Assembly: GCF_010686655.1 (NCBI RefSeq)
Contig: NZ_JAAGVY010000031.1
Coordinates: forward strand, 1 to 59,960
DNA from: Cryomorpha ignava
Lineage (GTDB): Bacteria > Bacteroidota > Bacteroidia > Flavobacteriales_D > Cryomorphaceae
DNA length: 59,960 nt
Reading direction: 5' to 3'
In this document: in pieces, positions 1 through 59,960 of the stretch
Position numbering within the stretch: the first letter of the stretch is position 1
How the letters are laid out: each line of letters opens with the position of its first letter
The notes under the pieces: model-generated
Database searches by the model: none
The model's input: the letters and a program-made list of their open reading frames with translations, nothing else
What the model was told of the DNA's origin: nothing
Position numbers and translations under genes: made by a program

Positions 1-18
1 ACACCTGCGTTGCACAAA

Positions 19-66
19 AATTCCAAAATGCTCAAGTACGAAAATGTACGCTCCGCTTTTTGAATT
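19..66. repeat. Imperfect inverted repeat at window edge
   Basis: Outer arms AATTC (19-23) and GAATT (62-66) and inner arms GTAC (36-39) and GTAC (46-49) surround a GAAAAT loop, so an imperfect hairpin can form. The middle of the stem is mostly unpaired. The rest of 1-249 shows no gene. Its role is unknown; it could be the remains of an interspersed palindromic element. Confidence 0.35.
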
Positions 67-249
67 GCTAAGCGGAAACCTTCGGCTTGTCCATGGACTT
101 GGTAGTGAACTCTAAAACCTGTAATCGTACAACAGTAAAACTAGTACATAAAAGAATAAGAGGGCGTCCTTCATTTAGCCGTTAACAATTACTCCGAAAA
201 AGTTTACTTTGCAAAATGATTTATGGAAACCTTGTTTAAGTCGATATAA

Positions 250-1551
250 ATGAACTGGAAAACCTCTGTATTCTTAGTCCTCTTCGCAGGACTTTTGATC
301 TTTTTGACATTTAATCGTCACAAGCATAGTAAGAAAGGCTACTTCAATTATCAAAGTGAAATTTGGGCTGACAAGGCGGGTTATAATGTTTATTTGCCTG
401 CAACATTTATTTACAATTTCGACGCTTCTGCCTTTCCAGATTCACTAGATTCTCGAACTGGCGATGGGTTTAAACTTAACAAAAAGACTAAAATTGTATA
501 TACCAAATATACCTACGGGGTAGCGCTAATGCAGGCACCATTTTTTTTATTCGCCTATTGGTATTCTAATTTGATGGGTGCGGAATCTACGGGCTACGAG
601 CCAATATACCACGCTATTATTAATCTTTCCGCAGTTTTTTATTTAGTTTTTGGGCTCTTTTTTTTATTCAAATTTCTTTCTTTTCAATACTCTTGGAGAA
701 CGGCATTTTTCTCCACCGCGATCATTTTCTTAGGGACTAATCTTTATTATTATGCAATTGATGATACTGGGATGTCTCATGTTTATTCATTTTTTCTGTT
801 CTCAGCTTTTTTGTTCATCTCACGAAAAACTGATTTTCTCAAGGATTTAAAGCTAATAAACTTGATATCGATCAGTATTATTTCAAGTATAATTCTTCTC
901 ATTAGGCCTACTGGGGCAATGTTCTTACTTGTATTTTTCTTTTTGGATTTGAATCAAAGAAATCATATTCTGGAAAGAGTTCGGAGACTAGGGAATATTA
1001 GAGCCACTAGTGTTTTTCTATCCATTTTTGCCCTTATCTGGTTACCACAACTTTTATATTGGAAATATTCCACTGGCGATTTCTTGTCATATAGCTACGG
1101 TGGGGAAGGATTTAATTTTTTAAGCCCAAAGCTAGGCTATACATGGTTTTCTCCGATAAATGGATTATTTTTATATACCCCTCTATATTTGCTTATTCTT
1201 TTTGGAATGGTGCGTATGATTCATAACCAAGTAACCAATGGATGGTTAATCCTGACCTCGTTTTTTGCAATTTCATTTGTGTTCTCTTCGTGGTGGGACT
1301 GGTCATTTGGATGCTCGTTTGGAGCGAGAAGTTTTGTTGAATATTTAAGTCTTTTTGTTTTACCTGTCGCATATACTCTCTCTCAATGCACTAAGTTGAG
1401 ATTGTATAAAAAAGTACTTATTGGAACTCTTATTTTGGGGTTTGTGGCGTTTAACTTGAAAGTGACTTATACCTATGATAGTTGCTTTTTTGGAACTGAT
1501 GCATGGGATTGGTCGGAATACCTTTCATTAATATCTTCTCCTACAAAGTGA
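250..1551 (+). CDS. Polytopic membrane protein, possibly GT-C-type glycosyltransferase
   Basis: A 433-residue protein with about ten hydrophobic helices, starting with an N-terminal membrane segment (residues 5-20). A soluble loop at residues 25-85 lies between the first two helices and holds an aromatic/acidic stretch (AGYNVYLPATFIYNF). Later come a conserved-looking RPTG motif near residue 220 and SWWDWSFGCSFGARS near 350. This layout resembles uncharacterised Bacteroidota membrane proteins often labelled GT-C or family-39-like, but no catalytic acidic pair could be assigned. Membrane location is clear; enzymatic function is a guess. The gene stands alone, followed by a convergent barrel gene. 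Confidence 0.55.
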   Translation: MNWKTSVFLVLFAGLLIFLTFNRHKHSKKGYFNYQSEIWADKAGYNVYLPATFIYNFDASAFPDSLDSRTGDGFKLNKKTKIVYTKYTYGVALMQAPFFLFAYWYSNLMGAESTGYEPIYHAIINLSAVFYLVFGLFFLFKFLSFQYSWRTAFFSTAIIFLGTNLYYYAIDDTGMSHVYSFFLFSAFLFISRKTDFLKDLKLINLISISIISSIILLIRPTGAMFLLVFFFLDLNQRNHILERVRRLGNIRATSVFLSIFALIWLPQLLYWKYSTGDFLSYSYGGEGFNFLSPKLGYTWFSPINGLFLYTPLYLLILFGMVRMIHNQVTNGWLILTSFFAISFVFSSWWDWSFGCSFGARSFVEYLSLFVLPVAYTLSQCTKLRLYKKVLIGTLILGFVAFNLKVTYTYDSCFFGTDAWDWSEYLSLISSPTK

Positions 1552-1632
1552 GAACTCCGAATTTTTACGTCAATAGAATTTAGATTTTAGTTTTTTATTG
1601 AAAAGTGAGTATATATGCAACCCACATAACCC

Positions 1633-2361
1633 TCAAAGCCTTAACCCCAATCCAAACCGGATATGCAACTCATTCGGGAAAAGTTTGATATCCGACCTAC
1701 TCGATTTTCTATCTGAAATTGGCACTGCCGGGTTTTCTGTCTTGGTACTTGATACAAAGGCATTTGCAACGGTAAAGGGAATATTGAGGTTGAGAAACCA
1801 GTGATCTGAAATGGAATATGCTAGTGTCGGTATTGCAGAGAAGCGAATACCACCGGTTGACGATGATACCGGGAATATGTCTGATGTTTGCGGCCTCATT
1901 GATGCTCTTAGGTAGTAAGGGCTGGCTCCTGCACCTAAGTAAACTTTAAGCTTCGATTCTTCTTCAAATAAATCAATCAGAAATGAATAGGTATAACGCA
2001 CTGCTGCCTTAATCTCGTCTACACTCGTACCTCCTACCAAATGTGAAAACTGATTGAGACTGTCAAGCGAGTAGACCTCTGCTTCTTTAGTATTAAAACC
2101 AATTCTCGAAATTTCAAATTCTTGAAAGTCGCCATTCTCTCTGAATAAAAGTACTGCCGGACTAAAATAGCCATAGGCACCATTACTCTTCTTTACTTCA
2201 ATGCCCTGTGGATGCCAATTTTGAACTTGCTCATTGGAAATTGCAAAATTGGAGTATGCCGCAAACGCGAAGTTCTGATCTTGTGAGAATAGGCTTACGG
2301 ATGATAAAAGAAATGTGGCTAACACCAGAAAACTCAAAAATTTGACCCGTGAAAAACGCAT
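1633..2361 (-). CDS. Secreted outer-membrane beta-barrel-like protein
   Basis: A 242-residue protein with a clear signal peptide (about residues 1-26, ending VSLFSQ). The mature part has alternating hydrophobic strands and an amphipathic, aromatic-poor C-terminus (LHIRFGLGLRL) typical of barrel-closing strands. Glycine-rich turns (YLGAGASPYYL, near residue 145) fit an outer-membrane barrel with long loops. No catalytic motif is visible and no specific family was recognised. It is transcribed alone, with its end facing the membrane protein gene at 250-1551. Confidence 0.6.
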   Translation of the reverse strand: MRFSRVKFLSFLVLATFLLSSVSLFSQDQNFAFAAYSNFAISNEQVQNWHPQGIEVKKSNGAYGYFSPAVLLFRENGDFQEFEISRIGFNTKEAEVYSLDSLNQFSHLVGGTSVDEIKAAVRYTYSFLIDLFEEESKLKVYLGAGASPYYLRASMRPQTSDIFPVSSSTGGIRFSAIPTLAYSISDHWFLNLNIPFTVANAFVSSTKTENPAVPISDRKSSRSDIKLFPNELHIRFGLGLRL

Positions 2362-2520
2362 ATTGTTTGAAGATTGATGTGCGATGTAAAACGCTCAACA
2401 ACAGTTTTTAGTATGCTTTAAGTTTGATTTTACTTTCTAATACTCCGGGAGATAAGTTAGGCTAAAGATATTCGAAGCACATCCATTATTCAATTTCTAT
2501 TCTGAAAATTTAATGTAAAA

Positions 2521-2907
2521 CTATTCAATATCAGCATTATAAATATTGAATATGCAGCTGTTTTCATAATCTGGAGGAATGGTTTTTACTTTTTCATTTT
2601 CCGAATCCCAGTTGTCAGTAATCTGTATTTTCTTCGTCAAAATTCCACCGCCATCTACTTCTGTATAAGCCGAGTCTATTTCCCAAACGCAATCAGGCTC
2701 TTCATCGCTACCCTTATTAGAGGTAGTAATAGACAACTGATTTGATTGTCCTGATTCAATATTTAGGGTATCGCTTCCGCGTCCATTTCTGTAAACTACC
2801 ATTTTTAAATTCTTGTCGCTATTATTTTTAATCGATCTGGTCGTTACAGTTTCACTAGAGCAGGAGGTGAGGGATAGAAGGACAGCTATTGAAAATAAAT
2901 TTTTCAC
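2521..2907 (-). CDS. Small hypothetical lipoprotein
   Basis: Read from the GTG at 2907, the product begins VKNLFSIAVLLSLTSCSSE, a good lipoprotein signal with lipobox LTSC. An ATG at 2967 would add 20 residues that do not look like a signal peptide, so the GTG start is preferred. The mature part (about 110 residues) is polar and acidic, with a short beta-rich region and two cysteines (DCVWEID and NSCIFNI) that could pair. No family is recognised. It is probably anchored in an envelope membrane. Confidence 0.5.
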   Translation of the reverse strand: MKNLFSIAVLLSLTSCSSETVTTRSIKNNSDKNLKMVVYRNGRGSDTLNIESGQSNQLSITTSNKGSDEEPDCVWEIDSAYTEVDGGGILTKKIQITDNWDSENEKVKTIPPDYENSCIFNIYNADIE

Positions 2908-2967
2908 TTCAGTATTGTTGGAATAATTGAATTTTGATTGCGTTTTAATAGCCGAAATCCGAAGCAA

Positions 2968-3288
2968 ATGCTCCGGATTCCAGTGCTATGAAACAGAAAA
3001 CCCTGAAATGACTCATAATTGAAACAAATAGAAGCACACTTCAGGTATCCGAAAGGTAAAAAAAATATTTTGATTATTTTAATTTCGAATAGGTGTAATT
3101 TCGCAAGTCCACATTTCAAAAGTGCTCTTGATGTGAGAATTTCATGCTGTATAGACGAGTGAGGGCATTGCACGCAGCTTACAAACCAAAGATTGAATAT
3201 GGCTGTATCACTTCTGTGAAATGAGAATAAAAAAAACCCTTAACGAATTCTCGCTAAGGGTCTTAAAATATGATTTAACAATGTAAAA
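2968..3288. other. Intergenic region without gene
   Basis: Apart from the terminator at 3227-3261, nothing convincing was found. Open frames here have no plausible start context and no protein-like composition. Confidence 0.5.
3227..3261 (-). terminator. Rho-independent terminator of DUF1573 gene
   Basis: Arms ACCCTTA (3236-3242) and TAAGGGT (3255-3261) form a hairpin. On the minus strand it is followed by a run of eight or more T (3227-3235). It lies 28 bases past the stop codon of the DUF1573 gene. Confidence 0.85.
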
Positions 3289-3840
3289 TTAAGCAGGTAC
3301 TTCTTCTACATCTGCCATAATAGTTAGAATGGTTGAAGCAGGCTCTGTATTAGCAGTAATTGTAACAGTTTTATTCTGTTTGTTTTTTTGCTTGCCTGGT
3401 TTATACACAACTTTTATTTCACCTGTTGCACCCGGAGCAATAGGCTCTTTCGGATACTGTGGTACCGTGCAACCGCATGAACCTTTGGCATTTTCAATAA
3501 TAAGAGGTTCTTTACCTGTATTTGTAAAAGTAAAGACTTTGGTGTTTTCAGAATCCTGAAGAATATTTCCAAAATCGTAGGTACTTTCGTTGAAATCCAT
3601 TGCTGTAAGCGGTCCTGAAGGTTTTGTGCTGGCAGATTTCAATGGATCTATCGATGCTACATCTGCAGCTTTCTTATTTGCCAGTGCGGTAGAATTATTG
3701 TCTGCTGCACGCTCAAAAGTTGCTTTTGCACTTGTTGGATCTGCATAGGATGAAGAGCCATTCTTTACTAATAATACTGTGTTTACAACGAGCAATGCTG
3801 CGATGAAAACCATTAATCCGTTTTTTAAACTTTCACTCAT
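3289..3840 (-). CDS. DUF1573 family periplasmic protein
   Basis: A 183-residue protein. Residues 8-26 form a signal anchor or signal peptide, then a low-complexity Ala/Ser/Lys linker, then a DUF1573 domain from about residue 78. The domain has the hallmark pattern FNESTYDFGNI...F.FTNTGKEPLII and a GSCGCTVP motif near 120, an immunoglobulin-like beta sandwich also found in HYDIN/ASPM-type repeats. DUF1573 proteins are very common in Bacteroidota and usually of unknown function in the envelope. It follows the S41 protease gene by 74 bases, but a candidate promoter in that gap and its own terminator suggest it can be transcribed separately. Confidence 0.85.
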   Translation of the reverse strand: MSESLKNGLMVFIAALLVVNTVLLVKNGSSSYADPTSAKATFERAADNNSTALANKKAADVASIDPLKSASTKPSGPLTAMDFNESTYDFGNILQDSENTKVFTFTNTGKEPLIIENAKGSCGCTVPQYPKEPIAPGATGEIKVVYKPGKQKNKQNKTVTITANTEPASTILTIMADVEEVPA

Positions 3841-3868
3841 GTTCTTAGATTTTTGACTTTTTGAATTA

Positions 3869-3876
3869 CAAATTTA
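3869..3876 (-). promoter_or_regulatory. Candidate -7 element for DUF1573 gene
   Basis: The minus strand reads TAAATTTG, a perfect match to the Bacteroidota -7 consensus TAnnTTTG, 28 bases before the ATG at 3840. No good -33 TTTG was found at 19 bases. Confidence 0.4.
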
Positions 3877-3914
3877 GTAATTCTCTTGATTTGATGTATT
3901 GTTTAACAAATTGT

Positions 3915-5525
3915 TTAGAATTCAGTACGCGCTAAATTATAGTTTTTATAACTATTGTCATTTAAAATGTCAACTGCATGCGAGAATGCAGGCCAATAAG
4001 GATTGAATACTTGATAGTATGCAGAATAGTTCCAAAGATTTCGTGCAATAAGCGCTTCAAGCCTTCCTTTTATCATTTTTTCAGACGCAGCGTACTGCTC
4101 ATCTGTCCATTCTATTTCGGAATCTTCATCGGCGGTGTATGCTTTAAACTCTTCAATTACAGTATTCATTTCAAAGCTTTCGATAAACTTATCTACGGTG
4201 GGGTAGGTTTTTAAAAGCTGCTTCCTATGTTTATTCGAGTAGGTAATAGCAAAGCTATTCATAACCCCTTTTCTGATCAGATCGGTATTCAGTTTTGTTG
4301 ATTGGGTGGTATCAATGGGTACAAAAACATCGGGAGTAATGCCACCGCCACCATATACAATTCGTTTTTTGTCTGTGAAATATTTCAGAGAATCAGGTGC
4401 GTGGAGACTATCTAATGAAAATACTTCACCAGTTTCATAGCGCTCATATTTCTCCATATAATAAGCTTCGGCACCATCTTCGTATGATTTTTGAATACAG
4501 CGACCACTTGGAGTATAATATTTCTGGGTGGTTAAGCGCACATAGCTTCCATCTGGAAGGGGTATGGGGCGTTGTACCAGTCCTTTTCCAAAACTTCGGC
4601 GACCTACTACCAGCCCGCGATCCCAATCTTGAATGGCTCCGGCCACGATTTCAGATGCGCTGGCAGATCCTTCGTCCATAAGTACCACCAGACGTCCTTT
4701 TTCAAAATCACCATTTGCAGTGGCGCTGCGGTCTCTGCGCGGGTAGCTTCTTCCTTCGGTATAGACTATCAATTCATTTACTTTCAGAAATTCATCGGCT
4801 AAATCTATTGCGGTTTCCAAAAGCCCACCGCCATTTCCTTGCAGGTCAAGTATTAAATCTTCCATACCATTTGCTTTCAGTTGCTTCATGGCTGTTGTAA
4901 ACTCATCCATCGTTGTTTTCGAAAAGCGATTTAGCTTGATATATCCTATTTTGTCGTTGACCATATAAGATGCATCAAGGCTGTAGATTGGTATTTCATC
5001 TCTGATGATTTCAAAATCGAGTGGATCTTTCGTGCCACGACGCGAGATACCGACATTTACTATAGTGCCTTTCGATCCCCTCAGTTTATCTGTTACATCT
5101 TTGTTGGTAATACCTACACCGGCTACATTTTCCCCTTCAATAGATACGATTCTGTCACCGGCCATTATGCCAAGCGATTCACTCGGGCCACCTGCAATAG
5201 GCGATACAACTATAATCGTGTCTTTAAGGATATTAAACTGCACACCGATACCTTCAAAATTTCCTTCCAAACCTTCATTGGCTTTTGCCACATCTTCGGC
5301 AGGAATATAAACGCTATGTGGATCTAAATCTTCAAGCATTTTGCGAATGGCATCATCCACTAATTTATTCGTGGAAACGCTGTCAACATAGCTATTTTCA
5401 ATATGATATAGTAGTGCGGTAAGTTTCTCTGCGGCTTGTCTAAATTCAGTATTGAGTTCTTGCTGTTGAGAAAATGCACTGAAAGACAGAGTGATAGACA
5501 TCACTACAGTAAGTAATAATTTCAT
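3915..5525 (-). CDS. C-terminal processing peptidase (S41 family, CtpA/Prc-like)
   Basis: A 536-residue secreted serine protease. A signal peptide (1-19, ending AFSQ) is followed by an N-terminal helical part, a PDZ domain (about 85-160) and the S41 catalytic core. The catalytic dyad is visible as Ser289 in the block EGSASASEIVAGA and Lys314 in RSFGKGLVQ, 25 residues apart as in CtpA/Prc enzymes. The family cleaves proteins at their C-termini in the periplasm and takes part in envelope protein turnover. The C-terminal 150 residues are an added helical region. The gene is divergent from the sigma-like/pseudo-trypsin fusion at 5791 and lies upstream of the DUF1573 gene. Confidence 0.92.
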   Translation of the reverse strand: MKLLLTVVMSITLSFSAFSQQQELNTEFRQAAEKLTALLYHIENSYVDSVSTNKLVDDAIRKMLEDLDPHSVYIPAEDVAKANEGLEGNFEGIGVQFNILKDTIIVVSPIAGGPSESLGIMAGDRIVSIEGENVAGVGITNKDVTDKLRGSKGTIVNVGISRRGTKDPLDFEIIRDEIPIYSLDASYMVNDKIGYIKLNRFSKTTMDEFTTAMKQLKANGMEDLILDLQGNGGGLLETAIDLADEFLKVNELIVYTEGRSYPRRDRSATANGDFEKGRLVVLMDEGSASASEIVAGAIQDWDRGLVVGRRSFGKGLVQRPIPLPDGSYVRLTTQKYYTPSGRCIQKSYEDGAEAYYMEKYERYETGEVFSLDSLHAPDSLKYFTDKKRIVYGGGGITPDVFVPIDTTQSTKLNTDLIRKGVMNSFAITYSNKHRKQLLKTYPTVDKFIESFEMNTVIEEFKAYTADEDSEIEWTDEQYAASEKMIKGRLEALIARNLWNYSAYYQVFNPYWPAFSHAVDILNDNSYKNYNLARTEF

Positions 5526-5790
5526 AAATGAGGTTTAATGCTTAATTTGTTCATAAAAGTAACGAATCCGCGTAAGGAAGGGATGTCTTAGTGCCGTTAA
5601 ATATGGTTAAAGATGTTTGCCAATGCATACGCCAGGAAAAAAGAAATTGTTCCACCTTATCGTATAAATGATTGGTAATGAAACCTCACAACTGCTTATT
5701 GCGTAAGCGTGTTTAATGTATTCTTATGATAAATCAATAGAATCATCTCTTTTATTTTTTCCAGATGCGTTGCAACACGAAATATAATCA

Positions 5791-7335
5791 ATGAAAAATG
5801 AAGAATTACATAAGTTTACTAGCGAGGATTGGAAGCTGTTAGAATCCCAGTTTGCGGGGTTTTCATTGCCCGTTATCGATTTCGTAACCGAAAATAAAGG
5901 TTCACTTTCTGAAGCCGAGGAAATATACATAAACGCATTTATTTACTATACGCAATTACTCGAGCTTCATGGTCTTAAGCTCTCCACAAAGGCTGAAGAT
6001 TTGATTTATTCTTTTTCGCGGAAGCTTTGGATAAAAGTATTGGGAAAAAGAAATGTGGATGTCAATTTTGTAAAGCATCGCAGGTCATTTTTTGAAATGG
6101 AAGATGCATTTCATGAAATTGAATCCATAAATGAAAGAAGCGAAAAAACGGCCGAGAAACTCGCCGAAGTGGGTGAGCCGGCACGTACGCTGATATTAGA
6201 ACATATTGGGCGAAACGCAGAACTTGCAATTATAGGGTCGAGATTGGGCTATTCCGATGAAGACAGGGCTTTTGGACAAATATCCAAAAGTCTTCGCAAA
6301 CTTATTCGCCTCTCTGAAGGCAAAACATTTGAACTAGATGATGCTGATTTTAAGCTCTTATTGAGATATGTTCTGGACAATCAGGGTCGTGACTCAATAG
6401 ATCTTAATGAAGAGAAAAAAGTAGCAGTAACCATGATTTCGCGATCTGTGGCAATGATTAGAAGCTATGTAACCAGAAACCAGCGCATTGCAAAATTAAA
6501 AGAAATGCAGGAAAGAATTCACCCGGATGTGCATTCTGCTCTTGAAAAATCTCAGCCAGTCAGTACTCAAAAAAACAGAAAAATGAAGCCAATAGCAGTA
6601 TTTGCCCTTTCGGCTATAGTGGCGCTATCCGTTTCGGTGATGACAGCATTCGGAATTTCCGGTTTTCAAAAACAAAACCAGCAATCTGAAACTGAAACCG
6701 AAATAAACGCCGATACGTTAATAACTGAAACCGTCGTTATAGACTCTATGCCTGTGATAGCACATAGTTCATCGGCATTTGCGATTTCTAACGATGGTCT
6801 TTTTATCACCGCAGCAAAAGTCGAAAAGGGAATACGGTTTAAGCTCATCCCATCTGTGGAAGGAGAAGTGCTAATTGGCGAAGTGGTATTTAGCGATACC
6901 GCACAAAGTCTTGCAATAATAAAATGTACTTTAGAAAGCCGTTTGCGATTACCTTATATGTTATCTTTTGAGGATCCGAAAATTGCACAGGAATTGTATT
7001 CTATAAGCAATTATAAGCAAGAATTTTTTTATACGGAAGGTAAAGTAAACGCAGCAGGAGTAGAGGGAATGGGAAAAGTGAAACTAGATAATACTACACC
7101 CGGGGCTCCTATTGTTTCTGAAAAGGGACAAATTCTTGGAATGGTTCTTGGTAATGGTGATGAGAATATGAATCTCGTGATTACCAGTTCAAAAATGAAA
7201 GAAGCTATTTCAAAATATGAGGAAAACTCGGGCTTAAGAGTCCAGCTTGTTACTCGCAATGGTTTGTTTTATAGCAATAGAACATCTCAGGTAGAACTCT
7301 TAAAACCCTTTATCTACGAGGTAAAAAATATTTGA
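5791..7335 (+). CDS. Sigma-70-like / transmembrane / degenerate trypsin-like fusion protein
   Basis: A 514-residue protein with three parts. Residues 10-100 resemble sigma-70 region 2 as found in Bacteroidota ECF-like factors (DFVTENKGSLSEAEEIY, then DLIYSFSRKLWIKVLGKR). Residues 130-172 resemble region 4 with a helix-turn-helix (ELAIIGSRLGYSDEDRAFG). Residues 267-290 are one membrane helix. Residues 325-470 follow a trypsin/HtrA-like pattern (SSAFAISNDGLFITAAKV, then SLAIIKC, then GAPIVSEKGQILGMVLG), but the positions of the catalytic His, Asp and Ser are not conserved: Lys343 stands where His is expected and no GNSGG block exists. The likely topology is cytoplasmic N-terminus and periplasmic C-terminus. 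It may act as a membrane-tethered regulator; function is inferred only. The assignment of both end domains is from pattern recognition. Confidence 0.6.
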   Translation: MKNEELHKFTSEDWKLLESQFAGFSLPVIDFVTENKGSLSEAEEIYINAFIYYTQLLELHGLKLSTKAEDLIYSFSRKLWIKVLGKRNVDVNFVKHRRSFFEMEDAFHEIESINERSEKTAEKLAEVGEPARTLILEHIGRNAELAIIGSRLGYSDEDRAFGQISKSLRKLIRLSEGKTFELDDADFKLLLRYVLDNQGRDSIDLNEEKKVAVTMISRSVAMIRSYVTRNQRIAKLKEMQERIHPDVHSALEKSQPVSTQKNRKMKPIAVFALSAIVALSVSVMTAFGISGFQKQNQQSETETEINADTLITETVVIDSMPVIAHSSSAFAISNDGLFITAAKVEKGIRFKLIPSVEGEVLIGEVVFSDTAQSLAIIKCTLESRLRLPYMLSFEDPKIAQELYSISNYKQEFFYTEGKVNAAGVEGMGKVKLDNTTPGAPIVSEKGQILGMVLGNGDENMNLVITSSKMKEAISKYEENSGLRVQLVTRNGLFYSNRTSQVELLKPFIYEVKNI

Positions 7336-7415
7336 AAGGAAAGCGCAACCTTCTATTTCGAGGCGCGTACTATAAATCGAAATAAGATGCCCGTCCGAAA
7401 GGGCTATGAAACAGG

Positions 7416-7445
7416 AAAGCCTCCCTTGCTATGGGGAGGCTTTTT
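7416..7445. terminator. Bidirectional terminator between fusion gene and trxB
   Basis: Arms GCCTCCC (7419-7425) and GGGAGGC (7434-7440) are flanked by AAA on the left and TTTTT on the right. It serves the forward gene ending at 7335 and lies just beyond the stop of the reverse gene ending at 7466. A smaller hairpin, GCCC/GGGC at 7389-7404, precedes it. Confidence 0.8.
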
Positions 7446-7465
7446 CTATATAATGCTTTTTTATA

Positions 7466-8425
7466 TTAATGTATTCCCTGATCTGCAAGATAACGCTCTG
7501 CATCCAGTGCTGCCATACATCCGGTACCCGCAGCAGTAACGGCTTGGCGGTAAATTTTATCGGCAGCATCGCCACATGCAAATACGCCTTCTACTTTTGT
7601 TTTGGTCGATCCGAGTTGTATCTTTAGATATCCGGTTTCGTCCATATCAAGCTGTCCTTTAAAGATGTCGGTATTTGGTTTATGACCAATAGCTACAAAG
7701 AATCCGGTAACATCCAGAACTTTTTCTTCGTTCGTTTCAGTATTTATCACTTTTACACCTTCCACTCCTTTTTCGCCCAGCACTTCCATTGTTTCGGTAT
7801 GCCAGAGAATCTCAATGTTTGGGGTGTTCATCACACGGTGCTGCATCGCTTTTGAAGCGCGCATTTCGCCACGGCGAACTATCATAGTAACTTTACGACA
7901 AAGTTTAGCCAGATAGCTGGCTTCTTCAGCAGCTGTATCGCCGGCACCTACAATTGCTACGTCCTGACCTTTGTAGAAGAACCCATCGCATACCGCGCAG
8001 GCACTTACTCCAAACCCATTTAGGCGTTGCTCGCTTTCAAGACCAAGCCATTTTGCCGAAGCTCCGGTAGAAATAATTATCGTATCGGCAGTAACATGCT
8101 TCTTGCCGTCTATTTCCACTTTATGTGGCTTTTGACTGAAGTCAACTGAGGTGGCCAATCCAAAACGCACATCGGTTCCAAAACGCTCGGCTTGTTTTTT
8201 AAAATCTTCCATCATTTCAGGACCCTGAATCCCATCAGGATATCCTGGATAGTTTTCAACATCGGTGGTGATGGTAAGCTGACCACCGGGCTGTAAACCC
8301 TGATACATTACTGGATGCATATCGGCTCTGCCTGCATAAATAGCAGCGGTATAGCCAGCAGGCCCAGATCCGATTATAAGACATTTTATGTGTTCAATTT
8401 CTTCGCTCATGCTGATATTATTCAA
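7466..8425 (-). CDS. trxB: Thioredoxin reductase (NADPH)
   Basis: A 319-residue flavoprotein that passes electrons from NADPH to thioredoxin in the cytoplasm. The FAD-binding motif GSGPAG is at 19-24, the redox-active pair Cys143 and Cys146 in CAVCD, and the NADPH-binding GAGDTAAEEA near 165. The C-terminal FAD signature VFACGDAAD is present near 283. Length is normal for the bacterial low-molecular-weight type. Two starts are possible, 8425 and an internal ATG at 8410 (MSEEIEH); the second gives a more typical N-terminus. A perfect -7 element at 8437-8444 leaves a very short leader for either start. Confidence 0.95.
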   Translation of the reverse strand: MNNISMSEEIEHIKCLIIGSGPAGYTAAIYAGRADMHPVMYQGLQPGGQLTITTDVENYPGYPDGIQGPEMMEDFKKQAERFGTDVRFGLATSVDFSQKPHKVEIDGKKHVTADTIIISTGASAKWLGLESEQRLNGFGVSACAVCDGFFYKGQDVAIVGAGDTAAEEASYLAKLCRKVTMIVRRGEMRASKAMQHRVMNTPNIEILWHTETMEVLGEKGVEGVKVINTETNEEKVLDVTGFFVAIGHKPNTDIFKGQLDMDETGYLKIQLGSTKTKVEGVFACGDAADKIYRQAVTAAGTGCMAALDAERYLADQGIH

Positions 8426-8436
8426 ATTTGAAGGTG

Positions 8437-8444
8437 CAAATGTA
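8437..8444 (-). promoter_or_regulatory. Candidate -7 element for trxB
   Basis: The minus strand reads TACATTTG, a perfect TAnnTTTG match, 11 bases upstream of the 8425 start. No clear -33 element. Confidence 0.45.
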
Positions 8445-8511
8445 CGAAGAGATTGGGCGATTTAGAAGTGATAGTTATCACCAAAACCAATGAACCCTAA
8501 GCCGGAAACTA

Positions 8512-9477
8512 TTACGGAATTGCAATGATAGTATCGCGCGAGCAAGCGTATCCCGCCCAAATGCCTAAGCCACCATTAATATTGCTGATTACATTTGCCG
8601 GAGATGCAAAAGGACTTCCATTGGCACCTTGTTGAGATTCAAATGTGAGGTAAAACTCGTAGGAGGCTTTGGTAATTGAACAAAACTTAAATATAAAGGT
8701 ATCTCCTATTTCAAAATAACCAGATTCGTCGCCCTGATCTGTCGGGCGAATAGAATTTGCCGGTTGACCTCTTGTGAAGCCTACTTCAATGGTTTCTCCG
8801 TTAAAAAATTCATCAATAAAAGTAGATCCCAAAGGGGCGTAATAAAGATCATCAATGGGGTTGTTATTGTCGTTTGGCCCTATTCTTTTGGTGAAAATGC
8901 GGTAAGCATTATTGAGTGTGTCTGGATCTGAAAGATTGCAAAATACGTAGCCATATTGTGGACTATCTGCCCAAAGCCGAAACCAAACAGAATCGGGTTC
9001 AATGATTGCCGGGATTTTGGTCGTCGCCGATAATTCCTTTCCCTCTGCGGTTACAGACAGGTCGTAAATTGTGTTTTCAGTACCTATTAGAGCAGGGTCA
9101 AGCCCAATGTAGGCGCATATTCTAAGATCGTCTAAGTCTTCTATGCTTATTCCAATTAAACCAGATACAATTGCTTGAAATTCGGGAGGTAAGCTATCTG
9201 AACAAATTCTATTGAGCAGAATGCCATTTACCCGTACCTCTGCATTATCAATATATGAATTGGCAATATCTTGGGCGCTTGTTGGCTCAAAAAAACCGCG
9301 GGTTTTGCTCAAAAGTACAACTGGAGGCTGGCCGGTTTCTATGGTGCCTTCTACAACTATTTGGGTTTCACCAGTGGGTACGTCGATTTCTATCTCTCTT
9401 TCGCAAGAAGCAAACAAAAGGGTAAAGGCTACCAGTATCAGAATCCGAAAAACGTATTTTAAAACGAGAAATTCCAT
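8512..9477 (-). CDS. DUF4249 lipoprotein, partner of TonB-dependent receptor
   Basis: A 321-residue lipoprotein with signal sequence ending FASC (lipid-attached Cys25), followed by the opening pattern of DUF4249 (EREIEIDVPTGETQIVVEGTIETGQPP...V.LSKT). Members of this family are nearly always encoded with a TonB-dependent receptor and are thought to sit at the cell surface and assist capture of a substrate that has not been defined. Here its ATG overlaps the last 19 bases of the receptor gene in another frame, so translation is probably coupled. The C-terminal half contains cysteines and an aromatic-rich beta region. Confidence 0.82.
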   Translation of the reverse strand: MEFLVLKYVFRILILVAFTLLFASCEREIEIDVPTGETQIVVEGTIETGQPPVVLLSKTRGFFEPTSAQDIANSYIDNAEVRVNGILLNRICSDSLPPEFQAIVSGLIGISIEDLDDLRICAYIGLDPALIGTENTIYDLSVTAEGKELSATTKIPAIIEPDSVWFRLWADSPQYGYVFCNLSDPDTLNNAYRIFTKRIGPNDNNNPIDDLYYAPLGSTFIDEFFNGETIEVGFTRGQPANSIRPTDQGDESGYFEIGDTFIFKFCSITKASYEFYLTFESQQGANGSPFASPANVISNINGGLGIWAGYACSRDTIIAIP

Positions 9478-11867
9478 GTAACAGAAGGTAAAATAGGAAA
9501 AAGTGAAACTTGCTTGGCCGTAACTTTATACGTATTATCTACAGCTCTTCCAGCGGTATCGAAATAATAAAAATACGGATTGAGCCTGTTGTAGACATTG
9601 TAGATCGAAAATACCCATTTCGATTGTATTTTACGTGGTACTTCAATCTTATTTCCGGTTTTTGGATCTATTTCAATTCGGGTATTGTTTGGCTGGTAAA
9701 TCGCAGAAAGATCAAGGCGGTGATAGTCTTTCATTCTGAAACTATTCCTTTCGTCATAGTTGTACACCAATCGGTTTTCGATGAAGTATCCACTTTGTGG
9801 AAGGGTAATTGCACGACCAGTTCCAAAAATAAAATTCCCTGAAAGTGTCCATTTTTTATTGAGCTTGTGAGCGACTACGAGCGCGAGATCGTGCGTGCGA
9901 TCAAATGTAGCCGGATAAGTGCGCCCCTGGTTTATTTCTTCAAAAGTCCGCTCTGAACGCGAGAGTGTATAACCAATCCAACCTGTAGTTTTCCCAATTG
10001 TTTTATGAATAAACACTTCAATTCCATACGCTATTCCATTCCCAAAAGTCAAAAGATTGTCTTCGTTATTATCTACTCCATCACTCGGTTGGGTATTTTC
10101 CTTGTATTCAACAAGATTGTCCATAGTTTTGAAATATCCTTCCACAGAAGTTTCGAGCATTCCGTCAAAAAAGTTTCTAAAATACCCCAGAGAATATTGC
10201 CGTCCCAGTTGTGGTTGTATAACGTCGGTGCTCGGAAGCCAAACATCTGTGGGCAGCGCGAGTGGTGAGATATTGGCAAGATGAATATACTGGTAGTTTT
10301 GGGTGAAAGCTGTTTTAATAGATGATCTGGAATTTAATTGATAACGAACCATGAACCTGGGTTCAAGCCCAAAATAATCCGCAATATTTTCATTTTTACC
10401 GTACGAAATGGTATCTGTTTTATTCCCATTTTCATCTAAAATATAGCGTGTAAATGGCCCCACATGCATAAATGCTGAGGCGCGAATGCCAGCTTCAAAA
10501 CTCCAGGTTTCGGTGAGATCAAAGGCATCTGATAAATAGATTGCTCCCTCATGACTTCTGTATTTTTGAAGCTCCCCCAAGTCAAACTGTGTTCCTCCCT
10601 GCTCTGCTCTTGAGTTGTTAGGTCGAATGGCGTGATTGGTATAAGCGCCACCAAAACGCATTCGATGGCTACCCAAATTAAAACTGTATTCGGGTTTAAA
10701 TCTGTAATCGAGCACATTGCTTTTTACCTCCAGCTCAAAATCATCCTGAGCACCCAAAAAGGTAAAGCGATAATTTGTAATTGAAGCATTTAATTTAAGT
10801 AAACTATTGTTATTGAATAATTTGCTATAACCACCTGAGGCAATTCTATTGCCCCAACCTACCGTTGTTTTAAATTCTGATTGTGGGCTGTTAAAGTCAA
10901 AATAATCATCACCGAAATAACCGCTTAGGTAGAGCTTTCCGCCTTTATTGAGTTTCCAATCGAGCCTGGCATTCAAATCGTAAAAGTAGTAGCCGCTTCC
11001 GCCGAAAGGCGAACTCTTTTTAATAAATGGCTTAGCCAAAGCGTCAATATAGGTGCGCCTTCCGGCGATAAGAAAAGTGGATTTTCCTTTTTCGATAGGT
11101 CCTTCCAGGGTAAGTCGGCTCGAGATTAGGCCAATTCCTCCCCGGCCTGAGAATTTGTCTTTATTTCCCTGTCTTTGCTCAATATCAATTACCGATGCAA
11201 GCCGTTCGCCATGGCGAGCCGGCATTACACCTTTATAAAGTTTTACACTTTGAATAGCATCTGAATTAAAAACAGAAAAAAAGCCGAGTAGGTGAGAGGC
11301 ATTATACACTACGGCATCATCAAAAAGAATGAGGTTTTGATCGGGGCCTCCACCACGCACATAAAATCCGGCACTTCCTTCACCAGCAGATTGCACACCC
11401 GGAAGGAGTTGGATTGATTTGAGCAAATCTACTTCTCCCAAAAACGCAGGCATAGTCTCTATCGTTTCCATAGTGAGGGCATTCACGCCCATTTCAGTAC
11501 TCCTTATTTTTTCAAGCCGTGTTGCTTCAATTTCAACAGCCGATAAAGTGATAGAACCCAGAGAAATATCGAGTTTAAGAGAGTCATTTTCGCTGAGGCT
11601 TATCTGTTTTTTATATTCGCGGAAGCCCACATAAGATGCTGTAAGCAAATAATTGCCTGGTGATGCACGAAATTTATAATTTCCATTTGCATCTGTAATT
11701 GCGCCCTTTAAGCTCGGGGTAAGATAAATGCTAGCTCCCGGAAGCGATTCGAGGGTAAGGCTATCTTTTATACTTCCGTAAATAAGCACCGATCTTTGCG
11801 CCTGTGCGGAAATTTGCAAAAAACCAAAAAGGAAGAAAAAGAAAAATAGTCGAACCAAAACAAACAT
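9459..11867 (-). CDS. TonB-dependent outer-membrane receptor with carboxypeptidase-like N-domain
   Basis: An 802-residue receptor when started at the ATG at 11867, which is followed at once by a good signal peptide (MFVLVRLFFFFFLFG... cleaved near AQAQ). The open frame reaches 12005, but that extension has no signal character and lies partly upstream of a candidate promoter. After the signal come a CarboxypepD_reg-like domain (about 25-110), a plug domain (LKSIQLLPGVQSAGEGSAGFYVRGGG), and a large beta barrel ending in a strand with terminal Phe (VTWNFSF). It imports a substrate across the outer membrane with energy from TonB-ExbBD. It forms an operon with the DUF4249 gene. The substrate cannot be read from the sequence. 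Confidence 0.9.
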   Translation of the reverse strand: MFVLVRLFFFFFLFGFLQISAQAQRSVLIYGSIKDSLTLESLPGASIYLTPSLKGAITDANGNYKFRASPGNYLLTASYVGFREYKKQISLSENDSLKLDISLGSITLSAVEIEATRLEKIRSTEMGVNALTMETIETMPAFLGEVDLLKSIQLLPGVQSAGEGSAGFYVRGGGPDQNLILFDDAVVYNASHLLGFFSVFNSDAIQSVKLYKGVMPARHGERLASVIDIEQRQGNKDKFSGRGGIGLISSRLTLEGPIEKGKSTFLIAGRRTYIDALAKPFIKKSSPFGGSGYYFYDLNARLDWKLNKGGKLYLSGYFGDDYFDFNSPQSEFKTTVGWGNRIASGGYSKLFNNNSLLKLNASITNYRFTFLGAQDDFELEVKSNVLDYRFKPEYSFNLGSHRMRFGGAYTNHAIRPNNSRAEQGGTQFDLGELQKYRSHEGAIYLSDAFDLTETWSFEAGIRASAFMHVGPFTRYILDENGNKTDTISYGKNENIADYFGLEPRFMVRYQLNSRSSIKTAFTQNYQYIHLANISPLALPTDVWLPSTDVIQPQLGRQYSLGYFRNFFDGMLETSVEGYFKTMDNLVEYKENTQPSDGVDNNEDNLLTFGNGIAYGIEVFIHKTIGKTTGWIGYTLSRSERTFEEINQGRTYPATFDRTHDLALVVAHKLNKKWTLSGNFIFGTGRAITLPQSGYFIENRLVYNYDERNSFRMKDYHRLDLSAIYQPNNTRIEIDPKTGNKIEVPRKIQSKWVFSIYNVYNRLNPYFYYFDTAGRAVDNTYKVTAKQVSLFPILPSVTWNFSF

Positions 11868-11920
11868 TGAATGGGGATAACTACGAAAGGGGTGTTTTGG
11901 TTTAAACTGATTCACAATTG

Positions 11921-11928
11921 CAAAAGTA
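11921..11928 (-). promoter_or_regulatory. Candidate -7 element for TonB receptor operon
   Basis: The minus strand reads TACTTTTG, a perfect TAnnTTTG match, 53 bases before the preferred ATG at 11867. It supports the shorter start. Confidence 0.4.
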
Positions 11929-12086
11929 CGGAGAAAGAAAAAGGTGGAGCTCTTGCGACTAGGGAATTTCGTACAAATGAATATATCGTTTATTATGAAC
12001 CGCAATTTATCGCCTATCGCATACTTTTATTAAAAATAACCATCTTTGGCGTCAGATAGTCTTGACTACAAACTAGAATTGCCTGC

Positions 12087-12803
12087 ATGGAGAATATCAG
12101 ATTAACCATTATTGTTCCCGTTTACAATGAAGAAGAAAGCCTTGGACAGCTTCAAACTGAATTGAACAAATACCTTAATGCCACACCTGTAAGCTCTCAG
12201 ATTCTTTTTGTAAATGATGGTTCGTCGGATAAAAGTCAGACAATAATCGAAGATATTTGTGCTGTGAATCCTGCTTATCACTACTTAGCGCTGGCCGCAA
12301 ATCACGGTTTAAGTACAGCTGTAAAGGCGGGAATTGATGCTTGCGAAACAGAATTGGTTGGTTATATAGATTCTGATATTCAGACTACTCCAATGGACTT
12401 CTTAAATTATTTTGCCTTCTTCCCGGAATATGATATGGTAAATGGAATTCGAGCCAACCGAAAAGATACAGGCGTTAAAAAGCTCTCCTCGAAAATAGCA
12501 AACTGGTTTCGTCGTACTATGATAAATGATGGTATTGAAGACACGGGCTGTCCTTTAAAAATTATCAAAACCGACTTTGCCAAGCGGATTCCATTTTTTG
12601 ACGGTATGCATAGGTTTATCCCGGCGCTGATACAACTTCAGGGTGGTAAAGTGAAACAAATTCCCATTCAGCATTTTCCCCGTTTTGCGGGCACAGCGAA
12701 ATACAATTTGTGGAATAGAATGAAAAAGCCTTTTTTTGACACCTTGGCCTTTAGATGGATGCGTAGCCGATACATTCGCTATTCTGTTAAAAAACAGGCA
12801 TGA
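12087..12803 (+). CDS. Family 2 glycosyltransferase (ArnC/DPM1-like)
   Basis: A 238-residue GT-A fold enzyme. It opens with LTIIVPVYNEEESLG, followed by the nucleotide-binding FVNDGSSD (41-48) and the metal-binding DSD motif at Asp95-Asp97 (DSDIQTTP). It lacks the C-terminal membrane helices of full-length ArnC/GtrB, so it is closer to dolichyl-phosphate-mannose-synthase-type enzymes that act at the membrane surface. It probably attaches a sugar to polyprenyl phosphate. Its TGA overlaps the next start as ATGA, so it is translationally coupled to the LAB_N protein. With the ArnT-like gene at 14498 the role is likely lipid A or envelope glycan decoration. Confidence 0.85.
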   Translation: MENIRLTIIVPVYNEEESLGQLQTELNKYLNATPVSSQILFVNDGSSDKSQTIIEDICAVNPAYHYLALAANHGLSTAVKAGIDACETELVGYIDSDIQTTPMDFLNYFAFFPEYDMVNGIRANRKDTGVKKLSSKIANWFRRTMINDGIEDTGCPLKIIKTDFAKRIPFFDGMHRFIPALIQLQGGKVKQIPIQHFPRFAGTAKYNLWNRMKKPFFDTLAFRWMRSRYIRYSVKKQA

Positions 12804-13450
12804 ATCCCGAGCAAATACAAAACATCGGGTTTATAGCTCAAGGCCTTTTTGCTTCGCGATTTATTGTGCAATGGGTACGATCAGAAAAAGTAGGTCGCGT
12901 GTTGACTCCTGTTATGTTTTGGCAACTGAGTCTTGTAGCATCTTTCCTGCTCATTATATACAGTATTTTGGCTCAGGATCTGCCGGTATTGTTAGGGCAA
13001 GCCATTGGCTATTATATCTATGTTCGCAACCTTAGACTTAAGAGAGCCTGGCGCGTTCTCCCCAAGTATTTTCGATATTTTGTCGTTGCTTTTCCATTTC
13101 TGGCAGGTCTTTGGCTCATCTTTGGAGGTGAATACAGCCTCAAAGGAATTTGGGATCACCATGATAACATGGCTCTCTTGATATGGGGTACAATAGGGCA
13201 GCTTATCTTCTCTTCTCGCTTTATTTATCAATGGTATTATTCCGAAAAGGTGAAACGCTCAGTGCTGCCTTTGGGGTTTTGGATTATCAGCATTGTGGGT
13301 GCGGTTTTTATATCAACCTATGCCTTTTATATGGATCTGTATCCGATAATTTTAGGGCATGTTTTTGGCTTCTTTATTTACAGCCGAAACATCGCCATAC
13401 ACTTCAAATACCAAAAGAAATTGGCAGCGTTGAAAAATACAAATGTTTAG
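12800..13450 (+). CDS. Membrane protein with two LAB_N (lipid A biosynthesis N-terminal) repeats
   Basis: A 216-residue protein made of two tandem LAB_N domains, each with three hydrophobic helices. The same signature occurs twice exactly 120 residues apart: a Gln-containing helix, then SRFIVQW and SEK (Arg20, Gln24, Trp25, Ser28-Lys30), then SRFIYQW and SEK (Arg140 to Lys150). LAB_N is normally the N-terminal membrane domain of some lipid-A-disaccharide synthases, and stand-alone versions sit beside GT2 enzymes. The doubled form suggests a small carrier- or flippase-like protein for a lipid-linked sugar; that is inference. Its stop codon overlaps that of the convergent epimerase gene. Confidence 0.8.
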   Translation: MNPEQIQNIGFIAQGLFASRFIVQWVRSEKVGRVLTPVMFWQLSLVASFLLIIYSILAQDLPVLLGQAIGYYIYVRNLRLKRAWRVLPKYFRYFVVAFPFLAGLWLIFGGEYSLKGIWDHHDNMALLIWGTIGQLIFSSRFIYQWYYSEKVKRSVLPLGFWIISIVGAVFISTYAFYMDLYPIILGHVFGFFIYSRNIAIHFKYQKKLAALKNTNV

Positions 13451-14418
13451 ACCACGTGGATTGATCGGTACCAATCTACAAACCTGGCAATGCCTTCTTC
13501 AAACGGAATCTGCGGGTTATAACCTATTAGCGCTTTGGCACGGCTTATATCTGCAAAGGTAATGTCCACATCACCCTCCTGCATAGGCATTTGCTGAATG
13601 TTTGGCTGTTTGTCCATATAGCGGTAAAGCGTAGCAATCAAGTCGCTCAAATTGATAGGTGTATTATTGCCCAGATTGATCGTTTCGTAAACGTCGGTAT
13701 GCGTTAATAAATAGTTCACACCACTAAAAATTCCCGATACGGTATCAGAAATGTACGTATAATCGCGCGAACTACTACCATCGCCATACATTTGAATCGG
13801 TGTTTCTTCATCAATTAGTTTTGAGAATTTGTGAATGGCCAAATCTGGGCGTTGCCGCGGGCCAAAAACAGTAAAGAAGCGCGCATTAATCACGTCAATA
13901 TGATAAAGGTGATGGTAAGTAAAATTCATTAATTCGGCAGACCTCTTGGTAGCAGCATATGGCGAAATGGGCTTATCGTCCACCTCATCTTCCTTAAAGG
14001 GAATTGATTTTTGATTTCCATAAATAGAAGATGATGAAGCGAAGAAAAGTTTTTTACATCCCGTTGCCACCATCCATTGCAGAATATTATGTGTTCCGTT
14101 CACATTTACTTCAATATAGGCTTTTGGATCTTTTATAGAAGGGCGTACACCTGCTTTTGCCGCAAGGTGTACCACAATATCAACCGGAGTAGACAAGGTG
14201 TCAAACAGCGTTTTTTTATCGCGAATATCAACCTTATGAAATGTAAAAGAAGGGTGCTTAATAAAGCCAGACATGTTCCGATCCTTGATGCTTCGGTGAT
14301 AAAATCTGGAGAAATTATCAATTCCAATTACCTCATGACCTGCTTCCAGAAATCGCTCTGCTGCATGGGAACCAATAAATCCAGCGCAACCAGTTAGGAG
14401 TATTTTTGCCATGCTCAA
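13447..14418 (-). CDS. NAD-dependent nucleotide-sugar epimerase (UDP-glucuronate/UDP-glucose 4-epimerase type)
   Basis: A 323-residue extended SDR. The NAD-binding motif is GCAGFIGSH (10-18) and the catalytic Tyr154 and Lys158 lie in YAATK, with a serine patch at 128-131. The NARFFTVFGPRQRPD and SSRDYTYISD signatures are those of the GalE/CapI epimerase group. The sugar is probably UDP-glucuronate, but other nucleotide sugars are possible. A second ATG at 14412 (MAKILLTG) is equally good. It is convergent with the LAB_N gene and divergent from the ArnT-like gene, so the three are neighbours but not one operon. Confidence 0.85.
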   Translation of the reverse strand: MSMAKILLTGCAGFIGSHAAERFLEAGHEVIGIDNFSRFYHRSIKDRNMSGFIKHPSFTFHKVDIRDKKTLFDTLSTPVDIVVHLAAKAGVRPSIKDPKAYIEVNVNGTHNILQWMVATGCKKLFFASSSSIYGNQKSIPFKEDEVDDKPISPYAATKRSAELMNFTYHHLYHIDVINARFFTVFGPRQRPDLAIHKFSKLIDEETPIQMYGDGSSSRDYTYISDTVSGIFSGVNYLLTHTDVYETINLGNNTPINLSDLIATLYRYMDKQPNIQQMPMQEGDVDITFADISRAKALIGYNPQIPFEEGIARFVDWYRSIHVV

Positions 14419-14497
14419 ATATATGGTTTTTGATTTTCCAACCAGTTTTTAATTTTCTCGAAGCTTATATTTTTAATTTTGGGGTCTAAGCCAAAGA

Positions 14498-16108
14498 ATG
14501 AAGAGCTACCAGCAATTCTTACTAATCCTTTCCCTTTGCGGCCTCACTTTTTTTGCCCACTTGGGCGAGTTTGCTCCCGATTTGATGGAAGCGCGTAACT
14601 ATATCTCTGCCCGAGAAATGCTAAATGATGGCCATTGGATTACGCCAACAATGAACGGTGAGCCAAGGCTTGAAAAACCGCCATTTCCAACCTGGATTAC
14701 CGCCTTGTCAGCAAAATTTGGTGGCGGTCTTGACGATCCTTTTAGTATGCGATTTCCGGCAGCAGCATCTGCTACACTCTTGGTCTTTTTCTTCTTTGGA
14801 TTTTGCCGCGAGCTAAGCAAAGAGAAATATCTGCCGCTGCTGGGTGCCGCTATTATGGCTACCAGTCTTATGATAATTCAGCAGGCGCGCACTAATAGCT
14901 GGGATATCCACGCCCATGCTTATATGTTGGGAAGTTTATGGCTGCTCTTGCGTGGCTGGAGAAAAGGAGGTTGGCGCAACTTCACAGGAGCCGGAATTTT
15001 AATGGGCTTATCCATTCTCAGCAAGGGTCCCGTTCCGCTATATGTGCTTTGGCTTCCATTTATTCTTGCTTATGGATTTGGGTATAAAAATGGACTGGTA
15101 AAACGATATTGGAAGCAAACACTTTTGGTATTTGTACTGGGACTAATCGTTGGATTCGGGTGGAGAGTTTATATTTATTTAGAACTTCCTGAAGTGATGG
15201 AATACGTTATCAATAAAGAAACCACATCGTGGGGAGATCGCCATGTGCATCCGTTTTATTTCTATCTCCACTTTCCGGTTTTTATCGGTATATGGTCTGT
15301 TTTTGTTATCGCCAGTTTCTTTTACAAATATGCTAAGGAGCGCGTAAATAGATTTGGAAATTACCGCTTTGCGCTTTTGTGGATTCTCATTTCTGTTCTT
15401 CTCTTGTCGGTTATTCCCACCAAAAAGGAGCGCTACCTCTTGCCTGTTATGATTCCCATGGCCTTAATGGCAACTTATATGGTTTACGCTGTTATTAAAG
15501 CTATACAGGAAAAGAATGATACGAAATGGGATAGAATAGTTTTGCGCATCTTTTCGATAATTATTGGCCTTGCCGGTGCGGCATTGCCTATCGTTGCCTG
15601 GGTTTTAAAAGACCAGTATGCTTCGAGTACACTTTTTATAATAAGTGTAATTATAACAGGCATCTTGGGTCTACGCGGATGGTATTTGATAAAATCTAAC
15701 AGTGCTTCCAAACTAGTTGTTAACGCCATGGCAATTGTAGCTGTGGTAAGTGGATTACTCACTCCGCAGCTATCTGATATACATTATCAGTACCCCAATT
15801 TTAGAGATATTGCAGAAATTCAGAAAATCTCCAAATTACAGGGAATACCAACGGTATCTAATTCTCAAGAGCTCAATATGAAAATGGTATGGGCCGTAGG
15901 TGGAAAGGTAGGTTATATAAATTTTTCTGAACCAAATTGGGAATCATCACTACCTGCTGTGCTAATATGTGGAGCAGCGCCCGCGGAGTGGATGCCGATT
16001 GAAGTTTTAGAAAGACTAAAATTTGAAGATTATGGAGTGTATGATTATTTTAGAAAAAATTCGGAGTACAAAGCGCATGTATACTATGTTTCAAAACTCT
16101 CTGATTAA
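14498..16108 (+). CDS. ArnT-like family 39/83 glycosyltransferase
   Basis: A 536-residue integral membrane enzyme with about eleven to twelve helices. The first periplasmic loop has the GT-C acidic motif PDLMEARNY (Asp28, Glu31), matching the catalytic acidic region of ArnT and protein O-mannosyltransferases, followed by NGEPRLEKPPFPTWI. Such enzymes transfer a sugar from undecaprenyl phosphate to lipid A or another envelope acceptor on the periplasmic side. The C-terminal domain after residue 440 is soluble. Together with the GT2 at 12087 it makes a plausible donor-synthesis and transfer pair; substrate unknown. Its end overlaps the start of the GDPD gene. Confidence 0.85.
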   Translation: MKSYQQFLLILSLCGLTFFAHLGEFAPDLMEARNYISAREMLNDGHWITPTMNGEPRLEKPPFPTWITALSAKFGGGLDDPFSMRFPAAASATLLVFFFFGFCRELSKEKYLPLLGAAIMATSLMIIQQARTNSWDIHAHAYMLGSLWLLLRGWRKGGWRNFTGAGILMGLSILSKGPVPLYVLWLPFILAYGFGYKNGLVKRYWKQTLLVFVLGLIVGFGWRVYIYLELPEVMEYVINKETTSWGDRHVHPFYFYLHFPVFIGIWSVFVIASFFYKYAKERVNRFGNYRFALLWILISVLLLSVIPTKKERYLLPVMIPMALMATYMVYAVIKAIQEKNDTKWDRIVLRIFSIIIGLAGAALPIVAWVLKDQYASSTLFIISVIITGILGLRGWYLIKSNSASKLVVNAMAIVAVVSGLLTPQLSDIHYQYPNFRDIAEIQKISKLQGIPTVSNSQELNMKMVWAVGGKVGYINFSEPNWESSLPAVLICGAAPAEWMPIEVLERLKFEDYGVYDYFRKNSEYKAHVYYVSKLSD

Positions 16109-16976
16109 GTTATGCTCAGCACTCGCTTTGTGCGTAATATTCAGTAGCTGTAGCTCTGTGGATACAGATGCAATTGATAATCTACATAATGGAAAGATAT
16201 TGAAACTTGGTCATGCCGGGTTGGGTTTCACATCTTTAGTAAACCCGTTTAATCCCTATCCTACCAATGGAATAACAGCACTTAAAAAAGCAATGGATTA
16301 TGGGGCTGATGGAGTAGAGGTGGACGTGCAAATGACAAAAGATAGCGTAATCGTACTTTTTCATGATTTAACCATGGAGGAGAGTACAAGTTTGAAAGGA
16401 TGCATTCAGGAAAAAAACTGGTCAGAAATTAAAGATACACACTATGAGCTTGGTGGTATTTATGATCTTTTTCAATCAGATAAAATAATGCGTTTAGATA
16501 GTTTATTGTCGTGGTTTCAAAATATGGAAGAGTATCCCCATATCCACTTTGATACCCGCATTTACAACACGTGCAATAAGTCTGAACCCTATGCGTATAA
16601 CGGTAGTTTAGGTCCCCAACTGGTAAAAGTGTTAGATGAATACAATGTGCCAACTGATAAGGTGCTCATCATTTCGACGACTAAAAAGTTTTTGGAGTAT
16701 TTGCAGGAAATACAAACGCAATATTTGCTATCTTATGAAGAAACGGACGATTTTGATAAGGGGTTAGAGACCGTATTGGATTTGGGAATTACTTCGATGA
16801 CTATAAAACCTAAACTCCTAACGTCAGAAAAAGTAGCAATCGCTCACAAGAACAACATCCAAATAGTAACTTTTGGCGCTAAATCGCGAAGCGGAACTGC
16901 CAGCTTAATAGAGTTGAATCCCGATGTGATTCACAGCAATAATATCAGAGCTTTGATTGATTTGCTGAAGAATTAG
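16086..16976 (+). CDS. Glycerophosphodiester phosphodiesterase family lipoprotein
   Basis: A 296-residue protein when read from the ATG at 16086; the frame continues upstream inside the ArnT-like gene, but only this start gives a lipoprotein signal (VIFSSC, Cys22). The GDPD TIM-barrel motifs are present: His43 in LGHAG (the usual form is HRG), Glu78 and Asp80 in VEVDV, and His93 in LFHD. The family hydrolyses glycerophosphodiesters using a metal ion. The HAG variant and a shortened first loop suggest an unusual substrate, though all main catalytic residues seem present. It overlaps the ArnT-like gene by 23 bases and is probably cotranscribed. Confidence 0.78.
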   Translation: MFQNSLIKLCSALALCVIFSSCSSVDTDAIDNLHNGKILKLGHAGLGFTSLVNPFNPYPTNGITALKKAMDYGADGVEVDVQMTKDSVIVLFHDLTMEESTSLKGCIQEKNWSEIKDTHYELGGIYDLFQSDKIMRLDSLLSWFQNMEEYPHIHFDTRIYNTCNKSEPYAYNGSLGPQLVKVLDEYNVPTDKVLIISTTKKFLEYLQEIQTQYLLSYEETDDFDKGLETVLDLGITSMTIKPKLLTSEKVAIAHKNNIQIVTFGAKSRSGTASLIELNPDVIHSNNIRALIDLLKN

Positions 16977-17069
16977 AGAGTTGGAATTAGCTTTTTTTGA
17001 AGGCTCGGGAGCTTAGACCAAAATCGAGCAAAATTGTGATTTCGGCCAAATCAAAACAGAGCTTTTATC

Positions 17070-17113
17070 AAAAAAAAAGCCTGTAGATCACAAGATCTAC
17101 AGGCTTTATATTT
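17070..17113. terminator. Strong bidirectional terminator between GDPD gene and tRNA-Pro
   Basis: A perfect 13-bp stem, AAAGCCTGTAGAT (17076-17088) with ATCTACAGGCTTT (17095-17107) and a six-base loop. It has an A tract on the left and a T-rich tract on the right, so it can stop transcription both ways. Confidence 0.88.
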
Positions 17114-17127
17114 TTTTAAAAAACTAG

Positions 17128-17200
17128 TCGGGGTGACAGGACTTGAACCTGCGACCTCACGCCCCCCAGACGTGCACTCTACCACCTGAGCTACACCCCG
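17128..17200 (-). tRNA. tRNA-Pro (anticodon GGG)
   Basis: A 73-base cloverleaf on the minus strand. The acceptor stem pairs CGGGGTG with CACCCCG, followed by discriminator A. The D stem is GCTC/GAGT, the anticodon stem CACGT/GCGTG with loop CTGGGGG (anticodon GGG), and the T stem GCAGG/CCTGT with loop TTCAAGT. No CCA is encoded. It reads proline codon CCC (and CCT by wobble). Confidence 0.96.
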
Positions 17201-17218
17201 ATTCTGTGGTTAGGGCGA

Positions 17219-17249
17219 CAAAAGTAGCATTTGACAGCATTATTTGCAA
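17219..17249 (-). promoter_or_regulatory. Candidate promoter of tRNA-Pro
   Basis: On the minus strand TACTTTTG (17219-17226) matches the -7 consensus TAnnTTTG, with a TTG at 17247-17249 about 20 bases upstream as a -33 element. It sits 18 bases before the tRNA 5' end. Confidence 0.6.
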
Positions 17250-17332
17250 TGATTCCAAAAGTTTACCGGCAAATTAGTGGGGCGATTTCTTTAAATGCTA
17301 ATTATCAACAGCATTTAGAAGTAATTTCATTT

Positions 17333-17530
17333 TTATTTCCCCGATCGCGTCATAAATGCACCTATTATTAGCACCACTGCCGAAATAATCAGCGGTGTCC
17401 AGTTGGCTTTACTTACAGCGATGTCGGCTCCGAAAATACTGAATGACTCGGAATCGCCGATAGCCTGAATTCCAAAGATTATGCACCCGATTATACCGAG
17501 TACGAGCAGAATAATTCCTACAATTTTCAT
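17333..17530 (-). CDS. Small two-helix membrane protein (DUF3185-like)
   Basis: A 65-residue protein with two membrane helices (about 1-24 and 47-62) and a short polar loop with the stretch SFSIFGADIAVSKANW. The pattern KIVGIILLVLGIIG...W.PLIISAVVLIIGA resembles small DUF3185-type inner-membrane proteins. Function unknown. It is transcribed alone between the oxygenase gene and tRNA-Pro. Confidence 0.7.
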   Translation of the reverse strand: MKIVGIILLVLGIIGCIIFGIQAIGDSESFSIFGADIAVSKANWTPLIISAVVLIIGAFMTRSGK

Positions 17531-17763
17531 GGTTTGTATTTTAAATGTTCAAGGTTTTATTTGGCAAAAATCAGTCCGCGATTAAGACTGTATGGTGAGT
17601 TACTTGCGATAAGAAGTTGATAGCGTGATTTTTAAAATTAAATTTTGAAATTGTAAAATTAAATGTGAAAATAATAAGTGTGGAAATTACTGCACATATG
17701 AGCCTATACAGGCGCAAGTTTAAAGGAAGGCAAATAATTGATTGTAATTTGAACTAGAACTGC

Positions 17764-18399
17764 TTAGCCGAGATAGCCTACCCCAATTGGATGCTTTGTA
17801 AGCCAGCCAGTTACACTATACCTGCTGGCTTCTGTTTTGAGTACTTCATGTTCTACAATATCGCTGCGCAGTAAAACCATTCTTCCCGGAAGGGGATCAA
17901 TATCAACGAATGCTTCGTTTGGGGCATACACACGAAGCTGACCTGCATTTGCGGTAATCCACTCAGTGTTGACATAGAAAATGACCGATAAAATACGGTT
18001 GCTTCTTATTTTGAACTGATCAAGGTGTCGTTTGTAAAATGTGCCTTTTGGATAATGTGCCAGATGAAATTCGCAATCTAGCGCACCCAAATAACAGAGC
18101 CGGTTCATTTGGGCAGTTAACTCATCAATTAACAAATAGAATTCACTTATTTCCTGATCTCGTATTTTATCAAGCCAATAAATCCAGTCGCCGCGTATGG
18201 CTCGATCTACGGTAAAATCAGCCATGGAGCCAATTCCTGCTTTGCGAAATTCTTCTTCCTCCAGCTTTGTTTTTAGAAAGGCATGTAGTTTGGCTAAAAG
18301 ATTTTTGTTGAGAAAATCGTTGAGTATAACGTAATTGTTTTCGGCGAGGTCATCTGCCCATGATTCCCATTGAGAATCACTAAAGTAGGGTTCATTCAT
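17764..18399 (-). CDS. 2-oxoglutarate/Fe(II)-dependent oxygenase
   Basis: A 211-residue cytoplasmic protein. The iron ligands are visible as His125 and Asp127 (KRHLDQF) and His184 (IVEHEVL), with Arg193 (SRYSVTGWL) as the likely 2-oxoglutarate binder. This matches prolyl-4-hydroxylase-like enzymes of the 2OG-Fe(II) superfamily (PF13640 type). The substrate, protein or small molecule, is not apparent. The N-terminal third is helical. The gene is single and divergent from the S9 peptidase gene. Confidence 0.85.
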   Translation of the reverse strand: MNEPYFSDSQWESWADDLAENNYVILNDFLNKNLLAKLHAFLKTKLEEEEFRKAGIGSMADFTVDRAIRGDWIYWLDKIRDQEISEFYLLIDELTAQMNRLCYLGALDCEFHLAHYPKGTFYKRHLDQFKIRSNRILSVIFYVNTEWITANAGQLRVYAPNEAFVDIDPLPGRMVLLRSDIVEHEVLKTEASRYSVTGWLTKHPIGVGYLG

Positions 18400-18823
18400 T
18401 TATATGGCAAGAGTACAACAAAAGTGAAGAAAAAATCTTAAAATTAAGTAAATTCAAAATTTTCTGTTGTAAATCAGTCATTCTTTCATCATTGCATTCA
18501 GGCCAAAGATATCAGTGCGCCAGCAAATCGCTGATGAATTTTCAGATTATTTATCTCAAGACGAATGAGCTGATCGTATGATTTTAATGATCTTCAATTA
18601 GCATCACTTATCCGTTTTCACATTCATTGCAATTCACGATACAAAATTCGCAAGGAAGAGCAGAATTGCGAATTTATCGTAAATCTAGTCTTATCTGGTG
18701 CCTGAGCCTTTGCAAGCATTAATTTTCTTCCTTGCTTTGCAGTTCAATTGGCTAAAATGCCGTTTATCACAATTTTAAAATGGGGGAAATTGTTTTTTCC
18801 ATATTTGTGAAAAATTGATAGCC
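18400..18823. other. Divergent intergenic region
   Basis: A 424-base gap between the oxygenase and the S9 peptidase starts. It holds the inverted repeat at 18644-18675 and a near-match to a -7 element (CATATTTG, about 18800-18807). No gene was found. Confidence 0.5.
18644..18675. repeat. Perfect 10-bp inverted repeat, possible operator
   Basis: AAATTCGCAA (18644-18653) and TTGCGAATTT (18666-18675) are exact reverse complements with a 12-base spacer. No T tract follows, so a terminator is unlikely. It lies 149 bases before the S9 peptidase start. Confidence 0.5.
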
Positions 18824-20755
18824 ATGATAAAACCATTATTTCAAATCTCCATTGCCGGAATTTTATTGCTTTCCGCCTGCGGAGATGCAACAGAAGTCAA
18901 AAATATGAATACAGAAACCAAAATTGATGTCCCTATAATTCCCGTTGAAGATTTTTTCAAAAATCCTGAAATGTCTTCTTTTCAAATATCACCAGATGGG
19001 AAACATTACTCTTATACTGCTCCTTGGGAAAACCGAATGAATATATTCGTAAAGCAGGTTGGAAGCGACAAGGCCACACGAATTACCGAACAAACCGACC
19101 GCGATATCTCTGGATATTTTTGGGGTAACGACAATCGGATTGTGTACCTGAAAGACGATAACGGCGATGAGAATTTTTACCTCGTGGCAGTAGATGCCAA
19201 TGGCGAAAATTTGATTCCGCTTACGCGTGAGGCAGGTGTGAGAACCCAAATTATTGACGATTTAGAAGATGATAAAGACTTTATGATCGTTGGGCTAAAT
19301 AAGAGAAACCCACAGATATTTGATGCATACCGTTTGAATATCAACACAGGAGAAATGGAAATGATCGCCGAAAATCCGGGAAATATTACCGGCTGGATGA
19401 CAGATCACGACGGGAAAATGCGCGTAGCTATTACAAGCGATGGGGTAAATACGTCTGTGCTTTACCGGGCTACTGAAGATGCCGAATTTAAATCGGTGCT
19501 CACTACAAATTTTAAGGAGACAATGTCTCCACAGTTTTTCACTTTCGATAATAAGAAGCTTTACGCAAGCAGCAATATCGGTCGCGATAAAGCGGCTATT
19601 GTTGTTTTTGATCCAGAAACTGGCAAAGAGGAAAAGGTTCTTTTTGAGGATAATGAATTTGACGTTGATGGATTGAATTACAGCCGAAAAGATAAAAAGC
19701 TGATTGCTGCAACTTATACCGGAATTAAGCAGGAGCGTCATTTTTTTGATGATGAGTACAAAGCTATTTTCACAAAACTCGAAAAGCAGTTTCCTGAAAT
19801 GGAGATTTTCATGACTTCTTCTACCGATGCTGAAGACAAGTTTATTATTCGCACCTACGGCGATAAATCTTTGGGCGAATATTACCTATACGATCGCACT
19901 TCAGGTGAAGTAACCGATATCGCAAATCCATCGCCCTGGATTAATGAAGAAAATATGGCTTCTATGCACCCCATTTCGTACCAATCACGCGATGGCCTCA
20001 CCATTCATGGATACCTTACATTGCCTGTAGGCTATACCATGGACTCTGCAAAGAATCTTCCGGTGGTTGTTAATCCACACGGTGGCCCGTGGGCGCGAGA
20101 TAGCTGGGGGTTCAACCCTGAAGTACAATTTTTAGCTAATCGCGGGTACGCTGTTTTGCAAATGAACTTCCGTGGATCGGTAGGTTACGGACGCGATTTT
20201 TGGGAGGCCAGCTTTCGCGAATGGGGCAAGAAAATGCAAGATGATATAACCGATGGAGTGAACTGGATTGTAGAAAAAGGAATTGGTGACAAAGACAGGA
20301 TTGCGATTTACGGAGCGAGTTATGGAGGTTATGCAACACTTGCCGGCATGGCATTTACTCCAGATTTATACGCCTGCGGAATAGATTATGTTGGAGTGTC
20401 AAACCTGTTTAGCTTTATGGGAACCATTCCACCTTACTGGGAACCGTACAAGAAAATGATGTACGAGATGGTTGGAAATCCCGAAGAAGCCGCAGATTCA
20501 ATCATGCTCAAAGAAGCATCTCCCGTTTTTCATGCTGATAAAATTGTAAAACCACTTTTCGTAGCTCAGGGCGCCCAGGACCCAAGAGTAAATAAAGACG
20601 AAAGCGACCAGATGGTAGCAGCAATGAAAGCGCGCGGTGTAGAAGTGGAATATATGGTAAAAGACAATGAAGGCCACGGATTTCACAATGAAGAAAACCG
20701 ATTTGAATTTTATCGCGCTATGGAAGCATTTTTAGCGAAGTACATAGCAGAGTAG
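18824..20755 (+). CDS. S9 family prolyl oligopeptidase / dipeptidyl aminopeptidase lipoprotein
   Basis: A 643-residue lipoprotein from the ATG at 18824, with lipobox LLLSAC. An N-terminal seven-bladed propeller (about 45-380) is followed by an alpha/beta-hydrolase domain. The catalytic triad is Ser499 in GASYGGYA, Asp586 in AQDPRVN and His618 in EGHGFHNEEN. NPHGGPW near 417 is the oxyanion-region motif of the family. It probably cleaves peptides in the periplasm or at the outer membrane. A nearly identical copy of its last 150 residues occurs at 23485-23942, so this gene is the surviving member of a tandem duplication. Confidence 0.92.
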   Translation: MIKPLFQISIAGILLLSACGDATEVKNMNTETKIDVPIIPVEDFFKNPEMSSFQISPDGKHYSYTAPWENRMNIFVKQVGSDKATRITEQTDRDISGYFWGNDNRIVYLKDDNGDENFYLVAVDANGENLIPLTREAGVRTQIIDDLEDDKDFMIVGLNKRNPQIFDAYRLNINTGEMEMIAENPGNITGWMTDHDGKMRVAITSDGVNTSVLYRATEDAEFKSVLTTNFKETMSPQFFTFDNKKLYASSNIGRDKAAIVVFDPETGKEEKVLFEDNEFDVDGLNYSRKDKKLIAATYTGIKQERHFFDDEYKAIFTKLEKQFPEMEIFMTSSTDAEDKFIIRTYGDKSLGEYYLYDRTSGEVTDIANPSPWINEENMASMHPISYQSRDGLTIHGYLTLPVGYTMDSAKNLPVVVNPHGGPWARDSWGFNPEVQFLANRGYAVLQMNFRGSVGYGRDFWEASFREWGKKMQDDITDGVNWIVEKGIGDKDRIAIYGASYGGYATLAGMAFTPDLYACGIDYVGVSNLFSFMGTIPPYWEPYKKMMYEMVGNPEEAADSIMLKEASPVFHADKIVKPLFVAQGAQDPRVNKDESDQMVAAMKARGVEVEYMVKDNEGHGFHNEENRFEFYRAMEAFLAKYIAE

Positions 20756-20786
20756 TTGATCTATTTGCCCAAATTGAAGTTTGAAA

Positions 20787-20819
20787 CGGAAGGTGTGTGA
20801 ATGCTTTCCGCTTTTTTTT
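20787..20819 (+). terminator. Terminator of S9 peptidase gene
   Basis: Stem CGGAAG (20787-20792) with CTTTCCG (20804-20810), followed by C and eight T. It lies 32 bases past the stop. Confidence 0.75.
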
Positions 20820-20919
20820 CTTCTGCGTCTTATGTAATGTAGGAAATTCTGTGCAATTTTTTCACAACCTCTCATCAAAACGAAAGATCAACATTTTCGA
20901 TAATAAAAGACTGAAAACA

Positions 20920-20950
20920 TTTGTGAATTAACAAATATTGGTTACATTGC
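20920..20950 (+). promoter_or_regulatory. Candidate promoter of frame-shifted T9SS gene
   Basis: TTTG (20920-20923), a 19-base spacer, then TACATTGC (20943-20950) close to TAnnTTTG. It is 30 bases upstream of the ATG at 20980. Confidence 0.45.
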
Positions 20951-20979
20951 AATTATAATAACCCAAAAACTCCTTAATT

Positions 20980-21751
20980 ATGAAAACTTTTACACAGCAT
21001 TCTCACAGCATTCTCACAGCATTCTGGTGGATCGGCTTCCGGCAGTTCAACTGGAGGATTAGACTGTGTCTGGCAAGGAGTTGACGGTACCGTATTAGCC
21101 TACACCGGTATAAAAGGTGAATGGAACGAGGATGGAAGTGGATATTCTGTTTCACTATATTATGAAAATATTTTCGATTATATGGGTTTTAGCAGCGATT
21201 GTTATGATCCAGATGGAGACTTGGTATCATCAACAACGGGTGATAGTATAATTACTTTTTTTCGAGAGATACAATTATTATCTATAACATCGTATCAAAA
21301 TGGAGCTAAAAACGTTTTCACAACTTCTGCTAGCGAATTGTTTAATCAAGACGGATCCCCAAATATCCCATCTATCAATTTTGAAAGAGGGCTTCACAGA
21401 ATTGCGATCAAATATCGTGGACAACCCTTAGATTATACTTTTGTAGAAATAACGGGTTCGGGAACCTTGACTATACCTCACAAAGATTTCTTTAATGCGA
21501 ATGTTTATCCGAACCCAGTTACCGCGCAAAGTCAATATAGTATTGACATGAATACTTCTGCCAGATTGCGAATGACTTATGAAATTTATGATCATTTCGG
21601 TAATTTGGTTACAAGTACTTATTATGATTTAGAAGAAGGGCATAGTAGAACTCATGTTTTCCCGAGTGATAAACTAGACCCCAATGGAATTACAGTTCAT
21701 AAATTCTCATTTGATGATGGATCGTATGAAACTATTACAACAATTAAATAG
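20980..21751 (+). pseudogene. T9SS cargo protein gene, frame-shifted by 11-bp triplication
   Basis: From the ATG at 20980 the frame stops after 37 codons, while the long frame (open from 20984 to 21751) has no ATG before 21182. The cause is three exact copies of CACAGCATTCT at 20993-21025. With one or four copies, the ATG is in frame with the rest. The downstream frame encodes a Gly/Ser-rich start (GGSASGSSTGG), a short beta domain and a T9SS C-terminal sorting domain (VYPNPV...YEIYDHFGNLV...). No good signal peptide appears in the restored frame, though the other frame reads KLLHSILTAFSQ, which looks partly signal-like. It is either broken or switchable by repeat slippage. Confidence 0.6.
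20993..21025 (+). repeat. Three perfect 11-bp tandem repeats at gene start
   Basis: CACAGCATTCT occurs at 20993-21003, 21004-21014 and 21015-21025 without change. The period is not a multiple of three, so copy number decides the reading frame. Confidence 0.95.
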
Positions 21752-21780
21752 TTTTGAATCTATAACCTATGAATTTTAAC

Positions 21781-23472
21781 ATGAACAAAAATCTCTCATC
21801 TTTTTTACTCTTGTGCATTTTTTTTCACTTCAATTGCTCAGCCCAAACAGATCAAACATTGGTTTACTCTTCTTATTTTGGAGGGTCTGGTTCAGAAACA
21901 GCAAGTCGAAATGTCTTAGACACAAGGGTTGATCATTGGTTATCTGGAGACATAACCTCTTCAAGCAATATGCCATTTACGAATAATGCTTTCCAATCCT
22001 CGCTAAATGGAGAAGTAGATATCTTCATATCAATTTTTCAAGATTTAAACACGTTGACATATGCCTCTTATTTCGGTGGAAGTAATAATGAATACAGTTC
22101 AAGCGTGCAATTTATGCCGGGTATCAATGGCTTTGTTATTGCCGGATTTACAACATCCACAGATTTCCCAGTCACTAGTGATGCTTATTTACAAGAGCAT
22201 CAAGGAGGTGGAGAAGATGGATTTATAGCTCGCTTTTCAGAAGATGGACAGCTTCTTTGGTCTACCTATTTTGGCGGATCTGAATATGATCGTATTGAGA
22301 ATATGTCAGTTGATGCTTTCGGTTTTATATATGTAGTAGGTCGCACCGCCAGCGCGAATTTGGCTACCAATGGGGTTCACCAAACAGAAATCAATGGTGG
22401 GGATGCATTTCTGGCTAAGTTCGATTCAGATGGTATTCTTATGTGGAGCACTTACTTTGGTGGTTCCGGTGATGATCGATTCTCTTGTATTGGAGTAAGC
22501 CCAGACGGTAATACAATATACTGTTCTGGATCTACTAACTCCGATAGTAATATTGCCGTAAATGGATTTCAAAATGTATATGGAGGACTAGTTGACGGCA
22601 CTATCGCTTGCTTTAACTCCTCTAACGGCACTCTAAATTGGTCAAGCTATTACGGCGGAGAGGAATATGATAAGATAGATGATTTGATTGTTGAAGATGA
22701 TGGAAGTATTTATTTTTCAGGTGAAACACGCTCTTCATCGGGTATCACGTCAAGTAATGCTCATCAAGAAAATTTCGCAGGTTTTTCTGACAACTTTCTT
22801 GTGCGTTTTAGCTCAGAAGGCGATAGAGAATGGGGCACTTATTATGGAGGAGATAATACTGAAGGATTTAGTGGTCTTACCTCACAATATAATAATATTT
22901 TACTGTATGGATCTTCAAATTCTCAAAACAATATAGTTTATGGAAACCCCTTTGACGCGGGAAGTTCCTTTACTAGCTCATATATGGCAAAGTTTAATCC
23001 ATCAGGTGAGGTTATTTGGGGTAGCCATTTTATCTCGGATCCACCAATTTCTATACGAGCTTTTAAAGCCATTCCCGGTAGTTCAAAGATGGTTGCTATA
23101 GGCGGAGTGTGGGAAGGTGTAAATATGTCAGAATTTATCACCTCTGATGCTTACCAGGAATATAATGCCGGTGAGGATGATCTTATTTACTTTGTTTTTG
23201 AAGACAATACACTTTCCGCTAAAACGCATAACATAAATCCCCTAAAAGTGTATCCAAACCCAGCTACGGACATGGTTACGATAGAAAGACCTGAAAATTT
23301 AACCGGTGATCTAAATCTGGAAATTTTTGATGCAATGGGAAAACTGGTTTTACGTAAGTCATTAAATACATGGAGCATTGGCGTAAATGTATCAAAGCTT
23401 ACAGCCGGTGCTTATATTTTAAAAATCAATACCGAAGAAGAAATATATAGAACGAAGCTTATTGTGGAGTGA
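21781..23472 (+). CDS. T9SS-secreted SBBP/beta-propeller repeat protein
   Basis: A 563-residue protein from the ATG at 21781; the ATG at 21769 adds only four residues. A signal peptide (MNKNLSSFLLLCIFFHFNCSAQ) is followed by repeated blades of about 50-60 residues with the recurring pattern W.TYFGGS..D, then D..G.IY..G.T, then GG.D.F..KF, as in SBBP-type propellers. The last 75 residues are a type A sorting domain (VYPNPATDMVTIE...LEIFDAMGKLVL...G.YILKI). Export by T9SS and attachment to, or release from, the cell surface are expected. No enzyme motif is visible. Its stop overlaps the first bases of the truncated S9 copy. Confidence 0.85.
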   Translation: MNKNLSSFLLLCIFFHFNCSAQTDQTLVYSSYFGGSGSETASRNVLDTRVDHWLSGDITSSSNMPFTNNAFQSSLNGEVDIFISIFQDLNTLTYASYFGGSNNEYSSSVQFMPGINGFVIAGFTTSTDFPVTSDAYLQEHQGGGEDGFIARFSEDGQLLWSTYFGGSEYDRIENMSVDAFGFIYVVGRTASANLATNGVHQTEINGGDAFLAKFDSDGILMWSTYFGGSGDDRFSCIGVSPDGNTIYCSGSTNSDSNIAVNGFQNVYGGLVDGTIACFNSSNGTLNWSSYYGGEEYDKIDDLIVEDDGSIYFSGETRSSSGITSSNAHQENFAGFSDNFLVRFSSEGDREWGTYYGGDNTEGFSGLTSQYNNILLYGSSNSQNNIVYGNPFDAGSSFTSSYMAKFNPSGEVIWGSHFISDPPISIRAFKAIPGSSKMVAIGGVWEGVNMSEFITSDAYQEYNAGEDDLIYFVFEDNTLSAKTHNINPLKVYPNPATDMVTIERPENLTGDLNLEIFDAMGKLVLRKSLNTWSIGVNVSKLTAGAYILKINTEEEIYRTKLIVE

Positions 23473-23478
23473 ATTATA

Positions 23479-23942
23479 GGCTCGAGCATGGTGGCTACGC
23501 TACCCTTGCCGGAATGGCGTTTACACCTGATTTATACGCCTGTGGAATTGATTATGTTGGTGTATCTAACCTGTTTAGCTTTATGGGAACGATCCCTCCT
23601 TATTGGGAACCTTTCAAAGTAATGATGTACGAGATGGTTGGAAATCCCGAAGAAGCAGCGGATTCAATTTTGCTCAAAGAAGCATCTCCCGTTTTTCATG
23701 CCGATAAGATTGTAAAACCACTTTTTGTAGCTCAAGGCGCCCAAGATCCAAGAGTAAATAAAGATGAAAGCGACCAGATGGTAGCAGCAATGAAAGCGCG
23801 CGGCGTAGAAGTAGAATATATGGTAAAAGACAATGAAGGCCACGGATTTCACAATGAAGAAAACCGATTTGAATTTTATCGCGCTATGGACGCATTTTTA
23901 GCGAACCATCTAAAGAACATTCCTGAAAAAGTGGATATGTAA
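23479..23942 (+). pseudogene. Truncated second copy of S9 peptidase (C-terminal 150 residues)
   Basis: This stretch aligns with codons about 500-643 of the peptidase at 18824-20755, starting at GGYATLAGMAF. It has lost the propeller and the catalytic serine: where the intact copy reads GASYGGY, this one reads LEHGGY. The Asp and His regions remain (AQDPRVN, EGHGFH). The frame is open and most differences are silent, so loss of the 5' part seems recent. An open frame from a GTG at 23469 overlaps the previous stop, but a fold of this fragment alone would be inactive. The final 120 bases are almost identical to the intact gene while the first part has many silent changes. Confidence 0.85.
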
Positions 23943-23985
23943 ATATCAGATATTGAATTTCTGTTTAGTCCGAATTTAAATATTG

Positions 23986-24026
23986 TCGCTCCGTTAGATC
24001 AAATCTGACGGAGCGATGTTTTTTTT
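23986..24026 (+). terminator. Terminator after truncated S9 copy
   Basis: A 14-bp stem with one G-T pair: arms 23986-23999 (TCGCTCCGTTAGAT) and 24003-24016, followed by a run of eight T (24019-24026). Confidence 0.88.
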
Positions 24027-24053
24027 GTCCACTTTTTCGAAAATAGACCCAAT

Positions 24054-24061
24054 TATATTTG
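24054..24061 (+). promoter_or_regulatory. Candidate -7 element upstream of barrel genes
   Basis: TATATTTG matches TAnnTTTG, 122 bases before the ATG at 24184. No -33 element at the usual distance. Confidence 0.3.
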
Positions 24062-24183
24062 TCTAAAAAGAATTTGCAATCGCATTTTGAATTATATTTA
24101 TAAACGAATTGAGGTATGCCATTATCCCCAATTTCTTTAACCGTAGTTGAATGACTTGATTTTCTTCATAAAATCATATTTTG

Positions 24184-24996
24184 ATGAATGCAAATAATAG
24201 AATCTTACAAAAAGGGTTAATGACTATCGTTGGCATTCTTTCCTCCTTTTCATTGATAGCACAAAAATTGGATGTATTTGAAAACTTGCAAGATTATCGG
24301 AAGTTTAGCCTAATGGTAGGTACGTCATTATATCATTCCGCTGACAGCCGTATTACCTCCGGCACCATGGCACCAGAAAATTTGATGAATTGGGGTGTAT
24401 CCGGTGGATTCGAATATGATTTTCGACCTGAACGCCGGTTGTCTTTTGTTTTAGGACTTACTTTGACCAAAGAGCCCACTTCTCGATTTAGATTAGATAT
24501 TAAAAAAGAAGAAATACCGGGTGTTACTTCTGATTATAGCTCGACAATTCGTGAAGCTTTTTCACCTTCTTTCTCAGTGCCCTTTTACATAACGTATAAA
24601 TTCCCTTTAAACAAAAACCAATTTCTCGAGTTTCAGACAGGTGGAAAAGTAAAATGGTTACCACCTGGTGGATCGGTTTATATCGTTTCGATTAGCGAAG
24701 ATATTACGGATGCTGTTGAAGTATTTACTCTTAAAACAGAAACTGCGGATAAATTCTATTATGGTAGTTATTTATTCGGTGCAGGAATAACCACACTCTT
24801 TAGCGGTTTTTTGATCAAGACAAATTTTCTTTATACGCTTAACTTTCAAGACACTTATGGGGGTCAATATGAATTTAAAAACTTGAGCGTTTCCGGAAGT
24901 TCGACAGGAACTTATGCTTTGTCGGGAAATAATTTGTCGCTAATGGTTAGCATTGCTTTTAGGAAGCCGGATAGTCGTCGGAATGATTATTATTAA
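24184..24996 (+). CDS. Outer-membrane beta-barrel protein
   Basis: A 270-residue protein from the ATG at 24184 (a TTG at 24181 is also in frame). A signal peptide of about 26 residues ends LIAQ. The mature part has the alternating pattern and Gly/aromatic content of an outer-membrane barrel (FSLMVGTSLYHS, WGVSGGFEYDF, FYYGSYLFGAGITTLF), ending with LSLMVSIAFRKP. No family-specific motif is seen. The barrel gene at 25012 follows after 15 bases and is probably cotranscribed. Confidence 0.65.
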   Translation: MNANNRILQKGLMTIVGILSSFSLIAQKLDVFENLQDYRKFSLMVGTSLYHSADSRITSGTMAPENLMNWGVSGGFEYDFRPERRLSFVLGLTLTKEPTSRFRLDIKKEEIPGVTSDYSSTIREAFSPSFSVPFYITYKFPLNKNQFLEFQTGGKVKWLPPGGSVYIVSISEDITDAVEVFTLKTETADKFYYGSYLFGAGITTLFSGFLIKTNFLYTLNFQDTYGGQYEFKNLSVSGSSTGTYALSGNNLSLMVSIAFRKPDSRRNDYY

Positions 24997-25011
24997 AAAT
25001 CGCAACTCAAA

Positions 25012-25788
25012 ATGCCCTCTGTAAAACACTTCAAGAAGTTAGTCCTCATAGCTTTTACTATGCTAGTTGGTCAAGGTATTTTCGGACAGGATGGTTTTTA
25101 TGCCGGAATAGAAATGGGTGTTTTATCGGGTAGATTTCATTATACCAACGAAAAAGGATATTCCTTATCGCAAGGGTGCATAGGAAACACTGTAGGAGCA
25201 CATTTTGGGAAGAGAAAGAAGGGATTTTATTTTCAGACAGGAATCTATCGTGACAGACCCGACCATCCATTCGCAGAAATCAATTATGAGACTTGGGAGC
25301 CATCAAAATCTTTCAGCGCTGCAAACGGTATTGAAAATTATAGGATACCGCTTTACGTCGGAAAGGAATTTAAAATTTACAAACAGCTATACGGCGGTGT
25401 AGGTCTTGGATTTAATACTATAATAGCGAGGGATATTGGGGAAGTAAGTGGGTTTGGTACTGTTCATTATGATCTCACTCAACCTGTTCTCACCGCAAGC
25501 GGAGATTCTACATGGGGTGCTTTACGCGTAGACCATAGGGTTAATTTCGGATTTGAATCTGTCTTTACGCTCGGAATGAGGTCGAAAGGTAATTTTGACT
25601 ATTTCTTAAAGGCTGGATATTTGGCTCATTTTCAGCCGTTTTCAAATGAAACAATTACTCATTATTCCAATCGGGAAGTAATAACTGCAACCCGTGTAGG
25701 TCAAAACTCAATGACAATTGGAGTCGGTTTAAGTTATCGATTCCAAAGTAGAAATCGCGAGAACGAGCCTACTGAAACGATTTTTTGA
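25012..25788 (+). CDS. Outer-membrane beta-barrel protein
   Basis: A 258-residue protein with signal peptide (1-24, ending GIFGQ). The mature part looks like a small PorT/OmpW-type barrel (YAGIEMGVLSGRF at the start; MTIGVGLSYRFQ near the end). It forms a pair with the barrel gene before it. Function unknown; a role in transport or adhesion would be speculation. Confidence 0.65.
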   Translation: MPSVKHFKKLVLIAFTMLVGQGIFGQDGFYAGIEMGVLSGRFHYTNEKGYSLSQGCIGNTVGAHFGKRKKGFYFQTGIYRDRPDHPFAEINYETWEPSKSFSAANGIENYRIPLYVGKEFKIYKQLYGGVGLGFNTIIARDIGEVSGFGTVHYDLTQPVLTASGDSTWGALRVDHRVNFGFESVFTLGMRSKGNFDYFLKAGYLAHFQPFSNETITHYSNREVITATRVGQNSMTIGVGLSYRFQSRNRENEPTETIF

Positions 25789-25876
25789 TATTCTATACTG
25801 AGGTAGTTGACTTTAGACAGATGAATGGTCAAACTATGGCGTCCAAAAACCAATCACTAAAAACTAAAAACCAAAA

Positions 25877-26077
25877 TCACCCTTCCCCAAGTTCTTTCAA
25901 AATATCATCCACTTCCTTCTCCGTATTCTTGAGCACTGCCTGGCAGCTGCGAATTAATTGGGCAGCTCGTTTTACTTTTGCAGAAAGCTCATCTACAGAA
26001 ACGCTTTCGTCTTCAATCTCGGCAATTATTTGCTCGAGTTCTGCTATTTGATCTTCGTATCTCTCTTTTTTCGCCAT
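25877..26077 (-). CDS. xseB: Exodeoxyribonuclease VII small subunit
   Basis: A 66-residue helical protein from the ATG at 26077 (MAKKERYEDQIAELEQIIAEIE...). The usual XseB pattern is present: an N-terminal helix with ELE.I...IE...S.DEL, then a long helix with C..L....KEV. Several XseB subunits bind one XseA and activate the nuclease. The frame continues upstream to 26116, but that part overlaps xseA and lacks the family start. It begins five bases after the xseA stop. Confidence 0.9.
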   Translation of the reverse strand: MAKKERYEDQIAELEQIIAEIEDESVSVDELSAKVKRAAQLIRSCQAVLKNTEKEVDDILKELGEG

Positions 26078-26082
26078 TGTTT

Positions 26083-27471
26083 TTATTTTACTGTACTCTT
26101 TACGGTGCCCTTCCACAAGCGGGTTTCCAGTTCTGCTCCCGGCTCTAATTCATCTGCGTTGTTAACGGTTTTACCATTTAGGGTGGTAATGCTGAAACCC
26201 CGTTTAAGGGTATTTGCCGGGTCTAAAATTCGCAATTTATCGGCAATAAATCCCAAATTTGTCTGTGATTCCTTTAGCTGACTCATTGTACTATGCGCGA
26301 GTGAAGCCGGCTGGGCATTAAGTTTTCGATTGCAAGTTTCAAAGCGATTTTTTACTACCCCATTAAGGCGCATCGGCATACGGTAGTTTATAGATGCCTT
26401 TGCTTCAACAAGCGCATTTTCCACACCGTTGTTTATACGGTTTGCGCTGCGGCGAATGTGATTTCTGCGGTTGGCGAGCTTTTCGCTTACGGCCAGCTCC
26501 AACTGGTTGGCTTTTGCATCAAGCTCATTCCGCGTAAGCGTAAACCAGCCTTTGCGAAAGTTGGTGAGACTGCGTTTTACATTTTTTAGGCGTGTGGCAA
26601 AGTCAATGAAGTTTTGCACCAGATTGCGTGCTAAATCGGTAGGAGTGATGAGGTTTTTGTACGCCACTTGCTCCACCACAGTAAGATTTGTTGCATGGCC
26701 TATTCCCGTGAGGATGGGGATAGGAAACAGGCTTACATTTCGGGCCAGGTTGTAACTGTCGTAACAATCCAGACCGGTTTCGCCGCCACCGCCTCTAATA
26801 ATCACAACGGCATCAAAATCTATATCAACCTGCCGGATTTTAGTCAGTGCCGCAATTATGCTCGCCACTGCTGCGTCGCCTTGAAGCAGAGCCGGAAACA
26901 AACGCAAGTTTATGCTATTTGGAAAAGGACTTGAAGCCAGTACATTTTTAAAATCGAGAAATCCCTTGCTCGTTTCTACCGAAATTACAGCCACATTTTG
27001 CACTAGTAATGGTAAATAGAGTGATTTGTTCTGGTCAAATATTCCTTCTGCTTTCAGCTTTTTTATGGCTTCAGTGCGCATCCGTGCCATCTCGCCCAAA
27101 GTATAGCTGGGTTCTATATCAAGAATATTTAGCGAAAGCCCGTAAACAGCGTGAAAACCAAGCGTGCAGAGGAAGAGAATTTGCATTCCGTCACCGGGTT
27201 CTTTTCCTGTTAGCTCCAGAAACTTGGTTCGGATATGCTGATATTTTGATTTCAGAATAAACCCTTTTAAATCGGCTACGATTTTCCCGCTTTTCTTTTC
27301 TACAAGTTGCGGGTAGCAATGGCCACTCTGCGGGTAATAATTGAGTTTGCTTATTTCAGCAGTAATCCAATATGATTTCGAATACGTTTTTTCTATCTGG
27401 CTGCTTAAACTTCTGGCCAGCTCACTTAGCGAGTAGTGTTTTTTCACCGCCGACGTATTCATATCAGCCAT
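26083..27471 (-). CDS. xseA: Exodeoxyribonuclease VII large subunit
   Basis: A 462-residue protein that degrades single-stranded DNA from both ends with XseB. An OB-fold domain (about 15-115) is followed by the catalytic domain. The core reads RGGGGETGLDCYDSYNLA and GIGHATNLTVVEQVAY. The widespread bacterial form is RGGGS..DL and GHETD, so this is the variant I associate with Flavobacteriia rather than evidence of decay. The C-terminal part (300-420) is coiled coil, as usual. It lies six bases after the response regulator gene and before xseB, in one operon. Confidence 0.9.
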   Translation of the reverse strand: MADMNTSAVKKHYSLSELARSLSSQIEKTYSKSYWITAEISKLNYYPQSGHCYPQLVEKKSGKIVADLKGFILKSKYQHIRTKFLELTGKEPGDGMQILFLCTLGFHAVYGLSLNILDIEPSYTLGEMARMRTEAIKKLKAEGIFDQNKSLYLPLLVQNVAVISVETSKGFLDFKNVLASSPFPNSINLRLFPALLQGDAAVASIIAALTKIRQVDIDFDAVVIIRGGGGETGLDCYDSYNLARNVSLFPIPILTGIGHATNLTVVEQVAYKNLITPTDLARNLVQNFIDFATRLKNVKRSLTNFRKGWFTLTRNELDAKANQLELAVSEKLANRRNHIRRSANRINNGVENALVEAKASINYRMPMRLNGVVKNRFETCNRKLNAQPASLAHSTMSQLKESQTNLGFIADKLRILDPANTLKRGFSITTLNGKTVNNADELEPGAELETRLWKGTVKSTVK

Positions 27472-27477
27472 GGCTAT

Positions 27478-27870
27478 TTATTTTGATTTGCTTAAATTCT
27501 GAAGCGCTTCTTTTGTAATTGGCTTTGAAATAAAATTGATTATTAAGCTATTGTCATTAGCTTTCCTTTGATCATCAGGGTCAAAAGTGGCGGAGAGCAT
27601 CACCACGTGCGGCGTGCGTACAGGAATATTACTAAATTGGCCGTATGCTTCTATAAAATCCCATCCAGAAATTTCTGGCATTTGAATATCGAGAAAAATA
27701 AAATCCGGCATTTCATTTCCTTTTTCGTAATGGTTGTCTAAAAACGTCAGGGCGTCTTTACCATTACTGAATGTTTTGATTTTTTCGGTGAAATCAGATT
27801 TTCTAAGCATGGTTTCACATACCAAAACTGAAATCGGATCATCGTCAATAATTACTACAAGTTTATGCAC
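27478..27870 (-). CDS. Single-domain response regulator (CheY-like)
   Basis: A 130-residue receiver domain with no output domain. The acidic pocket is Asp9-Asp11, the phospho-acceptor Asp61 in FLDIQMP, Ser93/Thr95 in MLSAT, and Lys116 in ISKPIT. It resembles Bacteroidota stand-alone receivers that bind a partner protein. No histidine kinase is nearby. It leads an operon with xseA and xseB, an arrangement seen before in related bacteria but without known functional link. Confidence 0.9.
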   Translation of the reverse strand: MHKLVVIIDDDPISVLVCETMLRKSDFTEKIKTFSNGKDALTFLDNHYEKGNEMPDFIFLDIQMPEISGWDFIEAYGQFSNIPVRTPHVVMLSATFDPDDQRKANDNSLIINFISKPITKEALQNLSKSK

Positions 27871-27928
27871 AGAAATTAAATTTGGGTTGGGTTTTAAACG
27901 AACCTACTTGCGAAATAGTTCTTCAATG

Positions 27929-27958
27929 CAAATGTATGCTATTTGTGTCCTTTTACAA
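27929..27958 (-). promoter_or_regulatory. Promoter of response regulator-xseAB operon
   Basis: On the minus strand TTG (27956-27958), a spacer of 19 bases, then TACATTTG (27929-27936). This is the best full match to the Bacteroidota promoter in the window, 58 bases before the ATG at 27870. Confidence 0.65.
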
Positions 27959-28034
27959 GTTTATTGATGTATTCTGCTATTTCAGAACGATTAACCCATG
28001 TCAGACTATTTTTAGAGAATTCAAATTTTCATAA

Positions 28035-28364
28035 ATTTCAATAAACAGATTTCTTTATTCTCTGTACTTATCCTGCGGGCTTCATTGTGGCATAGCGCCG
28101 GGGGGAAACGGAAAAGTTGGCAATACTTCAACCACTAACTTTATTTCGGGTCTTTATCAACCTGTACCGCCTTTACAGGAAATGTTTAATATGGCAGGGA
28201 TGAATTTACCGGAATATCTAAAAAGGAAAAGACGGAGATGTGAAAGTGCAAAAAAGGCAAGCCTGATACAAGAGATTCAAAACCGGAAAAAGAAGATAAG
28301 GAATAGGATTTCATACTCCAATTTGTCTGGTGGACTTATTTCACTTTATCGGCTTTCGCTATAA
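28035..28364 (+). pseudogene. Remnant resembling the C-terminus of a flotillin-like protein
   Basis: A frame open from 28035 without an early ATG. It reads GNTSTTNFISGLYQPVPPL followed by QEMFNMAGMNLPEYLKRK, then a Lys/Arg-rich tail. The PPLQEMFNMAGMNLPEYL stretch is what I recall from the C-terminus of Bacteroidota flotillin/SPFH proteins. The SPFH domain itself is absent from the window. It is probably a decayed fragment in the 550-base gap between the response regulator and the dienelactone hydrolase gene. The identification rests on memory of one motif. Confidence 0.35.
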
Positions 28365-28422
28365 AGGTAACGTCGCCTTCCAAACATTTTCAGTATACTG
28401 GTGTTTCAGTCAAAACCTTATC

Positions 28423-29289
28423 ATGAAAACAATTTACAAATCACTTATTTCAATTTTATTTATCACTTCTTTATTTTCTTGTGGCGACGGCACAAAAGAT
28501 GATGCATCTGAAACGGAAGACCCAAAAGAAACCGCTCAAATCAAGCAACCGGTTAATGTAACAGGCAGGGAGGTAAGCTATTCTACAGATTCTGTAAAAA
28601 TGAATGGCTATATCGCCTACGATTCAAGCTTCGAAGGCAAGCGTGCGGGGATATTGATCATCCATGAATGGTGGGGACATACTGATTATGTTAGAAAAAG
28701 AGCAGAAATGCTTGCCGAACTAGGGTATGTGGGTTTTGCAATTGACATGTATGGCGATGGAAAAAAGGCCGATCACCCTGATGATGCAATGAAATATATG
28801 AAAATGGTAATGCAGAATATGGATGGTGCCAAAGCGCGTTTTGACGCTGCGTATAAGCAACTGGCAAGCGATCCACATGTAGATCCGGAAAATATATCTG
28901 CCATAGGTTATTGCTTTGGTGGCGCCGTAGCTTTGTCAATGGCAAATGCAGGAGAGCCGCTTGATGGAATAGCTATATTTCACAGCAGTGTGCAAGTTGC
29001 CATACCACCATCTGATAAATTACAAGCCAAAATTTTGGTTCAAAATGGTGCCGCGGATCCAATGATTTCGCCCGAATCTGTGACTGTTTTTAAAAACGAA
29101 ATGGATAGTCTGGGTGCCGATTATGAATACATTTCGTATGCAGGAGCCCAACATGGTTATACCAACCCGGGAGCAACCGAGCTCGGTCAAAAATTTAATA
29201 TGCCGATATCGTATAATCTCGAAGCTGATACCACTTCATGGAATAAGCTCAAAATCTTTTTGGGTGATTTGTACCCTTCCGGGAAATAG
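28423..29289 (+). CDS. Dienelactone hydrolase family lipoprotein
   Basis: A 288-residue protein from the ATG at 28423, with lipobox SLFSC (Cys20). The frame upstream to 28330 has no signal and is rejected. It is an alpha/beta hydrolase with the dienelactone-hydrolase triad Cys164 (GYCFGG), Asp212 (AADPMI) and His244 (AQHGYTNPG). WWGHTDYVRKRAEMLAELGY is the typical N-terminal region. An envelope-anchored hydrolase of unknown substrate; the cytoplasmic chloroaromatic role of classical members is unlikely here. Confidence 0.88.
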   Translation: MKTIYKSLISILFITSLFSCGDGTKDDASETEDPKETAQIKQPVNVTGREVSYSTDSVKMNGYIAYDSSFEGKRAGILIIHEWWGHTDYVRKRAEMLAELGYVGFAIDMYGDGKKADHPDDAMKYMKMVMQNMDGAKARFDAAYKQLASDPHVDPENISAIGYCFGGAVALSMANAGEPLDGIAIFHSSVQVAIPPSDKLQAKILVQNGAADPMISPESVTVFKNEMDSLGADYEYISYAGAQHGYTNPGATELGQKFNMPISYNLEADTTSWNKLKIFLGDLYPSGK

Positions 29290-29577
29290 ATTTAAGACTA
29301 CTAATTTTCTATGCTTTGATTGCGAATGAGTTTAACTGCTACAGATTAACGTGCGCACGGTGGTATCAGGATGCCTTTAAAATTTCGGATTTCGCAAATC
29401 AAACTTTCATTATTAAATAGAGAAATAACTATCTGAATTTCACTTGGTGACAATTGTTTTTTGCAAAATTATTAATAATAACTGAAAAATAATTGGTAAA
29501 ATGCTTGATTATATCCCGATGAATAGGTTAAATTAGCCGACTAATTAATCTTATTTAATAACCAAACCTATTTAACC

Positions 29578-30939
29578 ATGAAGCGAATCCTAACCCTCGC
29601 AATTGCGGCTTTGATCATTTCAGGCTGCGCAAAAGACGATGAACCAACCGTACAGGAAACCCCCACCAAAAGTGCTGCTGCAAAAACTTATGATGCAGAT
29701 TTTATGATCGACTATTTTTCGCTTCAGTGCGATATAGTGCGCAATACCAATGGTTTCTTACCTACAATTGCCGCTCGTGGGTATGGATATCTGGGCGTTA
29801 CCGCCTATGAATCTGTCGTTCACGGAATTCCCAATGGTCAATCTCTCGCCGGACAAATACAAGGAATGAGCGCCGGGAGCTTACCCCTTCCAAGCGCTGA
29901 TTTGAAATATGACTGGGCTTTGGTGTCCAACAAGGCTATGGCCGATATGATGCGTTATATGTTTGGCGTTAATCTAAATCCTGACGATGCAATTCTAATT
30001 GACAATATGGAAGCCAATACCAAGGCTCAATTATCAGCCGGAGTTGATGCCGATGTTATAGCACGCTCTGAACAGTTTGGTGCCGATCTTGCTGACGCTA
30101 TTTATCAAGTTAGCAAAACAGATGGTGGCGATGAATCGTATCTCAACCCCTGGCAAACTCCATGGGAAGTGCCCGAAGCTGACTATTGCTGGATTCCTAC
30201 AGATTTACAACTTCAGCCTTTAAGTCCTGACTGGATGAACAACCGCAGCTTTATTGCAAATATTGCTGAAGATACACAAATTGGGGCCCATATTCCTTAT
30301 TCTTCAGACCCACAGTCAGAATTTTACGCAGCTGCAATGGAGGTTTACAATCAGGTTAACAACAATACACCAGAACAAGTAACTATTACAGAATATTGGG
30401 CCGATGATCCATTTCAAACTTGTACTCCAACCGGCCATACTTTTAATATATTAAAGCAATTGCTGGCAGAATCAGGAGCTACTTTAGAAAAAACTGCGGT
30501 AGCATTTGGAATGATGGGTGTGGCAGAAAATGATGCATTTATTTCGTGTTGGAAATCGAAATACGATTATATGCTTATCCGACCGGTAAGCTATATTCAG
30601 GAACATATTGATCCCGATTTCACAACCGTTATTGGTACGCCGCCTTTTCCAGCGTTTATTTCAGGCCATTCTGCCGAGATTGGTGCCGGTATAAAAGTGA
30701 TGATAGACCTCTTTGCCGATGCGCAGGGCAATTATACATTTACAGATATCAGCCAGCAGCAATACGGTTTTACGCCGCGTAATTTTGATAATTTTTATGA
30801 TTTGGCAAATGAATGTGCCTTGTCTCGTTTTTATGGAGGAATTCACTTCACCATGGACAATGACAAAGGGCTCGAGCTGGGCATTGCAGTGGGTGATGCG
30901 GTAGTAAACGAACTGACCTGGCCGAAAAATATTCAGTAA
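29578..30939 (+). CDS. Vanadium haloperoxidase/PAP2 family lipoprotein
   Basis: A 453-residue lipoprotein (ISGC, Cys17). The three-part signature of the PAP2/vanadate-binding fold is complete in the C-terminal half: Lys328-x6-Arg335-Pro336, Ser362-Gly363-His364 (ISGHSA) and Ser416-Arg417-x5-His423-x3-Asp427. These residues bind phosphate or vanadate. The protein may be a bromo/iodoperoxidase, as in several marine Flavobacteriia, or a phosphatase; the sequence alone does not decide. The next gene starts directly after its stop, so a two-gene operon is likely. Confidence 0.88.
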   Translation: MKRILTLAIAALIISGCAKDDEPTVQETPTKSAAAKTYDADFMIDYFSLQCDIVRNTNGFLPTIAARGYGYLGVTAYESVVHGIPNGQSLAGQIQGMSAGSLPLPSADLKYDWALVSNKAMADMMRYMFGVNLNPDDAILIDNMEANTKAQLSAGVDADVIARSEQFGADLADAIYQVSKTDGGDESYLNPWQTPWEVPEADYCWIPTDLQLQPLSPDWMNNRSFIANIAEDTQIGAHIPYSSDPQSEFYAAAMEVYNQVNNNTPEQVTITEYWADDPFQTCTPTGHTFNILKQLLAESGATLEKTAVAFGMMGVAENDAFISCWKSKYDYMLIRPVSYIQEHIDPDFTTVIGTPPFPAFISGHSAEIGAGIKVMIDLFADAQGNYTFTDISQQQYGFTPRNFDNFYDLANECALSRFYGGIHFTMDNDKGLELGIAVGDAVVNELTWPKNIQ

Positions 30940-31332
30940 ATGAAATCATTAAAGATCTTTCTGCTTGCAGGAATCTTAGTTGCGTCATGCACCAATGATC
31001 CTGTTGAAGAGCAAGATTCCTGGCCTGTAGATTTTGATGCGCTTGTAGCCCTCAATTGCAGAGCAATAGAATTGCGGAAAGCACGGTTTGCTACTGCAGA
31101 TTCTCTTCGTCTGGATATGGATTCCATAAAAGCTTCAATGAATCAATCTGATTTTGAAAAGTATCAAAACGATTTTGAAACGCGCAAGAATGCATTGCTT
31201 TCAGAGAGCAATGCATTGGCAGATACAATAAGGCTACGCATGAAAGGAGTAATGAGCGATTTAGGTCCTGATAGAAAACGCGTTTTTAACGATAGCCTTC
31301 AAGCAACATTGAAGCGTGAAGGCTGTGAATAG
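30940..31332 (+). CDS. Small lipoprotein linked to haloperoxidase gene
   Basis: A 130-residue lipoprotein (LVASC, Cys17) whose ATG follows the haloperoxidase stop without a gap. The mature part is mostly helical and charged, probably a coiled coil, with Cys residues at LNCRAIEL and at the C-terminus (REGCE) that might form a disulfide. No family recognised. Tight coupling suggests it assists the haloperoxidase-like protein. Confidence 0.7.
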   Translation: MKSLKIFLLAGILVASCTNDPVEEQDSWPVDFDALVALNCRAIELRKARFATADSLRLDMDSIKASMNQSDFEKYQNDFETRKNALLSESNALADTIRLRMKGVMSDLGPDRKRVFNDSLQATLKREGCE

Positions 31333-31379
31333 CTGACGGAAATTTCTTCACTTATTGTCTTTGAAAAAATTGATATCTA

Positions 31380-31404
31380 ACGTATTAGTGTAGCAATAAT
31401 ACGT
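31380..31404. repeat. Short perfect inverted repeat
   Basis: ACGTATTA (31380-31387) and TAATACGT (31397-31404) with a nine-base loop, 48 bases after the lipoprotein stop. No T tract. It may be an mRNA-end hairpin. Confidence 0.4.
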
Positions 31405-31618
31405 AGTGTTTGCGGGTTACTTTCATTGTGATTCCGGCTGTTTTTGTACTTCATCGGGTACGTGTAAAAGGCTTACGAATAGTGATTTTCAGAACTGATA
31501 TCATTTCCATTTCAGGCTTCTGCGGGCGCAGTCCTACTTTCAGATTTGCCCATGTTTTCACCGTTTTACGTCTGTTTAAAGTTTGGATGATTTCAAAATT
31601 GAAAGTAGTTGCGGCGGA

Positions 31619-32530
31619 TTAAACAATCACAAATTTCCGCTCATCTAGATGATTTTCATCGTCAAGTCTGTACGCCACGAGTTTTCCCTCTTTAGCCACG
31701 CTGTAGTCTAGGCAGCAAATATTATTTCGATAGAGCATAGGCTCACCTTTTAACCAGTAATGGCCAAAAAATACCTTTTTCTCATAGGGGCTGTAGAAAT
31801 TCTTCGATTTCAGATCGTCAACGGTAATCTCATCATTTGGTAAGGAATCATCTTTTAGAACACTTATCTTTTTATACGTCATTTTAGCAGGATTTTCCCA
31901 CCATTTAATTCTAAACTTGTCTCTTCTCGTGCCATCTTTATCTATAAGAAATTGACCTTTTGGCATGTCGGCCTCTTTGCCTTTTAGCGATTGATCTATT
32001 GCGTTGTTTAGAGGTGATCCAATTTTAACCGTTTCGCGAAGAGTTTCTTTTGTTAGCCGATCATTGGTCAGCGATTTTCGAAGCAAATCAATATTTTCAT
32101 TGTCCCAGCAGGCATGAACCGCTCGAAATTTGCTAGTTTCGTAATAGATCGGCAATGTCATAAACCAATTCAGATAATCATTTAACCCTTTCTCATCGTT
32201 TTGAAACTGATCCAGCGTTGCTTGGTACTGATTCTTGTTTTTGAAACTGTGTTCTCTTAAGTGGGTGCCATTCTCATACCGATGGTGATAACAAAGTGCG
32301 TTGTATTCATGATTTCCCATCAGCGCCACCGCATTTCCGGTATCACTCATCGCTTTCACGATCTCAAGCGTTTCTCTGATTTTTGGACCGCGATCTATGT
32401 AATCGCCTACAAACAGTACTTTTCGTTCGGGATGGCTGTAGGCCCCATTCTTTTTTCTGTATCCCATTTTTTGCAATAGAGCTTCAAGCTCATCAGCATA
32501 TCCGTGGATATCGCCAATTAAGTCAGTCAT
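31619..32530 (-). CDS. Calcineurin-like metallophosphatase
   Basis: A 303-residue cytoplasmic protein with the three metal-binding blocks of PPP-type phosphatases: GDIHG (6-10), GDYIDRGP (42-49) and GNHE (72-75). Later His residues (FRAVHACWD near 158 and VFFGHYW near 262) complete the dinuclear metal site. It belongs to the PrpE/ApaH-like group that acts on phosphoproteins or dinucleoside polyphosphates; which is not clear. The insertion between 185 and 250 is longer than in PrpE. The gene stands alone. Confidence 0.88.
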   Translation of the reverse strand: MTDLIGDIHGYADELEALLQKMGYRKKNGAYSHPERKVLFVGDYIDRGPKIRETLEIVKAMSDTGNAVALMGNHEYNALCYHHRYENGTHLREHSFKNKNQYQATLDQFQNDEKGLNDYLNWFMTLPIYYETSKFRAVHACWDNENIDLLRKSLTNDRLTKETLRETVKIGSPLNNAIDQSLKGKEADMPKGQFLIDKDGTRRDKFRIKWWENPAKMTYKKISVLKDDSLPNDEITVDDLKSKNFYSPYEKKVFFGHYWLKGEPMLYRNNICCLDYSVAKEGKLVAYRLDDENHLDERKFVIV

Positions 32531-32852
32531 AATTCTATAATTTATGTGGTTTTTAATTTGTAGTTCAGAAGAAGTATTTTCTTCAAACTTTATCCGGTTA
32601 AGCGCAAATAAATAGGGTTAGGACAGGCGCTTTTAGAATTGAAAATAATGTCAATTCTATTCTTTATTTACGTTTTATTTGTTAATTAATCTCACTCGCC
32701 CAACCGAGTTCAAGATACAAATTATATAGTTTTTAGGCAAGCGTTTTGGTGATTAAATTACCACATTTTAGTCAAGCTATTTCTAACAATAAGAAGATGT
32801 TGAATAATTACTTCATTCAGTCGTCTTGAGAAATCCTCCATGTAGAGGTCGC
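32531..32852. other. Intergenic region with one inverted repeat
   Basis: A 322-base gap. TAGAATTGA (32634-32642) and TCAATTCTA (32651-32659) form a perfect nine-base inverted repeat with an eight-base loop and no T tract on the minus strand. No gene was found. Confidence 0.5.
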
Positions 32853-34510
32853 TTAATTTGCCAGTCTATCTTGACGAATATCAATTGAATTAGGGCTCCA
32901 GGTGTTTGATTGAATTTCTGTACTCAACTTATATTGTGAAGTCGCAAAAATTTCCTTTTTATCCTGAAATGGTAAGGACTCACAAGAGCGATTTTTGTCT
33001 TCTTCTAAAAGGGTGTAATTACCTAATCTATAAACTACCGATTCGTGAATTGCTTGTGGAAATTCTGTGAGATAATTTTCATTACCATTTTCAGGTAGAA
33101 TATGCTCAATCGTTCCCGGATTCTCTTCAAAATCGTAATCAGATTGACTTATGTGGTTTTCTAATGAGAATAAAACGTAACGCACGATTTTTTTACCTCG
33201 TTTTGTACTAATCGACTTAGAGGCAAAATCATTTTTAAAATCATTATCACTGGGGTATAATGTTTTAATTGCTTGAGCTATCTCAGTAATCTTTGTAGAT
33301 TCATTTGTGCTTATTTTTATCGCAGCCTTATTGTAAACATCTTCTTTTAAGTTGGTATGAAGTTTTGCAATAACGGTATATCTAAATGTTAATGTACTAA
33401 CAAGTTTTAATACTCTTGCAAAATCTTCCTTGTTAAGGTTATTATAAGCTGCAATTAAAATAGGATAGGCTTGTTTTTCTTTAAACAGGGTCAACTCCTT
33501 GATTCTTTTTTTAATCTCACGATGGTCACCCCAAAAGGTATCTGAATAATTTGACAGCGCTTTATACAGTCTTGCATTGTCTTCTAAAGAATCTAACAAA
33601 TCTATCACAGCAGGTGAATCTGAAATTGATTCCTTGATAGCTCGGAATAAATATTCCTGTCTGATTAATTTATTTTTAGAAATCCAAAAGTGTCTTAAAA
33701 AAGTAGGAAAATCATCTAAGCCGATAACGTCTACAATTTTCTTCCATTTAGATTTTACATGCGGAAGGTCAACTTGTGAGGATATTGAGAAAAGGTAATT
33801 CTTTAATAAATCTGTTACAGTTAGTCCAACTCCTCTTGAGTTTAATGTCTCAAATACAGTGTAAGCACTTAATTCATCTTCCACAATAATTTGAATGAAC
33901 ATAAGCCGCTCTGCAATATCTTTATTTAAAAAGTTGGTGATTATTTCTCCATTCTTTTCTTCAGTAAAAAGTTCATTAACTTTTTCTATAAAATATACAT
34001 AGGCATTCCAAATTTGTTTATCGGAATCTTGTAACGTGGCGACGTTCGTTGGCGGTCTAAAAACAAGGAGGTTAGATTGAAAAAAACTATCATTATTTTC
34101 GTTCAATTGTAGTTTAGATGAATATGTTAAAGAAGCAGGGTCTTTATCTCCTATATATTTTTTGGACAAAAGAGATACACGCTCCTTGTTATCTTCTATT
34201 TCAATCCCCTGAGAGATAAGAGAATTTAACTTCTTATTACTGCCAAAACGATAATGGTAAGCGTGGAAAATCTCTGTGGTCCATCAATGACATTATATTT
34301 CTTGTCTCCCATATTCTGGAGAACTATTGAACCCATATAATGCACGTTGCCGGTTTCGCTTATAGCTAATATGTCATTCCAAAGATCTTCCCACTGATCT
34401 TTTTTCCAGCTATAATCTCTCTGGTATGGAGGAACAGTATAGGTCTTTCCATTGCCAATTATATCACTTAAGCTAACAGTGCTTGTATCTAATAAATTAT
34501 TTACTGCCAT
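32853..34510 (-). pseudogene. DUF262/DUF1524 (GmrSD-like) gene with frameshift
   Basis: Two frames together encode one protein of about 550 residues. The N-terminal 94 residues (34510-34226) are DUF262, with PPYQRDYSW and IDGPQRFSTLT. The rest (open to 32853) contains the helical middle (VFETLNSRGVGLTVTDLLKNY) and the DUF1524 nuclease motif EHILPE. They meet near 34234, where one missing A in ATAA(A)GAAG breaks the frame; restored, it reads VIKKLNSLI. The NTPase motif is also altered: DGPQRF instead of the usual DGQQRL. GmrSD-type proteins cut modified phage DNA. Alternatively the frameshift is a sequencing error, but the motif change suggests decay. Confidence 0.8.
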
Positions 34511-34689
34511 AGGTCAAAGTTAGTCTTTTTTTGATCCTTACGGGAAGGCTTATGCACTCTACAATATGTTTTTAATTCGGAATTATGCATTCTGAAAAAC
34601 CTAACATTTTAGAAAAATTTCATTTCGAATATTTCTTATTTGAATTATGGCTTATAGTCTTAGACTATCATTTTTTCTAAAAATAAATA

Positions 34690-35226
34690 TCACATAGAAC
34701 TCGTCTCCTCCGGATAAATCAATTCTCCATTCACAATTTCAGCAGGAGCGGTGTATGGGTGCTCATTGGTTTTATCAATGGCCATAATATGCATAACAGT
34801 CCAGCCTTTGCTCTTCAAATAATCTGAAATCATAGCTCTATGGCATCGCCACCACATCGCTTCGCTGCACATATAAGCCACTCTTTTTGTTTCGGCGAGT
34901 TTCACCAGTTCTTCCATTCCGGTTTCAAATTCAGCAGTATCCATATAATCTGCGTAGCCTCTAAAGGCCGGATGGCGCCAAATGGTATGCTTTGATTCTG
35001 GATCTGCTTTTCTTCTTCCGCCAAGCGTTTTAAGATGGCTGTATTTTATCCCGTTTTCGGGAAGTGAATCTTCAATTGCTTCTTTGTTAAATTGCGGAAA
35101 CTTTCGCGAACCCGGAAAGCTTCTAACATCGACAACCAAATCAATATCGAAAGATTTAAGCATTCCGATAAACTCTTCAGGCGGATGAGTAGAATGCCCG
35201 ATTGTCCAAATTTCTTTTTGTTTCAT
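34690..35226 (-). CDS. DUF488 family protein
   Basis: A 178-residue protein from the ATG at 35226 (MKQKEIWTIGHSTHP); an ATG at 35238 is possible. The family pattern is complete: TIGHST, DLVVDVRSFPGSRK.P.FN, LGGRR, and near the C-terminus MCSEAMWWRCHR with two cysteines in the family's conserved block. DUF488 proteins are widespread, cytoplasmic and of unsettled function. The gene is single. Confidence 0.88.
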   Translation of the reverse strand: MKQKEIWTIGHSTHPPEEFIGMLKSFDIDLVVDVRSFPGSRKFPQFNKEAIEDSLPENGIKYSHLKTLGGRRKADPESKHTIWRHPAFRGYADYMDTAEFETGMEELVKLAETKRVAYMCSEAMWWRCHRAMISDYLKSKGWTVMHIMAIDKTNEHPYTAPAEIVNGELIYPEETSSM

Positions 35227-35238
35227 GATAAAAATCAA

Positions 35239-35544
35239 ACAAATAGGAGTTAGGTTGGTTTAAATAAAAAAGAGAGCTGATCGATAATTTGCTCTGCATA
35301 ATTAGTTTGAAAATTTAAAACTTTCATTTTCTACCCTATTTGTTTCCACACAAAACCACCAGGCTTATATAGATAGCTAAACTCTTCTTTTGCATTGAAT
35401 TTGACTGGAAAATTGCATATTTAATATCTGGAGTGAAAATGTCCCTAGACTATTGCTTTGCGAAAGGATATTCACAAACCCCGCTAATAAAAAAACCGCA
35501 TTCCAAAATTTGAAATGCGGTTTCGAGAATCAATCAGCAAGTTT
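35239..35544. other. Intergenic region
   Basis: About 300 bases between DUF488 and DUF2383 genes. Only the terminator at 35489-35523 was found. Confidence 0.5.
35489..35523 (-). terminator. Terminator of DUF2383 gene
   Basis: Stem AAACCGCATT with AATGCGGTTT (35493-35502 and 35514-35523), followed on the minus strand by a T run (A at 35489-35495 on the plus strand). Confidence 0.85.
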
Positions 35545-36000
35545 TTAGGCCGTAGCCGAAACGTTTCGCTTCAAGATTTCTAGAGATTTTTCAGAAGCAC
35601 GAATGCTTTCTAAATGATTGCGCAAAATATCGGCATGTCCTGGTTGAAGGCTGGTATCTTTTAAAACATCTTTGTATGCTTCTTCGGCATGTGACTCTCC
35701 GCGAATGGCTTCATCGAGCATAGCAGCGTCGTTATTTGTAGAGAATATTTCTCTAAAGTGCATCCACGCTCTGTGCATATCGCCTTCTACACTTGTTCCC
35801 TTGTCAGGCGTAAAACCGAGATCTTTCATTATGGCCTTAATTTCATGACCAAAACGGTATCGCTCTCCAATGCTTTTTTCCATAAGGGTGTAAAAACCTT
35901 TGTGTTCAATATGTTCAAGTACGTGGTTAAAACCTTTCTCAGCGTCATAATTTCGCTCAATCAAATGATTTAATTTCTTTTCTAATTCTGAATTGCTCAT
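35545..36000 (-). CDS. DUF2383 (ferritin-like, PA2169-type) protein
   Basis: A 151-residue, fully helical protein. The pattern LNHLIERNYDAEKGF...A......F......R..F..E and RGESHAEEAYKDVL is that of DUF2383 proteins, four-helix bundles related to ferritin. Conserved Glu and His in helices (EKGF, EIKAIM, ESHAEEAY) could bind metal, but this is inference. Such proteins are often stress-induced. A single gene with its own terminator. Confidence 0.88.
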   Translation of the reverse strand: MSNSELEKKLNHLIERNYDAEKGFNHVLEHIEHKGFYTLMEKSIGERYRFGHEIKAIMKDLGFTPDKGTSVEGDMHRAWMHFREIFSTNNDAAMLDEAIRGESHAEEAYKDVLKDTSLQPGHADILRNHLESIRASEKSLEILKRNVSATA

Positions 36001-36184
36001 GGCTTTATTAAGTTTAAGTGAATAAAATAAAACTGATCAAAAAACACAATTCAGGCATGTTTTTAGATCAGTTTCTGTACATTATTCTAACAAAACAGGC
36101 TTATAAAGGTTCAAATGTTCTAAAAAGTTACATTTTGAGTTTGATTAGAATCTTATTGCTCCATTTGTTTTTATCGAAATGTGC

Positions 36185-37279
36185 TCAGGCAGTTTGATGT
36201 TTTTCTGTGGCCACGGGATAATCAGTATATCCTTTTTCTCCGGGGGTGTAAAACGTCTCCAGAATTGGCTCGTTAAGCTCAATTTCATTTTTAAATCGAT
36301 ATACCAAATCTGGGTTAGCTAAATATTTACGTGCAAATGCAACTAAATCGCCCTGACCGCGCTCAATAATTTCATTGGCCAACTCAAAATTCAGGCCGCC
36401 ACTTAAAATCATAGTTCCGCCAAAAGCTCTTGAAATATTGTTCTTAATTTCCTGAGGCACTTCCGGATTTCCCATTGAGGAATGGTCTACAAGATGAATA
36501 TAAACCAATCCTATTTTTGCCAATTGTTGCGCCAGATAAACGTAGGTCTCTTTCACACTGTCGTATTTTGGAGTCATTCCCGAATTGGCGCCATAAGGAG
36601 AAAGACGGATAGCCGTTTTATTGCCTCCAATTTCAAGCGCTACACCTTTTGCTACTTCAATGGCAAAGCGACACCTGTTTTCAATGTTTCCTCCATATTC
36701 ATCATTTCGCATATTGGTGCCCGGATTCAAAAATTGTTCTATTAAATACCCATTCGCTCCATGCAGCTCCACACCATCAAAACCGGCTTCGATACTGTTT
36801 TTAGCAGCTGCTATATATTCTTTAATCGCATCTTTTACATCTACTGGAGTCATAACCTTTGCCCGTGGATAGCTTTTTAATCCTTCCTGATCTGTGTACA
36901 TTTCCCCATCAAGCGGAACAGCAGAAGGGGCTATTATTACGGCTCCTTCAGGCATGTTAAGCGGGTGCGATACTCTTCCGGTATGCATGATCTGTAAAAA
37001 TATTTTGCCTCCTTTTTCATGTACTGCTGAAGTAACTTTTTTCCAGCCTTCCACTTGTGCCTTGTTGAAAACACCCGGAATACGTGGATACCCCAATCCA
37101 TTTGGCGATGGTGAAGTGCCTTCTGTAATAATTAACCCCGCATTGGCACGCTGACCATAATATTCGGCCATTAATTCGTTCGGAATATTATCTACAGCGC
37201 GAGACCGCGTCATGGGCGCCATCACTATTCTGTTTTTTAAGGCAATATTTCCCAATTGATATTCTTCAAATATTTTCAT
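36185..37279 (-). CDS. NADH:flavin oxidoreductase, Old Yellow Enzyme family (NemA-like)
   Basis: A 364-residue FMN enzyme with a TIM barrel. The N-terminal block LKNRIVMAPMTRSRA, the active-site pair in ELHGANGYLIEQFLNP (His and Asn near 172-175), the substrate-binding R.SPYG and the FMN phosphate region VAFARKYLANPDL are all present. It reduces activated double bonds such as enones, maleimides or nitro esters, using NAD(P)H. It is divergent from an SDR gene across a 200-base gap, so both may share control. Confidence 0.93.
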   Translation of the reverse strand: MKIFEEYQLGNIALKNRIVMAPMTRSRAVDNIPNELMAEYYGQRANAGLIITEGTSPSPNGLGYPRIPGVFNKAQVEGWKKVTSAVHEKGGKIFLQIMHTGRVSHPLNMPEGAVIIAPSAVPLDGEMYTDQEGLKSYPRAKVMTPVDVKDAIKEYIAAAKNSIEAGFDGVELHGANGYLIEQFLNPGTNMRNDEYGGNIENRCRFAIEVAKGVALEIGGNKTAIRLSPYGANSGMTPKYDSVKETYVYLAQQLAKIGLVYIHLVDHSSMGNPEVPQEIKNNISRAFGGTMILSGGLNFELANEIIERGQGDLVAFARKYLANPDLVYRFKNEIELNEPILETFYTPGEKGYTDYPVATEKHQTA

Positions 37280-37478
37280 CTGGTATTTTATGTTTTAGTA
37301 AATGATTTTTATCTTCAAGCCACACGCTATTAAAGCAAAACAAATGGTAAATTGTTTAACGTCTTTTGGTGATTTCGAGGCCGAACAAGGCGACTGGATG
37401 TTTGTTTAATAGGTAGGAGGAACAATTCTTAGCTTGAAAGTCGAGTTGATAGATTTCTCAAAATCAAAAATACAACTT

Positions 37479-38228
37479 ATGACACTCAAAGATAAAGTAT
37501 CCGTAATAACAGGCGGCGGTTCTGGAATTGGAGAACATACCGCACTCTTATTTGCCGAAAACGGTTCTAAAATAGTGATTACCGACATTAATGAAGATCA
37601 CGGAAAGGCTGTGCTCGAAAAGGTTAAAAAGAAAGGTGTAGAAGGAATTTTTGTTAAAGCTGATTCCTCAAAACCTGAAGATTCTAAGCGTACAATTGAA
37701 GAGGCTGTGAAAGCCTTTGGCAAAGTTGATATCGCTGTAAATAACGCAGGCATCGGCGGCCCCCAGCAGCCTACCGGCGAATATGATATTGAGGCCTGGG
37801 ACAAGGTAATCTCTGTAAATCTAAGTGGTGTGTTTTACGGAATGCGCTACCAAATTCCCCAAATGCTTAAAAATGGCGGTGGGTCTATAATCAACGTGGC
37901 CAGTATTTTAGCCAAAGTAGGATTTGCTCAAAGCGTGGCTTATGTCGCTGCAAAGCATGGAGTGATTGGGCTTACCCAAAATGGCGCTTTGGAGTATGCA
38001 TCAAAGGGAATTCGGGTAAATGCTGTAGGGCCAGGATTTATAAGAACGCCACTAATTGATGACAATATGAGCAAAGAGCAGCAGGAGCAGCTGATAAGCC
38101 TTCATCCAATTGGACGGCTTGGAAAACCCGAAGAAGTGGCAGAGCTATTTCTCTGGCTCGCAGGCGATAAATCTAAATTTGTGAATGGATCTTATTACAC
38201 GATTGATGGTGGGTATTTGGCGCAGTAG
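37479..38228 (+). CDS. Short-chain dehydrogenase/reductase (classical SDR)
   Basis: A 249-residue oxidoreductase from the ATG at 37479. The cofactor motif is TGGGSGIG (11-18) with Asp in ITDIN (NAD preferred), NNAG near 88, and the catalytic Ser, Tyr and Lys in a Ser-x12-YVAAK block. The C-terminal part has [10 protein letters not shown] and the closing GSYYTIDGG. It reduces or oxidises an alcohol/ketone substrate not identifiable from sequence. An in-frame TTG upstream at 37434 is not needed. Divergent from the Old Yellow Enzyme gene. Confidence 0.92.
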
Positions 38229-38246
38229 ATTGCAGTAAGAAATTGA

Positions 38247-38351
38247 CAATAGGCAATTTACAATAGGCAATAGGCAATAGGCAATAGCCAATAGGCAATA
38301 AGCAATAGGCAATAAGCAATAGGCAATTTGCAATAAGCAATTTGCATTAGG
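38247..38351. repeat. Fifteen-unit heptamer array (CAATAGG and variants)
   Basis: Fifteen 7-base units in strict phase: mostly CAATAGG, with CAATAAG, CAATAGC, CAATTTA, CAATTTG and CATTAGG variants. It starts 18 bases after the SDR stop. The reverse frame reads Leu-Pro-Ile-Ala-Tyr-Cys-Leu repeats, which is a consequence of the array and not evidence of a gene. Confidence 0.95.
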
Positions 38352-38400
38352 CATGATGATGGACATTGGTGGTTCATGATATTGGTTTGAGCCACGCGCT

Positions 38401-38427
38401 GTAGAGACAATGGCATGCCTTGTCTCT
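38401..38427. repeat. REP-like palindrome
   Basis: AGAGACAA (38403-38410) and TTGTCTCT (38420-38427) around TGGCATGCC. The GTAGAGACAA...TTGTCTC form is a frequent intergenic palindrome in Bacteroidota and cyanobacteria, as recalled. No RAYT transposase gene is in the window. Confidence 0.6.
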
Positions 38428-38428
38428 T

Positions 38429-38466
38429 TTATTTCAAACCAATTTTGAATTATTTCAAACCAATTT
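38429..38466. repeat. 17-bp direct repeat pair
   Basis: TTATTTCAAACCAATTT occurs at 38429-38445 and 38450-38466, with a period of 21 bases. Confidence 0.85.
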
Positions 38467-38660
38467 CAAATGTCTAAGATCTAAGATTAATCCCACGAGA
38501 ATTTACCTCGCGAGAACGATTTAAACCATGTTTTCCTGTAGATAATCTTTTACAGCAAAGTAATACCTATATGTTTCAATCAATTGAAATGAAGTTACTT
38601 ATAGTGTGGATGATGAGGCGAATTTGAAGTCCGACAATAAAGTTAACATCGACTGTTTGA

Positions 38661-38951
38661 ATGGTCATTTCTCCATCTTTTAAATTTCATCTTTTAATTA
38701 AAGTAGCTTCAGTGAAAGGTATAATACACGTAAAAGCTCCAGATTATTTGGCTGATGCGCTGAAACTTAGCTTGATGGATTTCGAATCAGAAATAAAGAT
38801 CAGCTCAATGGTAAAACTTTTCGAACTTGGGAAAGTATCGTCAGGCGTTGCTGCAAAGGTTTTGGGTATGTCGAGGCTTGATTTTTTAGATTTGCTGTCG
38901 AAATATAATGTTTCTGTGTTAAACGAAGTCGATTCTGTTTCTCTGCAATAA
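38661..38951 (+). CDS. UPF0175-like antitoxin-type protein
   Basis: Up to 96 residues; a GTG at 38712 (VKGIIHVKAP) gives a more typical N-terminus than the ATG at 38661. The C-terminal half matches UPF0175: MVKLFELGKVSSGVAAKVLGMSRLDFLDLLSKYNVSV, a helix-turn-helix-like segment. UPF0175 proteins are usually followed by a DUF3368 PIN-domain toxin. No such gene follows here, so this copy is an orphan. It lies next to the repeat-rich zone. Confidence 0.65.
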   Translation: MVISPSFKFHLLIKVASVKGIIHVKAPDYLADALKLSLMDFESEIKISSMVKLFELGKVSSGVAAKVLGMSRLDFLDLLSKYNVSVLNEVDSVSLQ

Positions 38952-39198
38952 TGTGTCCAAATGTTTACTGTTTTCTGGCTTCTGAAAACATTCAACGCCC
39001 TTTTTCATTGTCGTATTTGTCTACCAAGTTTCCGCCTTAAACCGCTTTACTTGTTTCATCACGCCCCGCTATTGTGGGATATTTTGCCTAGTCGATAGGT
39101 CTGGAGATGCTTCTATGGACCGCTTTTGCAAATGGAATGAAATTGGTACACAAAAATTTCAATCTAAATTTTCCTAATCCACCATTGCATTAATTACT

Positions 39199-39908
39199 TT
39201 GTCTATCAAAAACCGAATTACTAAAAACTGGCCTCTAGTAGCAAGTATAACGCTCATCGGAATACTGATAGCATGTTATTTTATAATTCCTGATTTTCAG
39301 TCGTTTGCAAATGAAGCGTACGATACGAAGTGTTGCTAAGCGACGATGAAGCAGATATAAAACGTTGGGTGGGAGAGCTTGGCTTTTGGGGTCCATTGTT
39401 TATCATCGTTGCCATGGTAGTGCAGATGTTCCTCATATTTGTTCCATCACCCCTGCTCATGGTGGTGGCCGTGCTTGCTTATGGGCCGGTATTGGGAACC
39501 ATTCTGGCAATCGTTTCAGTAATGATTTCTTCAACCATCGGCTATTTTGTGGGTAGAATGATAGGTGAAGAGGCACTTTATCGCCTTATCGGCAAAAGCA
39601 AGGAAGATAAGATGGAAAGCTACGTTTCGCAATACGGTTTGTGGGTAGTTATTATTTCAAGGGTCTCACCTGTTTTTTCAAACGATGCGATAAGCTTTGT
39701 CGCTGGAATTTTAAATATGAAATTTCTAAAATTTATTGGTGCCACTTTCGTGGGAATAACCCCGCTTGCCATTCTTATCGGTTGGTTTGGCGAGAATAAC
39801 GACAGACTTCGAACAGGACTTATTTGGACATCGGTAATATGCGTGGTGCTCCTCGTGGCGTATATCATTTTTGATCGTCGGCGGAATAAGAAATTGCAGA
39901 TGGAGTAA
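39199..39908 (+). pseudogene. TVP38/TMEM64 (SNARE-associated) membrane protein with frameshift
   Basis: The main frame (from 39330) encodes 192 residues with five to six helices and the SNARE_assoc features GFWGPLFII, VPSPLLMVVAV, GTILAIVSVMISSTIGYFVGR and SRVSPVFSNDAISFVAG. The first membrane helix is in another frame upstream: from a TTG at 39199 it reads through WPLVASITLIGILIACYFII to NEAYDTK. The two halves join at 39328-39331 if one A is added (ACGAA(A)GTG). The start codon is uncertain. Family members are inner-membrane proteins thought to handle lipids. This is either a recent frameshift or a one-base error. Confidence 0.75.
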
Positions 39909-40137
39909 AAGCGATTATCGCAAAGCGGATGGATTCTAATTGAGATGAGAGATTTCTTAAATAAACCTTTCCTGTCGTTTATTCAATTTCCAATATATCC
40001 TTTGCGTCGATAGTACTAAGTGGGCTTTACATTCAAAAAATTCTTTAACTCCTTTTTGAGAACATGGCGATGACCGATTTTCTTTACTGGATTTTTTAAA
40101 AAGATATATCACTTATCTTCGCGAAAATATCCTATTC

Positions 40138-43100
40138 ATGAAATTCCACATCACCATTCTTGCCCTATTCCTTTCTTTTTCACTTTTCAGTCAAAAAAAA
40201 ACCGATAAAAAAACAGACAAAAACAAATTTGAATCTGCTTATAAAGAAGGCTCGATCAGCGGATTATCCTTTCGATCCATTGGACCCGCATTAACATCTG
40301 GTCGCATTGGCGACTTGGCTGTAAACCCACAAAAGCCACACGAATTTTATGTGGCAGTGGCTTCCGGGAATGTCTTCAAAACAACAAATCACGGAACGAC
40401 TTTTACACCCATTTTCGATAACCAAGGCTCTTACTCAATTGGTTGCATTACGCTGGCTCCCAGCAATTCAAGTGTGGTATGGATAGGAACTGGTGAGAAT
40501 AACAATCAGCGCTCTGCAGCTTATGGTGACGGGGTTTACAAATCGACAGATGCCGGAAAGACCTGGAAAAATATGGGATTGAAAAACTCAGAACATATTG
40601 GCATGATTTGGATTGACCCAACTGATGAGAATACCGTTTTTGTTGCAGCTTACGGCCCGCTTTGGTCGGCTGGTGGCGATCGCGGTATCTATAAAACTAC
40701 CGATGGTGGCGAGAATTGGGGAAAAGTACTCAACGTTTCTGAAAACACAGGTTTCAACGAAATTCATGCCGATCCGCGCAACTCAGATGTCATGTACGCA
40801 ACTGCACACCAACGCCGTCGTCACGTGTGGACATATATTGATGGCGGCCCCGAATCTGCCATCTATAAAACCATTGACGGTGGCGAGAACTGGAAAAAAC
40901 TAGAAGGTGGTTTGCCTTCCGGCGAAATTGGACGCATTGGAATGGATATATCGCCAGCAAACCCCGATGTGGTCTATGCGATAATTTCAGCCACAGAAAC
41001 CGGCGGGTTCTTCCGTTCGGAAGACCGCGGAGAGAGCTGGACAAAAATGTCAGATCACCAAACAAGCGGAAACTATTACCAGGAAATTTACTGTGATCTT
41101 GAAGATGTAAATACGGTTTATAGCATGGATACCTGGCTGCACCATACAGAAGATGGTGGGAAAACTTTCCAGATGACTGGCGAAAAAAGCAAACACGTTG
41201 ACAACCATGCTATGTGGATTGATCCTACCAATACAGACCATTGGTTGGTGGGCTGCGATGGAGGGCTCTACGAAACTTGGAATGCTGCCGAAGACTGGAA
41301 GTATTATGACAACCTACCGATCACCCAATTTTATAAAGTGGCTCTTGACAACGCAGAGCCGTTTTACAATGTTTATGGCGGTACCCAAGACAACAATACA
41401 CAAGGTGGCCCTTCGCGAACCTCCAGCGAGCACGGCATTCTCAACAGCGATTGGTTTATCACCAATGGCGGCGATGGATTTCAGCCGCGTGTTGACCCAA
41501 CTGATCCAAACATTGTTTACGGTCAGGCGCAGTACGGCTGGTTGGTTAGATACGACAAAGCAAGTGGCGAGCGCGTGCCTATCCAACCGCAGCCAGGCAA
41601 AGACGAAGATGCCTTGCGTTGGAATTGGGATTCGCCATTGATAATCAGTCCACATAATCACAAAAGGCTTTACTTCGCAGCAAATAAGGTTTTTAGAAGC
41701 GATAATAGGGGAGACTCGTGGACGTTAATTAGCGATGACTTGACTAGAAAGATTGACAGGAACTCATTAAAAGTAATGGGTCGCGTTTGGAGTCCGGAAG
41801 CGGTTATGAAAAACCAAAGCACTTCTATTTATGGAAATATTGTCGCACTCGATGAATCGCCTGTGCAAGAAGGATTGCTATACGCAGGAACGGATGATGG
41901 CTTAATCCAAACATCTACCAACGGCGGCGAGTCTTGGACAAAGCAGTCGGGCTTTCCGGGTATTCCCGATCGCACGTATGTGAACATGATAAAAGCATCG
42001 AAGCACGATGCCAATACGGTTTATGCTGTATTCAATAATCACAAGAACGGAGATTTTAAACCTTACATTTTAAAAAGTATAAATGGTGGCGGCAGCTGGT
42101 CTTCTATAAGCACCAATCTTCCCGAAAGGGGCTCGGTATATGCTATTGCAGAAGACCATGTAAATAAAGACTTACTCTTTGCCGGAACAGAATTTGGTGC
42201 TTATTTCTCCAACGATGGCGGTAATAAATGGACTGAACTTGGTGCTGGGTTGCCAACTATTGCCGTTCGCGATCTAGCTATTCAGGAACGCGAGAACGAT
42301 TTAGTTCTGGCAACCTTTGGCCGCAGCTTTTATGTATTAGATGATTACAGCCCGCTGCGTAGCCTTAGCAAAGATTTGCTTGCAAATGAGGCTCACATAT
42401 TTCCCGTAAAGGATGCCTTACTTTATGTGGAATCAAACAAAGTAGGTGGCAGCGGAAAGGGACATATGGGCGAGTCATTTTTTACAGCAGAAAACCCGCC
42501 TTTTGGTGCCATTTTCACTTATTCCATTGGCGATACGCTTACTACCAAAAAAGAAATTCGTGTTAAACGCGACAAGGCTGCCGCCGAAGATGGTTTGGAT
42601 TCTCCCTATCCTTCATTAGAAGAGTTGCGCGAAGAAGATCGCGAAGAAAAACCTTACTTACTATTTGTGATCAAAGACAGCAATGGAAAGGCTATACGGA
42701 AAATTAAAAAAGACCCAAAAGTGGGTATCAACCGTGTAAGCTGGAATTTGCGCCACACCGCCACTTCGCCTATCAAACTGGTAGAAAAAGAACAAGGTCG
42801 CTATTCATCTCCAGATGAAGGGATGCTGGCATTGCCTGGTACATATACGGTTACTTTATTCAAAAATGAAAATGGCGTTTTTGCGCAAATGGCAGAGCCT
42901 GTATCTTTTGAAGTTGTGCCATTAAACAATCAATCTATTCCGGCGGAAAGCAAAGAGAAAGTACTTGCTTTTCAGGAAGGTGTTGCCGAATTGCAACGAA
43001 GCATGGAAGGAACACAAAAGCTTTTCAGCGAAAGTGAAGAGAAAGTGAATTACATTAAAAAAGCAATTGAGTTATTCCCAACTGTGCCACTCGACTTATC

Positions 43101-43422
43101 AACGAAAGTAAAATCCCTTGAAGATGATCTTTACGCAATAAAGCAAAAATTGTATGGGGATGCAACCCGCAGCAGCCGCGAATTTGAAACACTTCCCGGA
43201 CTTACCGGCAGATTGGAGTACGTGGCTTATTCCACTTGGTGGAACACGTCAAACCCTACCCAAACCGCAAGAGATCAATTCGATCTGGCAAATAATGAAT
43301 ACCAAGATGTGCTTGCCAAAATGAAAAGTGTAGCTGCGGAAATAGCCAAAGTAGAAACTGAACTTACCGAACTTAAAGTGCCTTACACACCGGGAAGAGG
43401 TGAGGGGTGGAGAAAAGATTAA
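40138..43422 (+). CDS. Large secreted VPS10/sortilin-like BNR propeller protein
   Basis: A 1094-residue protein with signal peptide (1-19, ending LFSQ) and a Lys-rich linker. Residues 40-740 form a ten-bladed-type propeller with many Asp-box (BNR) turns: STDAGKTW, TTDGGENW, TIDGGENW, SEDRGESW, STNGGESW and others. This is the pattern of VPS10/sortilin-like and xyloglucanase-like propellers. Residues 830-930 form a beta domain (INRVSWNLRHTA) and 950-1094 a helical tail. No T9SS sorting domain is present, so it is probably periplasmic or exported another way. The 4HB gene follows after six bases. Confidence 0.85.
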   Translation: MKFHITILALFLSFSLFSQKKTDKKTDKNKFESAYKEGSISGLSFRSIGPALTSGRIGDLAVNPQKPHEFYVAVASGNVFKTTNHGTTFTPIFDNQGSYSIGCITLAPSNSSVVWIGTGENNNQRSAAYGDGVYKSTDAGKTWKNMGLKNSEHIGMIWIDPTDENTVFVAAYGPLWSAGGDRGIYKTTDGGENWGKVLNVSENTGFNEIHADPRNSDVMYATAHQRRRHVWTYIDGGPESAIYKTIDGGENWKKLEGGLPSGEIGRIGMDISPANPDVVYAIISATETGGFFRSEDRGESWTKMSDHQTSGNYYQEIYCDLEDVNTVYSMDTWLHHTEDGGKTFQMTGEKSKHVDNHAMWIDPTNTDHWLVGCDGGLYETWNAAEDWKYYDNLPITQFYKVALDNAEPFYNVYGGTQDNNTQGGPSRTSSEHGILNSDWFITNGGDGFQPRVDPTDPNIVYGQAQYGWLVRYDKASGERVPIQPQPGKDEDALRWNWDSPLIISPHNHKRLYFAANKVFRSDNRGDSWTLISDDLTRKIDRNSLKVMGRVWSPEAVMKNQSTSIYGNIVALDESPVQEGLLYAGTDDGLIQTSTNGGESWTKQSGFPGIPDRTYVNMIKASKHDANTVYAVFNNHKNGDFKPYILKSINGGGSWSSISTNLPERGSVYAIAEDHVNKDLLFAGTEFGAYFSNDGGNKWTELGAGLPTIAVRDLAIQERENDLVLATFGRSFYVLDDYSPLRSLSKDLLANEAHIFPVKDALLYVESNKVGGSGKGHMGESFFTAENPPFGAIFTYSIGDTLTTKKEIRVKRDKAAAEDGLDSPYPSLEELREEDREEKPYLLFVIKDSNGKAIRKIKKDPKVGINRVSWNLRHTATSPIKLVEKEQGRYSSPDEGMLALPGTYTVTLFKNENGVFAQMAEPVSFEVVPLNNQSIPAESKEKVLAFQEGVAELQRSMEGTQKLFSESEEKVNYIKKAIELFPTVPLDLSTKVKSLEDDLYAIKQKLYGDATRSSREFETLPGLTGRLEYVAYSTWWNTSNPTQTARDQFDLANNEYQDVLAKMKSVAAEIAKVETELTELKVPYTPGRGEGWRKD

Positions 43423-43428
43423 AAGAAT

Positions 43429-44097
43429 ATGAACTGGACTTTTAGCCTGAAAAATAAGTGGCGTGCTGCATTTGTATCTACTGCAATTATAGTGGTGATG
43501 CTCGTAATTAGCATGATTGGAACCAAGCATGTTGACGATTTGCGCCTGTCTTTCAAATCTGTTTACGAAGATAGATTGGTTGTAGAGCAATACATTTTTA
43601 AGATGTCAACTTTGCTTTATGAAAATCAATTAGAACTCAATAGACTTAAAGATACTGAAGAGCCTGCACTTATCCATGCTGACATTTTAGCAAATACCAA
43701 AGCCATATCAACTATTGCCGAAAAGTACGCGCTTACGTATCTAACGGAAAAAGAAGAGAAAGTCTTTCATGCTTTCAATACTCTGGTAGCCAAAGTAACC
43801 ATTGCTGAAAGGCAAATGATTAAAGAAATTAATGGTTCCCCTCAAAAGCAAAAATCGATTACCTCACTTTCTTCAGATTACCAAAAAGCCATTGTTCAAT
43901 TAGATGATTTATCTAATATTCAGCTTGCCGTAGCAAAAGAAATGCTCGATGAGTCAGACAAATTAGCAGCAGGCAATGTGGTGATGAGTAAGCTCGAAAT
44001 AGCCATCCTCATCATTGTCGCACTTTTTGTGCAGGTCATTATTTTCTCTGCTCGCCTCAGCACTCAGCAAAAACCGGTAAAGTATAAGATGAATTGA
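43429..44097 (+). CDS. Membrane protein with four-helix-bundle (4HB_MCP) sensor domain, no output domain
   Basis: A 222-residue protein with two membrane helices (about 13-33 and 185-205) enclosing a periplasmic helical domain of about 150 residues, like the 4HB ligand-binding domain of methyl-accepting chemotaxis proteins. There is no HAMP, kinase or methyl-accepting domain after the second helix, only 17 residues. It may be a sensor that acts through a partner, or a structural membrane protein. It is tightly coupled to the propeller gene and ends two bases before the end of hutI, which is on the other strand. Confidence 0.75.
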   Translation: MNWTFSLKNKWRAAFVSTAIIVVMLVISMIGTKHVDDLRLSFKSVYEDRLVVEQYIFKMSTLLYENQLELNRLKDTEEPALIHADILANTKAISTIAEKYALTYLTEKEEKVFHAFNTLVAKVTIAERQMIKEINGSPQKQKSITSLSSDYQKAIVQLDDLSNIQLAVAKEMLDESDKLAAGNVVMSKLEIAILIIVALFVQVIIFSARLSTQQKPVKYKMN

Positions 44098-44099
44098 GT

Positions 44100-45359
44100 C
44101 TATTCTTCAATTGCCTTAATCACTTTGCCATGATTTATCACTCCTGCAATAGCGGATTTTCCGAATGAATAGGGCAAAAAGCTGAGGTGCTCACATTTCT
44201 CGGTTATTAGCACATTTGCTACTTTTCCATTTGTAATCGATCCATGCGTATCTGCCAACTCCATAGCGGCTGCACCATTTAAAGTTGCGGCATTTATCGC
44301 TTCTGCCGGGGTCATATTCATTTTTATACATGCCAGCGATACGGCCAGAGCCATATTGCTCGACGGTGCCGATCCCGGATTATAGTCTGTAGCGATTGCT
44401 AGTGCTGCATTGTTGTCTATCAGCTTTCGCGAAAGCGTATAGGGAATACTCAAAAATAAGCTGCAAAGCGGCAAGGCCGTGGCGATCGTGTTCGCTCCGT
44501 TTAATGCCTGAATATCTGCTTCTTCCAGTACCTCAAGGTGGTCAACGGAAACCGCTCCGGCTTTCACCAATTCGGGAATGGCGCCAAGGGCATTAAACTG
44601 ATTGACATGTATTTTGCTCTTCATACCATATTCCGCTCCGCGCGCTACTATTTCCATAGTTTCTGCAACCGAGAAATACCCTTCTTCGCAAAATGCATCT
44701 ACATAATCGGCGAGTTTTTCTTCGGCGACAGCCGGAATCATTTCTTCCAGTATCAAATCAATATAGGCTCTGCGTTTCCCAGCGTAATCTGCTGCAATAG
44801 CGTGGGCTCCCAGAAAGGATGACTTGATGGCAATTCCGGTTTCTTTTTGCAAATCTTTGATAACACGAAGCATTTTAAGTTCGTTTTTGGTGCTTAGTCC
44901 GTAGCCGCTTTTCATTTCCATGGCGCCGGTGCCCATTTCTATCGCTTCGCTGAGGCGTGGCAATGCTTTTTCAAATAGTTCAGCCTCGCTCATTGATGCC
45001 AGCTTTGCTGCCGAATTTAAAATTCCACCGCCGCGTTTGGCAATTTGCTCATAGGTTAGGCCTTTTATGCGGTCTTCAAATTCAAGCTCTCTGCTTCCCG
45101 CAAATACGAGGTGCGTATGGGAATCGCACCACGCCGGGAGCACATAACGACCTTCGGCATCAATAACCTCCAGATTGCGCCAGTCGGTAATTCCACCCCA
45201 ATCGTCCATAGATCCAAAAAGGGCAATTTTCCCATCTTCTATTGCCAGAAATGCATTTTCAATCATTGGCAATTTGTCCATTTCCTTTCCGCGAAGAAGC
45301 GATGGAGCGTCGTCATAAACACCGGCCAGGCCACGAATATTTTTGATTAAAATGCGCAT
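44100..45359 (-). CDS. hutI: Imidazolonepropionase
   Basis: A 419-residue amidohydrolase of histidine degradation, converting imidazolonepropionate to N-formimino-L-glutamate. The metal ligands His81 and His83 lie in CDSHTHLVFAGSRE; EIA-type block YEQIAKRGGGI follows; further ligands include HAIAA (near 188), KIHVNQF (near 250) and ATDYNPGSAPSSNM (near 328). Length and order are typical. No other hut gene is nearby, so the pathway is dispersed. A perfect -7 element lies 39 bases upstream. Confidence 0.94.
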   Translation of the reverse strand: MRILIKNIRGLAGVYDDAPSLLRGKEMDKLPMIENAFLAIEDGKIALFGSMDDWGGITDWRNLEVIDAEGRYVLPAWCDSHTHLVFAGSRELEFEDRIKGLTYEQIAKRGGGILNSAAKLASMSEAELFEKALPRLSEAIEMGTGAMEMKSGYGLSTKNELKMLRVIKDLQKETGIAIKSSFLGAHAIAADYAGKRRAYIDLILEEMIPAVAEEKLADYVDAFCEEGYFSVAETMEIVARGAEYGMKSKIHVNQFNALGAIPELVKAGAVSVDHLEVLEEADIQALNGANTIATALPLCSLFLSIPYTLSRKLIDNNAALAIATDYNPGSAPSSNMALAVSLACIKMNMTPAEAINAATLNGAAAMELADTHGSITNGKVANVLITEKCEHLSFLPYSFGKSAIAGVINHGKVIKAIEE

Positions 45360-45397
45360 CTCAATTGAATTTTTGGGTTTTCTGACTGCAAAACTCG

Positions 45398-45405
45398 CAA
45401 AATTA
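45398..45405 (-). promoter_or_regulatory. Candidate -7 element for hutI
   Basis: The minus strand reads TAATTTTG, a perfect TAnnTTTG match, 38 bases before the ATG at 45359. Confidence 0.4.
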
Positions 45406-45528
45406 TGGGGAATTTGGGTTTTTTGGACAGGAATGGTTAATTTGGCAGGTAGTTTTGAATGGAAACGTTTCGACTTATAACGACCTGACTTTCCATTACA
45501 AATAACAGAAAAACCGTAAGATCATAAA

Positions 45529-46526
45529 ATGGAAAATTCTGAACTAATCATTTATACTACTCTTGACGGAAGTACATCTATTGCGCTTCTGGCTAAAGAT
45601 GGAAATGTATGGATGAACCAAAATCAGCTTGCAGAACTTTTTGACACCTCTAAGCAGAACATAGGTCAGCATGTAAGTAATGTGTTGGAAGATAATGAAT
45701 TAAAGGTAGAATCAGTTGTAAAGAATTACTTTACAACTGCGGCTGACGGTAAAGAGTATCAAGTGGCTCACTATGCTTTAGATATGATTTTGGCAATTGG
45801 TTATAGGGTGAGAAGCAAAAGAGGAACTAAATTTCGAATCTGGGCAAATCAAAACCTCAAAGAATACATGATCAAGGGGTTTATAATGGATGATGAGCGC
45901 CTGAAGAACCCGGATGGTAGACCCGATTACTTTGACGAATTTTTAGAAATAATAAGGGAGATACGAACTTCCGAAAAACGATTTTATCAAAAAGTTCGTG
46001 ATTTATTATCGTTAAGTAGTGATTATGACGCTACCGATAAAGCGACGCAAATGTTTTTGCTGAAACACAAAATAAGTTGCTTTATGCTGTTACGGCACCT
46101 ACAGCAGCAGAGTTAATTGTCGCAAGAGCAAACGCAGACGAAGCAAATATGGCCTTGACTTCTTGGAAAGGTGTAAAAGTTGGAAAGCAAGACATACTCA
46201 TTGCGAAAAACTACTTACTCAAAGATGAAATTGATACTCTAAACAGACTTGCAATCATCTTTTTGGAAACTGCTGAATTACGAGTAAAGGAAAGAAAGGA
46301 CATAACGCTTAATTTCTGGCGGGACAATGTAAAACGTATTCTTCAGTTTAGTGACAAAGAAGTTTTAGAGGATAAAGGAAGTATTTCACATAAAGAAATG
46401 GAAGAGAAAGTAAGATCTGAATTTAGTAAATTTGATGAAAGAAGAAAGTAATATGAAGCGGAACAGTCTGATTTAGAAGATTTGAAATTTCTGGAAGAAC
46501 AGATTAAAGGGTATACGAAAAACTGA
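45529..46526 (+). pseudogene. rhuM: RhuM-like virulence/toxin-type gene, broken
   Basis: The first frame (45529-46116) carries the RhuM N-terminal domain: VWMNQNQLAELFDTSKQNIGQHVSNVL, then HYALDMILAIGYRVRSKRGTKFRIWA. At 46052-46056 the T run is one base short (TTTTT for an expected TTTTTT); restored, the frame continues MFFAETQNKLLYAVTAPTAAELI. A second defect is an in-frame TAA at 46449, after which the frame stays open to 46526 (YEAEQSDLEDLKFLEEQ). RhuM proteins are widespread accessory proteins related to Fic/DOC-type genes, of uncertain function. Two lesions make a true pseudogene likely. Confidence 0.82.
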
Positions 46527-46632
46527 AATAGCAAATACAGGAGAAATTTTGTTATTCCCCTAACTCAAGCCGAAAATTTACCCCAATCACCCAAAAATTC
46601 ACCCCCAAGCCCCCAAATCTTATTCTTGCTAT

Positions 46633-46640
46633 TATCTTTG
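46633..46640 (+). promoter_or_regulatory. Candidate -7 element for aroC, near-leaderless
   Basis: TATCTTTG matches TAnnTTTG perfectly and ends only five bases before the ATG at 46646, so the mRNA may start at or near the start codon. No -33 TTTG is seen at 19 bases; the upstream region is C-rich. Confidence 0.4.
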
Positions 46641-46645
46641 GCCTC

Positions 46646-47722
46646 ATGGCCGGAAATACTTTTGGAAAAATCTTTCAGCTCTCAACCTATGGCGAATCGC
46701 ATGGCACGGCCATTGGCGGCATCATTGACGGTTGCCCGGCTGGTCTTAATCTCGATTTAGAAAAAATCCAGAAAGAGCTCGATCGCCGCCGACCCGGCCA
46801 GTCTGATATAACTACGCAGCGGTCTGAAAGCGACACAGTTACATTTTTAAGTGGAATCTTTGAAGGAAAAACAACCGGAACACCGATTGCCTTTCAAATT
46901 CCGAATAAAGATCAGATTTCGAAAGACTATTCTGCAATAAAAGACGTGTACCGCCCAAGCCACGCCGATTTTGCTTACGATGCCAAGTACGGTCACCGCG
47001 ATTACCGAGGCGGTGGACGTTCAAGCGCGCGCGAAACTGCTGTACGCGTTGCTGCAGGTGCCGTTGCAAAGCAGTTTTTAGCATTATCTGAAATCAAAAT
47101 AAAAGCCTTCGTAAGCTGTATTGCCGAAGCCGAGCTAAGCGAAGGTATTGAAAATCTGGATCTATCTGCTCCCGAAAATGAAATTCGCTGTCCCGACCCA
47201 ATTGTGGCTTCGCAAATGCGCAAGCTCATTGAGGAAGCGCGTGATTCAGGTGATTCTTTGGGAGGAATAATAACTTGCATAATAGAAAATGTTCCTGCCG
47301 GACTCGGTGAGCCCGTTTTTGACAAGCTTCACGCCAATCTCGGCAAGGCCATGCTGAGTATCAATGCTGTAAAAGGATTTGAAATAGGAAGCGGTTTTGC
47401 AGCAGCAAAAATGCGCGGAAGCGAGCACAATGATTCGTTTGTAAAGTCAGGCTCTAAAACTATTACAAAAACAAATTATAGCGGCGGTGTACAAGGAGGA
47501 ATCTCAAACGGAATGAACATTGTGTTTCGCATAGCGTTCAAACCCGTGGCGAGCATTGGCAAAAGCCAAGATACAGTGAATAATAAAGGAGAAGAAACAA
47601 ATATTAAAATTGAAGGAAGGCATGATCCATGCGTCGTGCCGCGTGCGGTGCCCATCGTAGAGGCCATGGCCGCACTGGTCATTGCAGATCATTCCTTGAT
47701 TAATAGATCTACCAAAGTATGA
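46646..47722 (+). CDS. aroC: Chorismate synthase
   Basis: A 358-residue FMN-dependent enzyme that makes chorismate from 5-enolpyruvylshikimate-3-phosphate, the last step of the shikimate pathway. The family signatures are complete: [38 protein letters not shown] and the late block [18 protein letters not shown]. Length is normal. It begins a forward run of five genes and overlaps the symporter gene by four bases (ATGA). Confidence 0.97.
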
Positions 47723-49125
47723 AGAAACTCGCACTGCATTGGAAAATCATTATCGGTCTTGTACTCGGTATAGGTTGGGCTTTTGCGGCCAGCTATCTGG
47801 GCTGGAACGACTTCACCCGAAATTGGATAAACCCCTTTGGCGTCATCTTTATACGGATGCTGAAATTTATTGCTGTTCCGCTGGTACTCTTCTCCATTAT
47901 TGCCGGTATAGGCGATTTAAAAGATATGTCAAAATTGGGTAGAATGGGCGCTAAAACGCTTGCCATATATCTGGTTACCACAGTAATGGCAATTTCAGTA
48001 GGTTTGCTTCTCGTTAATGTGGTAAAACCCGGTGAGTTTGTTGATCAGGATACGCGTATAAAAAACAGACTTTCGTATGAAGCCTGGGCCATGGAAGAAG
48101 AAGTTGCCATTAAAGACGGTCAATTTTTTACCGGGGATCCACAATATGCAGAATATTTAACTGAAGCACAGCAGGCAGCATCAGATTTGAGCAAGGATCC
48201 CAATGCCAAAACGAAGCTTGAAACGGCTAAGAAGGCAAAAGATGAAGGTCCTCTACAGTTTTTGGTTGATATGGTTCCCGAGAATATTATTTTCTCTATT
48301 GGCGACAATAGCCTTATGCTTCAGGTAATTTTCTTTGCCATATTTTTTGGGATTTGCATCGCGCTTATACCCGAAGAAAATGTGAGCTCGCTAAAAAGCT
48401 TTATTCGCGGAGGCAACGAAGTGTTTCTCAAGATGGTTGACATCGTAATGAGGGCCGCCCCATTTTTCGTTTTTGCGCTTATGGCTGGGGTGCTTTCGCA
48501 AATGGCAGATACGCCCGCCGAGGTTTTTGAAATCTTTAAGGGTCTCGGCACGTACTCCCTTACCGTGCTTGCCGGCCTTTTCTTTATGATTTTTATTTTC
48601 TATCCGCTGGTTGCGAAAGCAGTTGTAAAGCCACTTACGTATCGCGAATTTTTTAAACGCCTTAGTCCTGCTCAATTTTTGGCTTTCTCAACCAGTTCAA
48701 GCGCTGCCACCCTCCCCGTTACCATGGAGTGCGTAGAAGAAAACATGGGTGTATCCCGAAATATTACGAGCTTTGTATTGCCAATCGGTGCTACGGTAAA
48801 TATGGATGGTACAAGTCTTTATCAGGCAGTTGCTGTGGTTTTTCTAGCCCAGCTTCACGGTGTAGATCTTGATTTTGCCCAGCAGCTTACCATTGTACTC
48901 ACAGCCACCCTTGCCTCTATAGGCTCGGCGGCGGTGCCGAGTGCGGGCTTGGTAATGCTTATAATTGTACTCCAAAGCGTGGGATTAAATCCGCTGTGTA
49001 TTGCAATAATTTTTCCCGTTGACCGTATTTTAGATATGTGTAGAACCGTTGTAAACGTTACAGGCGATGCCACAGTATCAACCATAATTGCAAAAACTGA
49101 AGGTGAATTAAATTACCAGAAATAA
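47719..49125 (+). CDS. Dicarboxylate/amino acid:cation symporter (DAACS family)
   Basis: A 468-residue inner-membrane transporter of the glutamate/aspartate/C4-dicarboxylate type. The family core is visible: the serine-rich hairpin [11 protein letters not shown] (near 318), then NMDGTSLY (near 357), then the C-terminal [13 protein letters not shown] and [17 protein letters not shown]. An extra soluble insert lies at about 115-180 between early helices. Substrate is probably glutamate, aspartate or a dicarboxylate with Na+ or H+. Translationally coupled to aroC. Confidence 0.94.
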
Positions 49126-49134
49126 AAATTACTT

Positions 49135-51948
49135 ATGAAAAAGGCTTTAAAGATTATAGGAATTATAGTTGTTGTCATTTTTTTATTGCTACTCATTCTG
49201 CCATTTGTTTTTAAGGGCAAAATAGTGGAACTAGTTAAAAATGAAGCTAATAAGAATCTCAAAGCTGAGGTCAATTTCTCGGATGTTGATCTTTCGCTAA
49301 TCCGAAATTTCCCCAATCTATCGGTTAGCATTGATGACTTGAGCGTGATAGGTGTGGAGCCTTTTGCAGGCGATACGCTCGCTTATATAGATGCGCTTAA
49401 TCTTACACTCGACATTATGAGCGTGATAAAGGGAGACGAGATTCAAATCAAAAAAATACAACTCAACAAGCCCAATATAAATATTTTGGTGCTCGAAAAT
49501 GGTGCCGCAAATTACGACATAGCTATCGAATCTGAAGAAGCGGATGCACCCGCCGAAGAAGTCGGTAGCTCGGTAAATCTCAAAATTGATCAGTATGAAA
49601 TCAATGATGGAAACATTGTTTACAGCGACGCTACGCTGCCTATGGTTATGGTAATGCAAGGCCTGAACCATTCAGGTAAGGGTAATTTTGCAGAAGAAGT
49701 TTTTACGCTTTACACAAAGACACATATTGACAATGCTGTTGTAGATTACGACGGTGTGCGCTACGTTGCTGGTGCTTCCGCAGATTTGGATGCCGACATA
49801 GCCATGGATTTGCCTAATATGAAGTTTACATTTATGGAAAATGAACTTCGTATAAATCAATTGGCGCTTGGTTTTGATGGTTGGCTTGCCATGCCTGCCG
49901 ATGATATCGATATGGACATTACTTTCGATGCGAAGAAAAATGATCTTAAAACCTTGCTTTCGCTTATACCGGCGGAGTTTGCTCAGGAAATCGACAACGT
50001 AAAAGCAGATGGAAAAATATCGCTTAGCGGATTTGTAAAAGGCGTTTACAACGATAAGTCAATGCCTGGGTTTGGTCTTAATCTTGGCGTAGAAAACGGA
50101 AGCGTGCAATACCCAGATTTGCCGCGAAGCATCGAGAACATACAGATTCTGGCTGATATTAAATCGCCGGAAGGAAACGATATGGATAAAATGACTATTG
50201 ATGTACCTAAGTTCCATATGGAAATTGGAAAATCGGCAAATGATCCAAATACGATAGATGCGCGACTTAGCTTGCGCAATCCGATGACCGACCCACTAAT
50301 TGATACAAAGGTTGATGCCGATCTCAATCTGGGCAGCTTTAAAGATGTTATTCCAATGGATGGTGATTTTAACCTTGCGGGAATACTCAATGCACACTTT
50401 GAATTGAAAGGTGCTTTAAGCGCTATCGAAAGCCAGCAATTTGACAATTTCAAGGCTTCGGGTAATGCTGCTCTGGCAAATTTCGCTTACGCGGATACGG
50501 ATGTAAAAGCCGAAATTCCTGAAGCGAGAATGACTTTTAGTCCGCAGCAATTAACCCTCGAAACCCTGAAAGTAATTTATGAAGGCATCAATATGTCGCT
50601 GGATGGCTATATGAACAATTATGTGGCCTATGCCTTAACTGATACTACTTTGCAAGGTGTATTTAATTTCAAAGCTGATAAAATTGATGCCAATAAATTG
50701 ATGGGCGATGAAGCGGCCACAGAAGAATCTGCGGAAGCGGATACCACAGCTGCACCGGGCGATCCGGTCTTAGTGCCTGATAATCTGGATATAACGCTGA
50801 ATACAGAAATTGGTGAGATAAAGTACGATGATTTGATAATCAGTAATATGCGTGGTGCGATGATTATTAAAAATGAAACCGTTTCGCTCAGCGACTTACT
50901 TTTTAACTTGCTGGATGGATCGGCCAAAATGAACGGATCTTACAGTACCCAAAATCACGCAGTTCCTGTGGCTGACTTTTCATATGATCTACAGAATATT
51001 GATATTGCTCAAACAGCCAAAGCGTTTACAACAGTAGAAAAATATGCACCGATTGCCAAGTATGCATCTGGAAAAATATCTTCTACCTTATCGATTAAAA
51101 CAGATTTAACGGCCGACTTTACCCCCGTATATGAAACCATGAACGGACGTGGTACGGTGAGTTCAGACCAGGTGGTGCTTGAAGGTGGAAAATTTTTGAA
51201 GAAACTCTCTGAAACGCTTAAATCGCCTAAGCTGGCTAAACAGAATGTGCAGGATATTAATGCCAGTTTCGTTATAGAAAACGGAAAGATTACCACCGAT
51301 CCATTTGATGTGAAAATTGACAAAATCGATGCAGTTGTGTCAGGCTATACAAGTTTTGACGCTACGATGGATTACAACATGGCAATGAATATTCCGCGCG
51401 AAGAACTGGGTGGCGATTTTAATAAAATGGCTGAAGGATTGCTGTCGCAAGCCAATACATTCCTGGGTGGCAACATGAGTTTAGGCAAAAACATTAAAGT
51501 AGATGTGCGCATTCATGGTGATATTGCAGATCCGGAAATATCGCCTTCTTTTGGCGGGATGGACGGCGAAAATGTAAAAGATCAAGCTAAAGAAGCTATT
51601 AAAGAAGTTGTAAACGAAAAGATAGATGAGGGGAAAGAAAAAGCGAGAGAAGAAGCTATAAAGCAGGCCGATAAAATATTGGCGGAAGCCCAAAAACAAG
51701 CCGATAAAATAAAAACTGAAGCCAAACGTGCCGCCGACAACCTGCGCACCGAAGCCGATAAGCAAGCGAAAAAATTAGTGGACGACGCCTCTAATCCGCT
51801 CGCAAAACAAGGAGCCAAAATTGCTGCTGATCAGGTAAGAAAACAAGCCGAAAATGCAGCATCGAAACTGGAGGGTGATGCCGATAAAGAGGCGAATGAT
51901 ATAATGTCCAAAGCCAGAGCCGAAGCCGATAAATTAAGGAAAGAGTAG
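49135..51948 (+). CDS. AsmA-family envelope protein with coiled-coil tail
   Basis: A 937-residue protein with one N-terminal membrane helix (residues 6-27) and a long periplasmic beta-rich region, with the AsmA pattern at the start (KNEANKNLKAEVNFSDVDLSLIRNFPNLSVSIDDLSV). AsmA-like proteins probably carry phospholipids between membranes. From about residue 828 to the end the sequence is an uninterrupted charged helix with repeated A-D-K and A-E-A units, such as KQADKI. Such a tail is not a normal part of the AsmA fold. The gene starts nine bases after the symporter and is followed nine bases later by the PorE-like gene. Confidence 0.85.
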   Translation: MKKALKIIGIIVVVIFLLLLILPFVFKGKIVELVKNEANKNLKAEVNFSDVDLSLIRNFPNLSVSIDDLSVIGVEPFAGDTLAYIDALNLTLDIMSVIKGDEIQIKKIQLNKPNINILVLENGAANYDIAIESEEADAPAEEVGSSVNLKIDQYEINDGNIVYSDATLPMVMVMQGLNHSGKGNFAEEVFTLYTKTHIDNAVVDYDGVRYVAGASADLDADIAMDLPNMKFTFMENELRINQLALGFDGWLAMPADDIDMDITFDAKKNDLKTLLSLIPAEFAQEIDNVKADGKISLSGFVKGVYNDKSMPGFGLNLGVENGSVQYPDLPRSIENIQILADIKSPEGNDMDKMTIDVPKFHMEIGKSANDPNTIDARLSLRNPMTDPLIDTKVDADLNLGSFKDVIPMDGDFNLAGILNAHFELKGALSAIESQQFDNFKASGNAALANFAYADTDVKAEIPEARMTFSPQQLTLETLKVIYEGINMSLDGYMNNYVAYALTDTTLQGVFNFKADKIDANKLMGDEAATEESAEADTTAAPGDPVLVPDNLDITLNTEIGEIKYDDLIISNMRGAMIIKNETVSLSDLLFNLLDGSAKMNGSYSTQNHAVPVADFSYDLQNIDIAQTAKAFTTVEKYAPIAKYASGKISSTLSIKTDLTADFTPVYETMNGRGTVSSDQVVLEGGKFLKKLSETLKSPKLAKQNVQDINASFVIENGKITTDPFDVKIDKIDAVVSGYTSFDATMDYNMAMNIPREELGGDFNKMAEGLLSQANTFLGGNMSLGKNIKVDVRIHGDIADPEISPSFGGMDGENVKDQAKEAIKEVVNEKIDEGKEKAREEAIKQADKILAEAQKQADKIKTEAKRAADNLRTEADKQAKKLVDDASNPLAKQGAKIAADQVRKQAENAASKLEGDADKEANDIMSKARAEADKLRKE

Positions 51949-51957
51949 AAAATAAAT

Positions 51958-53994
51958 ATGGATATAAAAATCCGCAATATTGTCATTTTTATGGTTCTGT
52001 TCTTTGCTTGTGCAAATGCTGACGCACAGCAGAATTGTGAGCCAACCCAATCTAAAAAGGCACAAAAAATTTTAGATAAGGTTTATAGTGCCGAAAAACA
52101 TACTCCCGACGAAATAGAATCAATGCTTAGAGAAGCGGTAGAAGAGGATGATGAATGCCTCTCGTGCCGTTTTGGACTGGCGCGGATTCAATATCAGATC
52201 GCAACAAATCGCAATCAAGGTTATGCCGCGGCACTTGGCAATTTTGATAAGGTGATAAAACAATGCCCTGTTTTTCACTCAGATGCATTCTACTATGCAG
52301 GAATTATCTCATATGGAAATCAGGATTACGAAATGGCTCTGGAATATTTCGAGTCATTTTTAACATTTGATAAAGAGTTAGGCAAGTCATCGCGCGATTA
52401 TGAAGTCAAGGAACAAGATGTCGCCACGGTGCTTCCCGAGATTAGGTTTTATGTAGAATTTTATGCGAATCCTGTACCCTTTAACCCAATTAGATTAAAT
52501 GGAATTAATACGGCTGCCGATGAGTATTTGCCTATGCTTTCTCCAGATAATGAATTGATATTTTTTACGCGTAAAGAAATGGTAAAAGCCAAGGGTGATC
52601 TCTACGCACGCGAGGTAGAAAGTTTTATGCAAGCTGCTGTCAATGCAGACGGAAGTGATTTTCAAAATCCACAACCTTTGCCGCCGCCATTCAACATAGG
52701 CGACAATTACGGAGGTGTGAGCATATCGCTCGATAACCGTGAAATGTTTGTTACAGTATGTAAACCAGTTACATCGAGTTATAAGAATTGCGATATTTAT
52801 GTTACCTCCTATGAGCGGAAAGTTGAAGCTGACGGAAAGGTCACATATAATTGGTCGGGCTTAGAAAACTTAGGCTCCAATGTAAATACGGAAGATGGTT
52901 GGGAAGCGCAGCCTACATTATCTGCTGACGGAAATGAGTTATACTTCGCTTCTGTTAGAGAAAATTCAACTCCCGACAAGGACGGAAATCCGACGATTGA
53001 TATATACTACACTAAACGAAATGGGGATGGAACCTGGTCACCTGCTAAATCGATAGGTGGTGAAATAAACACCGGTGGTAATGATAAGAGTCCTTTTCTA
53101 CACGTTGATAGTCGCACACTTTACTTTTCCAGTAATGGGAGAATAGGAGCCGGTGGATATGACATTTTCTTTTGCAAGCAGGCAGTTGATGGTTCTTGGT
53201 CGAAGCCGAAGAATTTGGGATATCCAATAAATTCTACTCAAGACGAACACGGCCTGGTGGTGAGTACCGATGGAAAACGAGCATATTTTGCTTCCTCGAA
53301 CGTGCAATCGGCTCGGGGACTAGATATTTTTGCATTTGAAGTGCCCCAAAAAGCGCGCCCCGAAAAAGTACTTTTAATAAAAGGAGAAGCTCGAAATGCG
53401 GATGGAGAAATTATAGCTGAAGCCCGGATTGAGCTTAAATACACAAAGAGCAAAGAAGTGCGTGAAGTGGATGTAAATAAACACGATGGAACATACGCAG
53501 CTGTTATTAACCTCAAGAAAGAAGAAGATGTAGTTGTATCTGTAAAAAGCAATACCGAAGAGCTGGCTTTCAATACCCGTGTTTTTACGCTTGCCGATAC
53601 GGCAAATACGGTGCAAACGATAGATATGGCTATCGATAAAATCACAGAAGGTAAAACGTACAGAATAAATGATATTCGCTTTAAAACGGGTTCGTCTGAA
53701 CTCAATGAAGAGTCAAAACGCGTGTTGGATGAATTTGCAGATTATTTGAATGAAAACAAAACCTTAAAAATAGAGGTCGGCGGGCATACCGACAATGTTG
53801 GCGACCCGGTAAAGAACATTGTTTTAAGTACCGACCGCGCCTTTGAAGTCTTTGGATATTTGCAGGCAGCAGGAGTAGATGGCGGCAGAATGATTTTTAA
53901 AGGATATGGAGAGACTAAACCAGTTGTAGCTAATGACTCTGAAATCAACAGGGCAAAAAATCGAAGAACCGAATTTAGAATTACCCGTCTATAA
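51958..53994 (+). CDS. OmpA-family protein with TPR, PD40 propeller and CNA-like domain (PorE-like)
   Basis: A 678-residue envelope protein with domains in the order of PorE, a peptidoglycan-linked T9SS component: TPR region (30-150), PD40/WD40 propeller (180-460), a carboxypeptidase-regulatory-like domain (465-555) and an OmpA domain (560-678) with GGHTDNVGD and NRAKNRRTEFRI, the peptidoglycan-binding motif. The signal peptide ends near ADAQ; FFAC at residues 15-18 is a weak lipobox. Other OmpA proteins share this architecture, so PorE identity is not proven. Adjacent to the AsmA-like gene, nine bases downstream. Confidence 0.85.
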   Translation: MDIKIRNIVIFMVLFFACANADAQQNCEPTQSKKAQKILDKVYSAEKHTPDEIESMLREAVEEDDECLSCRFGLARIQYQIATNRNQGYAAALGNFDKVIKQCPVFHSDAFYYAGIISYGNQDYEMALEYFESFLTFDKELGKSSRDYEVKEQDVATVLPEIRFYVEFYANPVPFNPIRLNGINTAADEYLPMLSPDNELIFFTRKEMVKAKGDLYAREVESFMQAAVNADGSDFQNPQPLPPPFNIGDNYGGVSISLDNREMFVTVCKPVTSSYKNCDIYVTSYERKVEADGKVTYNWSGLENLGSNVNTEDGWEAQPTLSADGNELYFASVRENSTPDKDGNPTIDIYYTKRNGDGTWSPAKSIGGEINTGGNDKSPFLHVDSRTLYFSSNGRIGAGGYDIFFCKQAVDGSWSKPKNLGYPINSTQDEHGLVVSTDGKRAYFASSNVQSARGLDIFAFEVPQKARPEKVLLIKGEARNADGEIIAEARIELKYTKSKEVREVDVNKHDGTYAAVINLKKEEDVVVSVKSNTEELAFNTRVFTLADTANTVQTIDMAIDKITEGKTYRINDIRFKTGSSELNEESKRVLDEFADYLNENKTLKIEVGGHTDNVGDPVKNIVLSTDRAFEVFGYLQAAGVDGGRMIFKGYGETKPVVANDSEINRAKNRRTEFRITRL

Positions 53995-54019
53995 ATAAAA
54001 CCAGTAAATGGTTTTTATT

Positions 54020-54027
54020 TACATTTG
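54020..54027 (+). promoter_or_regulatory. Candidate -7 element for DUF4920 gene
   Basis: TACATTTG matches TAnnTTTG perfectly, 14 bases before the ATG at 54042, within the 47-base gap after the OmpA gene. It implies a very short leader. Confidence 0.45.
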
Positions 54028-54041
54028 CAAAAAAAAATAAA

Positions 54042-54551
54042 ATGATACGAAAATTCCTTTTTGCAATTTCTATTCTTGCTTTAACAGCGTGTGGTGGTGA
54101 GAGCAACCCCGAAGTATTAAATGAAGATGTAGATGTTGTAGTTACCGAGCCTGAAATGACCGTTTATGGCGACTCTACAGTTACAGCCAATGGTGCCCTT
54201 GAGCCTAAAGACTTTCTAGCACAAATGGATGGTAAGGATAGTTTGAAGGTAAAACTTCGTGCTACCATTAAAGAAACCTGCCAGAAAAAAGGTTGTTGGA
54301 TGACTTTAGATATGGAAAACGGAGAAGAGATGCGTGTGAGATTTAAAGATTACGGCTTTTTTGTTCCAAAAGAAGGCGTGAATGGAAAGAAAGTGATTAT
54401 TGATGGCTATGCTTTTCCTGATACTATTTCGGTGGCCGACTTGCGCCACTTGGCAGAAGATGGAGGCAAATCTGAATCAGAAATTGCCGCTATAAACGAA
54501 CCGGAAGTTGGAGTGAATTTTGAAGCGACAGGGGTGATTATTGAGAACTAA
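54042..54551 (+). CDS. DUF4920 lipoprotein
   Basis: A 169-residue lipoprotein (LTAC, Cys17). The domain after residue 40 has the DUF4920 core, ATIKETCQKKGCWMTLDM with a Cys-x4-Cys pair, then MRVRFKDYGFFVPKE and GKKVIIDGYAF. The cysteine pair may bind a metal or form a disulfide. An OB-like beta structure is likely. Function unknown. It ends the forward run that begins at aroC and is followed by a terminator. Confidence 0.85.
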   Translation: MIRKFLFAISILALTACGGESNPEVLNEDVDVVVTEPEMTVYGDSTVTANGALEPKDFLAQMDGKDSLKVKLRATIKETCQKKGCWMTLDMENGEEMRVRFKDYGFFVPKEGVNGKKVIIDGYAFPDTISVADLRHLAEDGGKSESEIAAINEPEVGVNFEATGVIIEN

Positions 54552-54584
54552 AAACGCCTCAAATACGATTGAATATTGAGATTG

Positions 54585-54614
54585 AAATCCCTGAATTTTC
54601 AGGGATTTTTTTAT
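54585..54614 (+). terminator. Terminator at end of aroC-DUF4920 cluster
   Basis: Stem AAATCCCTGAA (54585-54595) with TTCAGGGATTT (54598-54608), then a T run. Confidence 0.87.
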
Positions 54615-54743
54615 TTTAAACCCCAGTAAAAGAAGGGCGTTTTCCCGAAAACAGCGCAAAAAAATAATCCTTTCGATAAAACATTGGTATTGATAGTTGA
54701 AAATGCTTAAATTTGACATGAAATTAAAAAACTCCATTCAAGT

Positions 54744-57464
54744 ATGAAACACTTATACAAATCATTTTATCTTTTAGTCACACTATTCCTTATCGGCATT
54801 ACCGCACAGGTAAATGCGCAAACCGGTAATTCCTGCAATACAGCTATTCCGCTTACGGTAAACGTGAATAGCTGTGTATATCAAACAGCATCTACTGCTG
54901 GCCTTACAAACAGCGGGCAAATACCGTTTGGTGCAAGCTGTACCGGTTTTGCAGGTAACGATCTTTGGTATTCTGTTGTATTACCTGCCTCTGGTGAGGT
55001 ATATATTAACTCACGGTTTATTCCCGGTACATCAAGTCTTTTGATGGATATCAATATGGCCGTATATTCAGGTGCCTGTGGTTCACTATCACTTATCGGT
55101 TGTGACGAAGATTCAGGTTCTGGATTCTATCCTGCGAGTACGCTTACAGGTGCTCCCGGCGCTATAAGGTATATTCAATTATGGGATGTAGGTGGCAATC
55201 AGGCTACTCCATTCGAGATTTGTGCAAGTGGTACCCCTACCTGTACATCTCCCACAGCCACATTTACGCGTCAGTGCCTTGGAAACAATGAGTATCAGAT
55301 TACTATGAATGTAACCAGCCTGGGAGATGCAACAGAGGTAACCCTTACCAACAATGGAGGTGCACCGGCTATAACAGGAATAACAGCAACTGGCCCACAA
55401 GTAGTGGGTCCCTTCGATCTTGGACAGACAGTAGCTATTACTTTGGGACATGCAGAAGATGCAACATGTAATGTTGTTTTTAACCTATCAGATCTTGGTC
55501 TGACATGTGAAAATGAAATTTCATGTGGAATTGATAAGATAGTAAATTACTGTTATGGGAATTTTGATAACAATGCATTCTTGTACAGCTCTCCTGATGG
55601 ATCGCCTCTTACAATTACCTTCAATTCTGGATTGATTCAAAGTCCTGAAGATCGAATTATTATTAAAGATGGTGTTGACAATAATGCTCCAATTCTTTAC
55701 AATGGGTCTAACGGTGGAAACTTAGCCGGTCTTATTAGAACTGCCACAAGCGGAAGCATTTATTTGAGAGTTCTTTCAGATGCCGGTGGTAGCTGTCAGG
55801 ATGGTAGCCTTGGTCTTGGAACTCCATGGAATTATACAGTAAGCTGCGAAGGCCTTCCACCTTGTGAAGCTGCAGTTGAACTTGTGTCTCAAACTACATT
55901 TGCAGCATCAGAAATTGGTGCCGATCTTTCCGGAGTTCCATTCTCTGGAGCGACACAGTGTGCAGGTCCGGGAAATAATCCCGACCTCTACTTTAAGTTT
56001 ACAGCCGTGGGTACAGTTACCTATTTCCGTGTGCAAGGTGGTGCCGGTTTCGATCCTGCGGTTGAAGTATTTGAAGGTTGCGGACAAGCTCAACTTGCTT
56101 GCACAAATGAGGCAGCCGAAGGTTTGAGAGAATTGTTCTGGGTTACTGGTCTTACACCAGGCCAAGAGTACGTATATCGCGTATATCACGCGGGTGCTGG
56201 TGCGCCGGCTACAACTGCATTCCAAACGGCAATTGCCCACATCCCTACAGTTCAATTGCGCCCTTCAGATTGCGGAGCTACAGGATTGGTGTCAACCAGC
56301 ATTATCAGATCTACAACCCCAAATCCTAACTTTTTAACAAGCGGATTTATATGGGAGTTTACTGAACTTGAGGCTCCTTTCAATGTCTATGAAGTAAATT
56401 CTCCAAACGGAGGAAACCCGCAGTTTAGAATCTATTGGTTTGCTGATTACCAATATGGTCGTTCGTACTCGGTAAGAATTAAAGCGGTAATGTATCAGGG
56501 ACCAAATATAGGTGATTACGGTCCTGCCTGTACCATCTCTCTTTCAGATCCGGTTGGTTCAGCGCTGCAACCATCGTATGACAATGGATTCTTTCAATTA
56601 TGCGATATCGTGAAAGCAGTTCCGGTAAGCGGAACATCCAATTATAGATGGACTTTTGATGATGGAACAAATGTTCTTGAGTACAATTCAAATTCAAGTA
56701 ACTATTTCTTGCCATTGCAAAACGTGAATGGACTCGAACTGGGAACTTCTTATGCTGTGAATGTATATGTTACAAATGGCGGTGTAGAGACTACTACGAG
56801 TATTGAACGAACCATTAATATGGCCGGTGCTGTTTCAAACACCTCTTTAAATCCTGCCTTCCTGGCATGCGGATCTACAGTGAGCCTTGGTCAGTGGACA
56901 CAAGCTTTTCCGGTGTGTTCGGCAACGGCATTTACTTTCCGTTTTGAAAATCTTTCTCAACCGTTACTTCCCGTTATCGAAAAAGTCAATCCTACTCGCG
57001 TAATCATATTTAGTGCCGTTCCGGGTTTATTGCCGGGAGATACCTATAGCGTTACTGTAAAAGCAGCGGCAGGTGGACTTGTTGGCGACTATTCTACAGC
57101 TTGCGAAATAACAATTGCAGCTTTGGTAGAAAGACCAATCTCTACAACTACTGCAAGCCCTTCTGCTAATAATGTTGATGCGGGAATTCTTGATAATTCT
57201 GATCTAACGGTTTATCCAAATCCGGTTTCTGCAAACAATGACATTGTTGTTGTAATTTCTGATATGAAAGAAGCACAACAGAACATTATAGTAGAAATCT
57301 ACGATATGAATGGTAGACTAATGCAAAGCGAGCGCTTTGGAAATAACGGAATGACTTTTAACGGAAAAGTAAATCTTGACCAAAAAGTTGCAACCGGAGT
57401 TTACATTCTCAAAACTATCGTGAATGGCGCAGTACAAGGAAATCAAAAATTAATAATCGAATAG
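54744..57464 (+). CDS. Large T9SS-secreted multidomain protein
   Basis: A 906-residue protein with signal peptide (1-25, ending VNAQ). Residues 27-160 form a pre-peptidase-like beta domain with paired cysteines; 260-370 resemble a CUB-type domain (IVNYCYGNFDNNAF, then GSIYLRVLSDAGG); 380-500 repeat the first type; 505-820 are cysteine-bearing beta repeats with the recurring unit G..Y.V.VKA...G..GDYG.AC. The last 85 residues are a type A sorting domain (VYPNPVSANNDIVV...YDMNGRLMQ...GVYILKT). It is a surface or secreted protein, probably adhesive or binding; no catalytic motif was seen. Confidence 0.88.
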   Translation: MKHLYKSFYLLVTLFLIGITAQVNAQTGNSCNTAIPLTVNVNSCVYQTASTAGLTNSGQIPFGASCTGFAGNDLWYSVVLPASGEVYINSRFIPGTSSLLMDINMAVYSGACGSLSLIGCDEDSGSGFYPASTLTGAPGAIRYIQLWDVGGNQATPFEICASGTPTCTSPTATFTRQCLGNNEYQITMNVTSLGDATEVTLTNNGGAPAITGITATGPQVVGPFDLGQTVAITLGHAEDATCNVVFNLSDLGLTCENEISCGIDKIVNYCYGNFDNNAFLYSSPDGSPLTITFNSGLIQSPEDRIIIKDGVDNNAPILYNGSNGGNLAGLIRTATSGSIYLRVLSDAGGSCQDGSLGLGTPWNYTVSCEGLPPCEAAVELVSQTTFAASEIGADLSGVPFSGATQCAGPGNNPDLYFKFTAVGTVTYFRVQGGAGFDPAVEVFEGCGQAQLACTNEAAEGLRELFWVTGLTPGQEYVYRVYHAGAGAPATTAFQTAIAHIPTVQLRPSDCGATGLVSTSIIRSTTPNPNFLTSGFIWEFTELEAPFNVYEVNSPNGGNPQFRIYWFADYQYGRSYSVRIKAVMYQGPNIGDYGPACTISLSDPVGSALQPSYDNGFFQLCDIVKAVPVSGTSNYRWTFDDGTNVLEYNSNSSNYFLPLQNVNGLELGTSYAVNVYVTNGGVETTTSIERTINMAGAVSNTSLNPAFLACGSTVSLGQWTQAFPVCSATAFTFRFENLSQPLLPVIEKVNPTRVIIFSAVPGLLPGDTYSVTVKAAAGGLVGDYSTACEITIAALVERPISTTTASPSANNVDAGILDNSDLTVYPNPVSANNDIVVVISDMKEAQQNIIVEIYDMNGRLMQSERFGNNGMTFNGKVNLDQKVATGVYILKTIVNGAVQGNQKLIIE

Positions 57465-57487
57465 CGATTATAACCATATCAATGTTT

Positions 57488-57518
57488 AAAATCCCTGCGC
57501 TTGTCGCAGGGATTTTTT
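57488..57518 (+). terminator. Terminator of 906-aa T9SS gene
   Basis: Stem ATCCCTGCG (57491-57499) with CGCAGGGAT (57505-57513), followed by a run of T. Confidence 0.9.
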
Positions 57519-57539
57519 CATTTAGGCCATGTTTTTATC

Positions 57540-57547
57540 TACATTTG
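57540..57547 (+). promoter_or_regulatory. Candidate -7 element for E1 gene
   Basis: TACATTTG matches TAnnTTTG, 16 bases before the ATG at 57564. The spacing to the start is like that of the DUF4920 gene. Confidence 0.45.
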
Positions 57548-57563
57548 ATTAAATATTTTTTCT

Positions 57564-59564
57564 ATGATTACTGCTGAGAAGAAACAAACAGATTTTGAAC
57601 GCAAAGACCTTACTGATAAGGAATTAAAACATATTTATTACAATCTTCTAAAACCCAGGATGATTGAAGAAAAAATGCTCAGCCAGCTCCGGCAAGGCAA
57701 AATCTCTAAATGGTTTTCGGGAATAGGTCAGGAAGCCATTAGTGTAGGCCTTACATTAGCTTTGAACGACGACGAGTACATATTGCCAATGCATCGAAAT
57801 CTCGGTGTTTTTACGTCGCGAAAACTGCCTTTAGATAGATTGTTTTCGCAGTTTCAGGGTAAAATGAATGGCTATACCAAAGGTAGAGACCGTTCTTTTC
57901 ACTTTGGCATAAAAGAAGCGCGAATAGTGGGTATGATATCACACCTTGGCCCACAGATGGGTGTGGCAGATGGTATAGCTCTGGCACAATTGCTCGGCAA
58001 AGAGAAGGGAGTTACAGCCGTATTTACCGGAGATGGTGGAGCGAGCGAAGGCGATTTTCACGAAAGTTTAAACGTTGCAGCCGTATGGAATCTGCCGGTA
58101 ATGTTTATTGTTGAAAACAACGGCTACGGACTTTCAACCCCTTCATCAGAACAGTTTAAATGTAAGCAATTTATCGATAAGGGTATAGGTTATGGAATGG
58201 AAACCCTCCAGATAGCCGGGAATAATATTGTTGAAGTTTACACCAAATTTCGAGATCTGGCAAAGAGTATGCGCGAAAATCCACGTCCCGTTTTGGTAGA
58301 GTGCCTTACTTTTAGAATGCGCGGTCATGAAGAGGCTTCGGGAACGAAGTATGTGCCACAAGATATTATGGACTTTTGGGGCAAGAAAGACCCGGTAGAG
58401 AATTTTGAACGGTTTTTACTTGCTGAAGATGTACTTACTGAAGAGGAGATCAGTTCATATAAGGAAGAGATCAAAGCAGAGATTAACGATGGTCTTAAAA
58501 AGGCTTACGCCGAAGAGAATATCGAGCAAAGCGATGCCACAGAACTGGGCGATGTTTATGCACCATTTGACTATGCCGAAACTAAGCCTTCAGGCGAAAA
58601 AACAGAGATGCGCTTAATCGATGCTATTGCTGATGGATTGAAGGAAGCCATGCGACGACATCCAAATTTGGTTTTGATGGGGCAGGATATTGCCGACTAC
58701 GGTGGTGTTTTTAAAATTACCGAAGGCTTTGTTGAAGAGTTTGGAAAGGATCGCGTACGAAATACCCCACTTTGCGAAGCTGCTATAGTAGGTACTGGCC
58801 TTGGACTTTCTATTAAAGGACACAAAGCTATGGTAGAGATGCAATTTGCCGATTTTGTAACCGAAGGGTTCAACCAAATTGTGAATAATTTGGCGAAAGC
58901 CCATTACCGCTGGGAGCAAAATGCCGATGTAGTAGTGCGTATGCCCACAGGTGCAGGGGTACAGGCTGGCCCATATCACTCGCAGAGCAATGAAGCCTGG
59001 TTTACGCATGTCCCCGGATTAAAAGTGGTGTATCCGGCTTTTCCTGCTGATGCCAAAGGACTTTTATTAACGGCGTTTGAAGACCCGAATCCTGTGATGT
59101 ATTTTGAGCACAAGGCACTTTACCGCAGCCTTAAAGGCGATGTGCCTGCGGGCTATTACACCATTCCATTTGGAAAAGCAGCAACAGTGCGCGAAGGAAA
59201 TGAGCTTTCAATAATTACGTATGGTATGGGGGTGCACTGGGCTATGGCTTTAGCCGATGAAATGCCTGATAAGTCTATAGAAGTCATCGATTTGCGAACT
59301 TTAGTTCCTCTGGATGAAGAAGCTATTTTTGCTTCGGTTCGCAAAACAGGTCGCGCTTTAATTCTACATGAAGATACCATGTTTGGAGGTTTGGGAGGTG
59401 AGCTTTCGGCTTTGATTACCGAAAACTGCTTTGAAGACCTCGATGCACCGGTTATGCGCTGTGCAAGTATGGACACCCCGGTGCCATTTGTCGGAGCACT
59501 TGAAAAAGAATTTTTGGCAAATTCACGATTGAAAGAAATTGCAGAGAAGGTATTAAACTACTAA
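57564..59564 (+). CDS. Branched-chain 2-oxoacid dehydrogenase E1, fused alpha and beta subunits
   Basis: A 666-residue thiamine-diphosphate enzyme. Residues 15-330 are E1 alpha, with the TPP-binding motif GDGGASEGD (156-164) ending at Asn185-Asn186. Residues 348-666 are E1 beta, with EAAIVGTGLGLS, EMQFADFV and MPTGAGVQAGPYHSQS. It decarboxylates branched-chain (valine, leucine, isoleucine derived) 2-oxoacids in the first step of the complex; a role with pyruvate or another 2-oxoacid cannot be excluded. In many bacteria the two subunits are separate; the fused form is common in Bacteroidota. The E2 and E3 genes are not in the window. Confidence 0.92.
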   Translation: MITAEKKQTDFERKDLTDKELKHIYYNLLKPRMIEEKMLSQLRQGKISKWFSGIGQEAISVGLTLALNDDEYILPMHRNLGVFTSRKLPLDRLFSQFQGKMNGYTKGRDRSFHFGIKEARIVGMISHLGPQMGVADGIALAQLLGKEKGVTAVFTGDGGASEGDFHESLNVAAVWNLPVMFIVENNGYGLSTPSSEQFKCKQFIDKGIGYGMETLQIAGNNIVEVYTKFRDLAKSMRENPRPVLVECLTFRMRGHEEASGTKYVPQDIMDFWGKKDPVENFERFLLAEDVLTEEEISSYKEEIKAEINDGLKKAYAEENIEQSDATELGDVYAPFDYAETKPSGEKTEMRLIDAIADGLKEAMRRHPNLVLMGQDIADYGGVFKITEGFVEEFGKDRVRNTPLCEAAIVGTGLGLSIKGHKAMVEMQFADFVTEGFNQIVNNLAKAHYRWEQNADVVVRMPTGAGVQAGPYHSQSNEAWFTHVPGLKVVYPAFPADAKGLLLTAFEDPNPVMYFEHKALYRSLKGDVPAGYYTIPFGKAATVREGNELSIITYGMGVHWAMALADEMPDKSIEVIDLRTLVPLDEEAIFASVRKTGRALILHEDTMFGGLGGELSALITENCFEDLDAPVMRCASMDTPVPFVGALEKEFLANSRLKEIAEKVLNY

Positions 59565-59633
59565 AGAGTCAGGTTAATAAGTTAAGCCTTGTTGACTTTT
59601 AGACGCTCCGTCGACCATTGGGAGTGGTATGTA

Positions 59634-59960
59634 AGTGGTATCCACCCTGCGGAATTTCATGGGTAATACGATAATAGGAAAAGGAGTAAGAACTGTTATA
59701 TGAATGGTATTTTTGTGAATCAATACCCGCTCCGCAGTGGTATCCACCCTGCGGAATTTCATGGGTAATATGATAATAGGAAAAGGAGCAAGAACTGTTA
59801 TATGAATGGTATTTTTGTGAATCAATACCCGCTCCGCAGTGGTATCCACCCTGCGGAATTTCATGGGTAATATGATAATAGGAAAAGGAGCAAGAACTGT
59901 TATATGAATGGTATTTTTGTGAATCAATACCCGCTCCGCAGTGGTATCCACCCTGCGGAA
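59634..59960. repeat. 102-bp tandem repeat, at least 3.2 copies, continuing past the window
   Basis: Units start at 59634, 59736, 59838 and 59940. Copies two and three are identical; copy one differs from them at two visible positions. Each unit boundary contains a hairpin, TCCGCAG...CTGCGGA, with a short inner TGG/CCA pair. The period is 34 codons, so the reverse strand stays open for 125 codons (from 59951 to 59574) and would encode 34-residue repeats starting VDTTAERVLIHK. There is no start or signal peptide, so this is probably a non-coding minisatellite, though a repeat protein extending beyond the window is possible. The rest of 59565-59633 holds nothing recognisable. Confidence 0.93.

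Follow-up and report, generated by a model that had tools for sequence, protein, structure and literature searches.

A membrane-anchored fusion of a sigma-derived domain and a catalytically dead HtrA-like domain in Cryomorpha ignava, and its two-gene relatives in Bacteroidia

What kind of protein joins a sigma-70-like domain, a membrane helix and a trypsin fold without its catalytic residues, and from what could it have arisen? The question is raised by a gene of Cryomorpha ignava that lies in a 59,960-nucleotide stretch of DNA (the window), contig 31 of a 149-contig, 5.0-Mb genome. An earlier note on this DNA had read the gene as one chain with a sigma-like part inside, a single membrane helix and a dead HtrA/trypsin fold outside. 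Profile comparisons and structure models bear this layout out, with a sigma-derived domain as the inner part. We regard the fused architecture, and its common descent with a two-gene form, as close to certain. For its mode of action we favor, at a probability of roughly 45%, a membrane-tethered and rewritten sigma factor that would be freed by S41 and site-2 proteolysis.

Fused families and their two-gene relatives

The fused open reading frame (ORF; positions 5791 to 7335) is uninterrupted over 514 codons, and matches to it were found in 19 of 60 related genomes. Within the window's own family, f1, all seven other genomes gave a match: five at full length (35 to 46% identity to the window protein), one split over two contigs and one with a frame that ends early. 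Six of the f1 relatives are known from metagenome assemblies, and their records carry the labels Flavobacteriales, Cryomorphaceae or Bacteroidia. A second family, f2, comprises two genomes with a fused gene of 519 to 521 amino acids (aa) at 22 to 23% identity. Orthologs with the same three-part layout, for which the earlier note had suggested a search, are therefore present in both families, and our counts refer to the eight full-length proteins (six f1 and two f2), leaving out the split copy (G005, on contigs C5 and C18) and the one with the early frame end (G007). No relative was found in the viral contigs searched. A chance ORF or assembly artefact was ruled out, because the same fusion stands at the same place in several genomes. 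The fused gene has the following parts:

5791..7335, plus strand: whole fused gene, 514 aa, ATG start; sigma-like half, membrane helix, pseudo-trypsin domain and C-terminal tail
5821..6048, plus strand: Sigma2-like domain, residues 11-86, from HHalign, residue counts and model helices; D replaced by E44 and the region-2.2 Q by I47
6046..6120, plus strand: f1-specific block, residues 86-110 (KR.VD...V.H.R...FHEI type), from conservation and charge
6121..6318, plus strand: Sigma4-like domain, residues 111-176, from residue counts and a structure match to SigL
6319..6555, plus strand: middle helices, residues 177-255, at the position of the anti-sigma domain in the two-gene form and f2
6589..6666, plus strand: single membrane helix, model helix 267-292, from the AlphaFold model and hydrophobicity
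6766..7233, plus strand: pseudo-trypsin/HtrA domain, residues 326-481, from Pfam, fold match and alignment; His/Asp/Ser positions K343/S373/P437
7246..7332, plus strand: C-terminal tail, residues 486-514, similar to that of active relatives

The AlphaFold model of the window protein (seven input rows) has a mean pLDDT of 68 over the full chain and of 86 for residues 1-260. It places four helices in residues 11-86, four in 104-176 and another at 184-196, followed by a long helix (207-254), the membrane helix and a beta-rich domain. A single hydrophobic peak at residues 268-286, preceded by basic residues, agrees with the one membrane helix that had been read after the sigma-like part, and exactly one such peak occurs in each of the eight fused proteins. 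From its basic flank (QKNRKMKP), the N-terminal side of the helix is presumably cytoplasmic. Sigma domain, membrane helix and outer domain are thereby predicted within one chain, which is the IutY-type layout discussed below.

The beta-rich domain matches HtrA1, DegS and their kin with Z scores of 11.4 to 12.7 among the 50 matches listed, over about 130 to 160 aligned residues; the trypsin/HtrA pattern noticed earlier thus corresponds to a clearly predicted chymotrypsin-like fold. Pfam matches Trypsin_2 at E 1.7e-4, which is below the curated cut-off, and NCBIfam gives a weak MarP-type match (E 0.0015). All three catalytic positions are replaced, as had been claimed, with K343 for His, S373 for Asp and P437 for Ser. 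Orthologs with an intact triad, which would have spoken against the earlier reading, were looked for: none of the eight full-length fused proteins has one (His is lost in eight, Asp in five and Ser in six), and the relatives that do are the separate anti-sigma proteins described next. By eye, the triad is also missing from the split G005 copy (E, G and P) and the His from G007. No PDZ domain, which HtrA proteins usually carry behind the protease domain, was found in the window protein: Pfam at E up to 10 gives Trypsin_2 only, and 33 residues remain after residue 481. The tail carries the motif PF(I/V) in six of the eight fused proteins and PC in two. Because a similar tail is common to dead and active relatives, its role probably lies in structure or ligand binding and not in catalysis.

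More distant genomes have a two-gene form. Here an ECF sigma gene of 181 to 226 aa (as called) stands beside a protein of 364 to 396 aa (where complete), with the order N-terminal anti-sigma-type domain, hydrophobic segment, trypsin domain. Within the order search set, 14 genomes supplied examples of this form. The trypsin-profile searches covered 399 genomes of the order, most of which match weakly through other trypsin-like proteases, and 395 genomes of the class, 72 of which match at E 1e-30 or better. From the order, the best 30 of the matches listed were examined as loci, with L061 and L062 outside the sigma-profile comparison; from the class, 29 loci besides the window's were examined, together with 13 long-frame matches (16 stretches, including one extension and two order loci already covered). 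An ECF sigma gene adjoins in 28 of the 29 class loci (the stretch fetched for L070 is without a sigma), and all 29 match the anti-sigma domain. All 42 two-gene proteins whose sequence extends to the Ser position have an intact catalytic triad. These include the G032 protein, which is interrupted by a run of N before the trypsin domain, and exclude that of G016, which runs off its contig after the Asp and before the Ser. We presume the N-terminal domain to be an anti-sigma domain from its place beside the sigma gene and from what we take to be a resemblance to the starts of Bacteroidota anti-sigma factors; Pfam at E 0.1 found no curated anti-sigma domain in the three two-gene proteins scanned. 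The long-frame class proteins matched neither the sigma nor the anti-sigma profiles. A fusion widespread in Bacteroidia was also considered, and the order and class loci examined gave no sign of it.

The sigma-derived half

The first ~175 residues of the window protein are indeed sigma-70-like. Aligned with HHalign against 14 separate ECF sigma partners, six full-length f1 N-termini gave a probability of 99.7 and an E value of 1.7e-25 over residues 10-175 of the window protein, and the reversed control gave a probability of 0.4. Against all 42 sigmas the real score was 169, which was reached by none of 100 column shuffles (maximum 22.5). The f2 N-terminus likewise matched the separate sigmas (E 6.6e-17). 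With these clean controls, homology of the window protein to sigma2 plus sigma4 extends across the whole domain. Domain libraries report less: no sigma domain was found in the window protein by Pfam (E up to 10) or NCBIfam, nor by Pfam in five other fused proteins, and on two separate partner sigmas Pfam gave Sigma70_r2 above and region-4 matches below the cut-off.

Folds were compared as well. For the cytoplasmic model, plain Foldseek gave no match with E under 0.001, and the top seven rows of VIA-align were all transcription-initiation or sigma/anti-sigma entries (Z 6.9 to 7.5), with a sigma factor named in five of the seven titles and the chain left unnamed in two. The Sigma4-like part aligned with SigL (3hug_K) at Z 7.1 and an rmsd of 2.1 over 66 residues. 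Because Z scores of 6.9 to 7.5 are middling for helical models, it is the profile comparison that carries the sigma claim. Thus, of the sigma2/sigma4 check proposed earlier, the profile relationship came out clearly and sigma entries lead the structural matches, with support from the folds that is only moderate.

Residues that are fixed in the separate sigmas are replaced in the fused proteins. The region-2.2 glutamine, which we take to be a contact to the RNA polymerase core, is present in 42 of 42 separate sigma partners and is I, V or H in eight of eight fused proteins. The aspartate near it is kept in six of the eight and is E in two, including the window protein (E44); together with I47 in place of the glutamine, this confirms that the acidic patch is altered. 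Five recognition-helix residues (K, K, Y, K and C) are invariant in all 42 separate sigmas, and each fused protein retains at most one. The first K, second K and Y are lost in 8/8 fused proteins, the third K in 4/8 and the C in 5/8; an N of the helix is also replaced in 8/8. The full signature, AK(N/T)QKYKC, is therefore found in none of the eight, all of which keep its alanine. Mean net charge of the helix is +5.3 in the 42 sigmas, +2.2 in the six f1 and +2.5 in the two f2 proteins. W80, N35, G37 and A42 of the Sigma2-like part, which are conserved in the separate sigmas too, are retained. Between the two sigma-like parts, the block at residues 86-110 has a charge of 0 to -3 in f1, and the same place in the 42 separate sigmas is usually acidic (mean -4.7, range -7 to 0). 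Judged by sequence, this block is specific to the f1 family.

Given the replacements in the recognition helix and at the region-2.2 glutamine, the domain may no longer work as a sigma factor. Instead of serving as a transcription factor, the bundle could have become a membrane-anchored binding module, gated by the outer pseudo-protease, which may tie up RNA polymerase or some other partner in the cytoplasm. We hold this to be a real though tentative possibility, almost as likely as a released sigma because of the residues lost. The recognition-helix signature missing throughout, the drop in helix charge and the lost glutamine favor it, as does the block at residues 86-110, the best conserved segment measured among the six f1 proteins (mean pairwise identity 68%). 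However, the Sigma2-like part retains its four conserved residues, and recognition helices can change with promoter preference, so that one lost signature is no proof of lost DNA binding. The same drift of DNA- and core-contact residues, with the sigma relationship kept, is what one would expect of a sigma mimic, whose cytoplasmic half would titrate a free anti-sigma factor and so release a different sigma on a signal. But no anti-sigma gene adjoins in the window or within the 1.5-kb flanks of the f1 loci, and we consider a mimic improbable.

Descent and conservation

The fused gene is a derivative of the two-gene sigma/anti-sigma-HtrA operon and stands outside its membership, as it has one ORF and a dead triad. 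The two forms have the trypsin domain and tail in common. An ordinary ECF sigma with an unrelated C-terminal tail was ruled out, because the second part of the fused protein is homologous to the neighbor of the separate sigma. If a sigma/anti-sigma operon was fused, then the stretch between sigma and membrane helix is the former anti-sigma site. In f2, this stretch matches the anti-sigma domain (HHalign probability 95.8, E 7.4e-9), with 0 of 100 shuffles scoring as high. In f1, the comparison with 14 and then 42 partners was not significant (37 of 100 shuffles score as high), so the middle part of the window protein is identified by position only. On these profiles, f2 looks like an intermediate that is already fused and whose middle still matches the anti-sigma domain.

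The rooted sigma tree groups the eight fused rows in a single clade (support 99/96), next to the separate sigma of G011 (82/65), within a larger group (84/85) that also holds two more two-gene sigmas. With f2 removed, f1 joins G011 (92/86); with f1 removed, the placement of f2 is unsupported. Note that the program warns of long branches that meet, so that f1 and f2 could be falsely joined. The trypsin tree recovers f1 (100/99) and f2 (100/100) each, and separates the two jointly from the two-gene rows in only 17% of its 200 bootstrap trees. From the sigma tree and the common linkage to an S41 gene (below), a single fusion event is favored, not proven. The trypsin paralog in the genome of C. 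ignava itself (L063:4500-5510, 336 aa) is no second copy, as it has, by eye, triad motifs and no sigma part; this trypsin-like protein has a signal-peptide-like start and a similar C-terminal tail.

Conservation is uneven along the chain. Mean pairwise identity among the six f1 proteins is 55% for residues 11-100 and 52% for 111-176. It is 36% in residues 177-255 and 40% in 264-290, drops to 17% in the outer linker, and reaches 28% in the trypsin-like domain and 41% in the tail. The cytoplasmic half is thus far better conserved than the protease half, a pattern that suggests selection. A decaying relic of the two-gene operon, without current function, would fit the loss of catalytic residues, the low identity of the pseudo-trypsin domain and the split or shortened copy in two of eight f1 genomes. 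Yet the frame is open for more than 500 codons in the other six f1 genomes and in both f2 genomes, and 52 to 68% identity is kept in the cytoplasmic half. Furthermore, both odd copies are in fragmented assemblies, one (G005) at contig ends and the other (G007) beside an S41 gene that is also broken. High conservation of the cytoplasmic half with low conservation of the trypsin domain argues against a useless relic, which we think very improbable.

The S41 neighbor, a proposed mechanism and known systems

On its upstream side, the fused gene faces a divergent protease gene, which the earlier note had picked out as a possible natural partner:

3915..5525, minus strand: S41/Prc-type C-terminal processing peptidase (ctpA), TIGR00225 prc at E 1.1e-84, divergent from the fused gene
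5526..5790, no strand: intergenic region between the divergent genes, from the ORF map

The linkage to ctpA that the note had asked about is present in 10 of 10 fused genomes. Throughout the eight f1 genomes, the S41 gene and the sigma match are 226 to 592 bp apart (for G005, measured from the N-terminal piece). In both f2 genomes the S41 gene lies 4.9 kb away on the same contig, again pointing away, with two genes on the fused gene's strand in the gap. No S41 gene was found on the contig of the two-gene locus in four of four genomes; the contrast is solid for two of these (G038 and G032, contigs >100 kb), because the contigs of G011 (9 kb) and G016 (3 and 14 kb) are short. This kind of S41 gene is present somewhere in all 60 genomes searched. 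The linkage fits a functional link and may also reflect shared descent from a single event. On its other side, the convergent neighbor of the fused gene is a thioredoxin reductase (TIGR01292, E 4.2e-116), which among the genomes compared is nearby only in f1. The C. ignava genome also contains a match to a family of site-2 proteases (PF02163, E 1.8e-52).

Further genes adjoin these loci. After ctpA, at window positions 3289-3840, is a small protein gene with an OS_HP2-type match below cut-off, which we take to be DUF1573-like. A similar small gene follows ctpA in f2 (L065:11705-12295), and the pair may be old. The f2 fused gene stands in a same-strand run (L065:3103-10008) with genes for proteins of 934 and 603 aa and a glutathione peroxidase-like gene, at gaps of about 30 to 75 bp. 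Both of these proteins appear by eye to be secreted, and the 603-aa one has a GGSSGSP motif.

Our main reading is a membrane-tethered sigma. A two-gene operon, encoding an ECF sigma and a membrane anti-sigma factor with an HtrA-like protease, would have been fused into one membrane protein, which then would have lost its catalytic residues and had its sigma part rewritten. The sigma-like half would be tethered at the inner membrane face, and the dead outer domain would sense or bind a ligand such as a peptide or a misfolded envelope protein. On a signal, the divergent S41/Prc-type protease might trim the outer domain (site-1), a site-2 protease might then cut near the membrane helix, and the freed sigma-like half could engage RNA polymerase with an altered preference for promoters. 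Prc itself we take to be an S41 protease. Here, the signal, both cuts, the release and any action on transcription are what we infer, next to a computed architecture, descent, triad loss, helix rewriting, conservation, linkage and site-2 gene.

By analogy, the strongest outside support for a released sigma comes from IutY of Pseudomonas putida, a sigma/anti-sigma membrane fusion that, in the part of the work consulted, is activated through Prc and RseP (PMC5411451). Like the window protein, IutY (ECF243) has an N-terminal cytoplasmic sigma domain, a membrane segment and a periplasmic regulatory domain in one chain. However, as described in the same passages, IutY (374 aa) belongs to an iron cell-surface-signalling system, its outer part is the anti-sigma domain, and its sigma was shown to work (PMC5411451). 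The outer part of the window protein is a trypsin fold, and its sigma-like half may or may not be active. According to excerpts of a review, IutY is the only ECF sigma with a fused extension whose proteolytic activation is experimentally characterized (PMC8999054). The same excerpts list further sigma factors, namely, ECF48, ECF52, ECF53 and some ECF36, whose extensions cross the membrane and are expected to serve as fused anti-sigma factors. In these respects they resemble the window protein, but ECF48, ECF52 and ECF53 are from Actinobacteria and have zinc-finger domains (ECF52 with a carbohydrate-binding outer domain), ECF36 members have N-terminal extensions, and the passages on these groups mention no protease or pseudo-protease domain (PMC8999054).

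The E. coli RpoE/RseA/DegS system is another likeness. As outlined in a partly consulted source, it likewise has a sigma and an anti-sigma in the membrane, and release of the sigma is initiated by an HtrA-type site-1 protease (PMC8103513). It consists, however, of three separate proteins with an active, PDZ-bearing DegS, unlike the dead HtrA domain held in the same chain here. The closest comparison is the two-gene Bacteroidia operon, which has the same parts in the same order, with homologous sigma, trypsin domain and tail. It differs in having two genes, an intact triad (in all 42 proteins that reach the Ser), and the invariant helix residues and region-2.2 glutamine in all 42 sigmas.

The earlier note, which knew of no described system with this layout, needs correcting here. 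Membrane fusions of sigma and anti-sigma are known, as IutY, ECF48, ECF52, ECF53 and some ECF36 attest, and the one-chain kind as such is not new. Among the open-licence PubMed Central matches listed, none described a sigma or anti-sigma factor that shares its chain with a trypsin/HtrA domain, and none the two-gene form, in which a presumed anti-sigma factor brings its own HtrA-like protease. A pseudo-HtrA domain as the outer part, a sigma rewritten in this way and an origin traceable to two genes did not turn up there either. The window protein thus adds a pseudo-protease sensor to IutY-type fusions, and with a two-gene relative and f2 as an apparent half-way form, one can trace how the genes fused, how catalysis was lost and how the sigma was rewritten.

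A broad class of presumed anti-sigma factors that carry an HtrA domain of their own is indicated for Bacteroidia as well, and the two-gene form may be the larger discovery. In the portion of one survey consulted, only 6% of the ECF sigma factors of this phylum are linked to class I anti-sigma domains (PMC7406223). A wider picture, which we consider doubtful, is that Bacteroidia have an unnamed anti-sigma class with its own HtrA-type site-1 protease, from which the window's lineage would have made a one-chain switch that is cut externally, with a dead sensor, an S41 first cut and a new promoter or partner specificity of the sigma.

Three sets of loci add to the variety of these parts. The two-gene operons with an intact-triad HtrA-like domain (L067 to L095 and loci of the order search set) are possibly a self-cutting anti-sigma class. 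Downstream of a further ECF sigma gene (L026:1498-2040, contig C12), whose recognition helix retains AKTQKYKC, a protein is encoded that opens with an anti-sigma-like stretch and has a hydrophobic segment; no trypsin domain was seen in it. In L096 to L108, L110, L111, L058 and L059, the same trypsin domain stands behind other N-terminal parts that gave no sigma or anti-sigma match, in proteins of about 420 to 750 aa, many with a signal-peptide-like start.
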